This document shows, in pieces, positions 1 to 64,000 of a DNA stretch of 64,000 nucleotides. Origin of the DNA: a bacterium. GTDB taxonomy: Bacteria > Desulfobacterota > DSWW01. Where the stretch lies: positions 1 through 64,000 of the forward strand of contig JANQFG010000068.1 of the NCBI GenBank assembly GCA_028277985.1. The letters run 5' to 3'. How positions within the stretch are numbered: the stretch's first letter is position 1; each line of letters opens with the position of its first letter. The notes below the pieces were generated by a model. The model worked only from the letters and a program-made list of their open reading frames with translations, did no database searches and was not told where the DNA came from. A program made the position numbers and the translations under genes.

Positions 1-665
1 AGGACAAAGGCGCCCTGGTTCTCGTAGGCCCCATCGAATTCGGCGGCCCAGATATCGAAGACCTTGCCGGGGGAGGCCATCCCTGCCAGATAGACCGGAA
101 AGAAGTTGAACAGGAAATGGGGGGCATCGTCCAGCTCCCACGAGACGGGTATCTCGACGATGTTCGTCTCCCGGTCTCCATCCTTGAGATGGTAGAAATT
201 GAAATCGTCCCCCATCATGCTGCTGTCCCAGCGAAACCCGCATTCCTCGAACAGGGCCACCGAGTGAGGGCTCAAGTCCCAGGCAGGTGAGCGGTAGCCC
301 ATGGGTCGCTCCCCGACGGTCTTCTCCAGTGTCTCGATGCCGACCTCCAGGACCCTTTTCTCCTCGTCGCGGTCCAGGTTGGCCGGGCTTTCGTGCAGAT
401 CGCCGTGATGACCGATCTCGTGGCCCCGGGCGTGGATCTCTTTGACCGCCTCGGGGTGGCGGCGAGCCGTATCGCCTGGGACGAAGAACGTGGCCCTGGC
501 CTGGTGCTTGTCGAGCAGATCCAGGACGCGCGGAACACCGACCCGGGCCCCGTAGTGACCGCGAGACTGGGGCGTCGGCGAAGTCAGCCCCACGTTCGTC
601 CACATCGACTCGGCGTCGAAGTCGAAGCCGAGAACGACGGCACACTTCTTCCCGTTGCTCCACAT
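1..665 (-). CDS. Polysaccharide deacetylase, PgdA/HpPgdA-like (partial, 3' end off window)
   Basis: NodB-fold deacetylase that would remove N-acetyl or related groups from a glycan or amide substrate. The visible 221 residues open MWSNGKKCAVVLGFDFDAES, with the metal-binding Asp in the FDFD motif (about residues 15-17). Further on come RATFFVPG and the HHGDLHE segment that supplies the two zinc-ligand histidines, then YRSPAWD. The FDFDAES opening resembles the Helicobacter PgdA-type subgroup rather than PgdA/xylanases. The start is fixed by an AGGAGG (673-678 on the complement) 7 nt upstream. It lies 23 nt downstream of the nitrilase gene on the same strand, so the two are probably co-transcribed. 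The C-terminus is beyond the left edge. Confidence 0.88.
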   Translation of the reverse strand, partial: MWSNGKKCAVVLGFDFDAESMWTNVGLTSPTPQSRGHYGARVGVPRVLDLLDKHQARATFFVPGDTARRHPEAVKEIHARGHEIGHHGDLHESPANLDRDEEKRVLEVGIETLEKTVGERPMGYRSPAWDLSPHSVALFEECGFRWDSSMMGDDFNFYHLKDGDRETNIVEIPVSWELDDAPHFLFNFFPVYLAGMASPGKVFDIWAAEFDGAYENQGAFV

Positions 666-688
666 GGGCAGCCCTCCTGATTGAGCGA

Positions 689-1576
689 CTATGCGTCTTT
701 CGCCTTGGATCCTGTCGGCTCCCGGCTCTCGAAATCGTGCAGGGCTTCGAGCACGTCCCACCTCCGGTCTTTGAGCGTCGTCACGGTGCCCTTGCTTCTG
801 TGCTCGTACAGCTGTTCCGTGTCCAGGTCGGCGGTGGCTATTGTTTCCTCGTTGAGTGGGGACTCGGCGGCAATCCCTTTCAATGGAAACCCGGTGTCGC
901 AGGGGGTCAGGATCGAGGCCATGCCCCACAGAGGAATGCCGGCCGCGTTCCCCAGGAGGCTGCAGTGAACTACGTACACCTGGTCCTCGACGCAGCGTGC
1001 ATGGCCGCAGTGCCGTACCCGCCAGTACCCCTGCTCGTCGAAGGTGGCGGAGGGCGAGATCAGGATGTCGGCGCCCCGCAGAGTCATGAGCCGGGATGTC
1101 TCTGGAAATTCGAGGTCGTAACAGGTCAGGATGCTGAACTTGACCTTCTCGGTCTCGAATATCTTCAACTCGTCTCCCGGCGCGGTCCAGGCCGTCTCGA
1201 GCGGGACGAGGTGGCACTTCTGCTGTTCCCAGACCTTGCCCTCCGGCGAGAAGAGATGGCCCGTGTTGTAGAACTTGCCTTCCACCTCCTTGAGGTGCGA
1301 ACCGGCCACGATGTAGCAGGCCTTGCTTTTGGATAGGCCGCTGAACAGGCTGACGTAGTCTCCGGTAAATGTCGTGAGCCGGGCGAATTTGTCGATGAGG
1401 TCCGGTTCTTCGAAAAAGTTCAGAAGCTCCATGGTAAAGAGCTCCGGAAACACGACGATGTCCGGTTCCTCGGCCGCTGCCTGCTCCACCAGTCGGGTCA
1501 CGTGGTCGGCAAAGTCGTCAAAGGAGCTGACCGGGCCTGCCTTGAACGGGACGGCCGAGATGCGGATCTTTGCCAT
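689..1576 (-). CDS. Carbon-nitrogen hydrolase (nitrilase superfamily)
   Basis: Predicted cytoplasmic amidase or nitrilase of 295 residues. The Glu-Lys-Cys triad is visible: Glu45 in VVFPELF, Lys120 in EQQKCHL, Cys152 in ILTCYDLEFPE. The rest follows the C-N hydrolase fold (VAGSHL, ADILISPSA, ARCVEDQVYVVHC). I start at the ATG for MAKIRIS because it follows a GGGGGA stretch; an upstream in-frame extension to 1657 is out of character. The substrate cannot be read from sequence. It precedes the polysaccharide deacetylase with a 23-nt gap, so both may act on the same amide- or acetamido-containing compound (inference). Confidence 0.9.
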   Translation of the reverse strand: MAKIRISAVPFKAGPVSSFDDFADHVTRLVEQAAAEEPDIVVFPELFTMELLNFFEEPDLIDKFARLTTFTGDYVSLFSGLSKSKACYIVAGSHLKEVEGKFYNTGHLFSPEGKVWEQQKCHLVPLETAWTAPGDELKIFETEKVKFSILTCYDLEFPETSRLMTLRGADILISPSATFDEQGYWRVRHCGHARCVEDQVYVVHCSLLGNAAGIPLWGMASILTPCDTGFPLKGIAAESPLNEETIATADLDTEQLYEHRSKGTVTTLKDRRWDVLEALHDFESREPTGSKAKDA

Positions 1577-1781
1577 GGGCGATTCCCCCTTTTCGAGCCG
1601 GGTGCGGATTGAGGTCGTTGGAGCCCCCATTCTCCGTGTAAGACCCCAAAGATTCAAGAGGCCCTCGGCCGCAATTCTGAAGATTATTGCTTCCAGGGAC
1701 GGCCCTGGACAATAATGTCGCTGCGTCGGCCGGGAAACCTAGTCCAGTCCAATCCAGATATTGATAAGAGGAACTTCCGGT

Positions 1782-3170
1782 ATGGCAAAGAAAGCACCGG
1801 TTCGAGTGGCCCTCCTGGGTGCAGGGGAAAGAGGGCAGGTGATGTTCGGGATCTTTGCGGAGAAGCACCCGGAGCTGTTTCAGTACGTGGCCGTAGCCGA
1901 ACCGAACGAGGATCGGCGTACCCGGTTTTTCGAACGATTCCGGATTCCTCCGGAAAACGCATTTTCCGACTGGAAGGAACTGCTGGACAAACCGCAGATG
2001 GCCGATGCGGTCATCAATGCCATGCCCGACATGCACCACTACGCCTCCACCATCGGCGCACTCAAGAAGGGCTACCACGTGCTGCTCGAGAAACCCATGG
2101 CACAGTCGCCGGGAGAGTGCGTGAGCCTGGTCCGTGAGGCGGAGCGGCAAGGGCGGATTCTCCAGATCTTTCTCGAATGCCGGTACCTGGACCTCTACGA
2201 CCGGATCAGGCAGCTCATAGACAGCGGCTCCATCGGCCGGATCATGGGGCTCCAAACCACGGAGAATCTGGGCTACTGGCACTTCATCATGAGCTATGTG
2301 CGCGGCTTTGCCCGGCGAAGCGCGGACGTGATCTCCTTTCTCTCCGCCAAGGGGATCCACGACTTCGATCTGATCACCTGGTTGAGCGGCAAGCGCCCCC
2401 GCCAGGTTTCCTCTTTCGGCGACCTGACCTTCTTCCGTGAAGAAAACGCACCTCCCGGTGCACCCAGACGATGCCTCGACGGCTGTCCGGCGGAAGATAC
2501 CTGCGCGTTTCATGCCTACAAGCAGTACATCAAGCCGGGATTCCCCGAGATCCCGTATTCCCTGCTCACCGGAATCACTCCGGTTACCTTCTGGGACGGC
2601 TATGTTCGCTACCCGCATCTGAGGAGTCTGTCCGCATACAACCTGACCGCGGTCGACCGGGAGGGCCGCATCGAAGAATTGAAGACCGGACCTCACGGTC
2701 GTTGCGTCTTTTTCTGCGACAACGACGTGATGGACCACCAGGTAGTGAACATCCAGTATGAAGACGGGTTTCTCGCCACCCTGTCCCTGTCTGCATTCAG
2801 CCTGACCTGGGAACGTACCCTGAACATCAACGGGACCACCGGCGAAATCTACTCCAAGGATCTGTCCGGCCGGCTCGAGGTACGGAACTTCTATCCGGGA
2901 AACACGGTGAAGAGGAAGCGCGTCCGGTTCAACCCTCTCTTTCATGGCGGGTCGGACGGTATCGTGCTGATCGAGTTCGCCAAATCCGTGCAGGATTTCG
3001 CGCAGGGCCGGCAGGTTCTGACCCGGGCGGACACGGCCCTGGACAGCCATCTGCTCTGCTTTGCCTCGGAAGAGGCCCGGATCCGGAACACGATCGTCGA
3101 CATGGATGACTTCCGCCGCCGGGCCGAGGCCGAAGCCGACCGGTTGGAACGGACGACCGCATCCGCATGA
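1782..3170 (+). CDS. Gfo/Idh/MocA family oxidoreductase
   Basis: NAD(P)-dependent dehydrogenase of sugars or related alcohols, 462 residues. The N-terminal Rossmann fold has VALLGAGERGQ (GxGxxG) at residues 7-17, and the family Glu-Lys-Pro signature appears as LLEKPMAQ near residue 108. The C-terminal half carries an insert with cysteines (CLDGCPAEDTC) that could bind a metal; this is not part of the usual minimal fold. The ATG at 1782 follows AAGAGGAA with 8-nt spacing and is preferred over the in-frame TTG at 1761. It diverges from the nitrilase gene. Substrate unknown. Confidence 0.9.
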   Translation: MAKKAPVRVALLGAGERGQVMFGIFAEKHPELFQYVAVAEPNEDRRTRFFERFRIPPENAFSDWKELLDKPQMADAVINAMPDMHHYASTIGALKKGYHVLLEKPMAQSPGECVSLVREAERQGRILQIFLECRYLDLYDRIRQLIDSGSIGRIMGLQTTENLGYWHFIMSYVRGFARRSADVISFLSAKGIHDFDLITWLSGKRPRQVSSFGDLTFFREENAPPGAPRRCLDGCPAEDTCAFHAYKQYIKPGFPEIPYSLLTGITPVTFWDGYVRYPHLRSLSAYNLTAVDREGRIEELKTGPHGRCVFFCDNDVMDHQVVNIQYEDGFLATLSLSAFSLTWERTLNINGTTGEIYSKDLSGRLEVRNFYPGNTVKRKRVRFNPLFHGGSDGIVLIEFAKSVQDFAQGRQVLTRADTALDSHLLCFASEEARIRNTIVDMDDFRRRAEAEADRLERTTASA

Positions 3171-3220
3171 CCCTTCACGCAGCTGGCCCCTAGAGTCTTG
3201 CCTAAATAGTAAAAAATCAA

Positions 3221-3249
3221 TTGACATGCCATAAAATGCTTGCTAGAGA
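3221..3249 (+). promoter_or_regulatory. Sigma-70-like promoter for the secreted repeat protein
   Basis: A perfect TTGACA (3221-3226) is followed after exactly 17 bp by TAGAGA (3244-3249, 3 of 6 to TATAAT). Transcription would start near 3256, which excludes the upstream TTG/ATG codons at 3240 and 3249 as starts of the next gene. Confidence 0.5.
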
Positions 3250-3299
3250 TGAATTGTGGGGCGAAGCTGCGTCCGCCGAATCCCGGTACCCCGAACGAG

Positions 3300-4952
3300 A
3301 TGGCAGAAGGCATGTACTCACGGACCAGGATCGGAATCTGCTTAGGGGTGATCGTCATTCTTCTACTTCGAGCAGGCGGGGCCTCTGCCCAGCACACGAT
3401 TATTCGGCTCGGGGGCGGCTACTACGATTATCCTCCCGAGGTTGCCAGTGGACACGTGGTGTGGCGGGGACATGACGGCTCGGGCGATGAGATCTTCATG
3501 TACGATGGCACTGCCAAAGTCCAGATCCCGCAGAACGATTACCGTTTTTCTTCCCCGGATGTGAACAATGACGGGCATGTGGTGTGGCAGCAATGCGACG
3601 GTCCGGATTGCTACGGGGGAGGCGACGACTACGAAATCTACCTGTACGGCGGCGTGAGCACGACACCGCTGACGAACAACGACAACTCCGATGTTCTCCC
3701 GCAGATCAGCAATGGCGGGTACATAGTCTGGTCCGGATGTGACACGGACGATTGCAGCTCGTCCGGAGACGGAGACTATGAGATCTTCCTTTACGACGGG
3801 ACGGGCACCACACAACTCACGAACAACGATCTCGATGACCTGTATGCCAGGGTGAACGACGTCGGGCACGTGGCCTGGAGACACGATGACGGCTCAGACT
3901 ATGAGATCTTCCTCTACAACGGGACGGCCACGATACAGCTTACGGATACCGACGCGGACGAATCCTTGCCCGAGATAAACAATGACGGGCATGTGGTCTG
4001 GTCCCGATGCGACACGGCGGACTGTTCCTATTACGGCGACGGGGACCATGAGATCTATCTTTACGACGGCTCGAGTACCATCCAACTCACGAATAACGAT
4101 TATGAGGACAAAGCCGCCCGGATCAACAATCACGGTTGGGTGGTCTGGGTTGGATGTGAGGGGGTGGACTGCGGCTACGGGGCCACCTACGACTATGAGA
4201 TCTTTCTTCACGATGGGACGAGCACGACCCAGCTTACGAACAACAGCCATGATGATTACCGACCCCAGGTAGGCGACACCGGATACGTGGTCTGGGATGG
4301 ATGGGACGGCTCAAGCCTTCAAGTCTTCCTGTACGACGGCACGACCACGACCCAGCTCACGGATGATGCCGACTATGACTGGTACACACGGGTAAACGAT
4401 GAGGGGTGGGTGGTCTGGCAGAGGCGGCATGGGTCATCCGTGGGGGACCACTCGAACTACCTGGCCATGCCCTGCTCGTATGATGACGACAATGACAATG
4501 ATGGATATATCAGTGCCTCGTGCGGGGGCGATGACTGCCACGATTTCAACCCGAACATCTACCCTGGCAACGCCAACATATACTGCGACTGTGGAGAACC
4601 CTATCCGCAGGGAACGGATGAGATCTGCGGCGACGGTTATGACAATGACTGCAGCGGTGCCCTGGATGACAGGGACCTGGACGGCGACGGCTACATCGCC
4701 GAAGCGTGCGGAGGGCAGGATTGCCATGACACGAACGAGAATGTGAATCCCGGCAGGACCGAAATCCCAAACAACAATTGGGACGACGACTGCGACCCTC
4801 TCACGCCTTCGTATCCGCAGGCAGCGAATACCGTTGCGTCATCCCATGGCAGGAGCACGCTCATCGGATCCGGATTGTTGAACTCGGCTGCAGTTGTTCT
4901 CTTGCCCGTCCTCGGGGTCATCTTCCTTAGGATTCTCCGCTGGCGGAGGTAG
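3300..4952 (+). CDS. Secreted beta-propeller-like repeat protein with MopE-type Asp/Cys-rich region and C-terminal membrane/Arg sorting tail
   Basis: Export signal MYSRTRIGICLGVIVILLLRAG ending GASAQ, then seven full ~50-residue repeats with the pattern DGHVVW...YEIFLYDGT.TTQLTNND (eight VVW-type motifs), as in TolB/WD-type propeller blades. Four blades carry an extra Cys pair (CDGPDC, CDTDDC, CDTADC, CEGVDC). The C-terminal third has Asp-rich DNDNDGY and DLDGDGY segments with Cys pairs and NPGRTEI, matching the putative metal-binding motif of MopE-like proteins. It ends in a hydrophobic helix and RILRWRR, like a protein-sorting signal. ATGs at 3300 and 3312 are both possible; the promoter just upstream rules out earlier ones. 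Role unknown; probably surface-attached. Confidence 0.75.
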   Translation: MAEGMYSRTRIGICLGVIVILLLRAGGASAQHTIIRLGGGYYDYPPEVASGHVVWRGHDGSGDEIFMYDGTAKVQIPQNDYRFSSPDVNNDGHVVWQQCDGPDCYGGGDDYEIYLYGGVSTTPLTNNDNSDVLPQISNGGYIVWSGCDTDDCSSSGDGDYEIFLYDGTGTTQLTNNDLDDLYARVNDVGHVAWRHDDGSDYEIFLYNGTATIQLTDTDADESLPEINNDGHVVWSRCDTADCSYYGDGDHEIYLYDGSSTIQLTNNDYEDKAARINNHGWVVWVGCEGVDCGYGATYDYEIFLHDGTSTTQLTNNSHDDYRPQVGDTGYVVWDGWDGSSLQVFLYDGTTTTQLTDDADYDWYTRVNDEGWVVWQRRHGSSVGDHSNYLAMPCSYDDDNDNDGYISASCGGDDCHDFNPNIYPGNANIYCDCGEPYPQGTDEICGDGYDNDCSGALDDRDLDGDGYIAEACGGQDCHDTNENVNPGRTEIPNNNWDDDCDPLTPSYPQAANTVASSHGRSTLIGSGLLNSAAVVLLPVLGVIFLRILRWRR

Positions 4953-4957
4953 GAGGC

Positions 4958-6892
4958 TCACAGAGCTTCCGAGGTTGCCTCGGCAGCGGGGCGATCGAGC
5001 AATTCCTTCAACTCCTCCTCCTGAAGGGTCTCCTTTTCCAAAAGGGTCGCGGAAAGGGTCTCCAGCTGTTCGCGCTTGTCTGTGAGGATCTGCTGAACCC
5101 GGCCGTGGGCCTCGGTTACCAGGCTTAGGATTTCTTCGTCGATGGCCCGGGCCGTTTCCTCGCTGTATTCCCTCGACGGGGTCGAACCGCCGGGACCGCC
5201 ATTGAGAAACATGGGGCGCTTCTGCTCGCTGTAGGTGACGAGCCCGAGTCGCTCGCTCATGCCGTATTCGGTGACCATGCTTCTGGCGATGTCCGTGGCC
5301 CGCTGCAGGTCATTCTGGGCTCCTGTCGAAATGTCTCCGAAGACGATCTCCTCTGCCACCCTGCCTCCCAGCAGAACGCAGAGGCGGTCACGAAGCTCTT
5401 CACGGGTCATGAGGTAGCGGTCTTCGGTGGGCAGTTGCTGCGTATATCCCAGCGCCGCGATCCCCCGGGGAATGATACTGACCTTGTTGACGGGGTCTGC
5501 CGTGGGAAGGCTCATGGCCACCAAGGCATGGCCGGCCTCGTGATAGGCTACGATTCGCTTCTCCTTCTGGTTGATCATTCGATTCTTCTTTTCCAGACCA
5601 CCGATGACCCGGTCGATCGACTCCTGGAAATCCTTCATTTGCACCGTGTCCTTGTTTGCCCTCGCTGAGAGCAGGGCAGCCTCGTTCACGAGATTCGCCA
5701 GATCCGCCCCGACGAATCCGGGTGTCAGCGCCGCGACCCTTGCCAGGTCGACATCCGTGCCCAGTTTCACTTCCTTGGTGTGGACCTTCAGGATGAATTC
5801 GCGACCCGCAACGTCGGGCCGGTCGATGGCCACGTGACGGTCGAATCGCCCAGGCCTCAGAAGGGCCGGGTCGAGGATCTCGGGCCGGTTCGTCGCCGCC
5901 ATGATGATTACACCAGCGTTCACATCGAAGCCGTCCATTTCCACCAGGAGCTGGTTCAGGGTCTGCTCACGCTCGTCATGTCCTCCAAAGGTGCCTACGC
6001 CCCTTGCCTTTCCGAGAGCATCCAGCTCGTCGATGAAGATGATGCAGGGTGCGTTCTCCTTTGCCTGACCGAATAGATCCCGGACGCGTGCCGCGCCCAC
6101 ACCGACAAACATCTCCACAAAATCCGACCCGCTGATGCTGAAGAAGGGGACTCCGGATTCGCCTGCCACCGCCTTGGCGAGCAGGGTCTTCCCGGTTCCC
6201 GGTGCACCGACCAGAAGAACGCCTTTGGGGATCTTCCCACCGAGGCGCGTGAATTTCTCCGGGGTCTTGAGGAACTCGACGATTTCCGCAAGCTCATCCT
6301 TCGCCTCATCGATGCCGGCCACATCATTGAACGTTACGGGCACCTCTTGCTCGGCAAAGATCTTGGCTCGGGATTTGCCGACCGACAGCACGCCCTGCGG
6401 CCCCCCCGCCATTCGGCCGATGAGAAATCTCCAGATCAGGAAAAAGATCAGCAGCGGGAACACCCATGAAAGCAAGCCGGCCAGCCATTTGCTGGCGCGG
6501 CGGCCGGTATAGGCAATTCCCTTTTCATCCAAAAGCTTGACCAGCTCCGGGTCATCCACGCGGACCGTCACGAAAGGTCGGTCCGGCCGGCCCTGCTTGT
6601 CCTTCAAGAGCTTTCCCGTGATCTGTTCCGGCCTCAGAACGAGTTCCTTGACCTGGCTGTCCATGACGTATCTCTTGAATTCCGAATAGCGGATCGTCTC
6701 GACCTGCTTCTCGGCCATGTAGTCGTGGATCAGGGAAAAGACCAGAATGGCCAGAAAGAAATACCATATGGAAAACTGGAACTTGCGGCGGTTCGGGTCG
6801 CCCTTGGGGGGAATGGTCGGCCTCATCTTGTCGAGTACGCTGTCGTCCTGCGGTCTCGAGCTTCGCGGGTTCTTGTACATGTTTTGCCCCAT
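4958..6892 (-). CDS. ftsH: ATP-dependent zinc metalloprotease FtsH
   Basis: Membrane-anchored AAA+ protease that degrades misfolded membrane and regulatory proteins. Visible are two N-terminal membrane helices ([16 protein letters not shown] and [15 protein letters not shown]) flanking a periplasmic domain. Then come Walker A GAPGTGKT, Walker [10 protein letters not shown], the SRH Arg finger region [15 protein letters not shown], and the zinc site HEAGH in [13 protein letters not shown]. Length (about 644) is normal. The start is uncertain: ATGs at 6892 and 6880 both precede the conserved region, and the ORF stays open to 6952. The stop is 5 nt from the stop of the convergent repeat protein. 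Confidence 0.95.
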
Positions 6893-6994
6893 CAGATGTA
6901 TGGATTCCACGGTTTTAGAGGGCAAGGTAATCACGCATTGGGTCATAGTCAAAAAAATAGCGGGGGCTGGGGCGCCGGTTCGGCGGGGTGTTTC

Positions 6995-8536
6995 CTAGGG
7001 GGAAGAGGTCTTTGGGAGGGGATCCGGAGCGCCCGTTCCGGGATCCATGGGCATACACTGCGGGTCAACACCCAGGTCGAGATAGTGCCTCCTGACCCTG
7101 CTCGCATCGAAATCCACTCCGCACCATTCTCGTAACTGTTCCAGGGCTTTCGGTGTCATCCGGTTGTGTGAGCGGTTCCGTTGCAGATTTCGCTGGAAGG
7201 CGCGCCAGATCCGCGCAGCGTCTTTCGGGTTTTGGGGCTCTGCCCCGCGCTTCTCGTCGAACACGAGTCTTTCAAAGGCTTCGAGAAGGTTGCCGATCCC
7301 GAAGAGGCTGCCCTGGTAATACGCTAGGTACTCGTCGTCCGCGACGGCGAGAGCCTCTTGCTCCTGGCCTAGGCGGATGATGGCGTGAGTCATTTCGTGC
7401 AAAAGCAGTTCACCGGACACGGAAGGGCTCTCCGGGGGGGCTGCCAGCACGATACAGTCCTCCAGGAAACCGGAAGGCGCAGTGAGGAGTTCGGCGTAAA
7501 AGGCGAGGACGTCGTCGGCGAGGTGTTTCGGGTCCACCACGAGCGAGAGACCCGATTCGAAGAGTCGTTTCCGGTAACTCTCGGTATCGCCGTAGGAGGC
7601 CACTTCTCTGAAACGGCAGTCATCGTGCGTCTGCAATCGTTCGACGATCTTGCGGTATGCCGAACCCTTCCAATCGTGTTCGACCCTCTCCTCTGTGGGA
7701 GCCTTCCGGCTTTTCACGGGAGTCGCTGCAATATCCTTCCGAAGCCTGTCGGTGCTGAAGAAGTCGGCGTCAAGCCCTACGTTGAACTTGTACTCGATCA
7801 GGCGCACCTCGGCCTTCAGAGCGCCCCGAGAGAAGAGACGGAGCCTGTCTGCAACGAGCACGCCGTTCACGTTCCTGTAAGAATCGATGTGCGCGACGAT
7901 GGGATGGGATTCTTCGCCCTGGGCATACTGCGTACGCTCCAGGTATTCGAGCCTGGAGATCAGGTGCGTTCGATCATCAAAGTACAGGTAGTAGACCAAT
8001 CCGGATGGAGCTTCGACGACCACCTCCTGCAGCCACCTGCCATCCTGCCGGGTCCTCTTGCCCAGGGTCGCCGGATACGGCTCGGTGCCGATCGGTAACA
8101 GGGAGAAGATCCTGTTCAGTTCCATGTTTTCCAGCAGTGTGTTCAGGTCCTTGTCCAGGCCGAAGCGGACACGTCGCCCGTAGGCCTCCACAAAGCTCTT
8201 TCCGTCGTACTGCTGAGATTTGACGATAGCGCCGTCTCGAATCGTGTCCTGCCGGAAGAAGTTGGGCTTCATCGTCCATGCTTTCTGAAGGATCTCGGCT
8301 CTGTAGACGTCATGGTATACGATGTTCGTTACCGAGTAGTCGTCCTTCAGGCCTTTCAGCTTCGCGAGCCCTCCCCTCGCTGAGATGGCGTCGGACAGGA
8401 ATCTCTTCAGGGCCTCGTCGCACTCCGGCTCCGGGGTCTGCAGAACAACGCCCATGAGGACAAGGAGCGTCGCACAGGAGATGCGCAAGAGAGTTCGCAG
8501 CTGCAAGACTTTCATTTCAATGAGTTTTGTCTGCAT
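6995..8536 (-). CDS. LolA-like domain fused to an HExxH metallopeptidase-type domain
   Basis: Exported protein of 513 residues. A hydrophobic signal (about residues 12-33) is followed by a region typical of outer-membrane lipoprotein-sorting (LolA-like) folds: ARGGLAKLKGLKD, then repeated beta pairs such as VYYLYFDDRTHLISRLEY (about 40-270). The C-terminal half holds a zinc-peptidase motif, HEMTH (His380, Glu381, His384), with a plausible third ligand Glu402 in DDEYLAYY. No exact family is recognised, so the function is only inferred: an envelope-located peptidase with a lipid- or polymer-binding N-domain. Start chosen at MQTKLIEMKV; the ORF extends further upstream without a signal. Confidence 0.6.
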   Translation of the reverse strand: MQTKLIEMKVLQLRTLLRISCATLLVLMGVVLQTPEPECDEALKRFLSDAISARGGLAKLKGLKDDYSVTNIVYHDVYRAEILQKAWTMKPNFFRQDTIRDGAIVKSQQYDGKSFVEAYGRRVRFGLDKDLNTLLENMELNRIFSLLPIGTEPYPATLGKRTRQDGRWLQEVVVEAPSGLVYYLYFDDRTHLISRLEYLERTQYAQGEESHPIVAHIDSYRNVNGVLVADRLRLFSRGALKAEVRLIEYKFNVGLDADFFSTDRLRKDIAATPVKSRKAPTEERVEHDWKGSAYRKIVERLQTHDDCRFREVASYGDTESYRKRLFESGLSLVVDPKHLADDVLAFYAELLTAPSGFLEDCIVLAAPPESPSVSGELLLHEMTHAIIRLGQEQEALAVADDEYLAYYQGSLFGIGNLLEAFERLVFDEKRGAEPQNPKDAARIWRAFQRNLQRNRSHNRMTPKALEQLREWCGVDFDASRVRRHYLDLGVDPQCMPMDPGTGAPDPLPKTSSP

Positions 8537-8724
8537 GGGTTCCCGGGGTCCTGGGTTGGCCTCTTCTTCTTTCCATAGGGGAAGATCGTCCCGAACGCAG
8601 AGGATCTTGATTTCACGGACATGCGTTTCCCGTCGGCGTTGAGCGAATGCACTGAATCGTGATAGAAAACAGTTTCCAATGGTCACCTTCTCATGCGCGC
8701 CCAAGCACGAACAGGAGGATGAAG

Positions 8725-9117
8725 ATGCTGGATTTCATCGACCCACGGATCATCGCCGTAGTCCAGATTCTGGCGGCGCTGGGGATCGCCCGGTTCTGGA
8801 TGACGTGGTTGAAAACGGAGCACAACGAACCCTGGCTGCCCACCGGATACGTCGAGCACGAACGATGCTTCGTCTATCCCGATTCGGTATTGGCCGCGCT
8901 CATGGTGATCTCGGCGATTCTGCTGTTCCTCGGAAAGCCGCTGGGCGAACGTCTGACACTCGTGTGCGGCGGCATGATGCTCTTTCTCACCGTGATCGAC
9001 ACCGCCTATTTCCTGCAGAACGGGATGTTCGCCAAGGAGAAGGGGGGCGGGGAGAACCTTCCCCTGATCCTCGTGTTGATCGTCGTGAGTTCCCTGATGA
9101 TCCTGCGTTTTCTCTAG
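8725..9117 (+). CDS. Small hypothetical membrane protein
   Basis: A 130-residue protein with about four hydrophobic segments: IIAVVQILAALGIARFWM, SVLAALMVISAILLFLG, LTLVCGGMMLFLTVID and LPLILVLIVVSSLMIL. The ATG at 8725 has a perfect AGGAGG 6 nt upstream; the ATG at 8719 touches that site and is rejected. Its stop overlaps the stop of the convergent MFS gene by 4 bp. I do not recognise a family. The sequence HNEPWLPTGYVEHER between the first two helices is hydrophilic and could be a loop. Confidence 0.65.
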   Translation: MLDFIDPRIIAVVQILAALGIARFWMTWLKTEHNEPWLPTGYVEHERCFVYPDSVLAALMVISAILLFLGKPLGERLTLVCGGMMLFLTVIDTAYFLQNGMFAKEKGGGENLPLILVLIVVSSLMILRFL

Positions 9118-10397
9118 GGCGACTCTGTGCGCTTCGGCGGACGGCAGAAGAGCATCGCCGTGAAGCCGACCGCTACGGCCACCCAAGAGATGATCAGGAT
9201 CGTGAAGTACGTGCCCTGTCGGTCGTAGAAGAAACCCGCCAGGGGTGCCGCCGACCCCTGGATCAACATGGCGATGGGGGAGACGAGCCCGCTGATCCCG
9301 GGGAAGGCCTCAGGGCCCCAGTAGTTGCCCGTGATCGTCGGAATGCAAACATAGGCTGCGCCGAATCCGAATCCTGCGAGCAACGGGTAGAGGTATGCAG
9401 TCCAGATTGCCTCGGGCGAGACGAACCAGAACAGAACACCCCCCGTGAACACGCAGAGAGACCCTGTGGCAAACAGGACTCTCGGTTCGATCCGGTCCCC
9501 GAGCCCGGCAATCGTGAAGCGGCCGACAATGCTCAATCCGATGGCAAGGCTGTAGAGAAAGGCGCTCATGGCAGGCTCGAATCCCCGGTCCTGCAGATGC
9601 AGGGGCCCCTGGGTCACGATGATCTGCCACATGTAGAAAGTGCCCGTGACCGCCAGGATGAGAAGCCAGAGAGCCGGTGTCCTCAGGGCCTCGCGAACCG
9701 TCCACTCTTCCTGGGTGCGGTAGGTGCGTGCGGCCGCCTGCCGCCCCTCCATGGTTTCGGAATGCGCCTCAGGTGAGACGCCGTCAGGATGCTGGCCTAT
9801 GTCTCCGGGCCGGTTTCGAACGCCCACCAGGCCCAGGACAGCGCTGGCGATGGAGGCGATTGTGATCAGAAGGAAGCCGATGCGCCAGTTGCCGTCGGCG
9901 CGCAGGACCACCCAATTGATGAGTTGCGGAGCCAGGAACCCCCCCACTGCTCCGCCTCCCAGAACGAGGCCCAGGGCCAGCGCTCGTCGGGTATGAAACC
10001 AGGCGATCGCCACCGTCTGCACCGGGATCATGGCCGACATGGAGATCCCGAGCCCCAAGACAACGCCGAGGGATACGAATAGGGGATAAATGTGCCCCAA
10101 GCGGCTGATCAGAAAGGCAGACAGGGCGGCGATGCTGCCTCCGACGACGATGGTCCTTCTCGCACCGATGCGACTGATCATCCAGGCGGTCAGGGGTGAA
10201 GCGACCCCAAAGATGAGCATGATGGCCGTGACCCCGACCATGATCTCTCCCCGCGACCAGCCCAGGTCCTGAATCATGTAGGGAGCCAGAACGACCGGGC
10301 TGTAGAAGGAGAAGCCGATGGGCAGGGTGTAGATCGCCCACAAGAAGAAGAGCAGCCACCAGCCGTAGAAGCGCCGGGTCTCGGTATCCGGATTCAT
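9114..10397 (-). CDS. MFS transporter, oxalate/formate-antiporter-like
   Basis: Inner-membrane secondary carrier of 427 residues with 12 predicted helices. It opens RRFYGWWLLFFLWAIYTLPI and carries the family loop motif (ISRIGARRTIVVGG) between helices 2 and 3. The YGWW start, LGWSRGEI and the AxVCIPTITGNYWGPEAFP region are typical of the OFA/monocarboxylate-type subfamily, so a small organic anion is the likely substrate. A charged loop of about 30 residues separates the two six-helix halves. Expressed as a single gene, convergent with the small membrane protein. Confidence 0.85.
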   Translation of the reverse strand: MNPDTETRRFYGWWLLFFLWAIYTLPIGFSFYSPVVLAPYMIQDLGWSRGEIMVGVTAIMLIFGVASPLTAWMISRIGARRTIVVGGSIAALSAFLISRLGHIYPLFVSLGVVLGLGISMSAMIPVQTVAIAWFHTRRALALGLVLGGGAVGGFLAPQLINWVVLRADGNWRIGFLLITIASIASAVLGLVGVRNRPGDIGQHPDGVSPEAHSETMEGRQAAARTYRTQEEWTVREALRTPALWLLILAVTGTFYMWQIIVTQGPLHLQDRGFEPAMSAFLYSLAIGLSIVGRFTIAGLGDRIEPRVLFATGSLCVFTGGVLFWFVSPEAIWTAYLYPLLAGFGFGAAYVCIPTITGNYWGPEAFPGISGLVSPIAMLIQGSAAPLAGFFYDRQGTYFTILIISWVAVAVGFTAMLFCRPPKRTESP

Positions 10398-10584
10398 TTC
10401 GAACGTCTCTCTGCTGATGCGAGTTTCTCAAATGACCCAATCGCAGAGCTTGAGGAGGCCTCGAGCGAGGTGCAAGTGGGGGTGTGCAAACACCAGGAAG
10501 GAATACCACGAATGAGGTCAAGAGCCAAATGCGGCACTTGAAGAGGGCCTGCCGGCCGGACCTCCCACTCAGGCGCCCTCCGCC

Positions 10585-12012
10585 TTATTCACCGACAACA
10601 TGCAGCTTCAGCAAGTTGGAGATGCCGCCGATCATCAGCGGGATCCCGGCCACGACCGCGACCTGATCCCCCTTCCGGACCAGCCGCTCCTTTAGAACCT
10701 GTTCCTCCATCGCCTCGATCATGGACTCTGTGTGCTTCTTGAGGGGTACGATGCGGGCGCTGACTCCCCAGTACAGGCAGAGTCGCCGCTGTACGACCGG
10801 ATCGTGCGTGAATGCGATGATCGGGACCGTGGGCCTGTGCTTGGACACCAAGCCGGCGGTGAAGCCCGATTTGGTGAAGGTGCAGACCGCCTTCATTCCC
10901 AGGCTATCCGCAGCCGTGCAGGCGGCAAGGCTGATGGCATCCGGGATACCCACAGCCGGTCGGTGGCGGGAGGGGGCCGTGTGCACCCCGGCGGGGAACT
11001 CCCTCTCGGTCTCCTTGGCGATCCGGTCCATCATCCGCACGGATCCGACCGGATACCTGCCCACGGAGGTCTCGCCTGAAAGCATGACCGCATCCGTTCC
11101 GTCGATGATGGCGTTTGCCACATCCGAGGTCTCGGCGCGTGTCGGCCGTGGGTGGTCGGTCATGGACTCGAGCATCTGCGTGGCCGTGATCACCCACTTG
11201 TTCTTCCGGTTCGCCCTCCGGATGATCTGTTTCTGAGCGATCGGAACCTTTTCCGGCGAAAGCTCTACCCCGAGATCCCCTCGGGCAACCATCACGCCGT
11301 CCGAAGCGTCGAGGATCGCTTCGAGATCCTCCAGGGCCTGGGGCTTCTCGATTTTCGATATCACGGGGATGTCTGCCCCTCTGGATTTCAGGGCCCGTTT
11401 CAGGGCCAGGACGTCCTTTCCACTCCGGACAAAGGACAGGGCTACATAGTCGACCCCCGCCTCGATTCCGAATGCCAGGTCTTCCCTGTCCTTCTTCGTC
11501 ATGCTGGGCAGCTTGGTCTTCACGCCCGGAAGATTGACCCCTTTCCTCTCCCCAAGGGTTCCGCCTGTGATGACACGACAGACCAGATCCGTTCCCGCCT
11601 TCCTGGAGACCACCTCGAGCTCCATCGCGCCGTCCGCCAGCAGAATTCGGTCCCCCTTTCGGAGCTCGTCCGCGATTCGCCCGTAACTCACCCGAATGAT
11701 GCCCTGCTTCCCGATCAACTTTCTTGGTGTGACGAGCCACTCCTCCCTGGCCCTCAGAACCACGGAGCCCCCTTCGAATCTGCCGGTCCGGATCTTGGGG
11801 CCCTGCAGGTCCTGGAGAATGGCGACGGGCTTTCGCAGCCTGGCCGAAAGGGAGCGTATGGTGAGGACCATCTTCCCGTGCTCTTCGTACGTGCCGTGCG
11901 AGAAGTTCAGACGGGCAACGTTCATCCCAGCGAGGATCAGCTTCTTTAGCATGTCCTTGGACGCGCTGGCCGGACCGATGGTGCAGACGATCTTGGTCTT
12001 CCGCGTGTTCAT
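10585..12012 (-). CDS. pyk: Pyruvate kinase
   Basis: Glycolytic enzyme converting PEP and ADP to pyruvate and ATP. Length 475 is typical. Motifs: TKIVCTIGPAS at the N-terminus, MNVARLNFSHG, the active-site ISKIEKPQALEDL strand and GVMVARGDLGVE, then ATQMLESM and SDVANAIIDGTDAVMLSGET. The last third is the regulatory C domain. It is the last gene of a minus-strand operon: 22 nt separate it from the PEP-synthase-like gene, the enzyme that would work on the same PEP/pyruvate pair. Confidence 0.97.
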   Translation of the reverse strand: MNTRKTKIVCTIGPASASKDMLKKLILAGMNVARLNFSHGTYEEHGKMVLTIRSLSARLRKPVAILQDLQGPKIRTGRFEGGSVVLRAREEWLVTPRKLIGKQGIIRVSYGRIADELRKGDRILLADGAMELEVVSRKAGTDLVCRVITGGTLGERKGVNLPGVKTKLPSMTKKDREDLAFGIEAGVDYVALSFVRSGKDVLALKRALKSRGADIPVISKIEKPQALEDLEAILDASDGVMVARGDLGVELSPEKVPIAQKQIIRRANRKNKWVITATQMLESMTDHPRPTRAETSDVANAIIDGTDAVMLSGETSVGRYPVGSVRMMDRIAKETEREFPAGVHTAPSRHRPAVGIPDAISLAACTAADSLGMKAVCTFTKSGFTAGLVSKHRPTVPIIAFTHDPVVQRRLCLYWGVSARIVPLKKHTESMIEAMEEQVLKERLVRKGDQVAVVAGIPLMIGGISNLLKLHVVGE

Positions 12013-12034
12013 GAGAACCCCTCCGCGTCGTTAC

Positions 12035-14230
12035 TCATTGAGCCTCGTTTTCCCCAACGATGACGATTCCTAGATATCCGTCCACGGTAAGGGGATCACC
12101 GTTACGGATCCGCTGGGTGGCCTCGGGCACCCCGGTTACGCAGGGCAGCCCGTATTCCCGGGCGATGATCGCACCGTGGATCAGCATTCCTCCCCTTCGC
12201 TCCACAATCCCACCTGCCAGTGGAACGACGAAGGTCATGTTCGGGTCGACCGCGTCACACACGAGGATTTCTCCCGATTTGAACGCCAGCAGGTCGGACG
12301 ATTCGCATATGACCCTTGCCGGTCCCCGGGATATGCCCGGTCCGGCGGGCTGGCCGATCAACTGCCTCGCCCGCAGGGCAAAATCCGGAACCTGTTCTTC
12401 TTCTCCTCTGAACTCGGCGATGCAGGTTTGCGGGACGTGGGCCGGATCCACAAGAGATGCGATCACTTCCCTTTCTGGAAGTCCCTCCAGGTCCGAGAGT
12501 CCTCTGCCTGCAAGCCGGCTCTTTCCCAGATCCACAGCCTCCCGAAGCCGAGTTTCGATTCTGCCCAAGTAGATGTTGTCATCGTCTCGGAGTCGATAGC
12601 TCACCCGGGCCAGATCCAGGAGCTCCGCGGCCTCCTGTTTTCTTTCTCCTGAGAACTTGGAGAAGAATTCGTCCTCGAGTCGCTCTCGGTGTGTGTCGGT
12701 TGCCTTGAACTCTGAAGGGGGTTGCGAAGCGATCTCGAGGGCAAGTCGGACAACCGCGCCACCTGCCTTTTCCCCCGCAGAGGGCACCGTTGTCAAGGGA
12801 CCGAATCTCTCGACGAAGACGCCAAGGAGATCGGCAAAGCCCTTGTCGGGGATCGCCTCCCCGGCTTCAAGGGCACGCCGGAGGCCGGGGCTGCTTCGGA
12901 TGGAGTCGGCCAGGCCTTCGAGCATCCGGTTTCGTTCCACGCTGACCAACCCCGAATCGGAGAGAAGATCCATAAATTCGTACGTGTCGGATGGTCGGAC
13001 CGTATCGTTGTACACCTGGCCGAAGAGTCGCGCACCGTGGGCAAACGGAATGAACTCCGTCCAGTAGGTTTCCTTCCATTCATCCAGAATTCGCCTCCTC
13101 CGCTCGAGTTCCTCGGCCAGCGCGGCATCTGAAAGGCTCGTGAGGTCCTGCCTGCTGAGGGCCTCGGCCTCCTCGATCATTGCCGGGATGAGATTCTCCT
13201 CGATCTTCACCCGCATGGCCTTCAGGTTCTCGAAGCTCTTCCGAAGGCTCAGGTACCAGGATCGCTGATCTTCCTCTTGGGCTCCCATCCCAGTGGTCAC
13301 GGGCCGCGACTGAAGTATGACGAGCCGATCCTCCCGGAAGGTCCACTCCACGTCCTGTGGGCTTCCGAACAGCTGCTCGAGCGCCCTGGTGAGCCCGAAC
13401 ACACGGAGGACCTGCTCTCGATCGAGGGGAGGTCTGCGCGAGAGGTCCGGAGGCAAGGATTCGCTGCAAACGCCCTCCTGGGCGGGGACCATTCTCAACT
13501 CTCTGACAGCGGCCCGGTGCTCGAGCACTTTCTGGGTCTTTCTGTCCAGGATCCACGTGTCCGGTTCCACGGCGCCGTCCACCAGCCCCTGGTTCAGACC
13601 GTACACGGATTCGATGACTCCCTGGGAAGGCTCGTTCGGGTTCAGGCCGAATGCGACCCCGGAACGGGTCCCCGCGACGATCTCCTGGATCGCCACCGCC
13701 ATCGAGCTCGTTGCGACATCCAGGCCCAGTTCCTGCCTGTACAGCAGGGCCGCATCGGACCAGAGGGAGGCCCACACCCTCTTGACGTGATCCAGGATCG
13801 AGTCGATCCCCTGGACATTCACGTAGGAATCGTGGAGGCCTGCGAAAGAGGCTTTCACCGAATCCTCCCCTGGCGCAGAGGACCTTACGACCACGGGCCG
13901 GTCGCCGAAGCGGCTTCCGATCTCGCCCCCCAGCTCCTGGGCAAGGGCCTTCGACATGGGGGTGGTCAGGAACATATTGCGGATTCGCAGCGAGGCGTCC
14001 CAGATCTCCTCCCACCGCATGTCCCGGAACTCTTTCCGATTCAGCTCGAGCAGGATTCGCTCTCGCAGGCCGTTTCGCGAAACAAAGGCTTCATACGCCT
14101 CGGTGCTTACGCAGAGCGTTTCCGGGACCTCGAAGCCGTTCTGGAACATCAGGGCGAGGGCGAGAGACTTTCCTCCAGCCCTTGAGCTGTCTTCAGCAGC
14201 CAGACGGTCAAGTGTCAGGATCATTCCCAT
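12035..14230 (-). CDS. PEP synthase / pyruvate phosphate dikinase-like phosphotransferase
   Basis: 731-residue protein with a PPDK-type ATP-grasp domain (GGKSLALALMFQNGFEVPETLCVS; VVRSSAPGEDSVKASFAGLHDSYV; VEWTFREDRLVILQSRPVTT, residues ~15-315), a helical linker, and a C-terminal swivelling domain with the phospho-accepting histidine in GGMLIHGAIIAREYGLPCVTG. It lacks the PEP/pyruvate TIM-barrel of full-length PpsA/PPDK. This makes it resemble the rifampin-phosphotransferase layout: ATP-grasp plus His domain, phosphate acceptor unknown. A second ATG at 14224 gives an ATGA overlap with the upstream stop and may be the true start. Adjacent pyruvate kinase suggests a PEP/pyruvate link. Confidence 0.8.
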   Translation of the reverse strand: MGMILTLDRLAAEDSSRAGGKSLALALMFQNGFEVPETLCVSTEAYEAFVSRNGLRERILLELNRKEFRDMRWEEIWDASLRIRNMFLTTPMSKALAQELGGEIGSRFGDRPVVVRSSAPGEDSVKASFAGLHDSYVNVQGIDSILDHVKRVWASLWSDAALLYRQELGLDVATSSMAVAIQEIVAGTRSGVAFGLNPNEPSQGVIESVYGLNQGLVDGAVEPDTWILDRKTQKVLEHRAAVRELRMVPAQEGVCSESLPPDLSRRPPLDREQVLRVFGLTRALEQLFGSPQDVEWTFREDRLVILQSRPVTTGMGAQEEDQRSWYLSLRKSFENLKAMRVKIEENLIPAMIEEAEALSRQDLTSLSDAALAEELERRRRILDEWKETYWTEFIPFAHGARLFGQVYNDTVRPSDTYEFMDLLSDSGLVSVERNRMLEGLADSIRSSPGLRRALEAGEAIPDKGFADLLGVFVERFGPLTTVPSAGEKAGGAVVRLALEIASQPPSEFKATDTHRERLEDEFFSKFSGERKQEAAELLDLARVSYRLRDDDNIYLGRIETRLREAVDLGKSRLAGRGLSDLEGLPEREVIASLVDPAHVPQTCIAEFRGEEEQVPDFALRARQLIGQPAGPGISRGPARVICESSDLLAFKSGEILVCDAVDPNMTFVVPLAGGIVERRGGMLIHGAIIAREYGLPCVTGVPEATQRIRNGDPLTVDGYLGIVIVGENEAQ

Positions 14231-14679
14231 TCTTCAGCGTGCAGTTCCGTCACTTCCTGGAATCGGTTTACTAGGTAATAGGTGCGCACCTGCACCCGCA
14301 GGAGCGCACAGGTAGGAGAGCTCACAAAATCTTCCAGATAGGGGTGCCTCTCCAGGTAGAGCCTCTGGAAACGTTCCCGTTCCTCGCCGGCCAGCTCCTC
14401 GGCCGGGCCTGTCGCCGTGGCCGCCGTGGCTTCGTGGATGTCCGAGTCCTGGTGCGATCGGTTGTCGATGAGCAGGGCCACGCGAGGGTCCGAGGTCAGG
14501 TTCTCATACTTTCGGGTGGACCGGGTCGTGGCGAACAGGAGCTGCTTCATGTCCGGCGTGGAGACGAATGACACGAGGCTCCCGTAGGGCTGACCTTCAC
14601 TGTGGGTGGCCAGGACAGCCAGCTTCTGCGAAGCGAGCAGGGCCTTCAGCCTCTCTCGTCTGCGCTCGTCCGACTCCAT
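14221..14679 (-). CDS. Pyridoxamine 5'-phosphate oxidase (PPOX/FMN-binding) family protein
   Basis: Split-barrel flavin-binding protein of 152 residues: LAVLATHSEGQPYGSLVSFV, then TTRSTRKYENLTSDPRVALLIDNRS, the usual PPOX core. The start is set by GGAGGA located 7 nt before the ATG of MESDERRRE; the in-frame ATG two codons earlier is too close to that site. It is the first gene of the operon with the PEP-synthase-like enzyme and pyruvate kinase. A clear paralogue sits at 28011-28445, sharing LATT..G.P..SL, T.RST.KY.NL.S...V.LL.DNRS. Substrate unknown. Confidence 0.85.
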   Translation of the reverse strand: MESDERRRERLKALLASQKLAVLATHSEGQPYGSLVSFVSTPDMKQLLFATTRSTRKYENLTSDPRVALLIDNRSHQDSDIHEATAATATGPAEELAGEERERFQRLYLERHPYLEDFVSSPTCALLRVQVRTYYLVNRFQEVTELHAEEWE

Positions 14680-14856
14680 GGGCATTCCTCCAGAACCTGT
14701 TCGGATTTCTGCGGGGAAGGTGCATGGTGGTACCGGTATTCGGTGTCTTCTTGATTCCAAAAGGGTGCTTCTTGTATCTTAGAGGCAGGAGCCATAGAAA
14801 ACGTTGCGGATTCGAAGGTTTCCCTATACTCTCTGGCAGTGAGGAGCCTACCCGAA

Positions 14857-15804
14857 ATGAAGCGTTCGCCGGGGCAGGAGGACCTGCTCAAGAAGGTCGA
14901 GAGGCTGGAGAGGAAACTCGCCGAGGCGAAAGAGGAGGAGGAGACCCTTCTCGAGAACCTCGGAAACACGGTCCTCAATGCCCTGTCCGTCCACGCGGTT
15001 CTTCTCGATGCCGAGGGCACGATCATCGGAAACAACTTCGGATGGAGGGAGTACGGCGAGTCGAACACGCCGGGAGACCCCCCGGATACGATCGGCATGA
15101 ACTACCTGGCGGTGTGCGACGCGGCCGAGGGCGAGGACTCTGATGAAGCCGCGGATGTGGGGAGAGGGATCCGCGCGGTCCTGGCCGGAGAAGCCGAGGA
15201 ATACTCGCTCGAATATCCGTGTCACTCGCCGGATGAGAAGCGCTGGTTCTTCATGCGGGCGGTACGAATGGACGGTCCGGGCCCGCTTCGTGTCATCGTC
15301 TCGCACGAGAACATCACGGCCCTCAAGTTCGCCGAAGAGCGTCTGCTGGAGCGTGAGAGGGAGCTCGAGGAGAAGAGCCGGAACCTGGAGGAGATCAACA
15401 CGGCGCTGAAGGTGCTTCTCGAACGGCGGGAGGCGGACAAAGGAGAGCTCGAGGAGCAGGTGCTCGGCAATGTGAAACAGCGGGTTCTCCCCTATCTGGA
15501 TCGTCTCAAGGGAACGAGGCTGGGGCCGGAGGCAAAGGAGTTTGCTCGTATTCTGGAAACGAACCTCGAGGAGATCGTCTCCCCCTTCCTGCAGCGACTC
15601 TCGTCGAGCTATTTCGACCTTACCCCTCAGGAAATTCAGGTGGCAGGCCTGGTGAAGGAAGGCAGAATGACCAAGGAAATCGCCGACATCCTGAACGTAT
15701 CGACGAGTGCCGTCGATTTCCACCGCAAGAACATCCGCAAGAAACTCGGTCTCAAGACCAAGAAGGCCAACCTGCGATCCTACCTGATATCTCTTTCGGA
15801 ATAA
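14857..15804 (+). CDS. PAS-domain LuxR-type response regulator
   Basis: Predicted cytoplasmic transcription factor of about 315 residues. An N-terminal coiled coil ([20 protein letters not shown]) precedes a PAS-like sensor ([15 protein letters not shown] ... [19 protein letters not shown]), then a second long coiled coil. The C-terminal LuxR helix-turn-helix is [20 protein letters not shown] followed by [23 protein letters not shown]. The ATG at 14857 follows GTGAGGAG; GTG at 14839 is an alternative. Its final codons run into the first hairpin of the repeat array 15796-16045, which might therefore act on its transcript end. Confidence 0.8.
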
Positions 15805-16045
15805 CCCTCATGCTTCGGGTTTTCGTTAGGTCCGAAAACTCTTGTTCCGCGAGTTTTCGTCTGGCTTCCGCTGGGTCCGAAAGCTCACATCTTGTGAGCT
15901 TTCCTCGGGTCCGAATAACCCTCATGCTTCGGGTTTTCGTTGGGTCCGAAAGCCTGCATCCTGCAGACTTTCGTCTGGCTTTCGTCGGGTCCGAGAACTC
16001 GCCTTCCGCGAGTTCTCGTCGGGTCCGAATAACCCGCATAATAGT
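15796..16045 (+). repeat. Array of seven hairpin units with 114-bp higher-order period
   Basis: Hairpins separated by the conserved linker GGGTCCGA. Units start near 15796, 15831, 15876, 15910, 15945, 15990 and 16024, giving spacings 35-45-34, 35-45-34. Units 1-3 and 4-6 are therefore copies of one 114-bp block, and unit 7 is a remnant of a third block. Stems are perfect or nearly so and differ between units: CGAAAACTC/GAGTTTTCG (15833-15859), GAAAGCTCAC/GTGAGCTTTC (15879-15903), an 11-bp stem CGAGAACTCGC/GCGAGTTCTCG (15992-16018). Units 1 and 4 share 39 bp with one mismatch. No T-run follows, so these are not ordinary terminators. Open frames through it merely reflect the multiple-of-three period. 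Confidence 0.85.
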
Positions 16046-16208
16046 AGCTTTCCCCTGCCAATAGACTACAGAGTTTTGCCTGTATCTGGGCCCCCCCGAC
16101 GGACGTCCAACACTCGAATACGCAACGCATCTTTGATTGATGGCAACCCTGAAGCCGCTCAACGGGTGAAATCATATAAATCCTAATCAGACGAGAAAGG
16201 GAAGGACA

Positions 16209-17591
16209 ATGAACCTATCGGAATCAATCGTTACAAATAAATCGATCTTCACGAAGACGACTCTGCTGCTGATGGCGGCATCCATGATGATCGTAGGCTA
16301 CGGATGCGGGGATGATGACGAAGTGGAATTCTCCGTAGGAAGCCTCAGAATCCGGGCCATTCACCTATCATCCGACGCTCCCAATGTAGACATCTACGCG
16401 GATGAGGAACCTCCCCCGGCCGTTACGAACCTGGCCTTCGGAGACTCCACTAGCTTCATTGATCTGAATGAAGGCACCTATACGTTCAACATTACAGCAA
16501 CAGGAGCTGCGCCGCCTCCGCCAAGCGTCTTGGACATAGGGCCTCTGCAGCTGCAAAGGAACCGGGCTTATACAGCGGTAGCGTTCAACGAGCTTGCGTC
16601 CATCGAAGCGCTTGCTCTGATCGACGATCTGAGCAGCACCGGCACAGGAAACATCCGATTGAGGGCCATTCACACTGCGCCCGGCGTGGGGGAAGTGGAT
16701 ATATGGGATGTTACGGACCCGGACAATCCTGCTCCGCTGTACACGAACGTAAATTTCCGAGATGTAGGGGCATACGCAGTGGTGCCGGCGGGCGCCTACA
16801 CAATCGGATTTGATGTAGACGACGACGCTATTCCGGATCTGAGTTTCGAAACCGGGGACATCCCCGCGGGTAGTATCCTGAACATTTTTGCTGTCAATGA
16901 TGGACCAGACGTCTTTTTGATCGTTCAGTTCTTGGACGGCACCACCGTGCGACTCGACCCTGCGCCTACGCGCGTGCGTGTAATTCATCTCTCCCCCACG
17001 GCACCTAGCGTGGATGTTTTCGTAGATGGAAATCCGCCGCCGGCAGTCACGGCCCTACCTTTCAAGGACGGCACGGGCTACCTGGAATTGGACGCAGGCG
17101 CCTACACTTTCAACGTATCTGCAAATGGTTTTCCGCCCTCACAGAGTGTCCTGGATGTCGGACCTCTGGATCTTCTGGGTGGTGCCTTCTACACGGCGGC
17201 CGCCTTCAATCTTCTCGCAGCACCGATCGAGGGCCTCGCCATGGAGGATAACAACAGCGATCCCGGCCCGGGCAACATCCGTGCGCGGGCCATCCATGTT
17301 GCACCCGGCGTAGGACAGGTGGACATCTGGGAGGTGAGCGATCTGCAGAATCCGATCCTTCTCTACGAAAATGTGAACTTTCGGGATATCGGAGACTATC
17401 TCATTCTCCCTGCTGCGGACTATACGATCGGATTCGACACGAACAACGATGCGGTTCCCGACCTGACCTTCGCTACCGGACCGATACCTGCAGGCAGCAT
17501 TCTGAACATCTTTGCTGTGAACCAGGTCAATGATGTCTTTTTGATCGTCCAGTTCCAGGACGGGACTACGGCTCAGCTCGACCCGATCTAG
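16209..17591 (+). CDS. DUF4397-domain lipoprotein
   Basis: Secreted lipoprotein of 460 residues. The signal KTTLLLMAASMMIVGYGC ends in a lipobox Cys followed by acidic residues. The mature part is an internal duplication, each half holding two DUF4397-type modules: R.RAIHLS.DAPNVDIY.D...PAV, then GNIR.RAIH.APGVG.VDIW. The two halves share the closing stretch GSILNIFAVN and VFLIVQF.DGTT. Repeats of this kind are Ig/CNA-like beta folds in cell-surface proteins. SD AAGGGAAGGA lies just upstream of the ATG. It is preceded by the hairpin array, with ~160 bp between them. Binding partner unknown. Confidence 0.85.
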   Translation: MNLSESIVTNKSIFTKTTLLLMAASMMIVGYGCGDDDEVEFSVGSLRIRAIHLSSDAPNVDIYADEEPPPAVTNLAFGDSTSFIDLNEGTYTFNITATGAAPPPPSVLDIGPLQLQRNRAYTAVAFNELASIEALALIDDLSSTGTGNIRLRAIHTAPGVGEVDIWDVTDPDNPAPLYTNVNFRDVGAYAVVPAGAYTIGFDVDDDAIPDLSFETGDIPAGSILNIFAVNDGPDVFLIVQFLDGTTVRLDPAPTRVRVIHLSPTAPSVDVFVDGNPPPAVTALPFKDGTGYLELDAGAYTFNVSANGFPPSQSVLDVGPLDLLGGAFYTAAAFNLLAAPIEGLAMEDNNSDPGPGNIRARAIHVAPGVGQVDIWEVSDLQNPILLYENVNFRDIGDYLILPAADYTIGFDTNNDAVPDLTFATGPIPAGSILNIFAVNQVNDVFLIVQFQDGTTAQLDPI

Positions 17592-17852
17592 ATGGTTCGA
17601 ACTGGAGGATCCTTATACAGCCAACATTTTTCAGGTGGGGCGCCCTTCCAGCTGGGCGCCCCGGCAACTGTCGAAACTTGACTCCCACCACCTTCTCCAC
17701 GCAACGGATGTCGACGCAACATCGAAATCGGTTGACCAGACAGCCCCCCCCAACGTACCATCACCACGATCCCACTTCGTGATTCGAAAACTCACGGATT
17801 GAAAAATCTCTCTGTCTGATGTGTTGCGAAAGTGCGTCGCGTGAGGTGATTC

Positions 17853-18569
17853 GTGTCCACGGGAACAACGGCCGGTCTTGTTGACAGGATCGCAGGCCCG
17901 GCAGCAAAGGCCGGGCTGGACCTGTTGGCTCCCTTCCCGGTAGCCTCCTACAACCGCTCTGTACAAGAGGCCTATGTCCTCCCCACCTTCGCCCGAGAAG
18001 GACCCGTCGGCATCATCCTGGCAAACAGTCGAGCCTTCTGGCCAAGGTTCCTGGAAGCCCTGAAGGCATCCGAGGCTCTTCGCGAATCGAAGCATCCTCT
18101 GAACGCGTACATAGCCGATACAGTCGTTCAGCTCGTGGATGCCTTCTCTGTGGATTTCGAAATCCGCTGGGCTCACGCTTCCGAGCCGAGCCCTGTCGCG
18201 ATGCAACGGGCTGCCATGATGGCCGGTCTCGCCCATACATCGCCGAGCTATTTGAGCATCCATCCAAAGCATGGTCCATGGATAGGTTTGCGTGCAGTCA
18301 TCGTGCTGGACACCGCGTGGGAATCGGGAGATCCCGAACCGGCGCCCGATCCGTGTACGCCCTGCGCAAAGCCCTGCCTCCCTGCGCTGGACAAAGCCGT
18401 GGAAGCATCCAGAAACAACCCGAAGGGAAAGAAAGTCGCAGGAAGCTGGAGACTGTGGCTCGCGGTGCGAGATGCATGCCCCATGGGCCGATCTTCCCGC
18501 TACTCGGACGAACAGTGCGAGTACCACTACCGACCGGACCATGAGTTTCTTCTGGGACTTCTGGGCTAG
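17853..18569 (+). CDS. MMACHC (CblC)-like cobalamin-processing protein
   Basis: 238 residues resembling human MMACHC along its length: GLDLLAPFPVASYN near the N-terminus, SIHPKHGPWIGLRAVIVL (135-152; human CIHPRFGGWFAIRGVVLL), then WRLWLAVRDACP and SSRYSDEQCEYHY (human YRDAVTPQERYSEEQKAYF) and a closing LLGLLG. MMACHC removes the upper ligand of cobalamins using flavin or glutathione. Unlike the human protein, this one has a Cys cluster, CTPCAKPC (Cys168, 171, 175), plus Cys209 in ACP and Cys222. That recalls the Fe-S cysteines of the related QueG enzymes. GTG start after GAGGTGA. The homology is from memory of the human sequence; function is inference. Confidence 0.7.
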   Translation: MSTGTTAGLVDRIAGPAAKAGLDLLAPFPVASYNRSVQEAYVLPTFAREGPVGIILANSRAFWPRFLEALKASEALRESKHPLNAYIADTVVQLVDAFSVDFEIRWAHASEPSPVAMQRAAMMAGLAHTSPSYLSIHPKHGPWIGLRAVIVLDTAWESGDPEPAPDPCTPCAKPCLPALDKAVEASRNNPKGKKVAGSWRLWLAVRDACPMGRSSRYSDEQCEYHYRPDHEFLLGLLG

Positions 18570-18605
18570 GCAACTTCCACGGGGGCCCCTACGGGGAAGT
18601 GATCG
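18563..18605 (-). pseudogene. Duplicated 3' tail of the EEP nuclease gene
   Basis: Forty-three bases here repeat 18624-18666 at an offset of 61 bp with few mismatches. Read on the minus strand, they encode DHFPVGAPVEVA-stop, against DHFPVRATVEVA-stop at the end of the neighbouring nuclease gene. The copy includes that stop codon on one strand and supplies the TAG stop of the MMACHC-like gene on the other. It is either a remnant of a second nuclease gene or a short tandem duplication. Confidence 0.7.
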
Positions 18606-18626
18606 GGGGGAACTTGGGCTGCCGGG

Positions 18627-19412
18627 CTAGGCAACTTCCACGGTGGCCCTCACCGGGAAGTGGTCGGAGGGAAACCGTCCCTGGTACGAAGTTCGCACGA
18701 TCCTCGCCTCTCGTGCGCGGATTCCCGGGCTGGTCAGGATCCAATCCAGGCGACCTTTCTGGGCCTTTCCGGAGAAGCCGTGCCAGGTGCCTTCCCCTGC
18801 GTCATGGGAATGGGTGTCCAGCCAAACGTCTCGGAGGGAGGAGGTCAGGGTCTGGTAAGGGGCGGATCCGGGGACGTCGTTGAAGTCACCGACCAGAATC
18901 ACGGGAAGGTCGTCCCGGTTTCTTTCATGAACGAGGTCCTGCAGCACCATGGCCTGACCGCTTCTTGCCTCTGCGCTGACGTGGTCCATGTGGGTGCAGG
19001 CAAAAAGGAAGACCGTTCCTGTATCCCTGGATCTGCATCTCGCCCATGTTGCCAGCCGGGGATAGGCGCTTCCCCAGCTCTTGCTCGCGTGGACCTCAGG
19101 CGTCTCGGAAAGCCATCGGTCCCCGCTCTCGAGGATTTCCACCGAATCCCGGCTGTAGAAGATGCACGGATAGAAGCGCTCCGGGTCCCAATCCCGGTGA
19201 AGGTCTGCGATCCCGTAGCCGTCCATGGCATCCAACAGCCCGTAGATCTGAGGCCTCCTGCCTTCCTGTGTACCGAAGAGGTGAGGCTTCAGCTCGTTGA
19301 GCAGCTGGACCACCAGGCCCATCCGGTCCGGCCAGTTGTTCTTCCCGTCTTCTTTGTCTTCCTTGCGCAGGTTGATGCTCATGACGTTCAATTCGACCAT
19401 GGGAAACCGCAT
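18627..19412 (-). CDS. Endonuclease/exonuclease/phosphatase (EEP) family protein
   Basis: 261-residue member of the DNase I-like phosphoesterase superfamily. Motifs in order: LNVMSINLR at the N-terminus, the metal-binding Glu in FGTQEG, LFACTHMDH, the GDFNDVPGS catalytic Asp/Asn motif and the C-terminal SDHFPV histidine motif. These residues are all present, so it should be active, but substrates range from nucleic acids to phospholipids and cannot be assigned. An alternative start is the ATG at 19400. No signal peptide, so cytoplasmic. Its last 43 bases are duplicated just downstream. Confidence 0.9.
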   Translation of the reverse strand: MRFPMVELNVMSINLRKEDKEDGKNNWPDRMGLVVQLLNELKPHLFGTQEGRRPQIYGLLDAMDGYGIADLHRDWDPERFYPCIFYSRDSVEILESGDRWLSETPEVHASKSWGSAYPRLATWARCRSRDTGTVFLFACTHMDHVSAEARSGQAMVLQDLVHERNRDDLPVILVGDFNDVPGSAPYQTLTSSLRDVWLDTHSHDAGEGTWHGFSGKAQKGRLDWILTSPGIRAREARIVRTSYQGRFPSDHFPVRATVEVA

Positions 19413-19442
19413 CCTCGCTGCCTGAACGAAAGGGTGAGGGGA

Positions 19443-19979
19443 TCACTCCTTCCCGTGTTTGCTCAGCCTCTTCTTGGTGTAGCGAACGAGCGATCCGAGC
19501 ACGGGGACGTTCTCGTATACGAAAGCGCCCATGTCGAAATAGTCCCGGTGATAGACCGCCTTTCCCGCGTCTCCCCCGAACCGGATGTGGGAGGTTCCAT
19601 CCAGGAGAACCGGCTCTCCTCCCTTGAGTCCTTTGGCCCGGACCTCCATGGTCCAGAAGACCACCGCCTCTCCATCCTTCTCGATTCCATCCGAGAAATC
19701 AAAGCGTATGCTGGTGACGTTCTCGTACATGTCCGCGTAGTATGCCTTCAGGGCTTCACGCCCCTTAAGCTCGACGATCGGGTCCCTGAACATCACGTCC
19801 GGATCGTAGAAATCATCTGCGAGATGCAGGGTTTCCTTGTTGAAGTTGTTGAAAAGGGATTCTATCTCCGCCAATCGACCGCTCATGTCATGCTCCTCCC
19901 CGGAGGCAATTGCGGGTCCCGCGACAAAAAGGATCAGCAGGAACAGGCCGACCCCTCGGTTGGTTGTCTTTCCTATCAT
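19443..19979 (-). CDS. Exported SnoaL/NTF2-like protein
   Basis: 178 residues: signal peptide VGLFLLILFVAGPAIASG, then an NTF2-type alpha/beta cone fold (LADDFYDPDVMFRDPIVELKG, ALKAYYADMYENV, VVFWTMEVRAKG, HYRDYFDMGAFVYE). Such domains bind small hydrophobic ligands or act as isomerases or hydrolases. The start follows GGAGG with good spacing. It lies 120 nt downstream of the DUF1295 membrane reductase on the same strand, so the two may be co-transcribed and act on the same lipid (inference). Confidence 0.8.
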   Translation of the reverse strand: MIGKTTNRGVGLFLLILFVAGPAIASGEEHDMSGRLAEIESLFNNFNKETLHLADDFYDPDVMFRDPIVELKGREALKAYYADMYENVTSIRFDFSDGIEKDGEAVVFWTMEVRAKGLKGGEPVLLDGTSHIRFGGDAGKAVYHRDYFDMGAFVYENVPVLGSLVRYTKKRLSKHGKE

Positions 19980-20099
19980 TGGAACCTCCTCGTGCTCTTT
20001 CGGATATAGATGGCCCGACCAGGTCCCGGGTTCCGGTAATGGTTCGTGGGGAGGATTTCCGGCCTGCGTGCGAGGCACCACAGTCCGTTTCATGCACAC

Positions 20100-20903
20100 T
20101 CAGGAGGGAGGGTTTTCTGCCGGCTTCTTGGGGAACCAAGGTATGAAGGCGCTGGTGGTGCGCTGGTACTCGCGATAAGACTCGCCCTTGCTCTTGAGCG
20201 ACTGCCTTTCTGTATAGGGAATTCCGGTGATCTTGAGCAGAAAAACGCCCATCAGGACGGGCCCTAGAAGCGTGAGCCACCCATAGGGGGATCCCACGGC
20301 CAGGAAGATATAGGCAAACCAGTGGATCCACTCGAAGAAGTAGTTCGGGTGTCTGGAATAGCGCCAGAGGCCCTGGTTGCACGTCTTGCCTTTGTTCTCC
20401 GGCTGGGCCCGATACCGGGCCAGCTGGCGGTCGGCCGTCACCTCCCCGCCCACGGCAATCAGCCAGATCAGGGCCCCCAGGATATCCCACGAATCGAGTG
20501 TGGGTTTCGCATTGAACACCACGGCCAGGAAAGGAAGAGAGAAGAGAACGTCCCAGCTTGCCTGGAATTGGAAGAAGAAGAAGAGGTTCCTCTCCGCCCG
20601 GTCGCCCCAGCTTCTTCTCAATGCCTGATATCGACTGTCCTCAGGCTTGCCGACGAACCGGTTGAAGAACAGGTAGGAACCCAGCCGCAGCCCCCAGAAT
20701 CCCGCCAAAGCAGCGAGCAGGACTCTCCTCCCTGCCAGACCGTCCGCGACCAGAGCGTAGAATACCGCCAGAATGGCCAATCCTGTCGCCCAACCGGCGT
20801 CCACAATGCCGGCGTTCTTGTTGATTCTGGCGACCGAATAGAGGATGGCCATCATGAGGGCCATGCCAAGCCATCCGAAGACGATCATCTGTGCCATGCT
20901 CAT
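20100..20903 (-). CDS. DUF1295 / steroid 5-alpha-reductase-family membrane protein
   Basis: Polytopic membrane protein of 267 residues with about seven hydrophobic helices. The C-terminal family signature is GLWRYSRHPNYFFEWIHWFA, followed by GIPYTERQSLKSKGESYREY, as in DUF1295 and isoprenylcysteine methyltransferase/steroid-reductase relatives that use NADPH to reduce lipids. Start MSMAQ is preceded by AGGAGA at 7 nt. It sits between the NTF2-like protein (downstream) and the nucleotidyltransferase gene (102 nt upstream). Substrate unknown. Confidence 0.85.
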   Translation of the reverse strand: MSMAQMIVFGWLGMALMMAILYSVARINKNAGIVDAGWATGLAILAVFYALVADGLAGRRVLLAALAGFWGLRLGSYLFFNRFVGKPEDSRYQALRRSWGDRAERNLFFFFQFQASWDVLFSLPFLAVVFNAKPTLDSWDILGALIWLIAVGGEVTADRQLARYRAQPENKGKTCNQGLWRYSRHPNYFFEWIHWFAYIFLAVGSPYGWLTLLGPVLMGVFLLKITGIPYTERQSLKSKGESYREYQRTTSAFIPWFPKKPAENPPS

Positions 20904-21004
20904 GGGGCAGGTCTCCTGCAATCCATCCATTTCTTCGATCACACATGCTTTTGATTCAAGATGACGTCTTCAGGAATCGAGATGTCTTCTGCCGAACGGT
21001 ATTG

Positions 21005-21562
21005 TCAGGGATCATAGAGTCTTCGAAGCCGTTCAGGGATGTCCCATGCGTGCATCTTCTCGACGACCGATGGGGGCAGCATCGTTTCCCAGGGCTCTCC
21101 CCGGGCCATTCGCTCCCGAATGTCGCCGGCGACCAGTCCCTTCTGGTCGAGTGGCCTCTCCCAAAGGACCTCGATCTCGAGCCCCTTCGACGTGAACATC
21201 TCCTTCTTCCTTCGCCCCCAGTCATCGTAGATGGTCAGAAAGAACGTTCCGTCCAAGGGTACGTAGAACCCGTAGAGATCGGGCCGGTTCACAGGGAAGG
21301 GAACGATCGAGAACTCTTGCTCGGAAAGTCCCGCTTCGAACAGGACATCCCGGGTCATGACGTAGCGTTCGAAATAGGTCAAAGGGTTGGCATTCGGCTC
21401 GTGCCTTTCAGGATCCGCCCCATCCGCGACCGTCAGCGATGGATCCGGGTTCGTGATGCCCACCACCAGATGCCGGCATCTCGCCTTTCCGGCCATCAAA
21501 TACCGGAGGTGATCGTTGTGCAGCACCTGGAAGCGTCCGTGAATGACCCCCGTCTCAATCAT
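21005..21562 (-). CDS. HxxH nucleotidyltransferase (NMN adenylyltransferase/cytidylyltransferase-like)
   Basis: 185-residue protein of the HIGH-type nucleotidyltransferase fold: GVIHGRFQVLHNDHLRYL at the N-terminus (HNDH in place of HxGH) and the C-terminal LVAGDIRERMARGE in place of the usual SGTxIRxxI. Closest in style to archaeal-type NadM. It overlaps by 8 bp with the upstream CDP-alcohol phosphatidyltransferase gene, so the two are translationally coupled. The pairing raises the possibility that it makes the CDP-activated polar alcohol used by that enzyme rather than NAD (inference). Confidence 0.75.
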   Translation of the reverse strand: MIETGVIHGRFQVLHNDHLRYLMAGKARCRHLVVGITNPDPSLTVADGADPERHEPNANPLTYFERYVMTRDVLFEAGLSEQEFSIVPFPVNRPDLYGFYVPLDGTFFLTIYDDWGRRKKEMFTSKGLEIEVLWERPLDQKGLVAGDIRERMARGEPWETMLPPSVVEKMHAWDIPERLRRLYDP

Positions 21563-22220
21563 GGGTCTTTCCTTTACTTTCGTGCTTGAGGGCGTAGGTG
21601 AGCCTGTTCACCACCACGAGATTGGTATGGACTGCGAGGTAGCAGAGCGCGACCAGTGGCAGGACCGGCAAGATGGGGGTCAGGATGCCGCAGACTGCCA
21701 TGGTCATGGTACGTGTGCCCTTGCTCGCAAGTGTGTGGTTCTCAGGGAGGGGCAGTTGCAGGCCTTCCGCCCGGGCGGCCGAATAGCTGACCAGGTTGCT
21801 GCCCAGAACCGCCAGGGAGGCGATGCACAGGACCTGCCAGGGCGGCAGAGGGGCCGGGAGCCGAATCAGGTAGACGGTGATGCCGATCATGAGGGCTCCG
21901 TCCGCGTAGCGATCGAGCGAAGAGTCCAGCAGGGCCCCGGTCCGGCTCTGCCTACCGGTCAGCCGCGCGAATTGTCCGTCTACGCCATCGAGCACCTGCG
22001 AAACGACGGCTGTTATGCCAGCCGTAAATCCCCACCCGAGACCGAAGAAGACGCCCGCCAGAACCCCGAAGAGAGCGGATGAGACGGTAATCATCCAGGG
22101 ACGAAGCCAACCCAGATTCACCAGCTTCGGCGTGATACGGGCGGAGAGGTTGCATTTGACCCATTTCAGTATGAATCGGTCCGTCGGCTTGGTCTTCCAG
22201 GACTCTGTGTCCATGGTCAT
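21555..22220 (-). CDS. CDP-alcohol phosphatidyltransferase family protein
   Basis: Membrane enzyme of 221 residues that transfers an alcohol-phosphate from a CDP-linked donor. The complete CAP motif is present: DGVDGQFARLTGRQSRTGAL followed by LDSSLD (DxxDGxxARx8Gx3Dx3D, about residues 78-105). Five or six hydrophobic helices surround it. SD GGGAGA lies 8 nt before the ATG. Its 3' end overlaps the HxxH nucleotidyltransferase. This arrangement is seen for dedicated phosphodiester-headgroup or compatible-solute pathways, but the product cannot be named. Confidence 0.88.
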   Translation of the reverse strand: MTMDTESWKTKPTDRFILKWVKCNLSARITPKLVNLGWLRPWMITVSSALFGVLAGVFFGLGWGFTAGITAVVSQVLDGVDGQFARLTGRQSRTGALLDSSLDRYADGALMIGITVYLIRLPAPLPPWQVLCIASLAVLGSNLVSYSAARAEGLQLPLPENHTLASKGTRTMTMAVCGILTPILPVLPLVALCYLAVHTNLVVVNRLTYALKHESKGKTHD

Positions 22221-22368
22221 GCCTGACGTCTCCCTGCATGAAACGTGGCCACCGGGGTTGTCATCAAAGAAATAGGCATTATCATACCAGAACGCTAGGA
22301 TATATGAACCGGATCTACATAGGCTTTACCAGATTCAAGAAAGAAAGAATATAGAAGGAGACAGACCC

Positions 22369-22932
22369 ATGGAGACGAAATCACCCGGATACGACATGTT
22401 CTCCCACGGAGCCAACCTGTTCGCTCGAGGAGAATATGAAGAGAGCATATGCCATTTCACCAAGGCCATCGAGGCCGACCCCCACTTTCATCTCGCCTAC
22501 ATGAGTCGAGGCGCAGCCTGGGCAAAGGCCGGAAACATCGACAAGGCGATGGAGGATTTCAACAAGGTCATCGAGATGCATCCGAACGACGCCAAGGCTT
22601 ACCATTTCCGGGGCCTCGCCTATCTGAAAAAGGAAGACAGGGAGAGCGCGAAGAAGGACTTCGACAAGGCGATCGAGCTGGACGATCGATACGGGGTTGC
22701 CTACTTCAGCAGGGGAACCACCATGTCGGAGATGGGTGACATGGATCGGGCCGGCAAGGACATGGAAATGGCCGCACGTATCGGTGAGGCCAACCTCCAG
22801 GGCTTTGCAGACCATCACAACATCTGGAGAACCAAGTACGACAAGATGGTGGCGGAGCTGAGTGGGGAAAGGGAGCCGGATTGGGCGGTCACGCCGGATC
22901 TGGAGTCCATGTACTCCGTGTACGATGACTAG
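22369..22932 (+). CDS. Tetratricopeptide repeat protein
   Basis: 187 residues with three to four consecutive TPR units: GANLFARGEYEESICHFTKA, SRGAAWAKAGNIDKAMEDFN, FRGLAYLKKEDRESAKKDFD, SRGTTMSEMGDMDRAGKDME. They are followed by a short polar tail ending SMYSVYDD. No signal peptide or membrane helix, so probably a cytoplasmic scaffold. SD AGAAGGAG is 9 nt upstream of the ATG. Monocistronic between two divergent/convergent minus genes; partner unknown. Confidence 0.85.
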   Translation: METKSPGYDMFSHGANLFARGEYEESICHFTKAIEADPHFHLAYMSRGAAWAKAGNIDKAMEDFNKVIEMHPNDAKAYHFRGLAYLKKEDRESAKKDFDKAIELDDRYGVAYFSRGTTMSEMGDMDRAGKDMEMAARIGEANLQGFADHHNIWRTKYDKMVAELSGEREPDWAVTPDLESMYSVYDD

Positions 22933-23013
22933 CAGGTTTCTTTGCACAAGCGATATTCGATCAGGGCGCGGGGCGGGAGCATGAGCTTCCGCCCTCGTGG
23001 TTTCTGCCCGGGC

Positions 23014-24480
23014 TCACCCGCTGTACCGTTCAAGATAGTCTCGAAGGCGCAGCTTTCGCGCCGTGTTCCTCGAACTCATGTATCGAATCTTGCCGAAGAT
23101 GGGCCGTTCCGGGGCCCAGGGGCGGTCGTAACGGCCCAGGGTCCAGAAGATCCCGCTGTAGGAGTTGGGGTCACGGCCATCCAGAGCATACTTGTCGTTC
23201 AACTCGATCATGACTTCCAGCGCTTCGCGAGGAGACGGAGACCACTCGAGAATCTTCTTCCCCCAGATCATGCGAAGGTAGTTCTGGATACGGCCTTCCT
23301 GCAGAAGCTGCCGTTGAGCCGCATTCCAGAGAGGGTCGTGAGTGTGGGCGGCTTCGAACTCGTCCAGCGAGTAGATGTGAGGTCGGGGATCCTTTTCGTG
23401 CTTTCCGAGTGTCTCCTTGGCCCACTCGGGCAGGGAGTCGTATTCGGCGTAGTCCGTTCGTTTTGAACACATGTTGTAGCCGAGCTCACGCCAGGTGATC
23501 AATTGATCGAGGAACCGTTCCGCACCGTCGCTCATGCGCCACCAGCCGGACCGCCCCCCTGTGGCCTTCACCCCCAGGCGGCGCACCGACCATTTCTCGT
23601 ATCGGGTGAGCCTGGCAAGGACTTCGTGGGAGGAAACGTGCCCGAAGTGAAGGTAGGGGGAAAGGCCGCTGGTGACCTCGCTGTCCGGGTGGCTTCCCTC
23701 CTCGGCGTAGCGCCCGATTCGGTGTCGCAGAAACCGGGTCAGGGCGGCGGAGGCTTCCTTTGCACCCCCACGGATCGCAGCAGGTTCCACCCGGTGATCG
23801 ATCGGAAAAGCACCGAGTCCTGCGGCGTCGCCCCGGAGCAACGCTTCGGTCGCTGGCGGCCACCGTGTCATGAGCTTTCTTGGAAGAACCGGCGGGGGTG
23901 GTACGGAAGCGCGGGAAAGCGGGTCTTTTGTCGGAACCGACCGGAGGTGTTCTCTCAACTCGCCCTGCAGGAATCTCCTGAAAGAGAAGGCCGTCAGGAA
24001 GACCCTGTCTGTGGCGGCCAGAGGAAGAATCCCGTTGGAGTCCACCGCCTCCAGACGAATCGGCAAGAGTTTCCCCGCTGCTTCGAGCATGCGGGGCAGA
24101 AAGAAGGCGGGGTAATCGTCGGTAACCACATTGCAGGCCAGGTCGGACAAAGCCTTCAGAAGGCCTTTCCCCTCCCCGAGGGACCGCTCCAGATACGGGT
24201 AGTAGAGAACCGGTTTCTTCTTCAGGCGAGCCCGGTTGTCCGCCATCCCATCCATGATGAACCGGTGGAGCCTGTCACTGGCCCATGGATAGCCGCAACG
24301 GAGCGCCTCGAGAACGACGAGCGGCTTCTTGAGCTCCACGGCCCATTCTACCGCGCGCTGCAGACCGAAGTTGCGCTCGGTTCTCCTTGCTGCCGTCATC
24401 CAGTACAGGACGAAGCCGCCATTCGGTACGACAGGGGCCTCATTGACCGGTCGAATGCGGTTTTCAGGAACGGGAGCCAA
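23014..24480 (-). CDS. phr: Class II CPD photolyase
   Basis: Light-driven repair enzyme for cyclobutane pyrimidine dimers, 488 residues. N-terminal antenna-binding alpha/beta domain (GGFVLYWMTAARRTERNFGL), then the FAD domain. Class II hallmarks near the C-terminus are clear: RMIWGKKILEWSPSP, LNDKYALDGRDPNSYSGIFW and RPIFGKIRYMSS. Length matches the family. It is separate from, and unrelated in class to, the FeS-type cryptochrome/photolyase at 54778-56331. Divergent from the SDR-DUF2867 gene. Confidence 0.93.
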   Translation of the reverse strand: MAPVPENRIRPVNEAPVVPNGGFVLYWMTAARRTERNFGLQRAVEWAVELKKPLVVLEALRCGYPWASDRLHRFIMDGMADNRARLKKKPVLYYPYLERSLGEGKGLLKALSDLACNVVTDDYPAFFLPRMLEAAGKLLPIRLEAVDSNGILPLAATDRVFLTAFSFRRFLQGELREHLRSVPTKDPLSRASVPPPPVLPRKLMTRWPPATEALLRGDAAGLGAFPIDHRVEPAAIRGGAKEASAALTRFLRHRIGRYAEEGSHPDSEVTSGLSPYLHFGHVSSHEVLARLTRYEKWSVRRLGVKATGGRSGWWRMSDGAERFLDQLITWRELGYNMCSKRTDYAEYDSLPEWAKETLGKHEKDPRPHIYSLDEFEAAHTHDPLWNAAQRQLLQEGRIQNYLRMIWGKKILEWSPSPREALEVMIELNDKYALDGRDPNSYSGIFWTLGRYDRPWAPERPIFGKIRYMSSRNTARKLRLRDYLERYSG

Positions 24481-24662
24481 ATGCTTTCTCGTTTGCGGGT
24501 TGTTTGAGATCTGTATACGATTGCATGAGGAAAGTACACTCCCTTGCTTGGTAAAGATGCATGTAGTGTTCCGGGTGATGCACGCATCCTTTCCTCTCTA
24601 AGGCGTGTGAGAACAGGGGCGCTCCAGCGGCCCTGGATGGAAATCTCTCTGAAGGAGAAGAG

Positions 24663-26192
24663 GTGGATTTGAACCGATCAGAGCCGGTGCTGGTGACCGG
24701 CGCAACAGGGTATGTCGGAGGCAGGCTGATTCCTCTTCTCCTGGAATCAGGCTGCCGCGTCCGGGCCATGGCCCGCAGCGTGGACAAGCTGACCCGCCGG
24801 CCCTGGGCAGGGCACAAGAACGTCGAGATCGTTCATGGTGATGCGCTCGACAGGGAATCGCTTGTAGGGGCGGCAAAAGGGTGCTGGGCTATCTACTACC
24901 TCATTCACTCGATGAGCGGCCCGAAGAGGGAGTTTGCAGAAAAGGACCGGGCAGCGGCGGAGAACCTGGTTGCGGCGGCGGAAGGGGCTGGTACGGATCG
25001 AGTCGTCTATCTTGGAGGACTGGGTGAAGAGAGCAGGGGCTTGAGCGAACACCTGCAATCCCGTCATGAAGTGGCCCGCATCCTCCAGGCCGGGCCTGTG
25101 CCGGCCACCCATCTGAGGGCCGGAATGATCCTGGGCTCCGGAAGCGCATCGTTCGAAATCCTTCGATATCTCGTCGATCGTCTCCCCGTGATGGTCACAC
25201 CCAAGTGGGTTCACACCCCCAGCCAGCCGATAGCGATCCGGGACGTTCTTCACTATCTCAAGGGGTGCCTCGAGCAGGAAGCGACCAAGGGCCAGACCCT
25301 GGACATAGGGGGCCCGGACATACTCACCTACCGGGACATCATGGACCTCTACGCCGAGGAGGCCCGTTTGAGGGAGCGCCTGGTCTTGCCGGTGCCGGTC
25401 CTCACGCCAACGCTGAGTTCCTACTGGATTCACCTTGTTACTCCGGTCCATGCATCGATTGCCAGGCCTCTCGCAGAAGGCCTCTCGATTCCGGTCTTGT
25501 GCGAGGACAACCGGATTCTGGAGATGATCCCGCGCGAGCGTTTGACCTGCAGGGAGGCAATACGGCTTGCCCTGGACCGGGTCGAACAGCAGCGTGTGGA
25601 GACGAGCTGGACCGACGCGGGCGGCATGGCCCCTCCGGAGTGGCTGCAGGAGGGGGACGCCTCGTATGCTGGCGGGACCGTGCTCACGTGCGCGCATCGG
25701 ATCAGGCTTCGAGCCGATCCGGAAGAGGTCTGGGCCCCGATCAGCAAGCTCGGAGGGAAGAACGGGTGGTACTATGGGGATTTCCTCTGGGTTGTGCGGG
25801 GGTGGATGGACATGCTGGCCGGAGGAAGCGGAATACGCAGGGGCCGAAGGCATCCGGAACAGCTCTATCCGGGCGATGCCCTCGATTTCTGGAGGGTCCT
25901 GGAAGTGGATGCCCCGAACCGGCTCGTGTTGGTGGCTGAAATGAAGATGCCCGGGGAGGCTACCCTGGAGTTTCGCATCGCGCGCACGGAGGACGGAGAG
26001 ACCGAACTCCGACAGATCTCCACCTTCCTTCCCCGGGGGCTCTATGGGATTGGCTACTGGTGGGCCTTTTATCCCTTCCACGTCTGGCTTTTCAGGGGAA
26101 TGCTCCAATCGATTGCGGAACGGGTTGGAAGACCGGTAGTCGAGGGACCGGCTGCCTTTGACCTACGTACCATGGAAAGGAACGCTCGATGA
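24663..26192 (+). CDS. NAD(P)-binding SDR (NmrA-like) protein with C-terminal DUF2867 domain
   Basis: 509 residues. N-terminal extended-SDR Rossmann fold: VLVTGATGYVGGRLIPLLLE (GxxGxxG), IYYLIHSMSG and VVYLGGLGEES. From about residue 330 comes the DUF2867/SRPBCC-like half (LRADPEEVWAPISKLGGKNG, then WYYGDFLW, LDFWRVLEV, ATLEFRIA). Proteins of this layout are nucleoside-diphosphate-sugar epimerase-like reductases of unknown substrate. GTG start following AAGGAG. The stop overlaps the ATG of the amidohydrolase by 4 bp (ATGA), so the two genes are translationally coupled. Confidence 0.88.
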   Translation: MDLNRSEPVLVTGATGYVGGRLIPLLLESGCRVRAMARSVDKLTRRPWAGHKNVEIVHGDALDRESLVGAAKGCWAIYYLIHSMSGPKREFAEKDRAAAENLVAAAEGAGTDRVVYLGGLGEESRGLSEHLQSRHEVARILQAGPVPATHLRAGMILGSGSASFEILRYLVDRLPVMVTPKWVHTPSQPIAIRDVLHYLKGCLEQEATKGQTLDIGGPDILTYRDIMDLYAEEARLRERLVLPVPVLTPTLSSYWIHLVTPVHASIARPLAEGLSIPVLCEDNRILEMIPRERLTCREAIRLALDRVEQQRVETSWTDAGGMAPPEWLQEGDASYAGGTVLTCAHRIRLRADPEEVWAPISKLGGKNGWYYGDFLWVVRGWMDMLAGGSGIRRGRRHPEQLYPGDALDFWRVLEVDAPNRLVLVAEMKMPGEATLEFRIARTEDGETELRQISTFLPRGLYGIGYWWAFYPFHVWLFRGMLQSIAERVGRPVVEGPAAFDLRTMERNAR

Positions 26193-27922
26193 ACGAACAT
26201 CTCGGAGAAGTTGCCTGTGACCTCGTATTGCGAAATGGGAAATTCTACACGGTCAATCCTGAACAGCCATGGGCGGAGGCCGTTGCCATCAAAGAGGGTC
26301 GTCTCGCCCGCGTAGGGGCTAACGCGCACGTTGAAGAATGCATCGGTCCGCACACGGAGGTCGTCGACCTGGACGGCCGGTTCGTGATGCCCGGAATATA
26401 CGACACCCATGTCCATCTCATCACCGCGGTCCAGTACGCCCGCTCCCTCTGTCAGCTGCCCGATCCTCCCACCCTTCCGACGATCGACGTCTGTCTCGCC
26501 ACAATCCGGGAATGCTTCGAGCAGGGAAGAGGCATCGAAGACGGCTGGTTCCTTGGAGGGGTCTGGTCTCCCTTCACGTTCGGAATGGAGGGCCCGAGGA
26601 AAGAGATGCTGGACGAGATCGTCGGCGACGTTCCGGCCTTCCTGGTCGATATGACCATCCACGCGGCCTGGGTCAACTCGGCGGCGCTCAGAATCGCCGG
26701 CATCGACAAGAGCACACCGGATCCACAGTACGGTGTCATCGCCCGGGATCCTGAAACCGGGGAGGCCACCGGCTATCTGGTGGAGTATTCGGGTATGGCG
26801 CTCGTGGGTCGGCACATTCCGAAGCTGCCGCTGGTGCGGAGAATGGCCCTTGCCGAACGGGGCATAGCGGAAATGAACGCCTACGGAGTCATCGGCTTCA
26901 GCGAAGCGGGCTCGGAAGAGGCGGATCTCGCCGCCCTGAACCGACTCGCAAGGGACGGGCGCCTCAACGCCCGGGTCCTGACACGAAACCTCGCGGTCCA
27001 GGCCGGATCCATCGAGGAAGATCTCGTTTCCGCCGAGCAGATCGCGTCGGTGGCTGCGAAATACAATACGGGCAGGCTCAATGCATTTGGGGCCAAGGTA
27101 TACGTGGACGGCTCCTCGCAGAACGACACCGTAGCGTTTCTGGATCGAAGCACTCCTGTCGAGCTGCCTTATCTATACGAAGACCTGACCATAACACCTG
27201 AGAAACTGAAACAGGTGGTCACCGATCTTGACCGAAACGGACTGCCGATCATGATGCATTGCATTGGCGACAAGGCGGCCCGGGTCGCCCTGGACGCAGT
27301 TGAAGCGGCGCGCAAGGCGAACGGGAACAGCGGATTACATCACTGCATTACCCACGCGTTCTTCCATTCCGACGAAGACATCCCCCGGTACGCGCAGCTG
27401 GGGGTCTCACTCAGTATCCAGACCTGGGCAAGCACCGATTTCGACTACGGAGAAATTCTCACGCCGATCATAGGAGAGGAGCGGTGGAAGAAGGCCTTCC
27501 CCTACAAGACCCTTATGAATGCCGGAGCGCTTGTCAGCGTAGGCAGTGACTGGCCCTGCGTCACGGCCTCGGTCAATCCGTTTCCCGGGCTCGCCATGGC
27601 CTCGACAAGGATCGACCCTTTCTATCCCGAAAGGGGCGTGTTCAACGAGGAAGAGAAGCTGACCATGGAGGAGCTCATCCCCATGCTGACCATCCATGGG
27701 GCGGAGATGATGGGCCTGGACGAGATTTCAGGATCCATCGAGCAGGGCAAATCCGCCGACCTCGCGGTTCTTGATCGCAATCTCCTTGAATGCGAACCCG
27801 CGGGCCTCTTCGAGACGCGCGTCCTGTTGACGCTCCTCGAGGGCCGCCCCGTGCACCATGCTGAAGACTCGCCCATGCTCGCTCCGGCCGAGGGACTCAA
27901 GACCCCCGAGATGTGGCGCTGA
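26189..27922 (+). CDS. YtcJ-like amidohydrolase (metal-dependent)
   Basis: 577-residue amidohydrolase-superfamily enzyme of the TIM-barrel type. It opens with the beta-sandwich (LVLRNGKFYTVNPEQPWAEA), then the metal-binding MPGIYDTHVHL, MHCIGDKAARVALDAVE, THAFFHSDEDIP, GSDWPCV and the C-terminal KSADLAVLDRNLLE. Members hydrolyse diverse amides, formamides or lactones. No signal peptide. Coupled by ATGA overlap to the SDR-DUF2867 gene, suggesting consecutive steps in one catabolic route (inference). Confidence 0.9.
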   Translation: MNEHLGEVACDLVLRNGKFYTVNPEQPWAEAVAIKEGRLARVGANAHVEECIGPHTEVVDLDGRFVMPGIYDTHVHLITAVQYARSLCQLPDPPTLPTIDVCLATIRECFEQGRGIEDGWFLGGVWSPFTFGMEGPRKEMLDEIVGDVPAFLVDMTIHAAWVNSAALRIAGIDKSTPDPQYGVIARDPETGEATGYLVEYSGMALVGRHIPKLPLVRRMALAERGIAEMNAYGVIGFSEAGSEEADLAALNRLARDGRLNARVLTRNLAVQAGSIEEDLVSAEQIASVAAKYNTGRLNAFGAKVYVDGSSQNDTVAFLDRSTPVELPYLYEDLTITPEKLKQVVTDLDRNGLPIMMHCIGDKAARVALDAVEAARKANGNSGLHHCITHAFFHSDEDIPRYAQLGVSLSIQTWASTDFDYGEILTPIIGEERWKKAFPYKTLMNAGALVSVGSDWPCVTASVNPFPGLAMASTRIDPFYPERGVFNEEEKLTMEELIPMLTIHGAEMMGLDEISGSIEQGKSADLAVLDRNLLECEPAGLFETRVLLTLLEGRPVHHAEDSPMLAPAEGLKTPEMWR

Positions 27923-28010
27923 GTCGCCGAGAGGCTCTCTTGTTGACCCACCGGAGCCCATCTCCTATCCTGTTCCTGTTCGGAGGAAATCGTACAGAAA
28001 GGCTGCGGAA

Positions 28011-28445
28011 ATGCGTGAACGGATCAAGGCGTTCCTCAAAGAGAAAGACATGTGCGTTCTGGCCACGACCCTGGAGGGCAAGCCCCATTGTTCGCTCATG
28101 GCCTACATGACGGACGAGGAGGCGGAGTGGATCTACATGGTTACGCACCGGAGCACGACCAAATATACGAACCTGCTCTCCAATGAGAAGGTGAGCCTGC
28201 TGGTGGATAACCGAAGCGAAGGGGTGTCCGGCGACCGGGCCAATCTGAAGGCGTTGACCGTGCACGGAACCTTTCACGCGGTGGAGGACCGAGAGATGAG
28301 GGACAGGATCCTCGAGCAGGTCCGGCAGCGCCACCCCCACATGCAGGATTTCCTCAACAACCCCGAGGCCGAGATCATATCGGTCCGTGCAAGCTCGTTC
28401 CTCTTCCTTGACGGCATATCCGATTCCCACTTCATAACCCTTTGA
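28011..28445 (+). CDS. PPOX-family FMN-binding split-barrel protein (paralogue of 14221-14679)
   Basis: 144 residues: MCVLATTLEGKPHCSLMAYM, then VTHRSTTKYTNLLSNEKVSL followed by LVDNRS, and a C-terminal SVRASSFLFLDGISDSH. It shares the core motif spacing with the protein at 14221-14679, so the genome has at least two of these. Start at the ATG of MRERIKAF, preceded by AAAGG at about 8 nt; the longer ORF overlaps the amidohydrolase and is not used. It lies 88 nt after the amidohydrolase and may belong to that transcript. Confidence 0.82.
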   Translation: MRERIKAFLKEKDMCVLATTLEGKPHCSLMAYMTDEEAEWIYMVTHRSTTKYTNLLSNEKVSLLVDNRSEGVSGDRANLKALTVHGTFHAVEDREMRDRILEQVRQRHPHMQDFLNNPEAEIISVRASSFLFLDGISDSHFITL

Positions 28446-28504
28446 TGACGAACCTATGCGCACCTGAACGAATCTAACAAGCGGATCTCACAAGGGGGTT
28501 CGTC

Positions 28505-29926
28505 ATGAAGGTGCTTCTCCTGGCCATGCCGGATGCCATCAGCGCTCTCGACGGCCTGGTCACGATACCGAATATCGGCCTCTGTTCGATCGCGGGAAAT
28601 CTCACGGACTGTGATGTGAGAATCCTGGACCTGGTAGGCTTCCGCAGGCGTGTTCGTCAGGCTCTTGTCGAGGAGCTCCGGAGCTTCCGGCCCGACGTGG
28701 TTGGCCTGAGCGCGATGACCTTCCAGTACGATTCAGCCGTCAGGGTCGCACGAATCGTCAAGGAGTGGAACGCAGAGACCCCCATCGTCCTGGGCGGATA
28801 TCACGCATCTCTCCTCTACAACGAGGTCGGGGTCTCGCGGGAGGCAAACCTTTTCGACTTTCTCGTCAGGGGCGAAGGCGAATTGACATTCGACCGGCTC
28901 ATCCAGGCGCTTCGGCAGGGAAGTGCCGAGTTTTCAAGTATTCCAGGCCTGTCAGCGAGAGTGAACGGGGATTTCGTCCACAATTCCCCTGCAGGGCTTA
29001 CGGATCTGAAAGAACTCGAGCCATCGAATCGAAGCGTACGGGTCTTCAAGGACTTCCGCTTCTTCAACTTTCCCTTTGATTGTGTGGAAACCTCCCGGGG
29101 CTGCACCATGAGTTGCAGCTTCTGCAGCATCCGGGAGATGTACGGCCGGAGATTCCGCAAATTCCCCCTGAAGAAAGTGCTTGCCGAGGTCGATGGGATC
29201 CGGCGCGCGGGCGGGAAAGGCGTGTTCTTCGTGGATGACAATATCACCCTGGACATCCGCTGGCTTCGAACCTTGTGCGAGGCGATCATAGCAGAGGGGC
29301 TGGACGATCTGCAGTACGTGATCCAGGCGAGCGTTGACGGGATACACAGCGATCTCTCCTTGCCGAGTCTGCTTTCGCAGGCCGGATTCCGCGTCGTGTT
29401 TCTTGGAATAGAGAGCGGAAGCCAACACAACCTGGACATCATGAGCAAGGGGTATTCCGCGAGCAAGACCAAGGCGGTCGTGTCCGAACTGCACGGCCGG
29501 GGCATCGTCGTCCTTGGGGGATTCATCGTCGGCAATCCGGATGATCGCCCCGAAGACATCCGGGACGTTTTCGGTTTTGCCCGGGAAACCGGCGTGGACC
29601 ATGCCATTGTCCAGTGCCTGACCCCGTATCCGAAAACGGACATCAGGGAGCAGCTCGAGCAGGAAGGATTGATTTCCAACCCGGAGGGCTTCGAGCGATA
29701 CAACGGGTTCATGGCCAACGTGAAGACCCGCTACATGAGTTCCCTCCAAATCGCGAGAGAAACCGTCAAGGCGGGGACGCCCTATTACATGAATCCCTTC
29801 CGAATGAACGCCAGCCTGCTGTGGCGCTATCACAGGTCGGCCTTCTGGATCCTGCTACGGAACAACTTGAAGTTCATCTATTCGGGCTGGCGGAATCGAA
29901 TGTTCGCATCCACCCACAGGTTCTGA
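28505..29926 (+). CDS. B12-binding radical SAM protein
   Basis: 473 residues. N-terminal cobalamin-binding Rossmann domain (LVTIPNIGLCSIAGNL, VVGLSAMTFQYDSAVRVARI, PIVLGGYHASLLYNE) without the canonical DxHxxG. It is followed by the radical SAM barrel with the [4Fe-4S] motif in TSRGCTMSCSFCSIREMYG (CxxxCxxC). GVFFVDDNI, FLGIESGSQ and GGFIVGNPDD are standard. Family members are methylases, cyclases and ring-modifying enzymes of hopanoid, bacteriochlorophyll and antibiotic pathways; the substrate here is unknown. SD AAGGGGG before the ATG. Next downstream is a methyltransferase after 241 bp. Confidence 0.9.
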   Translation: MKVLLLAMPDAISALDGLVTIPNIGLCSIAGNLTDCDVRILDLVGFRRRVRQALVEELRSFRPDVVGLSAMTFQYDSAVRVARIVKEWNAETPIVLGGYHASLLYNEVGVSREANLFDFLVRGEGELTFDRLIQALRQGSAEFSSIPGLSARVNGDFVHNSPAGLTDLKELEPSNRSVRVFKDFRFFNFPFDCVETSRGCTMSCSFCSIREMYGRRFRKFPLKKVLAEVDGIRRAGGKGVFFVDDNITLDIRWLRTLCEAIIAEGLDDLQYVIQASVDGIHSDLSLPSLLSQAGFRVVFLGIESGSQHNLDIMSKGYSASKTKAVVSELHGRGIVVLGGFIVGNPDDRPEDIRDVFGFARETGVDHAIVQCLTPYPKTDIREQLEQEGLISNPEGFERYNGFMANVKTRYMSSLQIARETVKAGTPYYMNPFRMNASLLWRYHRSAFWILLRNNLKFIYSGWRNRMFASTHRF

Positions 29927-30167
29927 GCTCCCCATTCGTTGCCGACTCCTCTTCCCTGACCGGTTCGGGCACACGGCCTGATTCGGATGGACGAAGCCTT
30001 CGCGGCGAACCGGCCACGCCGGTTGTTTTGGCCTACCCATCACCTGCCATTTCTCTAGCATTGCCAAGAGCCGAAAAATGTACAAATTGTATGTAAAATC
30101 AAACCTGTACGCCGGGAAAAGCATCTCACTAGTATCATGTGAAAGCGATAAAGAAAGGACGAGAACG

Positions 30168-31235
30168 ATGAATAGGAACGAAGCGAAGCAAGTTGTGCAC
30201 GGCGGCCTCGAGGACTTTTTGAACGGTGGAGATGCATTCTCCAGGCAGGATGAATCGGACGACACCCGCTTCTACGCGCTCGACCGGTTCGTGGATCATC
30301 TGGACACGGTCGCGCTCGCCACGGTCGAGAAGCTGATCGATACACTGGTCGTGGACAAGCGGCCCTCTATCCTCGATCTGATGGCCGGATGGGATTCCCA
30401 TATCCCCGGAACCATCGAAGCGGACGAAGTGGTGGGACTCGGCCTGAACGAGAACGAGCTTTCAAAGAACAAGGACCTCACAGAATTTGTGTTCCACGAC
30501 CTCAACAGGGAACCGACCCTGCCCTTTGAAGATAATCGGTTCGATGTGGTTCTGAATACGGTATCGGTGGACTACATGACGAGGCCCTTTGCCGTGTTTC
30601 GCGAAGTGGCAAGGGTGCTCAAGCCGGGTGGGCTGTTTCTGGTCGTGTTCTCCAACCGCATGTTCCCCGAGAAAGCGGTAAAGATCTGGCGCGAGTCGAG
30701 CGAGCCGGAACGGGTGATGCTCGTGGAGGACTTCTTCAAGGCATCCGACCTCTTCGAGAATCCGAAGACATTCACCTCTAAGGGCAAGCCCAGGCCGAAG
30801 GATGATCTCTACGCAGACCGGGGCATTCCGAGCGACCCGATCTACGCCGTGTATGCGGAGAAGAAGGGCGAGGAGGGAGTACGAGCAACAAGGCCCACCC
30901 TTGCCGGCGAGGAGAAGCGGCCCCTGAATGCCGAAGAGATGAAGGCCCAGAGGGAAGAGGTCAAACGGACCCTGTGTTGTCCTCACTGTGGGCAGAAGAT
31001 GAAGAAATGGATCATCCCGGATTCTCCCTTTAACACGTGGCAGAACGAGTACATGTACATCTGTTTCAACGATGAATGCCCCTATCTCGTCCGTGGCTGG
31101 GACGTGATGAGCCGCCAGGGAAACGCATCCATGTCCTACCGTCAGATGTTCAATCCGGAAAACGGCAGCCTCACACCGATGCCGGTTCCGAACCTCAAGG
31201 CGCTCAAGGACGGGATCCTGGAGGAAGACGAATAG
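30168..31235 (+). CDS. SAM-dependent methyltransferase with C-terminal zinc ribbon
   Basis: 355 residues. Class I methyltransferase core (about 60-190): ILDLMAGWDSHIP, VVGLGLNENELSKNK, DNRFDVVLNTVSVDYMTRPF, VARVLKPGGLFLVVFSNRMF. After a charged linker comes a zinc-ribbon: CCPHCGQKMKKW (about 272-283) and CFNDECPYLVRGW about 35 residues later, i.e. CPxC...C..xC spacing like Ogr/Delta-type ribbons. The start at MNRNEAK follows GAAAGGA; an upstream in-frame extension is unlikely. The following VOC gene starts 21 nt after the stop. Confidence 0.82.
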   Translation: MNRNEAKQVVHGGLEDFLNGGDAFSRQDESDDTRFYALDRFVDHLDTVALATVEKLIDTLVVDKRPSILDLMAGWDSHIPGTIEADEVVGLGLNENELSKNKDLTEFVFHDLNREPTLPFEDNRFDVVLNTVSVDYMTRPFAVFREVARVLKPGGLFLVVFSNRMFPEKAVKIWRESSEPERVMLVEDFFKASDLFENPKTFTSKGKPRPKDDLYADRGIPSDPIYAVYAEKKGEEGVRATRPTLAGEEKRPLNAEEMKAQREEVKRTLCCPHCGQKMKKWIIPDSPFNTWQNEYMYICFNDECPYLVRGWDVMSRQGNASMSYRQMFNPENGSLTPMPVPNLKALKDGILEEDE

Positions 31236-31256
31236 GGCATGCAGGAGGGAAGTGCG

Positions 31257-31742
31257 ATGAGCGAACCGGCCGAGAAGATCGACCCGGAAACAACAAAGGC
31301 AAGGATGGTCGGAATCAACCACGTCGCGATCGAGGTGGACGACGTGGAGGCGGCCCTCGAATTCTACGGTAGTGTTTTCGACTTCACCCTGAGGGGAAGA
31401 GGCGATGGAATGGCCTTCATCGATATGGGAGACCAGTTCATCGCCATCGAGGAGAAGCGGACCCAGAAGCCGGACCAGCTTCGCCACTTCGGTCTGGTGG
31501 TGGACGATCGGGAAGCGGTCCGCAGGAGGCTCGAGGAAATCGGTGTGGAGCCCTTTCCCGGCCGATTCCTCGACTTCCTTGATCCCTGGGGCAACCGAAT
31601 TCAGATCATCGAGTACAAGGGCATCCAGTTCACCAAGGCCCCCTACGTCTTGCACGGTATGGGTCTGGACGGGCTCGAAAAGACCCCCGAGGCGATCGAA
31701 CAGCTCAGGGCAAAGGGAATGTGTCCGGGCGGGAATGAATAG
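31257..31742 (+). CDS. VOC (glyoxalase/bleomycin-resistance) family protein
   Basis: 161-residue metal-dependent VOC-fold protein. Two beta-alpha-beta modules are visible: VGINHVAIEVDDVEAALEFY and DQLRHFGLVVDDREAVRRRL, closing with FLDPWGNRIQIIEY. The His in NHVAIEV, His in RHFGLVV and Glu in IIEY would be the metal ligands. ATG at 31257 follows GCAGGAGGGAAG. It is 21 nt from the methyltransferase and probably in its operon. Reaction unknown; methylmalonyl-CoA epimerase and dioxygenases share this fold. Confidence 0.85.
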   Translation: MSEPAEKIDPETTKARMVGINHVAIEVDDVEAALEFYGSVFDFTLRGRGDGMAFIDMGDQFIAIEEKRTQKPDQLRHFGLVVDDREAVRRRLEEIGVEPFPGRFLDFLDPWGNRIQIIEYKGIQFTKAPYVLHGMGLDGLEKTPEAIEQLRAKGMCPGGNE

Positions 31743-31913
31743 CCGCCCGGTGATCTCAGATTTCCCTATTCTTCTCCTTTCCCGCCCCGAATCGTGGTAT
31801 CATACGTGCCGCTCATCCGGTTGCATGCCGTGTGAGTACCGGTGACGATCGCATTCTGTTGAGAGGAGACGGAGGAGCAGGATAGCTTCGGACCAAGACA
31901 TAGGGAGGTGCCC

Positions 31914-33236
31914 ATGCTGGACTTCACTCTGACCCCCGAGCAGCTTTCGTTGCAGAAGAAGGCCCGTGAGTTTGCACTGAAGGAGATCCTTCCCGTTGCC
32001 TGGTACTACGACGAGATCCATGAAACCCCGATGCACCTGCTCCGGAAGGCCTTTGACGCGGGCATCATGAACGGTGACATTCCCGTGGAGTACGGGGGCC
32101 CGGGTGCGGGTCTGCTGGACGGGGTCATCGTCACGGAAGAGCTCGCCGCCGCCTGCCCCGGGCTTGCCACCTCGATCTTCGACAACTCCCTCGGCATGGA
32201 ACCTCTCATTCTCTCGTCGAACGATGCCTTGAAGGAGAAATACCTCCCGAAGATCGCAAAGGATTTCAAGCTGATCTGTTTTGCGACTTCAGAGCCCACC
32301 ATGGGCTCCGACGTCTCGGGTATCCGCTGTGAGGCCAGGGAAGAAGGGGACCACTGGGTTCTGAACGGAACCAAGTACTGGATCACCAACGGGGGCATTG
32401 CGGACTACATGTCCGTGTTCGCCACGGCCGACGCGGAGTCCAAACACCAGGGCATCTGCGCCTTCATCGTGGAGAGGGATTGGGACGGCGTCTCCTCGGG
32501 CAAGACCATACAGAAGATCGGCCAGCGGGCCTCCAATACATCCTCCCTGAATTTCAAGAACGTGAAGGTACCGAAGGAGAACGTGCTCGCCGCGCCCGGA
32601 GACGGGTTTGTCCTGGCGATGAAGACCTTCGGCCGGACCCGGCCCGCCATCGGCGCCTTTGCGGTCGGAGCCGCGCGGTCCGCCATGGAGTTTGCGATCG
32701 ATTACGCGAAGAGGCGGCGGACCTTCGGTGCTCCCATAGCCAACTACCAGGCGATCCAGTTCAAGATCGCGGAAATGTTTCAGAAGGTGGAGACGGCCCG
32801 TCTGCTGGTCTGGAAGGCGGCCTGGGAGGCGGACCAGGGGCTGGACCCGACCCTGACCGCATCCTTGGCCAAGATGTACTCCTCCGAGATGGCCCAGGAG
32901 GTCCTGGGCGAGGCGCTGCAGATCCTCGCTGGCTACGGGTACACGAAGTGGTTCCCCATCGAGAAGCTGATGCGGGATACCCGGCTCTTCAAGATCTACG
33001 AGGGGACGAGCGAGATTCAGAGGATCATCATCTCCGGTTTCGCCCTGGGAACCTACGAGCCTGCGATGCCGCCGCTGGAGGATCTGCCCATGCAGAGGGA
33101 GGTGGATCCCGAAGAGAAGGCCTCCGGGCAGGCGGTATGGCGGTGTCGCATGTGCGGCTATGTGCACCACGGGGAAGAGCCGCCCGACGAGTGTCCTTCG
33201 TGCTTCTTTCCCAAGACGGCCTTCAAGAAGGTGTGA
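31914..33236 (+). CDS. Acyl-CoA dehydrogenase fused to a C-terminal rubredoxin-like domain
   Basis: 440 residues. Residues 1-380 are a complete acyl-CoA dehydrogenase: FALKEILPVAWYYDE, the FAD-binding CFATSEPTMGSDVSG and YWITNGGIADYM, RRTFGAPIANYQAIQFKIAE, and ILAGYGYTKWFPIEKLMRD, then KIYEGTSEIQR. The Glu of YEGTSEIQ is the family's general-base position in many members. The last 35 residues are a rubredoxin/rubrerythrin-type iron site, CRMCGY...CPSC (two CxxC pairs ~15 apart). This would give the flavin a built-in one-electron acceptor. SD GGAGG 5-6 nt before ATG 31914. Confidence 0.92.
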   Translation: MLDFTLTPEQLSLQKKAREFALKEILPVAWYYDEIHETPMHLLRKAFDAGIMNGDIPVEYGGPGAGLLDGVIVTEELAAACPGLATSIFDNSLGMEPLILSSNDALKEKYLPKIAKDFKLICFATSEPTMGSDVSGIRCEAREEGDHWVLNGTKYWITNGGIADYMSVFATADAESKHQGICAFIVERDWDGVSSGKTIQKIGQRASNTSSLNFKNVKVPKENVLAAPGDGFVLAMKTFGRTRPAIGAFAVGAARSAMEFAIDYAKRRRTFGAPIANYQAIQFKIAEMFQKVETARLLVWKAAWEADQGLDPTLTASLAKMYSSEMAQEVLGEALQILAGYGYTKWFPIEKLMRDTRLFKIYEGTSEIQRIIISGFALGTYEPAMPPLEDLPMQREVDPEEKASGQAVWRCRMCGYVHHGEEPPDECPSCFFPKTAFKKV

Positions 33237-33328
33237 TCCGGTACTGCACTGCCCCCGCCTCGTGGACTTCGAGAGGTCCCGGCGAGGGCGTTCGACGTGT
33301 ATCTTCAGGCTAGATAATCACCAAGCGC

Positions 33329-33706
33329 TCAGGCGAGAAGGCTCTTCACCTGTCCCAGCAGGTCGTCCGTGTCGATCGGCTTGTTGATGTGGCCTGCCGG
33401 TGGCTTGAGATTCTTCTGCTTCTCGATGAAGGACTTGAGGTCTTCGGAAACCCCTGTGACGATGATCACGGGGATGGCCGCCGTGGCCGCGTCTTCCTGG
33501 AGCTCCCGCAAGGCCTTGAGGCCCGACTTTTCCGGCATGGAGATGTCCAGGGTGATCAGGTCCGGGCTCTGACCCTTGGCGATCTCCATTCCTTCATCTC
33601 CGTCTTTGGCGGCCAAGGCGTCGTAGCCGTTGTCCTCAAAAAGGGTTGTGAGGTAACTTGCGGTGTCTTGTTCGTCCTCGATGACGAGAATCTTTTTCTT
33701 TTCCAA
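33329..33706 (-). CDS. Stand-alone CheY-like response regulator
   Basis: 125-residue receiver domain: ILVIEDEQDTASYL (acidic pair), phospho-acceptor Asp in LITLDISMPEKSG (about residue 54), VIIVTGVS (Thr), and the Lys in GHINKPID. No output domain. Starts with TTG: AGGAGG lies exactly 7 nt upstream and no ATG is available in frame, so this is a rare-codon start with a strong ribosome-binding site. The cognate kinase is not adjacent. A good promoter lies 75-110 bp upstream. Confidence 0.92.
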   Translation of the reverse strand: MEKKKILVIEDEQDTASYLTTLFEDNGYDALAAKDGDEGMEIAKGQSPDLITLDISMPEKSGLKALRELQEDAATAAIPVIIVTGVSEDLKSFIEKQKNLKPPAGHINKPIDTDDLLGQVKSLLA

Positions 33707-33784
33707 TGCAGTTCCTCCTCTTGTTCAAGGGGGGCCTTCCCGCCGTTGACGGATCCAATTCCTAGCAAACATATAGGTTTTTAC

Positions 33785-33814
33785 AAGATACCGAAAACAT
33801 TGGGATATTGTCAA
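33785..33814 (-). promoter_or_regulatory. Promoter of the response-regulator gene
   Basis: On the minus strand a perfect TTGACA (33814-33809) is followed after 18 bp by TATCTT (33790-33785). A 7-bp hairpin, GGCACCC-ggat-GGGTGCC (33824-33841), lies just upstream of the -35 box and could be an operator. Confidence 0.5.
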
Positions 33815-33920
33815 GCATATTCTGGCACCCGGATGGGTGCCGGGACATTTTCGCATATTGGCAAGACGAAATCGACTGTGTTAGCCTGAGCGCGGGGACA
33901 ACGAGTCGGGGACGGTCCGT

Positions 33921-35174
33921 ATGTCGTCGAAAAAAGGCGTGATCGCTTTGATGGGATCGGGCGAGCTGACCGCCACGATGGTCGAGGTGCACAAGCAGCT
34001 CCTGGCCGCGATGGGAGCGGCCGCGCAGGCCGTCTTCCTGGACACCCCCGCCGGCTTCCAACTCAACGTGGACCAGCTATCCCAAAGGGCAGTAGAGTAT
34101 TTCCGGACCCACGTACAGCAGCCCGTGTCGGTTGCCTCCTTCAAGTCGAACGAAACGGCGACCCCTTATGAGGCGGAGCAGGCCTTTCATATCCTTCGCC
34201 AGGCCGACTATGTGCTGATCGGGCCTGGAAGTCCTTCCTATGCAGTACGCCAATGGCGTGAAACCCCGATTCCCGACATCCTGGCCAACCGTGTAGAGGA
34301 AGGGGGATGCCTTGTAGCCGCGAGTGCAGCAGCCCTCACGGTGGGTTGCTTCACCCTGCCCGTCTATGAAGTCTACAAGGTGGGCGAGGATCTTCACTGG
34401 GTGGACGGAATGGACATCCTCAGCCGCTTCGGGTTGAACCTCGTGGTGATCCCTCACTGGAACAATGCCGAGGGAGGCAATCACGACACCCGGTTCTGTT
34501 ACATGGGAGAGCCCCGGTTCCGCAAGCTCGAGTCCATGCTGCCGGAAGGTTCATCCGTGCTGGGCCTGGACGAGCACACTGCCTGTCTGATCGATTTCGA
34601 GAAAGAGGAAGCCGTCATCAGGGGAATCGGACGTGTCACCCTTCGCCGCAACGGAGTAGAGACGTCATTTGAAAGGGGAGACCGATTCCCCCTGGATGTC
34701 CTTCGCGGGAAGAGCATCGGAGAGTCCGTCAAGCGCGAGGCCCCGGCGGCGATCGATGCGGAAGCGCCCGAGGAGAAGGCGGAGGATTCCTTCTGGCAAG
34801 GGATTCATGGAATCGAGGCGGCTTTCGAGGAAGGACTCGAAAAGGGGGAGCCGGACAAGGCAACGAACGCCCTTCTCGAGCTCGACCGGACCATCTGGGA
34901 GGCGCAGCAGGCCCTCGAGGACCAGGAGTTCATTTCTCAGGCAAGAGAGATATTGCGGGAGATGATCGTTTCCCTCGGTGTGAAACTCGCATCTTCCGCG
35001 CCGGACCCTGTGGATCGCATCGGACCTTTGGTAGAGGATCTGCTCGACCTGAGGGAGAGGTTCCGGGAGAGGAAGCAGTGGCAGGATGCGGATGCGATTC
35101 GCGACAGCCTCCAGCGGGGAGGCATTGTCGTGGACGACACGGACACCGGTCCCCGCTGGAGATCGGATTCCTGA
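33921..35174 (+). CDS. Peptidase S51-like domain fused to a cysteinyl-tRNA-synthetase C-terminal-like domain
   Basis: 417 residues. Residues 1-260 look like a peptidase E/cyanophycinase-type class I amidotransferase fold: GVIALMGSGELTATM, AVFLDTPAGFQ, YVLIGPGSPSYAVRQW, and GCLVAASAAALTVG, where the nucleophile Ser would sit in AASAAA. Then comes a linker, followed by a helical region (300-417) ending ERKQWQDADAIRDSLQRGGI and DDTDTGPRWR. This closely follows the end of CysRS (R..KDWA.AD.IRD.L...GI...DT..GT.W). No aminoacylation catalytic domain is present. Function unknown; both domain calls are from motif recognition. Confidence 0.75.
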   Translation: MSSKKGVIALMGSGELTATMVEVHKQLLAAMGAAAQAVFLDTPAGFQLNVDQLSQRAVEYFRTHVQQPVSVASFKSNETATPYEAEQAFHILRQADYVLIGPGSPSYAVRQWRETPIPDILANRVEEGGCLVAASAAALTVGCFTLPVYEVYKVGEDLHWVDGMDILSRFGLNLVVIPHWNNAEGGNHDTRFCYMGEPRFRKLESMLPEGSSVLGLDEHTACLIDFEKEEAVIRGIGRVTLRRNGVETSFERGDRFPLDVLRGKSIGESVKREAPAAIDAEAPEEKAEDSFWQGIHGIEAAFEEGLEKGEPDKATNALLELDRTIWEAQQALEDQEFISQAREILREMIVSLGVKLASSAPDPVDRIGPLVEDLLDLRERFRERKQWQDADAIRDSLQRGGIVVDDTDTGPRWRSDS

Positions 35175-35189
35175 TACGAACGCGGGAGG

Positions 35190-36200
35190 ATGATGGTTAT
35201 CTCCTCTACGGCATCCGATGCGTATACCGTTCGTGAGGAAAGCTTCGAGAGCCTTTCCTCCTATCCCCTCACTCTTGCACAGCCTCTGGCCATGAACTGC
35301 CCCTTCGTGCTACCCGCCTGGATGAAGGTGTGGTGGGAGACGTTTGGTGCGGGCCAGGAGTGCTGTCTCCTGGGTGTTAGAGATAGAGAGAGCCTCATCG
35401 GCGTTGCGCCGCTAAAGGTCAGAGGGGCGGAAGCATCCTTTATCGGCGCTCCCGAAGTGTGTGACTACCTGGATTTCATCACGGCTCCGGGAAGAGGCCC
35501 GGAATTCTTCCGGCTGCTGATAAGGGAATTGAGACGGAGGTCGGTCAGCATCCTGGAGCTGGCGCCCGTCCGGGCTGACTCCTCTGTCATGAAGGAGCTG
35601 ATACCCCAGGCGAAGAGGATGGGGGGCGAGGCGCTTCTCGAGCGTGAGAACGTTTCCTACGAGCTGACTCTGCCTGCGACCTGGGAAGACTACCTGGGAC
35701 GGCTGAAGGGAACGGAGCGACACGAGATAAGACGAAAGCTCAAGCGGCTCAACGAGGCGGGCCGGACCGAATTCCGTACGGTGAACAACAGCCGGCAAGA
35801 GCTTGGGCACGCAATCGATACTTTCCTCCGGCTCTTCGAATCGAATCGGCCCGACAAGGCGGACTTTCTGACGAGCCAGCGGGCGAGCTTCTTCCGGGCC
35901 GTGGCCGAGGCGATGGCCGAGGCAGGCCTTCTCAAGCTCTCGATTCTCGAGCTTGATGCCAGGCCCGCCGCTGCTGTAATGTGTTTTCATGATCCTACCA
36001 CTGTCTATCTGTACAACAACGGATACGACAATCGTTTTCGTTCGCTGAGCGTGGGTATGCTCAGCAAGGTGCTCAGCATCCGGGAGGCGCTTCAGGAAGG
36101 GAAGAAGAGATTCGATTTCCTGAAAGGCCCGGAGGCTTACAAGCGCCGCCTCGGTGGAAAGCCGGTGCCGCTCTACCGGTGCCGGGTGCTGATCGGGTGA
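35190..36200 (+). CDS. GNAT/FemAB-like acyltransferase (BioF2/CelD-like)
   Basis: 336 residues of two tandem GNAT folds. Characteristic points are FVLPAWMKVWWETFG near the N-terminus, LIGVAPLKV, the basic ERHEIRRKLKRLNEAG segment and the C-terminal VYLYNNGYDNRFRSLSVGML. It ends in FDFLKGPEAYKRRLGGKPVP, a hallmark of the CelD/BcsL-like and FemAB-related group that works on exopolysaccharide or peptidoglycan precursors. The gene follows the S51-like fusion by 15 nt and precedes the PIG-L deacetylase by 30 nt, so a small operon acting on amino-sugar compounds is plausible. Confidence 0.8.
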   Translation: MMVISSTASDAYTVREESFESLSSYPLTLAQPLAMNCPFVLPAWMKVWWETFGAGQECCLLGVRDRESLIGVAPLKVRGAEASFIGAPEVCDYLDFITAPGRGPEFFRLLIRELRRRSVSILELAPVRADSSVMKELIPQAKRMGGEALLERENVSYELTLPATWEDYLGRLKGTERHEIRRKLKRLNEAGRTEFRTVNNSRQELGHAIDTFLRLFESNRPDKADFLTSQRASFFRAVAEAMAEAGLLKLSILELDARPAAAVMCFHDPTTVYLYNNGYDNRFRSLSVGMLSKVLSIREALQEGKKRFDFLKGPEAYKRRLGGKPVPLYRCRVLIG

Positions 36201-36230
36201 GCCTTCTGAGGAGAGGCCGGGCGGAACAAC

Positions 36231-36938
36231 ATGACAGAGCAAGCTGATGTGCTGGTGATCGGACCCCACCCGGATGATGCCGAATTCGGTGCAGGCGGGA
36301 CCGTCGCGGGTTGGACCGGGGATGGGAAGCAGGTCGTCTTCGTAATATGTACGAACGGAGACAAAGGTACGTCCGACCGAAACATGGCTCCCGAACGCCT
36401 GGCCGAGATCCGGGAGGCAGAGCAGCAGGAAGCCGCCCGGACCCTCGGCGTTCGGGAGGTCGTGTTTCTCCGGTACCCGGACCAGGGCCTCGAAGACACG
36501 CCCGAGTTCCGGAAGCAGATCGTAAGGCAGATCAGGATCTACCGGCCCCACACCGTCGCAACCTCCGACCCTTATCAACGGTACATCTCCCATCGTGACC
36601 ACCGCATCACGGGGCAGGTCGTACTGGATGCGGTCTATCCCTTTGCCAGGGACGCACTGTCCTACCCTGACTTGATCGATGAGGGGCTGGAGCCACATAA
36701 CGTGCGTGAGATTCTTTTCTGGGGCACGGATGACATCAACTATCGCTCCGATATCACCGCCACCTTTGATCTGAAGGCCGCTGCCCTGCGGTGTCATGCG
36801 AGCCAGATGGGTGGGATCGCCCAGGCCCTCGGCACGGAAGACCTGGAAGGCTGGCTCAGGCCATTGTGCGCATCATGGGCAGAGGGCGAGGATTTCGAGT
36901 TGGCAGAAGCCTTCCACCGTGTGGAAGTCATGGCATAG
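36231..36938 (+). CDS. PIG-L family deacetylase
   Basis: 235-residue zinc-dependent N-deacetylase of the LmbE/BshB type. Zinc and catalytic residues are in GPHPDDAEFGAGG at residues ~11-23 (His-Pro-Asp-Asp) and in the downstream HRDHR motif (about 123-127). CTNGDKGTSD, RYPDQGLED and TSDPYQRY are also standard. Substrates in the family are GlcNAc-containing lipids, thiols or glycans. Immediately downstream of the GNAT gene. Confidence 0.93.
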   Translation: MTEQADVLVIGPHPDDAEFGAGGTVAGWTGDGKQVVFVICTNGDKGTSDRNMAPERLAEIREAEQQEAARTLGVREVVFLRYPDQGLEDTPEFRKQIVRQIRIYRPHTVATSDPYQRYISHRDHRITGQVVLDAVYPFARDALSYPDLIDEGLEPHNVREILFWGTDDINYRSDITATFDLKAAALRCHASQMGGIAQALGTEDLEGWLRPLCASWAEGEDFELAEAFHRVEVMA

Positions 36939-36971
36939 CCCTTTCTGATTCGAACAACGGAGGATCTTTCC

Positions 36972-38726
36972 ATGGAAGCTCGCCCCTTTGAGGATCGACA
37001 AAGAAGGATCTTCGGTCATGTTTTGATGATTCTTTCTGTTGCCGCGCTGATCGGACTGTTCGGCAGCGGCTGCGGTGACGACGACGACGGTTCGAGCAAC
37101 GCGAACCAGCCGGCCTGGACCGGAGACCCGCTCACCGAAACCGAGGCGGGACCTGTCAGGGGCGTCAAGGGGAAGGCCGATACCTGGGTCTGGAAGGCGA
37201 TTCCGTTTGCCAGGCCGCCCGTCGGAGACCTTCGCTGGAAAGCGCCCCGGGACCCGGAGCCCTGGACGGCCGTGAGGGAAAGAAGCCAGTTCTGCCAGCC
37301 CTGCTCCCAGTTCTTCTTCATTGGTACTGAAACCTACGGCAAGGAGGACTGCCTGTACCTGAATGTCTGGCGTCCACGCACGTCGGAGACGAATCTGCCG
37401 GTCTACTTCTGGATCCACGGCGGAGGCAACACCCTGGGCACGGCATCCACCGAGGACTACAACGGCGCGAACCTCGCCGACCGATCCAACCTGGTGGTCG
37501 TGACCACAAACTACCGAATCGGGCCCTTCGGATGGTTCACCCATCCCGCCCTCAGGCAAGGGGTGCCGGGCAGCGAGCTGGACGATTCGGGTAACTTCGG
37601 GACACTTGACCTGATCAAGGCCCTCGAATGGGTGCGGGACAACATCGAGGCCTTTGGCGGGGACCCGGACAGGGTGATGATCGCTGGAGAATCTGCAGGG
37701 GCCATGAACGTCTTCTCGCTCCTGATTTCTCCACAGGCGGAGGGCCTTTTTCACAGGGCCATGGCCGAGAGCGGCGGACCTATCTCGAGTTCGATGGAGG
37801 AAGGGGAAGAGGGGGCCCGAAACGCGGTCCTCAAGCTTCTGGTGAACGACGGGACAGCGGCAGATACCGCCGCGGCCGCGGCCTACCTGGACGGTATGAC
37901 CGAACCGGAGATCGAGGCCTATCTAAGGGGAAAGAGCGCCGTTCAGATGCTCAGGGCCTACGCCCCTTGGTTCGGCGGTATGTTCACCATGCCGAACGTG
38001 TTCCCGGACGGTACGGTGTTGCCGGAAATGGGCTACGCGACGCTCCGGGCCGGCACCCACCCGAACAAGGTGCCCACCATCCTGGGAAGCAACAAGGACG
38101 AGATGAAGCTTTTCATGTTCGCGGATCCGGCATTCAAGGGAAGGGAGGATCTCTACGAAGTGGTCACGACCTACGGGAGCGACACGTGGAAGGCCGTGGG
38201 TGTGGACGAGCCCGCCGCGGCCCTGTGCGCTCAAGCCGGCCAGCCGGATGTCTATGCCTACCAGTTCCTCTGGGGAACCTTGGACGAGAACGGGCACAGC
38301 GAGCTTCCGGATCCCTTCGGGTTCATCCTCGGCTCCTTCCATGCGCTCGAGATCCCCTTCTTCTTCGGGAACGATTCATTCTTTGTCGGCATGCAGTACC
38401 TGCTCTTCAACGAGGCAAATCGCCCGGGCCGGGAGGCCCTCTCCACGGTCATGATGCAGTATGCTGCATCATTCGCCTACACAGGCGACCCGAACCCACC
38501 CGGATCCGGGCTGCCGGTGTGGAGCCCCTGGTCGGAAGAAACGGACGGCCCCAAATGCATCCTCTTCGACGTTCACCCGGACCAGACCCTGGATATTGGC
38601 ATGTCCACGGCCGAGCTTAACGTGGAAGGGGTCCTGGAGCGGATGGCCGTCGAGGTCCCTGAGCCCCTGCTCAGCGAGGCCGCGGCCTATCTTGAACCCT
38701 GGGGCGACCGGTTTTCGAGCGATTAG
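36972..38726 (+). CDS. Type B carboxylesterase lipoprotein
   Basis: 584-residue exported esterase. The signal FGHVLMILSVAALIGLFGSGC ends in a lipobox Cys followed by Asp residues. Mature alpha/beta hydrolase: FWIHGGGNTLG oxyanion loop, VVTTNYRIGPFGWF, the nucleophile Ser in MIAGESAGAMNV (about 240), the acid region ILGSNKDEM, and catalytic His in GSFHALEIPF. Family signature EDCLYLNVW is present. Anchored in the envelope, so it probably hydrolyses external esters. ATG follows GGAGGATCTTTCC. Confidence 0.92.
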   Translation: MEARPFEDRQRRIFGHVLMILSVAALIGLFGSGCGDDDDGSSNANQPAWTGDPLTETEAGPVRGVKGKADTWVWKAIPFARPPVGDLRWKAPRDPEPWTAVRERSQFCQPCSQFFFIGTETYGKEDCLYLNVWRPRTSETNLPVYFWIHGGGNTLGTASTEDYNGANLADRSNLVVVTTNYRIGPFGWFTHPALRQGVPGSELDDSGNFGTLDLIKALEWVRDNIEAFGGDPDRVMIAGESAGAMNVFSLLISPQAEGLFHRAMAESGGPISSSMEEGEEGARNAVLKLLVNDGTAADTAAAAAYLDGMTEPEIEAYLRGKSAVQMLRAYAPWFGGMFTMPNVFPDGTVLPEMGYATLRAGTHPNKVPTILGSNKDEMKLFMFADPAFKGREDLYEVVTTYGSDTWKAVGVDEPAAALCAQAGQPDVYAYQFLWGTLDENGHSELPDPFGFILGSFHALEIPFFFGNDSFFVGMQYLLFNEANRPGREALSTVMMQYAASFAYTGDPNPPGSGLPVWSPWSEETDGPKCILFDVHPDQTLDIGMSTAELNVEGVLERMAVEVPEPLLSEAAAYLEPWGDRFSSD

Positions 38727-38987
38727 TGAGTTGCCACCGCCCCCACAATCTGGGCCATTCTATCCAGCGGTTACTCATACGGGAACCCACCAGCCTCATA
38801 AGGATATTGCGAGTCGCCAGGGGCGACGTGGCAATCCCCTCGCCCGGTAGGGGGCTGACTTGTCCGACGATTCCGCTCAATGGAGAGGCTGGCGAAACCC
38901 TGGAAGGCCGACCAGCGTTGTATAGGTGCGGTATACATTGAATCTTGAGGGGTGGCGTCCCTTATCTTCAGATGAGGAATCGAGATA
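38727..38987. other. Gene-free intergenic stretch between convergent genes
   Basis: Both flanking genes end here. No coding signal is apparent; the only structured element is the palindrome at 38806-38835. Confidence 0.6.
38806..38835. repeat. REP-like palindromic element
   Basis: A 30-nt two-step palindrome: outer arms ATTGC/GCAAT (38806-38810 and 38831-38835) around an inner GTCGCC-agg-GGCGAC hairpin. This ATTGC...GCAAT layout resembles dispersed extragenic palindromes common in deltaproteobacterial genomes. No T-run follows on either strand. Confidence 0.5.
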
Positions 38988-40253
38988 TTATCTGCTTCTT
39001 CTCAAGACGCTCAGCAGAATGACGGTACCGATCGGCACAAGAAGGAAGGCGAGGCTATTGAATAGCCTGGAACCCTCCCTAGATGTTTTTTCGTATCCAG
39101 AGGCTTCCGCAGGGGTGCCGGGCCATGTAGGGCTCAAGTCCTCTCCCACGCCCGAGGTGACAAGGAGGCGCTTGTCCATATCGATGTAGCTGATATGGAC
39201 ATTGCCTGAAGAGTCAACACCCATGGAAGGTGGGCTGCTACCCGGCTCCAGCCGATCGGAGAGCGGTCCGGAAAGAGTCCAGGCCCCGTGAGCGTTGGTG
39301 GCATAATTGACCCTGATACTATCGTCCTCATCCCTAACGCCGTAAGCTATATGCGCACGGTTCGCGCTGTCCGTGGCCATGGCCGTCCAGGGTGGTATCA
39401 ACTCGCTCCCTTGCCAGGCTACCATGGCCGGACGCATTCTTCCCGTCGTATCTGAAGCATGGGTAACAAAGTTCCAGAATTGTTCGCCTATGATAAACAG
39501 GGTTACGTAAGCAATATGGACATAATCAGACGCGTCGATCGCAAGGGAGGGGTGCCAGGCTATGATCCCACCGAAGGGCCACGTAATGAGAGGGGTCTCC
39601 TCCCAGGATCCCGAGGAATTGGTGGCATAATATTCCGCACCACTGCCGGGCAATTTCTCTATGGTCCCGTAGCGTAGATGTACGTACCCACCGCTGTCGA
39701 CTGCGATGTCCGTCCGTCCGTAAAGGAATTCCCACACATCAAAACCATGCGTGATTTGCTCACTTGTCCAATCGCCTGATCTGTTTGTTGTGTAGATGAC
39801 ACTGTGCGAGAGGAAACAAAGGTGTACATGACCCGATGGACCAATAGCGATGGAGGGGTCGGAACCTAGCCCTATTTCTCCTATGTCCACGATTGCCCAG
39901 GATCCTGAAGAATTGGTCATGTACTTGATCTGCCCTTCGAACGTGTCACAGACGATATGCAGATTATTGGCATCGTCAACGGCCACCGATGGATTGTCGA
40001 CTACAAGGGAGGGTTCGATCGAGCTGCTCACCCAGGCTCCTGTGCCGTTTGTGGCGTATTTGAGTCCTTGGGACGACTCGTCACGATACACGATGTGGAC
40101 GTGGTCCGAGCCATCCACCGTGAGAGAGGAAGGGCCGAGTACCGGCCCATCGTCAACTACTGCCGTTTCCCAGGCCCAGGCCGGCTGCGCTGTATAAACC
40201 GTGACTAGGAAGAACGTGATCAGGGCCAGTATCCACCGGTTCTTCTGTTCCAT
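38988..40253 (-). CDS. Secreted repeat protein with C-terminal membrane/Arg sorting tail
   Basis: 421 residues. Signal peptide RWILALITFFLVTVYTAQPAWAW. The body has about seven degenerate ~45-residue blades with the pattern PS.A.D..D.VHI.Y......KYATN.SGSW, as in beta-propeller lectin or sialidase-like folds. The tail is LFNSLAFLLVPIGTVILLSV followed by LRRSR, a hydrophobic helix with a basic end. That tail aligns without gaps to the tail of the otherwise different protein ending at 4952. SD GGGAGAG precedes the ATG. Function unknown; predicted cell-surface. Confidence 0.75.
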   Translation of the reverse strand: MEQKNRWILALITFFLVTVYTAQPAWAWETAVVDDGPVLGPSSLTVDGSDHVHIVYRDESSQGLKYATNGTGAWVSSSIEPSLVVDNPSVAVDDANNLHIVCDTFEGQIKYMTNSSGSWAIVDIGEIGLGSDPSIAIGPSGHVHLCFLSHSVIYTTNRSGDWTSEQITHGFDVWEFLYGRTDIAVDSGGYVHLRYGTIEKLPGSGAEYYATNSSGSWEETPLITWPFGGIIAWHPSLAIDASDYVHIAYVTLFIIGEQFWNFVTHASDTTGRMRPAMVAWQGSELIPPWTAMATDSANRAHIAYGVRDEDDSIRVNYATNAHGAWTLSGPLSDRLEPGSSPPSMGVDSSGNVHISYIDMDKRLLVTSGVGEDLSPTWPGTPAEASGYEKTSREGSRLFNSLAFLLVPIGTVILLSVLRRSR

Positions 40254-40475
40254 TATGCTCTCCCAAATTGATGTGGATCTTCCCCGCTTAGCGGCAGTAT
40301 AGTGCAGAGTTGCCTCGAACTCCAGGAATTTTCATCTCTCATGTAGCTATCGGGTTATGCTCCCCCTCGCCTCTGTGGAAAACACATGTGTTCGGAATCC
40401 TCAACCCTGCCCGATGGGCCGCCAATGATAGCTTCGACGTCGATGCATTGATTCCTGGGAGGAACCAATTAGGCA

Positions 40476-40907
40476 TCAACGGCGGCTCTTGTGACGCATG
40501 CGGGATGCCTTGGCTGGCTTCAGGATCTCGAGATCCGTGTGCTTTGCGATCTTTTCGAAATCCCGATCATTGTGAAGCAGAGGAACCCTGTGCTCAATGG
40601 CGACCGAAGCGATCATACAGTCCAGGGCTGTGCGGATTGTGAAGCCTTTCTTTCGGAGGGTTCGGTACATTTGAGATGAACGCAGGAATGTGTCGCGCGT
40701 CATAGGGAGAAAGAGGAGACATTCGAAGTAGTCTTTGGTTCTGGCATGTTCTGAGTCTGATCGGATTCCTTGGAGAACCTCGGCAAGAACGATCCCGCAG
40801 ATACAGATATCCTCTCCGGTCTCAAGAAGGAGCTCCAGGGTGGCTACATGCGGGCGTGGTCTTCCGGCGAAGAAGTCGATCCAGACAGTCGTATCGACAA
40901 GGATCAT
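40476..40907 (-). CDS. vapC: PIN-domain toxin VapC
   Basis: 143-residue ribonuclease toxin. PIN acidic residues are visible: Asp in MILVDTTVWIDFF, Glu in IVLAEVLQG, Asp in TALDCMIAS and Asp in LLHNDRDFEKI. Its ATG overlaps the antitoxin stop by 4 bp (ATGA). VapC enzymes typically cut initiator tRNA or the sarcin-ricin loop of 23S rRNA. The C-terminus is basic. The module borders the broken MMPL exporter and the 41-45 kb island. Confidence 0.92.
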   Translation of the reverse strand: MILVDTTVWIDFFAGRPRPHVATLELLLETGEDICICGIVLAEVLQGIRSDSEHARTKDYFECLLFLPMTRDTFLRSSQMYRTLRKKGFTIRTALDCMIASVAIEHRVPLLHNDRDFEKIAKHTDLEILKPAKASRMRHKSRR

Positions 40908-41107
40908 CGGGATCGGCCTTTACGCCATGTCTTCAGATCTCCTTCCCATTGGACAGTGCCTTTCAGTTCCAGGATCTTCTTCTGGCGCTCACGGCGCAGG
41001 AGTTCATGAAGCGCGTGGTCAATCAGGGCGCGGCGCGTCTTGATCCCTGTGGCCTTCTGGCACGCTTCGACCAGTTCGTCATCGAGTACAACATTCGTCC
41101 TGCCCAT
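40904..41107 (-). CDS. vapB: VapB-type antitoxin
   Basis: 67 residues: MGRTNVVLDDELVEACQKAT, then RALIDHALHELLRRERQ and the toxin-wrapping tail ELKGTVQWEGDLKTWR. This is the ribbon-helix-helix VapB type (TNVVLDDELV strand followed by two helices). The ATG at 41107 is preceded by AGGAGG; a longer ORF to 41233 would run through the promoter/operator and is rejected. Translationally coupled to vapC. Confidence 0.9.
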   Translation of the reverse strand: MGRTNVVLDDELVEACQKATGIKTRRALIDHALHELLRRERQKKILELKGTVQWEGDLKTWRKGRSR

Positions 41108-41134
41108 GCCACTTGCCTCCTGCCTTGTCTTCAA

Positions 41135-41171
41135 CAATACACATAATATGGTGAAATAATGTGTATTGCAA
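41135..41171 (-). promoter_or_regulatory. vapBC promoter and operator
   Basis: Inverted repeat CAATACACAT (41135-41144) and ATGTGTATTG (41159-41168), perfect over 10 bp with a 14-nt spacer. On the minus strand TTGCAA (41171-41166), 17 bp, TATTAT (41148-41143) forms a promoter embedded in the repeat, the usual design for autorepression by a VapBC complex. Confidence 0.75.
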
Positions 41172-41189
41172 GGGCTTTCTTCCGGCAAG

Positions 41190-41348
41190 TTATTGTTGGC
41201 CGATGTTTTCCCTCCCCAAGGGCTTGAAGACAAGCAAGAGGACCGGCAGCAGGATCAAGTCAGCAAACACCGCACCGATGACCGCGAAGCCGATGAGCAC
41301 GGCCTTGCGCGAGCGGAGCACGTATTGGGCTTCTGAGATGCCGGCTGA
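41190..41348 (-). pseudogene. C-terminal remnant of an MMPL/RND-family exporter
   Basis: Minus-strand reading gives SEAQYVLRSRKAVLIGFAVI followed by GAVFADLILLPVLLLVFKPL and GRENIGQQ-stop. The intact exporter at 46010-48313 ends GAIIGDLILLPVLILITKPL and GRSAPAQG. The reading frame is closed by a TAG two codons upstream of the match at 41349. This is therefore a 3' fragment of a second exporter gene; its 5' fragment is at 45785-45967. Confidence 0.85.
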
Positions 41349-41674
41349 ACGCTAGCCTCTTCTTCACTGCCCCAACCCGACAAACTGTTCTTTTAGTAGG
41401 ACAAGACTAAACAGGGAGCATCGCGCACAGCGAGATCAACCCGGCCTAGCTTTGAGAAATGCGCGGATAGGAGACGGTCCGCCCACCGGCGCTGTTATGC
41501 GATACCATGGAGACTGGTGGTAGGGGCAGAGGGACGGCGCAGATATTAGATGCAAAACAGGTTGTAGTTTCTTCTCCAGCGCTGTTTCACAATAGACCTA
41601 GCGTCGCCATGACCAATGACAAGTGACCGACATCACTATATTCAAGCCTCAACAAGAGGTTCGCTGCCGCAACG
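41349..41674. other. Gene-free island flank
   Basis: About 325 bp between the exporter tail remnant and the stop of the RelA/SpoT-like gene. I see no supported ORF, transposase piece or clear terminal repeat. It contains the left boundary of the inserted island. Confidence 0.5.
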
Positions 41675-42571
41675 TTATTTCCCCTTCTTCTTCAACAAGC
41701 CGGGTAGCGTCTTAGCGGTTACCCCTAGACTCTTCGTCAGAAGCGTGGCAGGAGAATCACTCATCGCCGCTATGACTTCATACTGCCTGTCAAGTTTTGC
41801 CTCTGACTCGATAACCTCCTTCTTCTTAACCAACTTCCGCTGAAAGTCCGCTAGCTTATCCTGATACTGTCTCCACAGGTTCGCATAGGAGCTTATCTGA
41901 TCCGCTTGACCCGACAGGCGACTAGAGAGCTTAGTGAACTCCTCTATAACCTGATTGTCCTGATAGTAGGGGTACGCCATTTCATGAGAAATCTCACTCC
42001 ACGCCTCTTCAAAGAGAGTCCTTACTTGCAGTTCCACCACATGCTTGGTGCTTTTGTCGCACTGTACCTCTACAATGTAATGGATGGACCTGTATCCCTT
42101 TTCTGAGGGCTTCAGTTCACATCCTTCGGCTTCGTAATGCGACAGAAGCTCGGGTGGATCTTGTTCAAGAACATTTGCCTCGGGGTTCCCAAGTACGTCC
42201 CATTTCTTGTGGATGAACCTGTGGATAGCTACCCAGTCTTCCTTGAATAGATGCAATGCCCTGACACCCGCAAGATCCTCTACCTTAGTGCTGTAATTGG
42301 TTGACGTTGCATATATCGATCCATCCCTAATGGTCCTTCTGATTATCTTCTCTACGAGGTGCTCAGCGTCCTTTACCCTCCATTTGACTGCATGGACGCG
42401 TGGCCCTGGCCTGATGATATCTGCTGCAAGTCTTGCAGGGACATCCAGGTCTTTCCTCCACATGGAAAAATCGTTGTATATCAATTGGAGTTCAGACCAG
42501 ACCAACCCAGTCTTTCTGAACTTGTAGTGACTTATGCCGTATTTCTCAAAAAACTCTCGCTGACTTAGCAT
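41675..42571 (-). CDS. RelA/SpoT-domain nucleotide pyrophosphokinase (small alarmone-synthetase-like)
   Basis: 298 residues with one RelA/SpoT synthetase domain and no HD hydrolase or TGS/ACT region. ATP-site region KWRVKDAEHLVEKI (64-77), Mg-binding Asp99 in VEDLAGVRAL, substrate loop GYRSIH (159-164) and Glu180 in VELQVRTLFEEAW are all kept, so it should be catalytically active. Residues 210-298 form a basic helical tail unlike RelA. Such single-domain enzymes make (p)ppGpp-type alarmones or, in toxSAS/CapRel systems, modify tRNA or adenosine nucleotides. Last gene of the AT-richer island, 54 nt after the HExxH gene. No strong SD. Confidence 0.85.
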   Translation of the reverse strand: MLSQREFFEKYGISHYKFRKTGLVWSELQLIYNDFSMWRKDLDVPARLAADIIRPGPRVHAVKWRVKDAEHLVEKIIRRTIRDGSIYATSTNYSTKVEDLAGVRALHLFKEDWVAIHRFIHKKWDVLGNPEANVLEQDPPELLSHYEAEGCELKPSEKGYRSIHYIVEVQCDKSTKHVVELQVRTLFEEAWSEISHEMAYPYYQDNQVIEEFTKLSSRLSGQADQISSYANLWRQYQDKLADFQRKLVKKKEVIESEAKLDRQYEVIAAMSDSPATLLTKSLGVTAKTLPGLLKKKGK

Positions 42572-42625
42572 AGGCTCAATCCATGATCTGAATCCGGGTC
42601 TGCGATAGCTTTCTCCAAGAAGTCT

Positions 42626-44827
42626 TCATTTGCTCTTCTTCGCATTCTCGTTTTTTGTCAGCACTGCAGTATGCCACAATGTCATAATGGCAGCCATTCT
42701 TGCCTGGAATGTCATGTGTCGTTCTTCTTTTTTCAGACCAAGAATGAATGTCTCGGGATTTCTGATGGGGTTAAGGAAGATTTTTCCTTGCAGTACATTT
42801 TCGATCGCCTCTTTCATCCCCTTCTTTCGGAGCTCATGCCCAAGTTTCTTCATCGGTACTCTTTCAGAATAGCTTCGGTGAAGCATTTCCAATACTCTGG
42901 CTACTCCTTGGAAGGCTGCTGAAGCTTCATCCTTCAAACCCATCGAGTTGGGCGTCCTCAGGTCCAACGTGGTGAGCTTACCGATGAACTCGTCGATATC
43001 AGCCTTGACAGGCATCGCATTCGGGAAAGTCTTTCGTCTTCGTTTCACTAGGTATTTCCAGTATTCAAAGACGCAGAAGTATCTAATGAAATGGAGGTCA
43101 TCCAAATCGCGTCCCGGGCGGACAATGTAAGACCAGATGTTCTCAAGATAGAAATCAATGTCGTCACCATAACAGAAGTACAAATCGAAGGTGTCTGCTC
43201 CAAGCTCCCACATCAGTTTCTTCCACATTATGACTCGCTCTTCATCAGCAATGTCCGGAACAAGTTGCAGCAAGATGTCCGAAACCTCCTCTCCATCTAG
43301 GTCGACGAGTTCCCCCTCAAATAGTGCTGCGTGGCCAACTTCGTGAAAAAGCCCCCACCAACGTTCGGGACAGAAGAGTAGGTCGAAGGGGAGGTTCACT
43401 ATGTCGGTGATGGATGAAAAACCTTGCCCTTGAAACCCAGCGACCACGAAACCCTTCCATTTGAGTCCGACATTTTCAAGCAGACGCTCAACAATCACAC
43501 CGGCCGCTTTCAATACTCTCTGAATACCACCCTTCGTAGGAGAGAATTGACTCTCTGAGTGTTCCAGTCCAAGGAACGCGCCTCGTGCTCGTTCTTCAGC
43601 TCCATGAGTTATGGCCTGGATGTATGTCCCTACATGCATTCTGACATCTTCGTCTTCTCGATCGGTTTGTTTCAGCAGATATAGCAATCGGTCCTCGGCG
43701 GCTATTCTGAGATCTTCAAAGCAATCACCAATGAGCGGATCTTGCATGAGATTGCTGAGCCCGAAGTAGAGGTTTCTCAGACTGTTCTCGAAGATAGGTC
43801 CCCACCGCTCGAAGAGCCCCATTCTACTTTTCGTGATGCTCAGTCCTCTGCGGTTCTTCCCCGGGCCCATGAGATCTTCCATGCTTTCGGGCGTTTGTTC
43901 ACAAAGGACGTTCACTGAAGTTGAATACAGGCGTTGCGCCAGCCCGTTTCTTGTATCCAAGACTGCCTTGATGAACTCACCCCATGTGCTTGTCCCTTGC
44001 GGCTTGAAGACTACGTCTTTGCAGCCGAACGTCCCAAACCCTCTACCAAATTTCTTCTCGCCGAATTCGATCACCGCCTTCATGTCGCCAGGCGCGCATG
44101 TCACATCAAAAGTGGGGAACACACCCTCACCATATGTGAACTGCTCGTTGAACCTCTTTGGTAGACTACTTTTCAGGGGAGGCTGAGTCAGCTGAAAATC
44201 TATACCCACGAGCGAAAACGTTTTTGCAGAAAAGAGGTCATGCTTCCGCATTTCCTTCGTGATAACAACTACAGACTTTCGGCCAATATTGCTAAGAGCA
44301 GTAGTTATGTCTGAGAATCGCTTGCCCCTGACAATGAATACTAATTCAGCCCAGCCTGTCGTTCCCAGAATGTTGAGGGTCACGTCCTTGAGAGCGTTCT
44401 CGCGCCAATACTGTGTGAGTACGGTGTCGATGTGCGCTCCAAAGGTACGGGCCAGAGATTCATTTATGCGAAAGAAGAGTAAGCCCCAGACATCTCCTCG
44501 ACGGGTATTGAATGGGCCTTCACCTTGGCCGGCGTCTAAGGGAAATGCAAGAATCTGATTCCCTCCTCTAATATTGTCAATCGAGCCTCGTCTGCTGGGG
44601 CCTTCCAGGAAGTCCTTGCTTTGGTAGATGACGCACACATCGTATCGGCCGAAGATCTTCAGAACACAGATAGGTGGGTTGCCCGTTTCCGTCTCAATCG
44701 CCCTTCTGATTCTGTTGGCAACATTGCCCTCTTTACCGGGGGCGACAGTGAGCAGGGATATTTTGTAGCCTATCGGGCCTAAACTTGCTTGTTGTGAGTC
44801 CTTTCTTTTCATCTTTTCAGATCCCAT
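42626..44827 (-). CDS. Large protein with AsnC/RAM-like repeats and a gluzincin-type HExxH site
   Basis: 733 residues; no family recognised as a whole. N-terminal half has segments resembling AsnC/Lrp ligand-binding (RAM) folds: residues 20-73 (ISLLTVAPGKEGNVANRI ... GRYDVCVIYQSKDF), about 130-185, and 238-295 (FDVTCAPGDMKAVIEFGEKK). The C-terminal half has a zinc-peptidase site: HEVGH (His495, Glu496, His499) with Glu541 and Asp545 in WELGADTFD as likely third ligand and partner, the gluzincin arrangement. No signal or membrane helix, so cytoplasmic. Start uncertain (44827 or ATG at 44812); no strong SD. Followed by the RelA/SpoT gene on the same strand. Confidence 0.7.
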   Translation of the reverse strand: MGSEKMKRKDSQQASLGPIGYKISLLTVAPGKEGNVANRIRRAIETETGNPPICVLKIFGRYDVCVIYQSKDFLEGPSRRGSIDNIRGGNQILAFPLDAGQGEGPFNTRRGDVWGLLFFRINESLARTFGAHIDTVLTQYWRENALKDVTLNILGTTGWAELVFIVRGKRFSDITTALSNIGRKSVVVITKEMRKHDLFSAKTFSLVGIDFQLTQPPLKSSLPKRFNEQFTYGEGVFPTFDVTCAPGDMKAVIEFGEKKFGRGFGTFGCKDVVFKPQGTSTWGEFIKAVLDTRNGLAQRLYSTSVNVLCEQTPESMEDLMGPGKNRRGLSITKSRMGLFERWGPIFENSLRNLYFGLSNLMQDPLIGDCFEDLRIAAEDRLLYLLKQTDREDEDVRMHVGTYIQAITHGAEERARGAFLGLEHSESQFSPTKGGIQRVLKAAGVIVERLLENVGLKWKGFVVAGFQGQGFSSITDIVNLPFDLLFCPERWWGLFHEVGHAALFEGELVDLDGEEVSDILLQLVPDIADEERVIMWKKLMWELGADTFDLYFCYGDDIDFYLENIWSYIVRPGRDLDDLHFIRYFCVFEYWKYLVKRRRKTFPNAMPVKADIDEFIGKLTTLDLRTPNSMGLKDEASAAFQGVARVLEMLHRSYSERVPMKKLGHELRKKGMKEAIENVLQGKIFLNPIRNPETFILGLKKEERHMTFQARMAAIMTLWHTAVLTKNENAKKSK

Positions 44828-44899
44828 CGTTAGTGGTCTGAGGTTGTTGGGTCCGGTAGGGCCGTGCCAAGGGGCGACAACATCCTTGGCGATGGTTCA

Positions 44900-44935
44900 G
44901 AAAAGAGAAAGGGCCAACCCTCTGGGTTGACCCCT
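44900..44935 (-). terminator. Intrinsic terminator-like hairpin
   Basis: Minus strand: GGGTCAACCC-aga-GGGTTGGCCC (one G-T pair) followed by CTTTCTCTTTTC. It lies 120 nt after the 64-residue ORF and 73 nt before the HExxH gene, so it would end or attenuate the island transcript there. Confidence 0.55.
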
Positions 44936-45056
44936 CTAAGTCATGAATAATGATAGTAAGGTGCTTGCTGAACAATTGAGTCACCGAACAGCCTGGGGCT
45001 TATCCGCGCCACTCTGCACCATTTCTTGCCGATTCAAGCTCGTGTGTCGTCCCCCA

Positions 45057-45251
45057 TCATCCCTTGCGGCCTCGGGCCCCCGGTGCTACACGCACACGGT
45101 CAAGGTAGGCCTTAGAATCGGCAATCCATTTAGGTAGGGTCACCACAAACGATTGCTTTGAACTCTTCAGCCTGTCTCCTTCCAGTCGTGTCCCCCAGCG
45201 GTTACACCGGGTCGCGCCAGAAACCTTGACCAATCCTAGAGAGAGGGCCAT
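45057..45251 (-). CDS. Small AbrB/SpoVT-like protein (putative)
   Basis: 64-residue ORF with a near-ideal ribosome-binding site (GGAAGGAGA, about 7 nt before the ATG), which argues it is real. The segment KSSKQSFVVTLPKWIADSKA and then YLDRVRV follows the spacing of AbrB/SpoVT/MazE swapped-hairpin DNA-binding domains (S..V.LPK.......D.V.V). A regulator or antitoxin role at the head of the island operon is inference. A perfect TTGACA lies about 100 bp upstream. A hairpin with T-rich tail lies between it and the HExxH gene. Confidence 0.5.
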   Translation of the reverse strand: MALSLGLVKVSGATRCNRWGTRLEGDRLKSSKQSFVVTLPKWIADSKAYLDRVRVAPGARGRKG

Positions 45252-45784
45252 TGTTCTCTCCTTCCGAAATCCTTTCCTACATAGATTGTTGTGAGGAAAA
45301 GCTAGAGTCTTTTATCAACTAATTTAGACGAGTAGAACCACATCGTAGCACGGATGTCAAGAAAAATCTATACAGTCTCAGCTGCCAGGCAGAAAAATGT
45401 TTGATGTGGAAAACAGCTTGTATTTTCAATAGTATGCCAGTTTCCAGGCTGAAAACGCAACCAGTACTTCCTATCGGTGGTCCCGGAAAAATTCTTTACC
45501 CGTACGTTCTATAGATGTAGCGGAATCTGATACGATTCTGCCACCAGGAGCGCCTGGGCATCCAGCTACAGCTCGCAAGTTCCTCGAGGAATCGGAGTTG
45601 ACCGGCGCCGCAGGCACTACACAACATATTCCCCTTTTCAGGCTGAACGCTGAGGCCGCCCAGGGTATCTCGGGATTCAAACAGCCGAATCCGAATTCTA
45701 ACAGGAAAGCCCTTTCTCTCACAAAATCTCCCTCCCACAAGTGCGATTGTGATCTCCAGAGAAATCGGTCTTCGAATCTGCTAC
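45252..45784. other. Gene-free upstream region of the island, with candidate promoter
   Basis: No supported gene. On the minus strand a perfect TTGACA sits at 45360-45355, about 105 bp before the small ORF, but the -10 at 17-bp spacing (TTCTAC) is poor. The stretch is AT-rich and holds several CAGGCTGAA-type repeats. The right boundary of the island is at or near 45785. Confidence 0.4.
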
Positions 45785-45967
45785 TCAAGGCTCGACGAAG
45801 GCCTTCAACAGGGGATATTCCGGGTCGTTCTGAAAGATGAGCTCCTCAGGGCTTTTGTCGATATGAATGAGGACCGCGAAATATCCCAGGCAGAGAGTGA
45901 CTATCCCGATCCCTGCGAGGATGGAGTGCCGCCTGGTCAGAATGAATCGGGCGAGGCCCTCCGTCAT
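45785..45967 (-). pseudogene. N-terminal remnant of an MMPL/RND-family exporter
   Basis: 60 codons, MTEGLARFILTRRHSILAGI then GIVTLCLGYFAVLIHIDKSP and FQNDPEYPLLKAFVEP-stop. They match the start of the intact paralogue (METLARFILARRYYILIGIG ... FKDDPEYPRHQAFFEEF) and stop just where the paralogue continues. SD GGGAGAG with good spacing is intact, so a short peptide may still be made. It starts 42 nt after the stop of the intact exporter: the two were tandem genes, and the second has lost its middle to the island. Confidence 0.85.
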
Positions 45968-46009
45968 CGGATTCTCTCCCGTGCAATGGCCTTGTTGGCA
46001 GGGTTGCGT

Positions 46010-48313
46010 TCAGGCTTCGATACCCTGCGCGGGAGCACTCCTGCCCAGGGGTTTGGTGATGAGGATCAATACTGGCAACAGGATCAGGTCCCCGATGATA
46101 GCGCCCACAACCGTCAAGTTGATCAGCATGCCCATGTTGCGAGTGTACTGGAAGTTCGAAAAGAGGAAGATGAAGAAGCCGGCCGTAAGGACCACAGACG
46201 TGATCAGGATCGGTTTTCCGACAGATATCATCGTGCGTTCAATGGCACTTTCATAGTTCTGATCCAAGGAGTACTCCCTCTTAAAACGTGACATAAAGTG
46301 GATCGTATCGTCGATGGCAATACCAAGGGCGATGGCGGCGAGCGGGGCTGTTGCGAAATTGAGTGAGATGCCAAGCAATCCCATGAATCCGAAGGTGATC
46401 GTTATGGGTACTACGTTTGCCAACATGCTGATCAACCCGACCTTGAGTGACCGGAAAAGAATGATCATTAGGAAGAGAATTGCGGCACCTGCGAGAACAA
46501 GTCCCTGTCTGAGTCCCTTTAGGAAGGGCATCAGAGTGTTACCGAGCATGATGTTGGTGCCGGTCACGTAAGCGTTCACATTTGGGATTGTGCCGAACTC
46601 TGATTCCAGGTACGGAAGGGTCGCGTCCATTAGCTGCTGGTATGAATCAAAGTCGTGAGGTCGGAATCGGATGGCTACGGAAGCCTTGGAATAATCGTCA
46701 TTGAAGAACCTCTCAATCAGACCGGATTCGTCAGACATCGAGGCCATGAGGAGAAGCTCGGCAACGGCCCTCCGATCATCTGGGATGCTGTATGCGGTAG
46801 GGTCGTCATCCTGAAGCCGAAAATTGATGTACTTGATTAGATCCGCCCCGGAAACGACCTTGTCCACCCCAGCCTGTTGCCGGATGAAGGCGCCGAGTTC
46901 GTCCAGCTTCTCGAGCAACAAGGGATCCTTGATTCGATCCGTCTCTTCGCTTTCGACGACCACAAAGAAGGGTATGAACCCCCCGAGCTTCTCCTCGATG
47001 AAGCTCGTGTCTGTGACCAGCTTCATCTTTTTGCCGAAGAATTTCGCCGGGTCTGTCTCGACATGCAGGTTTACCGCTCCGTAGCCTGCCGCGAGAAATA
47101 GGACCAGGAATATGGGGAGAAACATGCCTTTCCTGGTCAAATTGAACCTGTGTGTCTTTGTAAGGAATCCTAGAAAGGCCTCGGAGGGCGGCTTGCGGAG
47201 GCTCAGCGGTCTTGTGTCTCCCATACTCAATCCAATAGGGAGGAGGGTCATCGACAGGAGGAAAGCGAAGCCCATGCCGACGGCGCTGAAGATGCCGAAA
47301 AGGCTGAGGGCCTCGATACGACACACGGCGAGAGAGGCGAAGCCGATCATGGTGGACAGGGTGGTAAGAGAGCAGGGGACCAGCATCAAGCCGACGGTGC
47401 GACTGACCGCCTCAGACTTGGTGCTGCAAGTACTGCGGCAATCCTGGTACTGACTCAAGATGTGTATGCAGTCGGCAGTACCGACGATGAACAGGATCGT
47501 TGGAATCAGGACCGAGAAGAAGTTCAGTTCCGATCCTGTAAGGTACATGACACCCACTGCCCAGACCACACTCAGGCTGATGGCCATGAAGGGGAGCAGG
47601 ATGCAGAGGTAGTTTCTGAAGATGAGATACATAGCCAGGATGAGCAGACAGATGCCCATGGGCAGTAAGGTGCTGAAGTCCCGCCTCATGCACCGGAAGA
47701 TCTCCGATCTTCCAACAGGGGAGCCGGCCATGTAGTGGGGGTGTCCGTTGCCTTCCCTGGAGAATATTTCGTCGATCCGCCTGAGCACGGTATCACGTTC
47801 ATCGACCCTGAGCTTTCCATCCAGCGTGATGTCGAAGAGCGCCATGCTGTTGTCCTTTGACACGAGGAGATCCTCATACAGAGGGTTTGCCTCGACTCTT
47901 TGCTTCAGGGCTTCTTGTTGCTCGAGGTTCTCGGGCATGGTGTGAAAGAAGGGGCCGACGGTGAGAGCGCCGTTCTCAACATAGATATCTTCGGCGTTCC
48001 CCACGGAAAGAACTCCGGTGATCCCTTCTACCAGACTGAGTTCTTCGGTTATTCTGACTATCCCCTCAAGGGTCTCGGCCTCAAGGACGTTGTCCGCCGA
48101 GTAGGCGGCTGCCACCACCTCGTCGTAGCCGAACTCCTCGAAAAAGGCTTGGTGTCGAGGATACTCAGGGTCATCTTTGAACATCAGCTCGTCCGGCCTC
48201 TGGTTTAGGTCTATACGGAGGGAGAAAGCGCCAAGGAAAACGGTCATTGCTCCGATTCCTATAAGGATGTAATACCGCCTGGCCAGGATGAAGCGGGCGA
48301 GGGTCTCCATCAT
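46010..48313 (-). CDS. MMPL/RND-superfamily exporter
   Basis: 767-residue inner-membrane transporter with the 1+5+1+5 helix plan: first helix RYYILIGIGAMTVFLGAF, periplasmic domain, then LLPMGICLLILAMYLIFRNY onward including the conserved GTADCIHILSQYQD (SSD-like, Asp for proton relay). A second periplasmic domain and final helices follow, ending LILLPVLILITKPL. Family members move lipids or hydrophobic compounds across the envelope (HpnN/MmpL/Dispatched-like). ATG 48313 follows GAGGAGA at about 7 nt. A truncated paralogue follows immediately. Confidence 0.92.
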   Translation of the reverse strand: MMETLARFILARRYYILIGIGAMTVFLGAFSLRIDLNQRPDELMFKDDPEYPRHQAFFEEFGYDEVVAAAYSADNVLEAETLEGIVRITEELSLVEGITGVLSVGNAEDIYVENGALTVGPFFHTMPENLEQQEALKQRVEANPLYEDLLVSKDNSMALFDITLDGKLRVDERDTVLRRIDEIFSREGNGHPHYMAGSPVGRSEIFRCMRRDFSTLLPMGICLLILAMYLIFRNYLCILLPFMAISLSVVWAVGVMYLTGSELNFFSVLIPTILFIVGTADCIHILSQYQDCRSTCSTKSEAVSRTVGLMLVPCSLTTLSTMIGFASLAVCRIEALSLFGIFSAVGMGFAFLLSMTLLPIGLSMGDTRPLSLRKPPSEAFLGFLTKTHRFNLTRKGMFLPIFLVLFLAAGYGAVNLHVETDPAKFFGKKMKLVTDTSFIEEKLGGFIPFFVVVESEETDRIKDPLLLEKLDELGAFIRQQAGVDKVVSGADLIKYINFRLQDDDPTAYSIPDDRRAVAELLLMASMSDESGLIERFFNDDYSKASVAIRFRPHDFDSYQQLMDATLPYLESEFGTIPNVNAYVTGTNIMLGNTLMPFLKGLRQGLVLAGAAILFLMIILFRSLKVGLISMLANVVPITITFGFMGLLGISLNFATAPLAAIALGIAIDDTIHFMSRFKREYSLDQNYESAIERTMISVGKPILITSVVLTAGFFIFLFSNFQYTRNMGMLINLTVVGAIIGDLILLPVLILITKPLGRSAPAQGIEA

Positions 48314-48737
48314 GGGGAAATCTCCTCTTGAGTGTCTCAGTTTCTTGGCAGCCGGCATTGGCAGCGCCGGAATGGGCGATATGGACAGGGTCTACTGAAA
48401 TGGGGAATCAAATAGCGTGCCAGGATGTGGAAAGGAATTTGCAGAAGCCTGCGTATGGGGAATCTGCTGCATGGTCGTGGGGTTGTTCGCACTAGGGGCG
48501 GTATGTCGGGACGGCAAGCTGTCACCCGGGCTCGTGGCGGGCACCACGACCGCGGCGTTGCTACTCGTCATGCGGCTAAAACGGGATGGAAGTGTAGACA
48601 AACGGACACACGTGCTCCGTGGACTGTGTCCGAATGGAGACATCTTCCCCCCTGGAAATAGTCCTTGCGGGAAGTCCCCGCAGAGATTATAAGAAATAAG
48701 GATCCCTTGCCCACTTTGTCCCCCGGCCGAGCTGCCA
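48314..48737. other. Intergenic region between divergent exporter and histidine kinase
   Basis: About 420 bp. Its only candidate gene is the weak plus-strand ORF 48417-48692. It should also contain the promoters for both flanking genes, but none stands out. Confidence 0.4.
48417..48692 (+). CDS. Possible small membrane protein (doubtful)
   Basis: 91-codon ORF from GTG with two hydrophobic stretches, VWGICCMVVGLFALGAVC and LSPGLVAGTTTAALLLVM, separated by a charged turn. No good ribosome-binding site is seen and a minus-strand ORF covers the same bases, so it may be chance. If real, it would be a two-helix membrane peptide just upstream of the histidine kinase. Confidence 0.25.
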   Translation: MPGCGKEFAEACVWGICCMVVGLFALGAVCRDGKLSPGLVAGTTTAALLLVMRLKRDGSVDKRTHVLRGLCPNGDIFPPGNSPCGKSPQRL

Positions 48738-49964
48738 ATGATCAATCGGGACCTGAACCAGGATTTGCAGGGTACGCTGGTCGACTACTTCTTCAAGGCC
48801 AAGATCATTCTGGGCCTGACCTGTTTGTCCCTTCTCCTGTTCTTCCACTATTTTCGATTTCTCGGTGTCGAGGCCCAGCCCATCATCTTCACCTTTGTCA
48901 TCGAGCTCGCCATCTGGGCATCCTATTTCCTGATCCGGACCAGGCGGCCGGAAAGTATCTTGTTTCACAACGCCGCGAGCCTCTGGATCGACGTAATCGC
49001 CGTGACCATTGCGCTGCACTATTTCGGCGGAATCTATTCGATGATCTGGGCGGCCGCTTACCTTCTGCTGGTCGTCTGCTCGGGCCTGTTCCTCTCCAAG
49101 AGGGGGAGGGTGCTTTTCGCAGCATACGTGATCCTGACTTTCACCCTTCTCTGCCATCTGGAGCATCACGGGGTGATCCTCCGGCATAACATCTTTCGGG
49201 TGCCACCCAGCACTGGCAAGGACATCTTCTTCTGGTCCAGCACCAGCCTGCTGATCTTTGCGACGGCGGTGCTCACGAACAAGCTGGCCGAGGTTCTCAG
49301 CCGCTTGGAACAATTCGCCAACCTGGGGAGGTTGTCCACCGAGCTTGCCCATGAGATCCGAACGCCCCTGCAGGTGATCGAAGGCTTGCTCCACCGGGTG
49401 GAGGCGCCCGAGGGAACGAAGAAGGAGATCCGGGTGCAGACAGAGAGGATCGCACGCTTCGTCAAGGAGATTCTGGCCCTGGGGAAGGAGGAGAAGCCCC
49501 GGATCGCTTCTCTGAGGATTCAGGACATCGTGGACCATTCGGTCAACCTGATCCTGAAGGCCGTACCGGCCCGACCCGGCATCAGCGTGGAGCGGGACTT
49601 TTGCGATGAGGAGCTCTGGGTAGAGGCGGATGCGGACCACCTCATCAAGGCCTTCTCAAACCTGGTCCGGAACGGGCTTGATTCCATGGACGGCAGCGGA
49701 ACGCTCTCCGTGTCCGTTTTCCGGTACGGGTTCGAGTGGCTTCAAGTGGACATACGGGACACGGGAACCGGCATGGAGAAGGGGGAATTCGACAGGATTT
49801 TCGAGCCTTTCTACACGACCAAGGCAGGCAGAAGGGGGGTCGGCCTTGGGCTCGCCATCGCCAAGAAGTTCATCGAGGCGAATGGCGGCCGGATCGGGGT
49901 GGACAGCGTGCCGGGACAGGGAAGCCTGTTCACCGTGAAGCTTCCGCTGGCCTCTCCACCCTGA
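48738..49964 (+). CDS. Membrane sensor histidine kinase
   Basis: 408 residues. Five or six N-terminal membrane helices (AKIILGLTCLSLLLFFHYF to FATAVLTNKL, 20-185) without a periplasmic domain. Then the dimerisation H-box STELAHEIRTPLQVIEG (phospho-His about 210), N-box LVRNGLDSM, G1 DIRDTGTGM, F-box FDRIFEPFYTTK and G2 GLGLAIAKKF. All catalytic boxes are intact. No response regulator is adjacent; the stand-alone receiver at 33329 and others elsewhere are possible partners. Confidence 0.92.
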   Translation: MINRDLNQDLQGTLVDYFFKAKIILGLTCLSLLLFFHYFRFLGVEAQPIIFTFVIELAIWASYFLIRTRRPESILFHNAASLWIDVIAVTIALHYFGGIYSMIWAAAYLLLVVCSGLFLSKRGRVLFAAYVILTFTLLCHLEHHGVILRHNIFRVPPSTGKDIFFWSSTSLLIFATAVLTNKLAEVLSRLEQFANLGRLSTELAHEIRTPLQVIEGLLHRVEAPEGTKKEIRVQTERIARFVKEILALGKEEKPRIASLRIQDIVDHSVNLILKAVPARPGISVERDFCDEELWVEADADHLIKAFSNLVRNGLDSMDGSGTLSVSVFRYGFEWLQVDIRDTGTGMEKGEFDRIFEPFYTTKAGRRGVGLGLAIAKKFIEANGGRIGVDSVPGQGSLFTVKLPLASPP

Positions 49965-49987
49965 AAAAATCTTTTCATTTTCGGCTA

Positions 49988-50026
49988 TTGACAAGTGTGG
50001 CCGGGGGCTGGTAGCGTGCGTATAAG
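49988..50026 (+). promoter_or_regulatory. Candidate promoter for csp-infA
   Basis: Perfect TTGACA at 49988-49993. At 18 bp lies TAGCGT (weak), and further on TATAAG (50021-50026), which is better but 27 bp away. It lies right after the histidine kinase stop and before the csp leader. Confidence 0.35.
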
Positions 50027-50062
50027 GTTGGTGTAATTTCCTGTTCTGGAAGATGAGGGTCC

Positions 50063-50096
50063 GCCGCTCAGATTTTCAACTCCGGGCGGCTTTTTT
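50063..50096 (+). terminator. Intrinsic terminator or attenuator upstream of csp
   Basis: GCCGC (50063-50067) pairs with GCGGC (50086-50090), followed directly by six T. It is either the terminator of the histidine kinase transcript or, if the TTGACA at 49988 is used, an attenuator in the csp leader. Confidence 0.65.
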
Positions 50097-50159
50097 GTAT
50101 CACGGGTAAGCGGGGTGTCACGAAGCGAGCGCGCCGCGAACAAAGGAGGTTCTCGAGGA

Positions 50160-50369
50160 ATGGAAAAGGAACAGGGAGTGGTCAAGTGGTTTGATGACAA
50201 GAAGGGCTACGGATTTATCTCCCGCGAATCTGGTGACGGTGATATTTTCGTGCATCACTCCGCTATCCTCGGGGAGGGTTTCAAGACGCTCAACGAAGGC
50301 GACCGTGTTGAGTACGTTGTGACCCAGGGAAGGAAAGGGCCGGCTGCTGGCGAAGTAGTCAAGCTGTAA
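50160..50369 (+). CDS. Cold-shock protein (CspA family)
   Basis: 69-residue single CSD protein that binds single-stranded RNA and DNA and acts as an RNA chaperone. RNP1 is KGYGFIS ([12 protein letters not shown]) and RNP2 is DIFVHHSAI. Start at [11 protein letters not shown], after GGAGG with about 10-nt spacing; the ORF's longer N-terminus is out of family length. The next gene is infA, so both are translation/RNA-structure factors under probably shared control. Confidence 0.95.
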
Positions 50370-50505
50370 GGCTGTTGCTCCGCTTTCAGTACCCTTATTC
50401 TGGAATTTGATCCCGCGGGAAGTGGTTCCGCGGGGTGCTTGCAGGCGACCTGCCCGGCGGCAAGGCACGTCTGAAGTTCGAACCTTTCAACTATGGAGGA
50501 CAATA

Positions 50506-50763
50506 TTGGCTCGCGATGATCTAGCACAGACAGAAGGGGTAGTCACGGATGTAAAGGCCGGCGGGCATTTCATTGTGAAGCTCGATTCCGGACAGCAGAT
50601 TTCCGCCAAGCTCTCGGGCCGGATGCGTAAGTTCCACATCCGGGTCATTCTGGGAGACCGGGTGACGGTGGGTGTGTCCCCTTACGATCCCAGCCACGGT
50701 CTGATCATTCACCGGGAGAAACTGCCCCCCCGCACCCCTTTCCAGCGCCCCAGAAAGAACTGA
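50506..50763 (+). CDS. infA: Translation initiation factor IF-1
   Basis: 85-residue OB-fold factor that binds the 30S A site. TEGVVTDVKAGGHFIVKLDS, then SAKLSGRMRKFHIRVILGDR and VTVGVSPYDPSHGLIIHR match IF-1 throughout, with a short basic Pro-rich tail (RTPFQRPRKN). It starts with TTG: GGAGG is placed 8-9 nt upstream and there is no ATG near. The csp-infA gap holds a CCCGCGG...CCGCGGG hairpin (about 50409-50430) without T-run. Confidence 0.93.
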   Translation: MARDDLAQTEGVVTDVKAGGHFIVKLDSGQQISAKLSGRMRKFHIRVILGDRVTVGVSPYDPSHGLIIHREKLPPRTPFQRPRKN

Positions 50764-50818
50764 TCCCCCGCGACCGTTTCTCTATCTCCCGGTCTTTCCT
50801 GTTCACCGCTTGCTCGCA

Positions 50819-51769
50819 TCAGGCGTGGTTTCTCAACTTCAGTTCTACAGGATGAGGGTCGAGGTAGACCTGCTGCTTCAGGTAGGGCTGGTCGTACTTG
50901 CGCACGTAGTGGTTCATCAGGGTGAGTGGCACGATCAGGGGCAGGCCGCCTTTGTGGTACTGGTCGATCAACTCGAGCATTTCCTGCTTCTCGTTCCTGG
51001 AAAGATCCTTCTTGAAGTATCCCATCAGGTGATGGAGTACATTGGTGTGCTTCTTTGTGGTCGCCTTCAGGTGAATCGCCTCCATGAGCAGGGATAGGTA
51101 CTGCCCGTAGAGCTCCTGCGGGGCCATCCCCTTTGCCCCGGCCACGAGCCGCCCCAGAGAAGTGTAGTGTTTCGGGCTGTGTGACAGAATGAGGAGCTTG
51201 TGCCGGGTGTGGAAGTCCACGAGCCGCCCGATTTTCTTTCCGTTACCCAGCATCTCGCGCCATCTCTTGAAGACGAAAATCCGCTCGATGAAGTTCTCCC
51301 GCAACCCCGGGTCGTGAAGACGGCCGTCTTCCTCCACAGGCATGGTGGGAAAGCGATCCATCAGGATCGAAGCGAAGAGGCCTACCCCGTCCTTGCTTCG
51401 GTTGCCGTCGTCCCCGTGCACGTGGACCCGCTCCATGCCGGTGATCGGTGACCTGCTCTTCAGGACGAAGCCGCAGAGATCCTCCCCGTCAAGCTCTTCG
51501 ACCTTGTGGCGCGCCCACCGCTCGACCCTCTTGGTGTAGTCCTCTCCTGTCTTCGGGTCCATAAGCCGGAGCGCTCCGACCTGCCCCTCGAGGCGGAGGG
51601 ACTCTGACACATCTTCCAGCCCGCAGTCCTCCTCAGGGCAAACCGGCACATAGTCCACGAACCGCCCGAGTGTGTCCTTAAGGAAACGGTCACCCTGGTA
51701 CTTGCCCTGGTTCAGGACCGAGAGGCCTAGCAGGGATGCACTGATACCCAGTCTTATCTTCGCGTCCAT
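50819..51769 (-). CDS. Divergent DUF523-DUF1722 protein
   Basis: 316 residues, paralogue of 53706-54656 over its full length. The N-terminal DUF523 half is eroded at the signature: SASLLGLSVLNQGKYQG where the paralogue has SSCLLGHKVRYDGGHK, so the first Cys and the RYDGGHK motif are gone, while VPVCPEEDCG is kept. The C-terminal half (about 190-316) is DUF1722/YbgA: HTRHKLLILSHSPKHYTSLG, ending with LMNHYVRKYDQPYLKQQVYL. YbgA is genetically linked to photolyase in Enterobacteria; biochemical role unknown. Confidence 0.85.
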   Translation of the reverse strand: MDAKIRLGISASLLGLSVLNQGKYQGDRFLKDTLGRFVDYVPVCPEEDCGLEDVSESLRLEGQVGALRLMDPKTGEDYTKRVERWARHKVEELDGEDLCGFVLKSRSPITGMERVHVHGDDGNRSKDGVGLFASILMDRFPTMPVEEDGRLHDPGLRENFIERIFVFKRWREMLGNGKKIGRLVDFHTRHKLLILSHSPKHYTSLGRLVAGAKGMAPQELYGQYLSLLMEAIHLKATTKKHTNVLHHLMGYFKKDLSRNEKQEMLELIDQYHKGGLPLIVPLTLMNHYVRKYDQPYLKQQVYLDPHPVELKLRNHA

Positions 51770-51878
51770 GAGTTAGAGCCCTTGTCTGCCGCGTTGCACT
51801 CGTCATGTGCCGCGAAAGGTGAAAGGGAAAAGGCTAAAGGCATCGAACGTCTCCTGCAGGAGGCGTCTCGTGTCGGTA

Positions 51879-52241
51879 TCACCCTGGAAAGGGAACAAAC
51901 TTCGAGCGAAGAATGCGACGGTCTCGAGTCACCAGTGGAACGCGGTGAACGATACTCGTTGCGGCAATGAGTTCGTCCGCCGGGTCGCCGACAAAGTCCA
52001 ACTGAGTCGAGACGCGCGCGATCTCAAGATCCAGCGGCCACACATGTATGCTGGACAATGCGTTGGTCAGCTCGGGATCGTCAAGATCCAGGGTTACCCT
52101 TCCGAGCTGCACGAGCTTTGCGAGCTCCCAGAGGACGATAGAGGCAATACTCCACGAGTCGTTCGCGAGCAATTTGCGCTCGCCGGGCTTGATGTCGCCG
52201 CGGAGCGCATGAACCAGTATGTGCGTGTCAAGGTTCAGCAT
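51879..52241 (-). CDS. PIN-domain toxin (VapC-like)
   Basis: 120-residue PIN ribonuclease: Asp in MLNLDTHILVHAL, Glu in IVLWELAKL, Asp in FVGDPADELIAATS and Asp in PLVTRDRRILRS. Start at 52241, giving a 14-bp overlap with the antitoxin. It pairs with the Phd/YefM-type antitoxin. The module sits between a DUF523-DUF1722 gene and a broken truD tail, so it is probably acquired. Confidence 0.88.
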   Translation of the reverse strand: MLNLDTHILVHALRGDIKPGERKLLANDSWSIASIVLWELAKLVQLGRVTLDLDDPELTNALSSIHVWPLDLEIARVSTQLDFVGDPADELIAATSIVHRVPLVTRDRRILRSKFVPFPG

Positions 52242-52452
52242 CGGCGTCCCACGCGATCCCTGTGGAGAGAATGTCACCCTCGACCTCTATCTTGTTCCGA
52301 AGGGATCCAATGAGGTCCGCGGGCGGTTGGGGGTATGGGATGACGCGCGCGACCGGCCTCCCGTGTTTCGTTACGATCAGCCCATCCGGCGCAAGCTTCT
52401 CGAGCAATGCGAGGCACTGTTCCTTGAACTTGGCGGCACCAATTGTCTTCAC
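52228..52452 (-). CDS. Phd/YefM-type antitoxin
   Basis: 74 residues: MKTIGAAKFKEQCLALLEKL, then DGLIVTKHGRPVARVIPY, the Phd/YefM DNA-binding fold with its T.RG.P.A.L.. strand, followed by an acidic flexible tail that would cap the PIN toxin. GTG start after GAGGAGG. First gene of the pair; overlaps the toxin by 14 bp. Confidence 0.88.
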   Translation of the reverse strand: MKTIGAAKFKEQCLALLEKLAPDGLIVTKHGRPVARVIPYPQPPADLIGSLRNKIEVEGDILSTGIAWDADAEP

Positions 52453-52477
52453 CGTCGACCTCCTCTGGACAATAATT

Positions 52478-52518
52478 ATGACCAGTCACATAATATAGTC
52501 ATATCGGCCGCTTGTCAA
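52478..52518 (-). promoter_or_regulatory. Promoter/operator of the Phd-PIN module
   Basis: Minus strand TTGACA (52518-52513), exactly 17 bp, TATTAT (52495-52490): a strong sigma-70 match. Inverted arms ATGAC (52478-52482) and GTCAT (52498-52502) straddle the -10 box, consistent with autorepression. Confidence 0.7.
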
Positions 52519-52700
52519 GTCCCAATGTGGCAAGTGTGTTTGCAGGTCATGTTCTCGGATGTTGCGGTCTTCATGAACTCGCGCATCAGGGTGGTGGTGT
52601 AGGATCCCTTTGGCAGAGAGAAGGTGAAGCAGAGCCCCTGGGGATGTTCTTCGATCCTAAGGTCCGGGACTCAAAGGCGGAGCAGGGAGGCGTCGTTGCC
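52515..52700 (-). pseudogene. Broken copy of the truD 3' end
   Basis: Minus-strand reading gives LRL-stop-VPDLRIEEHPQGLCF then TFSLPKGSYTTTLMREFMK. The intact truD has ARLSVPDLKIEEHPQGLCFS and FSLPKGSYATTLMREFMK. The TGA replaces the TCG Ser codon, and after MREFMK the sequence diverges to an unrelated 13-codon tail. The nucleotide match is very close, so the copy is fairly recent or maintained by gene conversion. Confidence 0.88.
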
Positions 52701-52733
52701 CAGCCGGTTCTTCTCCATATTCGTCCCTCCCAA

Positions 52734-53690
52734 CTAGACCAGCAGAGAGGCAAGGCCGACGATCGGCAAAAGCAGGACACGGACGATCGCGCTGAGCCAA
52801 CCCTGCGCTCGGACGACGTCTGCCAGGGGCGGGCTGTTCTCATAGTAGAATTCCACTAAGGAGCGCCCGGGGCCGTTGGTCAGGAGGTAGTCGTCGCGGA
52901 AAGAGCGAAGGGTGTCGATCTTGCCGGCCATTTCCGTCCCGAACGCTGCCGTGGCGATGAAGCATCCGATTTCGTCGCATATATCCGGTATTCCGTCCCC
53001 GTCGCCGTCTTTCAGGACCCTTTCATCTACAAAGCCGCACACCAGGCATTCGATGTGGAGCTCCTGCCCGGCGCGGATCAGGGGTGTGTAGATGATCGCC
53101 CGCAGGATGTCCCTTATGTTCCAGATCTCCAGAGGTCCCACGATGGCCGTGTAGTCGCCGACCACCCCCTGGGGATTCCAGAAGTAGAGATACCATGTAC
53201 CGGTCGCGGCCACAGTTTCATCGAAGGCCGGGCCCTCGAAGTACCACTTGTCCCCAAAGGGCTCGTACAGCGTCTCCCGGGGTGTCCATGGCTCCTCGTT
53301 CTGGATGACCGTGGCCCCGTATCCGGGCGGCAGCTCGAAGGGCAGCTCAACGTCCGGAACGGGCAGGCCGGGGCCGACCACCGCAAACCAGGGGAGGACC
53401 AGCTCGTAACCCTGACAGACGGGTACGATCGCTTGCGCGAAGAGCCGGGTCGGTTCGGTGATCTGAAAGGTGAAGACGTCGATATCCTCGCCCGTCTCGA
53501 ACCAGGAGTAGAAGGCCCTGGACTTCTCCAGGGGCTGTTGGATCTGGAAGGGTGCTTCGGCCGAGAAGTCCTCTTCCTCCAGGTAGGGCACGTGAGCCAG
53601 GGCGGGCTGCACCACCAGAAATCCCATGATCCAGAGCCAGCCCGCCGCCTTGGTCCATCTGTTGACCAGAGTTATATGGGATCGATCCAT
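52734..53690 (-). CDS. Secreted CFI-box C-terminal protein
   Basis: 318 residues. Signal peptide ending in VVQPALAH, then a beta-rich domain containing a YSWFETGEDIDVFTFQI segment seen in extracellular propeptide-type folds (40-215) and an Asp-rich calcium-like motif DGDGDGIPDICDEIG. The C-terminus has the CFI-box CFIATAAFGTEMAGKIDTLR, FRDDYLLTNGPGRSLVEFYY, ENSPPLAD and a final hydrophobic helix, a known C-terminal architecture of exported proteins in deltaproteobacteria and relatives. Substrate unknown. Confidence 0.85.
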   Translation of the reverse strand: MDRSHITLVNRWTKAAGWLWIMGFLVVQPALAHVPYLEEEDFSAEAPFQIQQPLEKSRAFYSWFETGEDIDVFTFQITEPTRLFAQAIVPVCQGYELVLPWFAVVGPGLPVPDVELPFELPPGYGATVIQNEEPWTPRETLYEPFGDKWYFEGPAFDETVAATGTWYLYFWNPQGVVGDYTAIVGPLEIWNIRDILRAIIYTPLIRAGQELHIECLVCGFVDERVLKDGDGDGIPDICDEIGCFIATAAFGTEMAGKIDTLRSFRDDYLLTNGPGRSLVEFYYENSPPLADVVRAQGWLSAIVRVLLLPIVGLASLLV

Positions 53691-53705
53691 GATCGCCTCA
53701 TCGAC

Positions 53706-54656
53706 TCATACATGATTCCGAAGCTGCAGTTCTGCAGGATGAGGGGTCAGGTAGTGCTGCACCTTCAGATAGGGTTGATCGTATTTTCGAACGTAGTGCT
53801 TCATCAGGGTGACCGGGACCACGAGCGGCACGTACTCCTTCCGGTAGCGCTCGATGATCTCGAGCAGCTCCTGCTTCTCATCGCTCGTGATCTGTTTTTT
53901 GAAATAGCCCATCATGTGCATGAGCACGCTCGCGTGCTTCTTCACAGTGGCGACGAGGGAGAGGGCCTTCAGGAAGAGTTCCTGGTACTGCTTGTAGACT
54001 TCGGGCAGCGGCACTTCCGCGGCACGGGCGACGAGCCTGCCCATCGCCTGGTGGACCTTGGGACTGTGCGAAAGGATCTGGAGCTTGTGTCTCGTGTGAA
54101 AGTCCACGAGCTTTCCCCGTGATTTCCTCTCGTCCAGGAGCCCGCGCCAACGCTGATATGCGAACACGCGTTCGATGAAGTTTTCCCGGAGCCGCGGATC
54201 GTGGAGGCGGCTCTCCTGCTCGACGGGCAGCAGCGGAAAGTGCTCCATGAAGGCCATGGCGAACATGCCCACGCCCCGGTTGGAGGGAATCCCGTTCGCA
54301 TCGTAGATCTTCACCCCCTGCATGCCGCTGCTCGGGGATCCGCTCTTGAAGATGTAGCCGCAAAGGCCCTCGCCCTCCAACTCGGTCACCCGACGGCCGG
54401 CCCATCGGGCCATACGGTCGGTGAAATCCTGCCCGCTTCGGGTCGTGACGAGCTTGGGGGCCTCGGGGTCACCCACCAGACGCAGTGTCTCACGCGGAAT
54501 CGGGAACCCGCACTCCACTTCCGGACAGACCGGGACGAATTCCACGTACTCGGAAAGGGTGTTTGCGATGTACCTGTCCAGCTTGTGCCCGCCGTCGTAG
54601 CGGACCTTGTGCCCCAGCAGGCAGCTGCTGATGCCCAGTCTCACCTTAGGTTCCAC
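53706..54656 (-). CDS. DUF523-DUF1722 (YbgA-type) protein
   Basis: 316 residues with the intact DUF523 signature ISSCLLGHKVRYDGGHK and VPVCPEVECGFPIPRETLRL, then CGYIFKSGSPSSGM and the DUF1722 half (HTRHKLQILSHSPKVHQAMG ... LMKHYVRKYDQPYLKVQHYL). It is directly upstream in position, and on the same strand, of the FeS-cryptochrome/truD operon; DUF1722 proteins are typical neighbours of photolyases. Its paralogue 50819-51769 has lost the N-terminal Cys. Confidence 0.92.
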   Translation of the reverse strand: MEPKVRLGISSCLLGHKVRYDGGHKLDRYIANTLSEYVEFVPVCPEVECGFPIPRETLRLVGDPEAPKLVTTRSGQDFTDRMARWAGRRVTELEGEGLCGYIFKSGSPSSGMQGVKIYDANGIPSNRGVGMFAMAFMEHFPLLPVEQESRLHDPRLRENFIERVFAYQRWRGLLDERKSRGKLVDFHTRHKLQILSHSPKVHQAMGRLVARAAEVPLPEVYKQYQELFLKALSLVATVKKHASVLMHMMGYFKKQITSDEKQELLEIIERYRKEYVPLVVPVTLMKHYVRKYDQPYLKVQHYLTPHPAELQLRNHV

Positions 54657-54777
54657 GTGTCTGAAGATCTCCTTTCACCCGTACTAAACAGATGCGTCTG
54701 TCGCCGAAACGTTCCCAGGAAGACAGCTTGCACGAGACTACGCCGCTCGCCGCTGAAAGCTTCCTTCTATTGGCTGG

Positions 54778-56331
54778 TCAGGACAGCCGCTTCCGCAGGT
54801 CGTTCGCCTGCTTTCGAATGCCTTTGGGCCGGTCCTCGGAGAGCCGCCCGAGGTTCCTGAGTTGCAGGCCCATCCGGGGAATCTTGTCCAGCCGGACCTT
54901 GTGGCGGAGCAGGAAGTCCCAGTACAGGGTCGTGAAGGGGCAGGCCCGCTCCCCAGTGGATTCGCCCGGATCGTAACGGCATTCCTCGCAGTAGTTGCTC
55001 ATTCGCTGAATGTACTTGCCCGTCGCCACGTAGGGCTTCGAGGCCAGGATGCCGCCGTCGGCGAACTGGGACATGCAGAGCGTGTTGGGCAGCTCGACCC
55101 ACTCGACCGCATCCACGTAGACGGCAAGATACCACTCGTGCACTTCTCTGGGGGTCACGCCCAGCATCAGGGCGAACAGGCCGGTGACCATGAGGCGCTG
55201 AATATGGTGTGCGTACCCGTATTCGAGAGTTTGCGCGATCGCGTGGCGGAGGCAGTGCATGTCCGTCTCGGCCGTCCAGTAGAAGGCCGGAAGGGGCGCG
55301 GTAGCCTTGAGCTCGTTCCTCTCCGCAAGTCCGGGCATGTGGAGCCAGTAGACGCCCCTCACGTATTCGCGCCATCCGAGGATCTGGCGGACATAGCCCT
55401 CCACGGATCCGATCTCTGCTTCTCCGTCCTGATACGCCTTCTGGGCCCGCGTGAGAGCTGCGTGCGGGCTCAAGTACTTCAGGTTCAGAGAGGGCGAAAG
55501 GAGCGAATGATAGCCGAAGGGCATGCCGGTCCACATGGCATCCTGGAAAGGGCCGAACCGCGCGAGCCTATTCCGGACGAAATCATCGAGAGCCCGCCTC
55601 GCCTGGGCGGGCGTGACCGGCCAGTTGAAGTTCTCCAGGCTTCCGGGATGCCGGGCGAATCGGGCCGAGACGAGCCGGAGAACTTCCTTCGTGACCCGGT
55701 CCGGCGTGAAGGAGATCGGCTTCTGAATCTTCCCAGGCCCTGTTGCGCCGAAGCTCTCCCGGTTGTCTTCATCATAGTTCCACTGCCCTCCGGCAGGCTT
55801 GTCCTCCTTCATCAGGATGCCCGTCTTCTTGCGCAGCTCCCTGTAGAAGAACTCCATTCGAAGCTGCTTTCGGCCGGCTGCATGGTCGGCGAAGTCCTGG
55901 CGGCTCGAAAGGAAATGGCGGTCCGGGCGAACTTCGAGTTCGGTCTTCCGCCGGCAGGCCTCCCTCCGGATCGCCTCGGCCACGCGGTGCTCGCCCGGGT
56001 TTACCATGATGATGCGCTCGGGGTTCGCTGCCGCAAGGGTCTGTCCAAGCTCTGCGGTAAGGCTTCCTTTGTTCCCCGGGTCGTCCAGGGTGCGGTACTC
56101 CAGGGGAAAGCCCTTCTTGAGGAGTGCATCGCGGAAGTGGCGCATGGCGCTGAGGAAGATAGCGATCCGTGCTTTGTGGGACCAGACGTGCGTTGCTTCC
56201 TCCCCGACCTCGGCCATCCACACCCTGTCCAGGGCGGGGTCGAACCCGTCGAACACGGCCGAATCGAGGTTGAGCTGGTCGCCCAGCACCACCACGAGAT
56301 TTCGAACCGATTTCCCGGCCTTCTTCTTCAC
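54778..56331 (-). CDS. FeS-type cryptochrome/photolyase (CryPro/PhrB-like)
   Basis: 517-residue deoxyribodipyrimidine photolyase-related protein; PhrB of this group repairs (6-4) photoproducts. It opens NLVVVLGDQLNLDSAVFDGF and HVWSHKARIAIFLSAMRHF. FAD domain: WNYDEDNRE, FGPFQDAMW, QILGWREYVRGVYW, HHIQRLMVTGLFALM. The four [4Fe-4S] cysteines are all visible: LCMSQFADGG, NYCEECRYDP and ACPF. Its stop region overlaps the ATG-side of no gene, but its ATG overlaps the truD stop by 4 bp, so it is translated after truD. Confidence 0.94.
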   Translation of the reverse strand: MKKKAGKSVRNLVVVLGDQLNLDSAVFDGFDPALDRVWMAEVGEEATHVWSHKARIAIFLSAMRHFRDALLKKGFPLEYRTLDDPGNKGSLTAELGQTLAAANPERIIMVNPGEHRVAEAIRREACRRKTELEVRPDRHFLSSRQDFADHAAGRKQLRMEFFYRELRKKTGILMKEDKPAGGQWNYDEDNRESFGATGPGKIQKPISFTPDRVTKEVLRLVSARFARHPGSLENFNWPVTPAQARRALDDFVRNRLARFGPFQDAMWTGMPFGYHSLLSPSLNLKYLSPHAALTRAQKAYQDGEAEIGSVEGYVRQILGWREYVRGVYWLHMPGLAERNELKATAPLPAFYWTAETDMHCLRHAIAQTLEYGYAHHIQRLMVTGLFALMLGVTPREVHEWYLAVYVDAVEWVELPNTLCMSQFADGGILASKPYVATGKYIQRMSNYCEECRYDPGESTGERACPFTTLYWDFLLRHKVRLDKIPRMGLQLRNLGRLSEDRPKGIRKQANDLRKRLS

Positions 56332-57398
56332 GTCTCCCCCGCTGTGGGGTCCTCGAGGCCTTGGTCGGACTTCATGAACTCGCGCATCAGGGTGGTTGCG
56401 TAGGATCCCTTCGGCAGAGAGAAGGAGAAGCAGAGCCCCTGAGGATGTTCTTCGATCTTGAGGTCCGGGACCGACAGCCTCGCGGTGCGCCGGCTTCCGT
56501 TGAGTTTCGCGCGGCGCAGGACATCCTGAGAAACCCCTCTCGATGCGAGTACCTCCTGCTCGAGGTCACCTGGCTTCCCGGTGGCCCATCGCATCTTGGC
56601 GCCGTAGATCGGGCCAGTGTAGGTGATCGCGCCTTCACGGAAGCGCTCCGAATCGACGGCCGCATCCTCGACCTCGAAGATGCCTCCCGTGTCGGTCTTC
56701 TTGGCCAGATCCCCTTGAAGGATCGTCTCGAACCATCCCCTGTCGATGCGCTCCACCAGCCATGCGTTGAACAGGGCGGATTGGTAGGCGGAAAGGAGCA
56801 GCTTTCGCATCCATTTGTCACGCGGCCCCTTTCCCATGAGGGCCTCCCGTCCCTTCTCCTCGTTCCGGCCGTGGGCCCCGAACCTCTGTTCTCCGTAGAA
56901 GTTTGGCAGGCCCTTTTGCTCCAGGGTTTTTCGGATGTCCCCGGCGCGGTCCAGGCCGTCTTCATGTGAATCGACGACTACAATTCGAAAACGGTTGCCC
57001 AGCAGGTGCCCGGCCTTGAGCTTGTTCTTGTGCCTCTTCGCCCAGACGACTTCGAAGGGGAGATCGTCCCGAACACGCCCGGCCACGTCCCCTTCGTCCG
57101 TGTTGCGGAGGGGCAGCGAAAAGGTCTGCTCGACCCGGGCGTGCTTGTCCTTGAGCCCTGCGTAGCCCACGTCGGCCGCCTTGAGCCCAAAGAGCTTTGA
57201 TAGGGACTTCTGAATGTCCCGCGTGGTCCAGCCTGTACGGGCAAGGCGAAGATACACGTGATCCCCTTTGCCTTCCGGCTCATAGAGGGGGATTTCTTCC
57301 ACCACGAACAGATCGGGTTCGGCCTTGAGAATGCCGCCTATGCCGGGATCTTCGTGCGTGATGTACGGTAGCGGTGTCGGTGCGGTCGCATTCGTCAT
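56328..57398 (-). CDS. truD: tRNA pseudouridine(13) synthase TruD
   Basis: 356 residues. Isomerises U13 of tRNA-Glu. The catalytic Asp is in VGYAGLKDKHA (about residue 83), with NRFRIVV, NFYGEQRFG and the TRUD-domain insert after it. C-terminal SVPDLKIEEHPQGLCFSFSL and MREFMK are duplicated as a pseudogene at 52515-52700. ATGA overlaps both with the upstream NADH dehydrogenase gene and with the downstream cryptochrome gene show a tightly coupled operon. Confidence 0.94.
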   Translation of the reverse strand: MTNATAPTPLPYITHEDPGIGGILKAEPDLFVVEEIPLYEPEGKGDHVYLRLARTGWTTRDIQKSLSKLFGLKAADVGYAGLKDKHARVEQTFSLPLRNTDEGDVAGRVRDDLPFEVVWAKRHKNKLKAGHLLGNRFRIVVVDSHEDGLDRAGDIRKTLEQKGLPNFYGEQRFGAHGRNEEKGREALMGKGPRDKWMRKLLLSAYQSALFNAWLVERIDRGWFETILQGDLAKKTDTGGIFEVEDAAVDSERFREGAITYTGPIYGAKMRWATGKPGDLEQEVLASRGVSQDVLRRAKLNGSRRTARLSVPDLKIEEHPQGLCFSFSLPKGSYATTLMREFMKSDQGLEDPTAGET

Positions 57399-58546
57399 GT
57401 TCTTCTTCTACCTCGCAGCAGGGAGCGGGGAACATCCTGGAACAGGTCCTTCAAATACTTCGCCTCATTCGCCTTCTTTGCAAGCGCAGCGGCCTTCCCC
57501 TGCAGATGGTATCCACCGAGGATCCCTACGCCGTCGAAATCGCCCAGGCCGATCAACTCCCCCTTCGGTCGGTAGTTCTCGGTCACGGGCGGGCGGCCCT
57601 CTTCGAAGCGGGTTACGTTCTCTGCGACGATGTCGGCCTGGTACAGCGCACGTTGCGCGCTGAGCAGGTTCGACCATTCGCCAGGGGAATCTACAGTCGT
57701 GAAATCCCCGATGGAGAATACCTCGGGGTGTTTGTTCCCCTGCAGCGATGCGTCCACCACGAACGCCTTCGCCTTTGGAATGCCGGTCACGAGTACCCGG
57801 CTGACACCGCTGCACCAAACAACCAGATCCGACTCGATCTTCAACCCGGATTCGAGATAGACCGCTCGCTTCTCGACCTGGCGGATTGTGGATTCGAGGC
57901 GGAGCTCGATGCGGGACCTTCTGAAATAGGCATGCATGTAATCCCGCTGACGGTCCCGGCATTGGGATCGGGCCATGATCCGATCGTTCTTTTCGATGAG
58001 CAGTATCTCGCAGCGCTCCGGACTTGCGTACTGCCTGAGCATGGCCGCCACCTCGATTCCCTCGATGCCTGCGCCGCAGACCACCACGCGCCGCACAGGC
58101 CCCCTATGGTCCAGGAGCCCGAGATCTCCGACCCGGCGGCTGCATTCCACTGCGGCGTCGAAGGTCTGGAGGTTCGCCGTGTGGGCCCTTGCGCCTCTCA
58201 CGCCGAAGTAATGGGTCTGACCTCCGAGGGTGATCACCAGGATGTCGAAGGGGTGTTGCCCGGTCGTGGTGGTGACCGACTTTCCGGCGAACTGGATCTT
58301 CTGGACCCGGTCCTGGATGAACTCGGCACCTGCAGAGCGGGTGAAGACCCGGATGGGAAACCGGACGAACCGGCCCCGGTTCCGGTAGACCGCAAGCTCG
58401 TGAAACCGGGTCTTGATCGTGTGATAGGGGGATTCGTCGATCAGGGTGATCGAATAGTCGGAGCGTCGCAGCCGCCGCGCGAGGTTGCGAAGGACCGCGA
58501 GGCCGGCATAGCCGCCTCCGAGAATCAGGATCTTCTTGCGCTTCAT
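57395..58546 (-). CDS. NADH dehydrogenase-2-like FAD oxidoreductase
   Basis: 383 residues. FAD-binding GxGxxG in ILILGGGYAGLAVLRNLARR, NADH-binding site in RRVVVCGAGIEGIEVAAMLR, and the second FAD motif FSIGDFTT near the end; PFDILVITLG fits NDH-2/FCSD-type enzymes. The C-terminal amphipathic helix (AAALAKKANEAKYLKDLF) is the usual membrane-association element. Start at MKRKKILI. First gene of the ndh-truD-cryptochrome operon. Confidence 0.9.
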   Translation of the reverse strand: MKRKKILILGGGYAGLAVLRNLARRLRRSDYSITLIDESPYHTIKTRFHELAVYRNRGRFVRFPIRVFTRSAGAEFIQDRVQKIQFAGKSVTTTTGQHPFDILVITLGGQTHYFGVRGARAHTANLQTFDAAVECSRRVGDLGLLDHRGPVRRVVVCGAGIEGIEVAAMLRQYASPERCEILLIEKNDRIMARSQCRDRQRDYMHAYFRRSRIELRLESTIRQVEKRAVYLESGLKIESDLVVWCSGVSRVLVTGIPKAKAFVVDASLQGNKHPEVFSIGDFTTVDSPGEWSNLLSAQRALYQADIVAENVTRFEEGRPPVTENYRPKGELIGLGDFDGVGILGGYHLQGKAAALAKKANEAKYLKDLFQDVPRSLLRGRRRT

Positions 58547-58744
58547 GAGAGGCCTCTCTTGAGCCGGATAAAGCGACCTCAGGCCCGGATCGATCCAGCT
58601 TACCCGGAAAGTGCCCGGAGTCAAAATAGAAAGGCGATTCAGGGGCTCCCCTTTAAGAAGTATAAATCCCCTGATATGCTGCTTACATCTAACTTCGATA
58701 CGCTCTGCGTCATAAAGGCCTCGAAAAGCTGTCTCTCAGAAGGG

Positions 58745-59929
58745 ATGGAGGGAATGGACACACCGACTCAGGCCCTGTTGGGCGCCGTGGTGGGCCAGGC
58801 GTGCTTTTCCAGAAAGCTGGGAAGGCGGGCCCTCTGGTGGGGCGCCCTTGGGGGAGCGATCCCGGATTTTGATGTGATTTCCATTGCCTTCACGGGACCC
58901 TGGGGCGAATTCCTCTACCATCGGGGGCCGACGCACGCTCTCTGGTTTGGCCCGGTTGTGGGTTCGTTGCTTGGATACGCGGTGTGGAAGGGGTATGCGA
59001 GAAAGAATGCAGGCGGGACGGGAGAGCCGGGAGGCACAGACGAGAACGGGTTTCCCCACCCGGGTGACCGATCCGTACTGGGTGCCTGGATCGGCCTCTT
59101 CGTACTCACCTTTCTGAGCCAGCCCCTTCTGGACGTGTTCACCACCTACGGCACGCAGCTCTTCTCGCCTTTCTGGAACAAGCGGTTCGCCCTGAACGCG
59201 GTGCCCATCATCGACCCGGTGTACAGCCTGATCCTGATCGCGGCCCTCGCGATCTGGGCACGAACGCGGCCGGAGAGGAGGGTACAGGTGGGTAGGAAGG
59301 CGGCCGTCGTTGCCTTGGTCCTGTCGACCGCCTACCTGTTATACGGCCTCTGGCTGAACGAGAGGGCCGGAGAGGAGGTGCGGCGCCAGCTCGCCGCGGA
59401 GGGCATCACCGATGCCCGGGTTCAGGTCTATCCCACCATCTTCCAGGTCTACCTCCGGAGGGTGGTCGTTCGGGTAGAGGATGAAGTGCTGGTCGGCGGC
59501 CTTACCATGTGGAGGCCCGGCCCGATCTCGTGGCGAAGATTCACGGTCTCGGACCATCCGATGGTGGCGAAGCTCTCCGAAACGCGGGAAGGCCGGATCT
59601 TCGAATGGTTTGCCGCAGGAGAGATCGCGTCCCGGGTGATCGAGCTGAACAGCGGATACGTAGTAGAGTTCGACGATATTCGGTATGGGTTCTTCGAAGA
59701 GCCCGAGCATGGATTGTGGGGAATCCGGGCCGTGTTCGACCCGGAAGGAAATCTGAGGGGAAAGGTGGTCCGCTTCGACCGGGATTTCGCCGTCGGGCTC
59801 GAGACGTTTCTCGACCTCTGGCGTGCAACCTTCGGCCTGCTCCCCGACGTGCCACGTCTAGGCTTGCACGAGGGTTTGCGAGGCCAGGGGACGAATTCTG
59901 AAAGGGCGATGACTTCACAGGAAAGCTGA
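58745..59929 (+). CDS. YdjM/DUF457-type membrane metal-dependent hydrolase
   Basis: About 394 residues. MDTPTQALLGAVVGQACFSR, GALGGAIPDFDVI and YHRGPTHALWF provide the His/Asp metal-site residues of the LexA-regulated YdjM-type family. There are four membrane helices within the first 190 residues (LLGYAVWKGY; VLGAWIGLFVLTFLSQPLLD; VPIIDPVYSLILIAALAIW; AVVALVLSTAYLLYGLW). A soluble extra-membrane C-terminal domain of ~190 residues follows. ATG 58745 or 58754 (the latter after GGAGGG). The open frame continues far upstream over the ndh gene, which is an artefact. Confidence 0.88.
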   Translation: MEGMDTPTQALLGAVVGQACFSRKLGRRALWWGALGGAIPDFDVISIAFTGPWGEFLYHRGPTHALWFGPVVGSLLGYAVWKGYARKNAGGTGEPGGTDENGFPHPGDRSVLGAWIGLFVLTFLSQPLLDVFTTYGTQLFSPFWNKRFALNAVPIIDPVYSLILIAALAIWARTRPERRVQVGRKAAVVALVLSTAYLLYGLWLNERAGEEVRRQLAAEGITDARVQVYPTIFQVYLRRVVVRVEDEVLVGGLTMWRPGPISWRRFTVSDHPMVAKLSETREGRIFEWFAAGEIASRVIELNSGYVVEFDDIRYGFFEEPEHGLWGIRAVFDPEGNLRGKVVRFDRDFAVGLETFLDLWRATFGLLPDVPRLGLHEGLRGQGTNSERAMTSQES

Positions 59930-59933
59930 CTAC

Positions 59934-61802
59934 ATGCGAGGCAGCAGAGGCCGCACGCCGGCCGCCTACGGTGCAGAACACACCGTCACCAGACGGGAAC
60001 AAGTAGACGAATCGGTCCGTGCCGGGTCGCGCCGGCTCTGGCCCTACCTGCGGCGGCACTACCGGGCCTACCTGCTCGGCTTCCTGGTGCTCGTGGTGAC
60101 CAACCTGCTCATCGTCTCGATCCCTTACCTGCTCGGCAAGATGGTCGGGATGCTCGAAGGGGACCCGATCGATGTTGCCGGCCTTCTGCGTCTTCTTCTG
60201 ATCGTTCTGGGCATAGCCCTGGCCGCCAGCCTGGCCCGGGTCGCCAACCGACTGCTCATCTTCAACACGGGGCGAATGATCGAGTATGAGCTGCGCAAGG
60301 CACTGTTCGAGCACATGCAGCGTATGCATTCTCGCGTTTTTGCCCGAAGGCCCGTGGGAGACCTGGTGAGCCGGGCGACCAACGACCTGGGCTCGGTCCG
60401 CCTCCTGTTCGGTTTCGGTCTTCTTCATCTGATGAATACGCCTATTCTCTTCGTGATGGCCATCGCATTCATGGCGACGATCAACGTTCGCCTGACCCCG
60501 GCCGTCCTCGTCATCTACCCGATCGTGATCCTGAGCGTGCGAGGCTACTCGAGGCGCATGTTCGACCTGACCCAGCAGGTGCAGGGCACGCTGGGAGATA
60601 TCAGCGCGGCCTCCCAGGAGAATTTCAGTGCCATTCAGGTCGTCAAGTCCTACACCCTGGAAGAGCACGAGACGGAGAAGATGCGCCGCATGAGCGGGCA
60701 GTATCTGGCAAAGAGCGTGAAGCTGGCGCTTACGCGCAATATCCTGTTCAACGTCATGACCGCGGTGATCGGACTGAGCGAGCTGATCCTCCTCGCTTAC
60801 GGTGGCTGGGAGATTATCAACGGCAGGCTCACCAAGGGCGAATTCGTCGCCTTCAACGTGTACCTCGGCATGATGATCTGGCCCACCATGGCCTTTGGTT
60901 TTCTTCTGAGCGTCTGGCAGAGGGGAATGGGGGCCATGAGCCGGATCGAGGAGATCCTTTCGGAGCCGACCGACCCGGAGGGGTTGATCAAGGTGAAGGG
61001 GAAGCCCTGGGGGAGCGACGATTTCTGGAAAAAGGACATCGAGATGCGGGGACTGTCTTGGGGATATCCACCGGACGCGCAGGAGGCGGATGGGCGGGAG
61101 ATGCCGGACGTGCTGCGTGACGTCACGATGCGTCTAGAGGGCGGCAAGTTCACAGCGCTCGTAGGCCCAACCGGTTGCGGGAAGACGACCCTTGCGCGCC
61201 TGATCTCGCGGCTGGACAATCCGCCCCCGGGCACGGTCAGCCTGGGTGGTGTGGATCTGACTGCCATCCCGCTGGCCGACCTCCGGAGCAACATAGGGCT
61301 TTCTACGCAGGAATCCTTTCTTTTTTCTCTGACACTGGAGGAGAACATCCGGTTCGGCAGGCCGGATGTGGAGTTCGATCAGATCGTGCAGGCCGCGGAG
61401 CACGCGGAGCTTGCCAGGGACCTCGAGGAATTCCCCAAGGGTTACGACACCCCGGTCGGTGAGCGGGGGATTACGCTGTCGGGGGGCCAGAGACAGCGGG
61501 CCGCCATCGCGCGGCTCCTCGTGTACGACACGCCCGTGCTGATCCTGGACGACTCCCTTTCCGCCGTGGACCTGAAGACTGAGGAGAAGATCCTCGGCCA
61601 CTTGCGCGATCGTCTCGCCGGCAGGACCGTCCTGCTGATCACTCACCGAATCGCGACCGCCAGCGAGGCGGATCATGTCTATGTGATGGATCAGGGCTCG
61701 ATACTCGAGGAGGGCTCGCACGAAGAGCTCCTCGAGTCGGGAGGGCTCTACGCGCGGCTGGCCGAAATCCAGAAGCTGAGCGACGACCTGGAGGCTGCCT
61801 GA
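59934..61802 (+). CDS. ABC exporter half-transporter, degenerate catalytic Glu (MdlA-like)
   Basis: 622 residues: six-helix membrane domain (YLLGFLVLVVTNLLIVSIPY onward) and a C-terminal NBD. Walker A GPTGCGKTT, Q-loop STQESFLF, canonical signature LSGGQRQRAAIARLL, but Walker B reads VLILDDSLSAVD, with Asp where the catalytic Glu normally is. This marks the non-hydrolysing side of a heterodimeric exporter (TM287/288, MdlAB, LmrCD type). TGATG overlap of 1 bp with the partner gene. Substrate unknown; lipids or drugs are typical. Confidence 0.93.
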   Translation: MRGSRGRTPAAYGAEHTVTRREQVDESVRAGSRRLWPYLRRHYRAYLLGFLVLVVTNLLIVSIPYLLGKMVGMLEGDPIDVAGLLRLLLIVLGIALAASLARVANRLLIFNTGRMIEYELRKALFEHMQRMHSRVFARRPVGDLVSRATNDLGSVRLLFGFGLLHLMNTPILFVMAIAFMATINVRLTPAVLVIYPIVILSVRGYSRRMFDLTQQVQGTLGDISAASQENFSAIQVVKSYTLEEHETEKMRRMSGQYLAKSVKLALTRNILFNVMTAVIGLSELILLAYGGWEIINGRLTKGEFVAFNVYLGMMIWPTMAFGFLLSVWQRGMGAMSRIEEILSEPTDPEGLIKVKGKPWGSDDFWKKDIEMRGLSWGYPPDAQEADGREMPDVLRDVTMRLEGGKFTALVGPTGCGKTTLARLISRLDNPPPGTVSLGGVDLTAIPLADLRSNIGLSTQESFLFSLTLEENIRFGRPDVEFDQIVQAAEHAELARDLEEFPKGYDTPVGERGITLSGGQRQRAAIARLLVYDTPVLILDDSLSAVDLKTEEKILGHLRDRLAGRTVLLITHRIATASEADHVYVMDQGSILEEGSHEELLESGGLYARLAEIQKLSDDLEAA

Positions 61803-63622
61803 TGAGGGGAAACGGGGTCGACAGGCCGATGGAGGAGCAGCGGCCCGCGGATCGTCGGCTGATCGGGATGGTGGTCCGCTTTGCCCGCCCCCATTGGCGG
61901 CTCATGCTGGGCGCCGTGCTCCTGTTGCCGCTCATGACCGCGGCCCAGCAGGTCCAGCCCTACCTGATCAAGCTGGCCATCGATGGTCCGATCGACAACC
62001 AGCTCGGGCGCGGATTCCCGATCGCATCCGAGACGATCATCCGGATCCTCGAGCTGGCCGGGATCTACCTGGGGACCCTGGTCTTCGTCTTTGTTCTCGA
62101 ATACGTGCTCACCTACCTCATGGAGTCGGCCGGCCAGCGGGTGGTCTACGACATGCGCATGACCATGTTCCGCCATCTCCAGCGGCTCGATCTCGCCTTC
62201 TACGAGCGAAACCCGGTGGGCAGGCTCATGACCCGGGTGACGAACGACCTGGAGGGGATCAGCGAGTTCTTCTCCGCCGGCCTGGTCAGCCTGATTGCGG
62301 ATCTGTTCAAGTTGGTCGGCATCCTGATCGCCATGTTCCTCCTCTCCTTCAGGCTGACCCTCTGGACCTTTGCCGTTGCGCCCCCTCTGCTGCTCCTGGC
62401 GGGCTTCTTCCGGGTCCGGCTGCGGAAGGTTTTCCTGGACATACGAAAGCGTATCGCCCGGATCAACACCTACCTGGCCGAGAGCCTGAGCGGCGTGGAA
62501 ACCGTGAAGCTCTTCAACCGGGCACAGCGAAACGACGAGGAGTTCGAGTCACTGAACCGGGACTACATGAAGGCGAACCTCCGGTCCATCTTCTACGATT
62601 CGAGCCTTTACTCGGTGATCGAGATGATCAGCACGGTGGCCATCGCCGTGTTCATCTACGCGAGCGCCATGAGCATGGAGAAGGGGGCCATCACCCTGGG
62701 TACGGTCGTTGCCTTTGTGGAGTACATCAAGCGTTTCTTCATCCCGATCCGGGACATCGGGATGAAATACTCGATCATCCAGAGCGCCTTTGCGAGCGCG
62801 GACCGGATCGATCAGCTTCTTTCGGAAGAGAGACACATCAACGAGCCGGCGGAGCCGATCGTGGCCGAGAAGCTCCGCGGCGAGATCGAATTCTGCGACG
62901 TCACCTTCGGCTACAAGCCTGACGAGCCGATCCTGAAGAACGTGTCGTTCCACTTGAAGCCCGGCGAAACGCTGGCGGTCGTCGGAGCCACGGGTTCGGG
63001 AAAGAGCACGATCCTCAAGCTGATCAACCGCTTCTACGACGTCTGGGAGGGCCGCATCCTGATCGACGGGGTGGACATCCGGGCTTACGACATTCGAGGC
63101 CTCCGCCGCCGCATCGGGCAGGTCCTGCAGGACGTGGTGCTCTTCTCGGGTAACGTGCTGGACAACGTCCGGCTGGATCTGGACCTGCCCCAGGAGCGAA
63201 TCGACGAGGTCTGCCGCCAGGCCCAGGTGCACCGGATCGTCGACAAGCTCACCCAGGGGTACCAGACCGAGATCAAGGAGCGGGGCGCGAACATCAGCTA
63301 CGGCGAGAGACAGCTTCTGGCCTTCGCCAGGGTTTTGGCCAAGGACCCGGAGATCTTCCTGTTCGATGAGGCCACCAGCAACATCGATTCCCAGACCGAG
63401 GCCCTGATCCAGGAGGCCCTGGAGCAGGTTCTCAAGAACCGGACGAGCCTGGTCATTGCCCACCGCCTTTCCACGGTATCCATCGCGGACCGCATCCTGG
63501 TCCTGCACAAGGGGCGAATTGCCGAGTCAGGGACGCACGAAAACCTGCTTGCCGAGGAAGGCATCTACGCGAGGCTCTATCGGCTCCAGTTCAAGGACGC
63601 CGAGAGTCGCTTGAGCGCCTGA
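61802..63622 (+). CDS. ABC exporter half-transporter, canonical catalytic Glu (MdlB-like)
   Basis: 606 residues, partner of the preceding gene. Six membrane helices (LMLGAVLLLPLMTAAQQVQP onward), then NBD with Walker A GATGSGKST, Walker B IFLFDEATSNID (catalytic Glu present), but the signature is ISYGERQ in place of LSGGQ. Combining the two subunits gives one complete ATP site (this Walker A/B plus the partner's LSGGQ) and one degenerate site, exactly the heterodimer pattern. Stop at 63622. Confidence 0.94.
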   Translation: MRGNGVDRPMEEQRPADRRLIGMVVRFARPHWRLMLGAVLLLPLMTAAQQVQPYLIKLAIDGPIDNQLGRGFPIASETIIRILELAGIYLGTLVFVFVLEYVLTYLMESAGQRVVYDMRMTMFRHLQRLDLAFYERNPVGRLMTRVTNDLEGISEFFSAGLVSLIADLFKLVGILIAMFLLSFRLTLWTFAVAPPLLLLAGFFRVRLRKVFLDIRKRIARINTYLAESLSGVETVKLFNRAQRNDEEFESLNRDYMKANLRSIFYDSSLYSVIEMISTVAIAVFIYASAMSMEKGAITLGTVVAFVEYIKRFFIPIRDIGMKYSIIQSAFASADRIDQLLSEERHINEPAEPIVAEKLRGEIEFCDVTFGYKPDEPILKNVSFHLKPGETLAVVGATGSGKSTILKLINRFYDVWEGRILIDGVDIRAYDIRGLRRRIGQVLQDVVLFSGNVLDNVRLDLDLPQERIDEVCRQAQVHRIVDKLTQGYQTEIKERGANISYGERQLLAFARVLAKDPEIFLFDEATSNIDSQTEALIQEALEQVLKNRTSLVIAHRLSTVSIADRILVLHKGRIAESGTHENLLAEEGIYARLYRLQFKDAESRLSA

Positions 63623-63626
63623 GGCC

Positions 63627-63676
63627 CCGCCGCTAATTGGGGGCCCTCCGCCGGCTCCACCCGCCGCTAATTGGGG
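63627..63676. repeat. Direct repeat CCGCCGCTAATTGGGG
   Basis: Identical 16-mers at 63627-63642 and 63661-63676 (offset 34). The second copy forms the left edge of the perfect palindrome at 63668-63719, so the first looks like a truncated relic of the same element. Confidence 0.7.
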
Positions 63677-63719
63677 ACAGCCACCCATTTCCCGGGAAAT
63701 GGGTGGCTGTCCCCAATTA
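63668..63719. repeat. Perfect 52-bp palindrome
   Basis: Every base from 63668 to 63719 pairs about the centre CCC|GGG (63693/63694): arms begin TAATTGGGGACAGCC and end with its complement. GGGGACAG-containing palindromes are a known dispersed extragenic repeat type in environmental genomes, often linked to REP-associated (Y1-type) transposases, although no transposase is in this window. It could also act as a bidirectional terminator after the ABC operon. Confidence 0.85.
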
Positions 63720-63837
63720 CGGAACCCTTTGATAATAAAGAAGACAGAGAAAGGGGACGATCCTACCACAGAGATGAAGAATTTGTTATAATTGGCCAAT
63801 TGCCATTAGGACAGGCCTGAATCCGGGGGGAATTCGC

Positions 63838-64000
63838 TTGGGCCAGTACCTCTACTCCTTGAGCCCGCTTTCGCTTTGCAGTTTCGCGACAGTGGGGTTC
63901 CTGCTCCTGCTCTCTTCCTGGGGCCTCGCCTTGAATCCGCGGGCCAGAACCAACCAGTCCTTCTTTGTGATGTGTCTTCCTCTGGTTGTCTGGATCCTGG
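63838..64000 (+). CDS. N-terminus of a 7TM sensor protein/histidine kinase (partial)
   Basis: 54 codons open to the right edge from TTG at 63838, which follows GGGGGGAA. It begins MGQYLYSLSPLSLCSFATVG, then a helix FLLLLSSWGLAL, NPRARTNQSFFVMC and the next helix. The NPRARTNQ-F signature between helices is typical of the N-terminal 7TM region of histidine kinases and PrsK-like sensors. A TATAAT at 63787-63792 may be its -10 box, with a poor -35. The family call is tentative because so little is visible. Confidence 0.6.
   Translation, partial: MGQYLYSLSPLSLCSFATVGFLLLLSSWGLALNPRARTNQSFFVMCLPLVVWIL

Follow-up and report, generated by a model that had tools for sequence, protein, structure and literature searches.

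A predicted tRNA-Cys-linked hydrolase of the S51 type found with mycothiol-like genes in Desulfobacterota and other bacteria

The gene under study lies at positions 33921..35174 of a window of 64,000 nucleotides (the whole stretch of DNA that was analysed, from a Desulfobacterota assembly), and encodes a protein, here called T, that combines a hydrolase domain of the S51 (cyanophycinase/PepE) type with a C-terminal half resembling that of cysteinyl-tRNA synthetase (CysRS). It is followed on the same strand by genes for a GNAT protein and a PIG-L family deacetylase, and the features discussed below are the following:

33921..35174, + strand: T, S51-like hydrolase domain followed by a CysRS helical bundle and an anticodon-binding domain, 417 aa
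33930..34709, + strand: S51 (cyanophycinase/PepE) fold, T residues 4-263 (VIA Z 25.4 to 6nqc, 23.6 to 7uqw_B)
34323..34325, + strand: codon of the presumed nucleophile S135, in the AASAAA elbow (77/77; aligned to 6nqc)
34455..34457, + strand: codon of the presumed catalytic H179, in PHWNN (77/77; aligned to 6nqc)
34572..34574, + strand: codon of the presumed catalytic E218, in DEHTA (77/77; aligned to 6nqc)
34776..34997, + strand: three-helix bundle like the CysRS helical domain, T residues 286-359 (model, profile, VIA)
35016..35165, + strand: CysS_C alpha/beta anticodon-binding domain, T residues 366-415 (Pfam, model, profile)
35052..35093, + strand: R378, R382, W387 and D391, equivalent by alignment to R423, R427, W432 and D436 of E. 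coli CysRS (G34 contacts)
35190..36200, + strand: Fem-like tandem-GNAT protein (Acetyltransf_6), predicted aminoacyl-tRNA-dependent transferase, 336 aa
36231..36938, + strand: PIG-L family deacetylase, MshB/BshB1-like (Pfam, NCBIfam), 235 aa

The first-pass annotation, made from the sequence, had described T as an S51-like domain joined to a CysRS-type C-terminal end with no synthetase core, and Pfam, profile and fold comparisons all agree with this description. CysS_C (PF23493) was recognised in residues 370-414 (33.2 bits, E 5.6e-8, above the cut-off of 23) and Peptidase_S51 in residues 9-225 at 20.3 bits, slightly below its cut-off of 23.9; among the 77 aligned T relatives, Pfam detected the two domains at E ≤ 1e-3 in 72 and 42 sequences, respectively. 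The AlphaFold model of T, built on a 77-row alignment (mean pLDDT 81.4), presents in order an S51 fold, a low-confidence linker, a three-helix bundle and an alpha/beta C-terminal domain. Fold comparison, which had been proposed together with the annotation for both halves of the protein, gave in VIA Z 25.4 with 6nqc over 235 residues (rmsd 2.8) and Z 23.6 with cyanophycinase 7uqw. The profile of the 77 relatives matched solved CysRS chains over residues 291-415, with 8qhp at E 6.5e-10 and E. coli 1li5 at E 1.6e-7, and in Foldseek the model residues 293-416 fell on residues 333-461 of 1u0b_B, a CysRS with bound tRNA-Cys (E 8e-4). The C-terminal half aligned with this same chain in VIA with Z 8.6 and 28% identity, but with an rmsd of 16.4, which in the model probably reflects a different angle between the two sub-domains, or else a loose alignment. 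A generic helical bundle with no CysRS similarity, the case that would have spoken against the annotation, is not borne out by the model and the profile. A chance match as the origin of the CysS_C similarity was also rejected, since the Pfam cut-off is passed and profile and fold agree.

No synthetase catalytic core was found in T, as the cysS model TIGR00435 is limited to residues 312-414 (27.4 versus 340 bits), and T also falls below the NCBIfam equivalog cut-offs for cyanophycinase (TIGR02069, 14.9 versus 126.6) and PepE (17.1 versus 156). With the C-terminal half of CysRS, T shares the helical bundle, the alpha/beta anticodon-binding domain and the G34-contact residues, whereas the Rossmann catalytic core is absent and the S51 hydrolase domain stands in its place. 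With cyanophycinase and peptidase E it shares the fold and a Ser-His-Glu type active site, but T differs from them in its AASAAA nucleophile elbow, a conserved PHWNNAEGG.HDTRFC loop and the tRNA-type C-terminus. We found no description of an S51-CysRS fusion in the open-licence literature, including any mention of cyanophycinase together with cysteinyl-tRNA.

Relatives of T were retrieved by a scan of genome_contigs, in which at least 560 stretches were confirmed and 80 loci kept, and were aligned as the window T plus 76 of the 80 fetched loci (L037, L058, L084 and L098 were left out). Among the matches listed, these relatives are titled as Desulfobacterota/deltaproteobacteria, Nitrospirota and Bacillota MAGs, and no phage carriage was found in viral_contigs, where seven pattern stretches yielded no relatives. 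The presumed triad S135/H179/E218 is invariant (77/77) and is aligned with the corresponding Ser, His and Glu of 6nqc, a cyanophycinase-like structure. In E. coli CysRS, the anticodon base G34 is described as being contacted by hydrogen bonds from R427 and D436, by stacking of W432 and by a water network involving R423 (PMC12684709). The equivalent residues in T are R378 (77/77), R382 (76/77) and D391 (77/77), and position 387 is always aromatic (W in 67, F in 6 and Y in 4 of the 77), while positions lying between these residues, such as 379-380, 383-384 and 388, are variable in the same alignment; this conservation may be partly structural, since CysRS itself conserves these residues. Four actinomycete homologues on plasmid-collection records, annotated as hypothetical or unannotated and sharing 37-40% identity with T, retain the triad, R378, R382 and D391, with F or Y at position 387; CysS_C is over the Pfam cut-off in one of these four, and two are no longer recognised by Pfam. 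On Streptomycetaceae plasmids (L164, L165) the T homologue adjoins genes for a nickel transporter, a TPR protein, a DUF4331 protein and a class F sortase.

The usual gene order is T-GNAT-GT-PIG-L, where GT is an MshA-like glycosyltransferase. The window has T-GNAT-PIG-L with no glycosyltransferase, and L024/L036, from the same genus and with a T that is 81% identical, present the full arrangement on one contig. The genes counted in the 80 kept loci were GNAT (58), MshA-like (57), ThuA-Gfo/Idh/MocA (35), PIG-L (25), a gene for an additional S51 protein of the plain type (24), histidine phosphatase (7) and Ino1 (4), many of these numbers being lowered by contig ends and the operon-gene counts resting on models built from those same loci. 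Conservation of the neighbourhood with the GNAT gene, to which the annotation had pointed as a check, is clear in the loci with at least 4.5 kb downstream of T, where GNAT is present in 43/51 and the MshA-like gene in 45/51. Immediately after T, among the 74 loci whose downstream sequence reaches 1 kb or more, 29 have GNAT and 33 have ThuA/Gfo. Between T and GNAT, many loci contain a ThuA protein fused to Gfo/Idh/MocA and then a second Gfo/Idh/MocA gene, as in L041 (6287-8945). In 20 of the 66 loci with enough upstream sequence, the gene immediately preceding T, in the same orientation, encodes a plain S51 protein of 229-240 aa, and that of L101 (4253-4939) has an SSAGA elbow.

The genes that accompany T resemble those of mycothiol synthesis, and all score below the curated cut-offs for that pathway. 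The window PIG-L protein scores 119.4 with Pfam PIG-L (cut-off 28.2), and its best NCBIfam model is BshB1 (99.5, cut-off 182.5), with 47.6 versus 224.35 for the MshB equivalog. The glycosyltransferase has MshA (TIGR03449) as its best model, at 290.9 bits and below the cut-off of 462.5 (BshA 117.7), and no MshA over the curated cut-off was found in any of 395 genomes. The best model for the inositol-phosphate synthase Ino1 is TIGR03450 (414.1, below the cut-off of 638); of the 16 genomes in our first sample with an MshA-like score of at least 240 bits, 4 have no Ino1. The window genome itself (G000) gave no MshA-like and no Ino1 match. MshC, described as a CysRS paralogue that works without tRNA (PMC2922099), joins cysteine to GlcN-Ins using ATP (PMC9736012); its model (TIGR03447) was over the cut-off in none of 20 genomes (13 T genomes and 7 others). 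BshC was found in none of the 13 T genomes, so that T was rejected as a protein of the bacillithiol pathway. In comparison with the mycothiol pathway (Ino1, MshA, MshB, MshC, MshD), there are thus clustered genes whose best models are MshA and Ino1, together with PIG-L, but these are under the curated cut-offs, MshC is not over its cut-off and a Fem-like GNAT and T are found instead. The set also occurs outside Actinomycetota, whereas in a published survey mshA-D were found together as a full set in Actinobacteria only (PMC6282198). The glycosyltransferase, PIG-L and Ino1 provide a context to which the first-pass annotation had not extended and which is likely that of a mycothiol-like pathway.

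The GNAT protein was described in that annotation as FemAB-like, and this holds at the level of the fold. The window protein is over the Pfam cut-off for Acetyltransf_6, and its model (pLDDT 93.9) has as VIA neighbours FemA (Z 21.4), Sbb17 (21.3), which was solved with streptothrisamine, and FemX (21.2), with the mycothiol synthase 2c27 at 14.5. FemA, Sbb17/Sba18, FemX and MprF, the nearest folds, all depend on aminoacyl-tRNA. The first 23 structure matches are Fem proteins, Sbb17/Sba18, MprF and lysyl/alanyl-PG synthases (Z 21.4-16.6), the exception being 2hqy, whose function is not known. The protein does not reach the Pfam FemAB cut-off (10.3 versus 24), and its sequence profile gave chance matches only against PDB sequences, the FemX chain not being matched, so that the Fem likeness rests on the fold. 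An identity as MshD was rejected, since MshD is absent from the NCBIfam matches at E ≤ 1 and the fold Z is 14.5 against 21. In an alignment of the window GNAT with 43 others (score ≥ 380, ORF ≤ 380 aa), a YK pair near the C-terminus is nearly invariant (Y 44/44, K 43/44). Double-GNAT enzymes are described as aminoacyl-tRNA-dependent transferases in natural-product synthesis, with Lys305 of FemX as the reactive residue (PMC12945691). From its position and the YK motif, Lys318 of the GNAT would correspond to FemX Lys305, and the conserved lysine would suit such a reactive role. The GNAT protein shares with FemA/X, MprF and Sbb17 the double-GNAT fold and the YK pair, but differs from them in scoring below the FemAB cut-off and in having no sequence match to the FemX chain; it is predicted from the model to be an aminoacyl-tRNA-dependent transferase.

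The co-occurrence of T with these genes was analysed in 395 genomes of the phylum, with thresholds of E ≤ 1e-40 for T and E ≤ 1e-60 for MshA-like proteins and at most 4 or 5 candidates scored per genome. T is present in 40 genomes, the MshA-like protein in 41 and both in 31, against about 4 expected (Fisher p 2e-29, uncorrected for descent). Counted by family label, T occurs in 16 families, the MshA-like protein in 19 and both in 14, with p 1e-11 on the assumption of 107 families (the highest label seen); phylogeny is not fully corrected in either test. The GNAT is found in 40 of the 41 MshA-like genomes, the exception being G027, and lies within 400 bases of the MshA-like gene on the same strand in 36 of the 41. 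In contrast, T is absent from 10 of the 41, including G021 (100% complete), G058 (97%) and the nearly complete G278, and it occurs without GNAT in G027 and in the Nonomuraea gerenzanensis record, which has MshA and no GNAT match. Nine T genomes have no listed MshA: in G210 and G333 the order T-GNAT-GT-PIG-L is nevertheless present, its GT having a lower score, a GNAT-GT-Ino1 cluster occurs in G028 and G202, and in G314, like in the window genome, the GNAT adjoins PIG-L with no GT, while G198 and G354 showed no such cluster in the stretch read; G107 is a partial match. Of 13 further T genomes, 9 of them labelled Bacillota, 11 have an MshA-like match of at least 250 bits, in all cases with the GNAT on the same contig and within about 1 kb. 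In the Bacillota loci L140 and L141, GNAT and GT are clustered with PIG-L, Ino1 and a metallo-beta-lactamase-fold hydrolase, T being encoded elsewhere; the hydrolase, at 10249-10902 of L140 between PIG-L and Ino1, is GloB-like and possibly thiol-linked. The association of T with mycothiol-like genes is thus well supported, and T is not obligatory for MshA-GNAT genomes. The annotation had argued that the neighbouring GNAT strengthens the case for a link of T to tRNA, and this stands in so far as the GNAT is conserved with T, but not as a strict pairing, as T is missing in some GNAT-MshA genomes and a few have T and no GNAT.

A simple exclusion between MshC and T was rejected, because T-negative MshA-positive genomes are also without MshC over the cut-off. 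The exclusion that is seen, in the single case of G027, is between the GNAT and an MshC-like core. In this genome the GNAT is absent and the MshA-like gene stands beside a CysRS core of 402 aa that ends before the anticodon domain. The core scores 426.7 with cysS (above the cut-off of 340) and 372.2 with MshC (below 485), covering the MshC profile to position 408 of 411, so that it appears MshC-like by architecture and could by score also be a truncated CysRS. This replacement of the GNAT beside MshA suggests a common function for GNAT and MshC, from one case in a MAG with 6% contamination. Other CysRS-related proteins were noticed in these genomes. L129 (G021), L130 (G058) and L131 (G093), T-negative, MshA-positive and of one family, encode a CysRS-like protein of 729-742 aa with a C-terminal extension that we take to be glycosyltransferase-2-like. 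In L151 (G021) a PIG-L gene adjoins cysS on the same strand (1702-4339). Several relatives of the phylum have a cysteine synthase (as read from the sequence) fused to CysRS in frames of about 770-800 aa (L017, L019, L021-L023, L137), sometimes beside a normal CysRS.

The sequence and model comparisons support the idea, already put forward in the first-pass annotation, of a hydrolase linked to tRNA-Cys, and the setting is likely an undescribed variant of mycothiol-type thiol synthesis. We propose that the MshA-like enzyme would join GlcNAc to an acceptor, probably inositol phosphate, and that PIG-L would deacetylate the product to an amine, to which the Fem-like GNAT would transfer an amino acid, presumably cysteine, from Cys-tRNA-Cys, doing the job of MshC. 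T would be a trans-acting serine hydrolase, with the S51 domain in place of the catalytic half of CysRS, that may grip tRNA-Cys at the anticodon arm and act on the acyl (cysteinyl) bond, its most likely task being to remove mischarged or excess aminoacyl-tRNA-Cys that is drawn into the pathway. The constant feature among T proteins is a Ser hydrolase joined to the CysRS C-terminal half, mostly with the bundle, and the position of the S51 domain, in the place of the synthetase core, favours action on the acyl bond of aminoacyl-tRNA-Cys; this geometric argument is weakened by the divergent T forms of the f27 genomes (L016), which keep CysS_C and have lost the helical bundle. The absence of T from 10 of the 41 MshA-like genomes and its presence in genomes without GNAT indicate that it is not simply the adaptor of the GNAT. 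This reading, with cysteine supplied by the GNAT from Cys-tRNA-Cys and T as a clearing hydrolase, is the one we prefer, while considering that it falls slightly short of being probable; for the role of T, editing or clearing of aminoacyl-tRNA-Cys is favoured, and the main rival is a thiol turnover controlled by tRNA-Cys.

In that rival, T would be an amidase acting on the bond between Cys and GlcN, in the thiol itself or in conjugates of it, as Mca does for mycothiol, and its tRNA-Cys-binding domain would monitor the charging of tRNA-Cys, the thiol being consumed under cysteine shortage. Enzymes of the S51 family hydrolyse aminoacyl amides, and T is dispensable for the GNAT-MshA pair. Moreover, T occurs with MshA both with the GNAT and without it (in G027, with the MshC-like core, and in Nonomuraea), so that its substrate may be the product and not the donor. 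However, no link was found between the CysRS-type domain of T and charging control, and the GNAT gene immediately follows T in 29 of 74 loci; we consider turnover rather unlikely. A different possibility is that the CysS_C module was recruited as a protein-protein or generic RNA module; T would then be a conventional S51 peptidase encoded in the operon and unrelated to tRNA-Cys. Belonging to the Pfam family is not in itself proof of tRNA binding, the f27 forms have dispensed with the bundle, and the S51 protein that lies upstream of T in 20/66 loci has no CysS_C; but the invariant positions include those that touch G34 while their neighbours vary widely, and the contact positions persist at 37-40% identity, which makes a generic module decidedly unlikely. 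It is improbable that T is itself the cysteinyl transferase, with an S135 acyl-enzyme taking cysteine from Cys-tRNA-Cys to the aminosugar and the GNAT as an MshD-like N-acyltransferase: S135 is invariant, no other operon protein has a predicted tRNA-Cys reader and cyclodipeptide synthases offer a precedent for acyl-enzyme chemistry from aminoacyl-tRNA, but T is missing in MshA- and GNAT-positive genomes with no MshC over the cut-off (G021, G058) and the GNAT fold resembles Fem proteins far more closely than MshD (Z 21 versus 14.5).

Extending the clearing role of T to the wider distribution of these genes, it is possible, though somewhat doubtful, that sulfate reducers and other anaerobes related to them (MAGs of Desulfobacterota, Nitrospirota and Bacillota) make a GlcN-inositol-type cysteine thiol via a Fem-like Cys-tRNA-Cys transferase in place of the MshC ligase, and that this step is kept in check by a CysRS-hydrolase chimera able to read the GCA anticodon. 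Such a tRNA-dependent thiol route would tie the redox buffer directly to the pool of charged tRNA-Cys used in translation, and a hydrolase of the S51 type equipped to read an anticodon would represent a new type of enzyme directed by tRNA. No description of a tRNA-dependent mycothiol-like pathway was found in the open-licence literature, and the low-molecular-mass thiols of anaerobes are referred to as little studied (PMC9874932). With an MshC-less mycothiol-like gene set that includes a Fem-like transferase and a hydrolase predicted to dock on tRNA-Cys, it becomes testable which thiol sulfur-cycling bacteria use, and whether or not the cysteine for it is drawn from translation.

No tRNA genes were found in the window, and no Rfam family was over the cut-off between 30000 and 40500. 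Upstream of T, the protein at 31908-33236 is an acyl-CoA dehydrogenase that ends in a C-terminal rubredoxin-like domain (PF21349), and the one at 30078-31235 combines in a single chain a methyltransferase followed by an Ogr/Delta-like zinc finger.

Follow-up and report, generated by a model that had tools for sequence, protein, structure and literature searches.

A two-gene unit between the remnants of an exporter gene

The window analysed here is a stretch of 64,000 nucleotides from a contig of a bacterium of the Desulfobacterota. The unit of interest in this window consists of two minus-strand genes: a gene for a 733-amino-acid protein, hereafter the hub protein (42626-44827), followed after 54 nt by a gene for a 298-amino-acid single-domain RelA/SpoT synthetase (41675-42571), the predicted effector. 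The 54 nt between the two genes, which share the same strand, contain no terminator-like site. As an earlier note on this DNA had remarked, the segment is AT-richer than its neighbours: its GC content is 0.48-0.49 against 0.586 for the whole window, and its GC3 is 0.54-0.57 against 0.70-0.81 in the nearby MMPL, esterase and kinase genes.

The same note had described an island of three genes, with a small AbrB-like protein preceded by a strong Shine-Dalgarno sequence as its third product. The two large genes are real, but the third, a 64-amino-acid ORF (45057-45251, minus strand), had to be dropped. Its ribosome-binding site is indeed good; an AbrB/MazE identity was however rejected, as no domain match was obtained at E<=1. 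More generally, the ORF fell into none of the families of Pfam, NCBIfam and PADLOC at E<=1, or of PHROGs at E<=0.1. Moreover, a strong intrinsic terminator on the minus strand (44908-44936; 13-pair stem with a T-rich tail, fold -22.9 kcal/mol, z -2.96) lies 5' of the hub gene and 3' of the small ORF, separating the two. Given this terminator and the lack of a family match, we take the unit to be two genes and the 64-amino-acid ORF to lie outside it. An Rfam search of the 40-49 kb region returned zero matches.

The unit is bounded by the two ends of a destroyed MMPL exporter gene, as had been proposed, since both remnants match the intact MMPL gene nearby. The 5' remnant of this second MMPL gene (45785-45967, minus strand) is 53% identical over 66 amino acids to the N-terminus of the intact protein (E 5e-18). 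The 3' remnant (41196-41336, minus strand) is ~49% identical to its last ~45 amino acids; this match is weak when taken alone (E 0.09), yet end, strand and order all fit. The break shows no clear target-site duplication, and the only repeats there are short and at chance level. In a genome of the same genus (G001), the esterase gene and the intact MMPL gene lie ~160 bp apart, and blastn of this locus (L062) against the window delimits a variable segment, 38714-46061, that is missing from G001 together with VapBC. Judged from this comparison, the segment is either an insertion in the present genome or a deletion in G001. The genome that contains the window (8.85 Mb, with 7.85% estimated contamination) is larger than those of other members of its genus; the contig shares synteny with G001, in support of its belonging to this genome.

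Several other features surround the unit. A VapBC pair (40476-41107; PF09957 and PF01850 matches), which the earlier reading had correctly placed next to the island, directly adjoins the MMPL 3' remnant and lies inside the segment missing from G001, as does a gene for a secreted-looking 421-amino-acid BNR-like repeat protein (38988-40253). A second PIN-like ORF, recognized by eye, is found on the minus strand at 51879-52277, ~6 kb from the module. Judged likewise by eye, the gene content of the window is otherwise housekeeping, and VapBC is the sole exception to the absence of a defence island.

A RelA/SpoT synthetase without a hydrolase domain keeps its catalytic motifs

The 298-amino-acid protein matches PF04607 over residues 65-203 (E 4.8e-20, passing the cut-off) and has no HD (hydrolase) domain. 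When it was aligned to RelP/YwaC chains, the motifs RVK, DLAGVR, GYRSIH and ELQVRT were found at the positions of the catalytic RxK, DxxGxR, GYRSxH and ExQxRT signatures, which are invariant across nine relatives. The earlier note had proposed an apparently active RelA/SpoT pyrophosphokinase, and the motifs for catalysis are intact. In the AlphaFold2 model (pLDDT 77), the best Foldseek matches are to the small alarmone synthetases RelP and RelQ (E 7e-10), with CapRel ranking lower; the C-terminal ~70 amino acids are predicted to be helical, with low confidence.

The enzyme also matches phrog_2211, a phage RelA/SpoT family (E 2e-41). Indeed, eight viral contigs (L042-L049) carry relatives of 337-397 amino acids with 29-36% overall identity, and a hub gene was found at none of the eight loci. 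Some of these viral genes lie near integrase or lysis genes. Plasmid-collection records and a PM2-like Vibrio element contain further relatives, and one hub-bearing genome (G230) carries a lone RelA/SpoT copy away from its hub, besides a SIR2-hub pair. The viral loci and the G230 copy indicate that the enzyme can exist without the hub. The window enzyme differs from its viral-contig relatives in having a hub gene upstream and a shorter C-terminus (298 versus 337-397 amino acids overall), and that the hub stands in for a built-in control is speculation.

The hub protein combines predicted ferredoxin-like repeats with a zincin-like site

The 733-amino-acid protein gave no family match in Pfam, NCBIfam, PADLOC or PHROGs. 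Its AlphaFold2 model, with a mean pLDDT of only 57, contains three tandem ferredoxin-like repeats of the RAM/dimeric alpha+beta barrel type at residues 20-95, 113-210 and 236-309 (43901-44770, minus strand, for residues 20-309 together), a helical linker region and a zincin-like domain of the HExxH...ExxAD kind. At this level of confidence, the secondary structure of the repeats is consistent with a beta-alpha-beta-beta-alpha-beta fold, and a Foldseek search with them found tandem alpha+beta barrels, namely chlorite dismutase/HemQ (E 4e-4). We rejected a haem-enzyme reading of this match and took it to reflect the common barrel fold. A profile search of the PDB with the hub found the AsnC/RAM chain 2cvi, a weak match (E 0.08). 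For the repeats announced by the earlier note, the model predicts three ferredoxin-like units; "RAM-like" is a reasonable label for them, short of proof at pLDDT 57 and E 0.08.

The second feature attributed to this protein, an HEVGH...ELGAD site, fared better: the ORF is real and the zinc motif is kept across the family. HEVGH (residues 495-499; 43331-43345, minus strand) lies on one helix of the model and ELGAD, the probable third zinc ligand motif (residues 541-545; 43193-43207, minus strand), on a later helix. The H, E and H of the first motif are invariant in 10/10 family members, and an E/D..[ASC][DE] motif follows 3' of it, likewise in 10/10. This conservation in sequence argues for a working zinc site.

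The hub defines a rare family in two bacterial phyla

Single-sequence searches with the 733-amino-acid protein in genome contigs, viral contigs and plasmids gave zero matches, and the relatives were recovered by whole-genome searches and profiles. The resulting family has ten members of 730-840 amino acids in two phyla: four in the phylum of the window (the window itself, G149, G223 and G230) and six in the Nitrospirota (G395, G457, G494, G529, G639 and G734). It is rare (4/389 and 6/395 genomes sampled), and no second member was found in the window's own genome. Pairwise identity is mostly 20-28%, but reaches 50% within a tighter clade of G494, G457, G529 and G639; the most divergent member, G734, still clearly belongs, scoring 110 bits against a profile built without it. 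Neither the family's central sequence nor the profiles matched anything in plasmids, phages and viral contigs. A weak match in G651 (L041) was rejected as an ordinary XRE-ImmA gene in a HigBA-like locus. The searches and the sequence conservation show that the hub belongs to an uncharacterised family, rare among the genomes sampled, whose zincin site is conserved.

Hub genes are paired with chemically different enzymes

Seven of the ten hub genes have a partner gene: SIR2-like in four cases, RelA/SpoT in two and metallo-beta-lactamase (MBL)-fold in one. Five of these seven partners abut or overlap the hub gene. The hub gene is directly preceded by a SIR2-like gene in G149, G223, G230 and G395; the two are either 3 nt apart or overlap by 1-8 nt. 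All four products carry the SIR2_2 active-site motifs NYD and KIHGSLSH; PF13289 (SIR2_2) exceeds its cut-off in only one (L007), and L008 has a PADLOC SIR2 match at E 9e-5. The MBL-fold gene, in G734, overlaps the end of the hub gene. In G223, a nucleoside 2-deoxyribosyltransferase-like gene (L005:3200-3679) directly follows the hub and could be a third component there. The three remaining hubs, in G457, G529 and G639, are partner-less and have a ~100-amino-acid C-terminal extension; a membrane effector in this extension is unsupported, as no transmembrane-like hydropathy is seen.

The earlier note had set a test in advance, namely whether the 733-residue family adjoins RelA/SpoT genes in other genomes. 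Such adjacency was found once outside the window, in the Nitrospirota genome G494 (L030), where a 276-amino-acid RelA/SpoT gene (PF04607 E 8e-7, over the cut-off) comes first, followed on the same strand by a gene for a 102-amino-acid protein and then by the hub. The 102-amino-acid protein (L030:9441-9749) is without a family match. RelA/SpoT neighbours thus occur in only 1/9 of the other hub members, with one gene in between. By chance alone, at least one of the nine other hubs would have a RelA/SpoT gene no more than two genes away with a probability of ~1-3%, a rough estimate that assumes random gene placement, 1-3 RelA/SpoT genes per genome and ~3500 genes. The two RelA/SpoT enzymes are 28% identical and their gene order relative to the hub is reversed; in the hub tree, the two RelA/SpoT-paired hubs are split by a branch with 100/100 support, and the well-supported branches cannot be reconciled with fewer than two changes. 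From these sequences, the enzymes of the window and G494 pairings seem to have been recruited separately. Resolution is poor among the deep branches of the tree, which therefore does not reveal in what order partners were exchanged.

The coupling of hub and RelA/SpoT proposed by the earlier note thus gains a second, independent pairing, but SIR2-like enzymes are the commoner partner. With SIR2 in four of seven pairs, one MBL-fold partner and three solo members, RelA/SpoT is not the defining partner. To judge from the gene neighbourhoods, the case for a module is made more by the full range of partners (SIR2, MBL or RelA/SpoT beside 7/10 hubs) than by the RelA/SpoT link alone, and the conserved part appears to be the HExxH protein, with alarmone chemistry as one option among several. 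We consider it highly probable, at roughly 0.85, that the hub and its neighbours form a partner-swapping functional module.

A candidate defence or stress module

The absence of the hub-RelA/SpoT pair in G001, its low GC and its position inside a broken gene were counted as points for mobility, and the pair is probably a horizontally acquired, compact conflict or stress module. To this extent the idea of an undescribed defence or stress system is supported, as a candidate in which a RAM-repeat zinc-protease protein stands beside a RelA/SpoT enzyme. A predicted sensor-protease protein beside interchangeable enzymes (an alarmone-type RelA/SpoT enzyme in the window, an NAD-degrading SIR2-like enzyme or a hydrolase in relatives) is the arrangement one would predict for a system against phages or stress. 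As to a role in defence or abortive infection, we lean slightly towards it. The surroundings of some relatives are suggestive of defence, with no statistical enrichment: in G149, a type I restriction subunit, a TIR protein and a transposase lie near the hub, and the G395 locus adjoins a phage virion gene. The solo hub of G639 is ~5 kb from a dynamin-like gene (L031:846-3446) that resembles the candidate defence protein LeoA, and G223 has the nucleoside deoxyribosyltransferase-like gene mentioned above. The window and the remaining hub loci sit among ordinary genes. The recurrence of the RelA/SpoT subfamily in prophages is a further point in favour of the preferred reading.

We infer that the partner is the effector, that the hub controls it and that the repeats sense. 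The RAM/ferredoxin-like repeats would detect a ligand or a phage component. In the resting cell, the HExxH protein would keep the partner enzyme inactive; upon a trigger, it would either let the partner go or activate it by proteolytic cleavage. Once free, the RelA/SpoT enzyme might then pyrophosphorylate its target, the tRNA 3' end or purine nucleotides, and growth would stop before the phage or the stress spreads. Antitoxin-like restraint and proteolytic activation have about equal chances. The most specific version, an undescribed class of immune or stress hub in which a ligand-sensing zinc protease acts directly on interchangeable enzymes that destroy nucleotides or NAD, the RelA/SpoT synthetase among them, and activates them by limited cleavage, is conceivable, but we consider it doubtful. 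Points that count against the preferred reading are the low confidence of the hub model, the three solo members, which need another output, the RelA/SpoT subfamily, which mostly occurs without a hub, the single RelA/SpoT neighbour among the nine other members, with a gene in between, and the housekeeping surroundings of the window.

Elements of the module recall known systems. ToxSAS enzymes are toxic alone, pyrophosphorylate tRNA or make (pp)pApp, and are neutralised by an adjacent or fused antitoxin; in CapRel, this antitoxin is a fused C-terminal pseudo-zinc-finger. Like these, the window enzyme is a single-domain RelA/SpoT protein with intact catalytic motifs beside a possible regulator. 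Its partner, however, is a 733-amino-acid zincin and not Panacea, PAD1 or a pseudo-zinc-finger: the Pfam, NCBIfam and PADLOC searches found no known toxSAS antitoxin domain at the locus. Nor was a fused C-terminal antitoxin domain as in CapRel seen in the window enzyme, whose C-terminus is helical with low confidence. The four SIR2-hub loci resemble SIR2-based abortive infection systems (DSR2, Thoeris ThsA, SPARSA) in having a SIR2-like enzyme with NAD-site motifs as the apparent effector, but differ in the predicted control by a separate RAM-zincin protein and in their very weak match to the PADLOC SIR2 models. Among the rare components catalogued at the effector position of other conflict systems are RelA and metallopeptidase domains (PMC7159879). 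The hub-RelA/SpoT pairing itself was not found described in the open-access literature, the scope of our search, subscription papers lying outside it.

Closest in plan is RosmerTA, whose ImmA-type protease antitoxin occurs with a variety of toxins (PMC10440598). There too, one HExxH-type protein stands with different, presumably toxic enzymes in varying gene order, which raises the possibility that the hub is a distant antitoxin of the ImmA/M78 protease type, and the module a divergent toxin-antitoxin pair, an account that overlaps with the restraint version above. An hhalign comparison of the hub family with six M78 proteins aligned HExxH and E..AD.F with a probability of 83%, and hints in sequence at a remotely M78-like core. 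No hub member, however, matches PF06114 (ImmA/M78) at the limits used, and PF06114 runs on whole member genomes matched other genes and not the hub genes. The three RAM-like repeats and the length of 730-840 amino acids are not ImmA-like, and the partner set (SIR2, RelA/SpoT, MBL) is a further difference, so that we regard a divergent RosmerTA as rather unlikely.

Alternatively, the module could be a metabolic or stringent-response regulator, with RAM repeats that bind an amino acid or metabolite and a protease that tunes an ordinary alarmone synthetase in starvation, and no phage role. In favour, amino acids are ligands of the RAM-type domains in Lrp/AsnC proteins, the RelA/SpoT model comes nearest in fold to RelP and RelQ, which are housekeeping synthetases, and the surroundings in the window are likewise housekeeping. 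Nevertheless, the exchange of SIR2-like, RelA/SpoT and MBL-fold enzymes on one hub, the rarity of the family, its absence in G001 and the island setting in G149 fit an accessory module better, and we judge this alternative unlikely. Least likely of all are accidental neighbours, in which an independent phage-type RelA/SpoT gene landed by the hub after the loss of a true SIR2-like partner: the usually solitary state of this RelA/SpoT subfamily, in prophages and G230, and the four SIR2-paired hubs would fit, but the common strand, the 54-nt gap free of terminator-like sites, and a G494 pairing at ~1-3% chance (rough) that involves a different enzyme subfamily all speak against it.

If the partner-swapping module is real, one sensor-protease scaffold would control chemically unrelated growth-stopping enzymes, and a new hub family tied to alarmone-type enzymes would be added to bacterial immunity. 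As the hub is kept while its partner varies, partner exchange could tell sensing from restraint, and the pairing could point to a function for the phage-borne family phrog_2211. Elsewhere in the window's own genome, another single-domain RelA/SpoT gene is followed by an overlapping 331-amino-acid ORF (L025:3969-5728).
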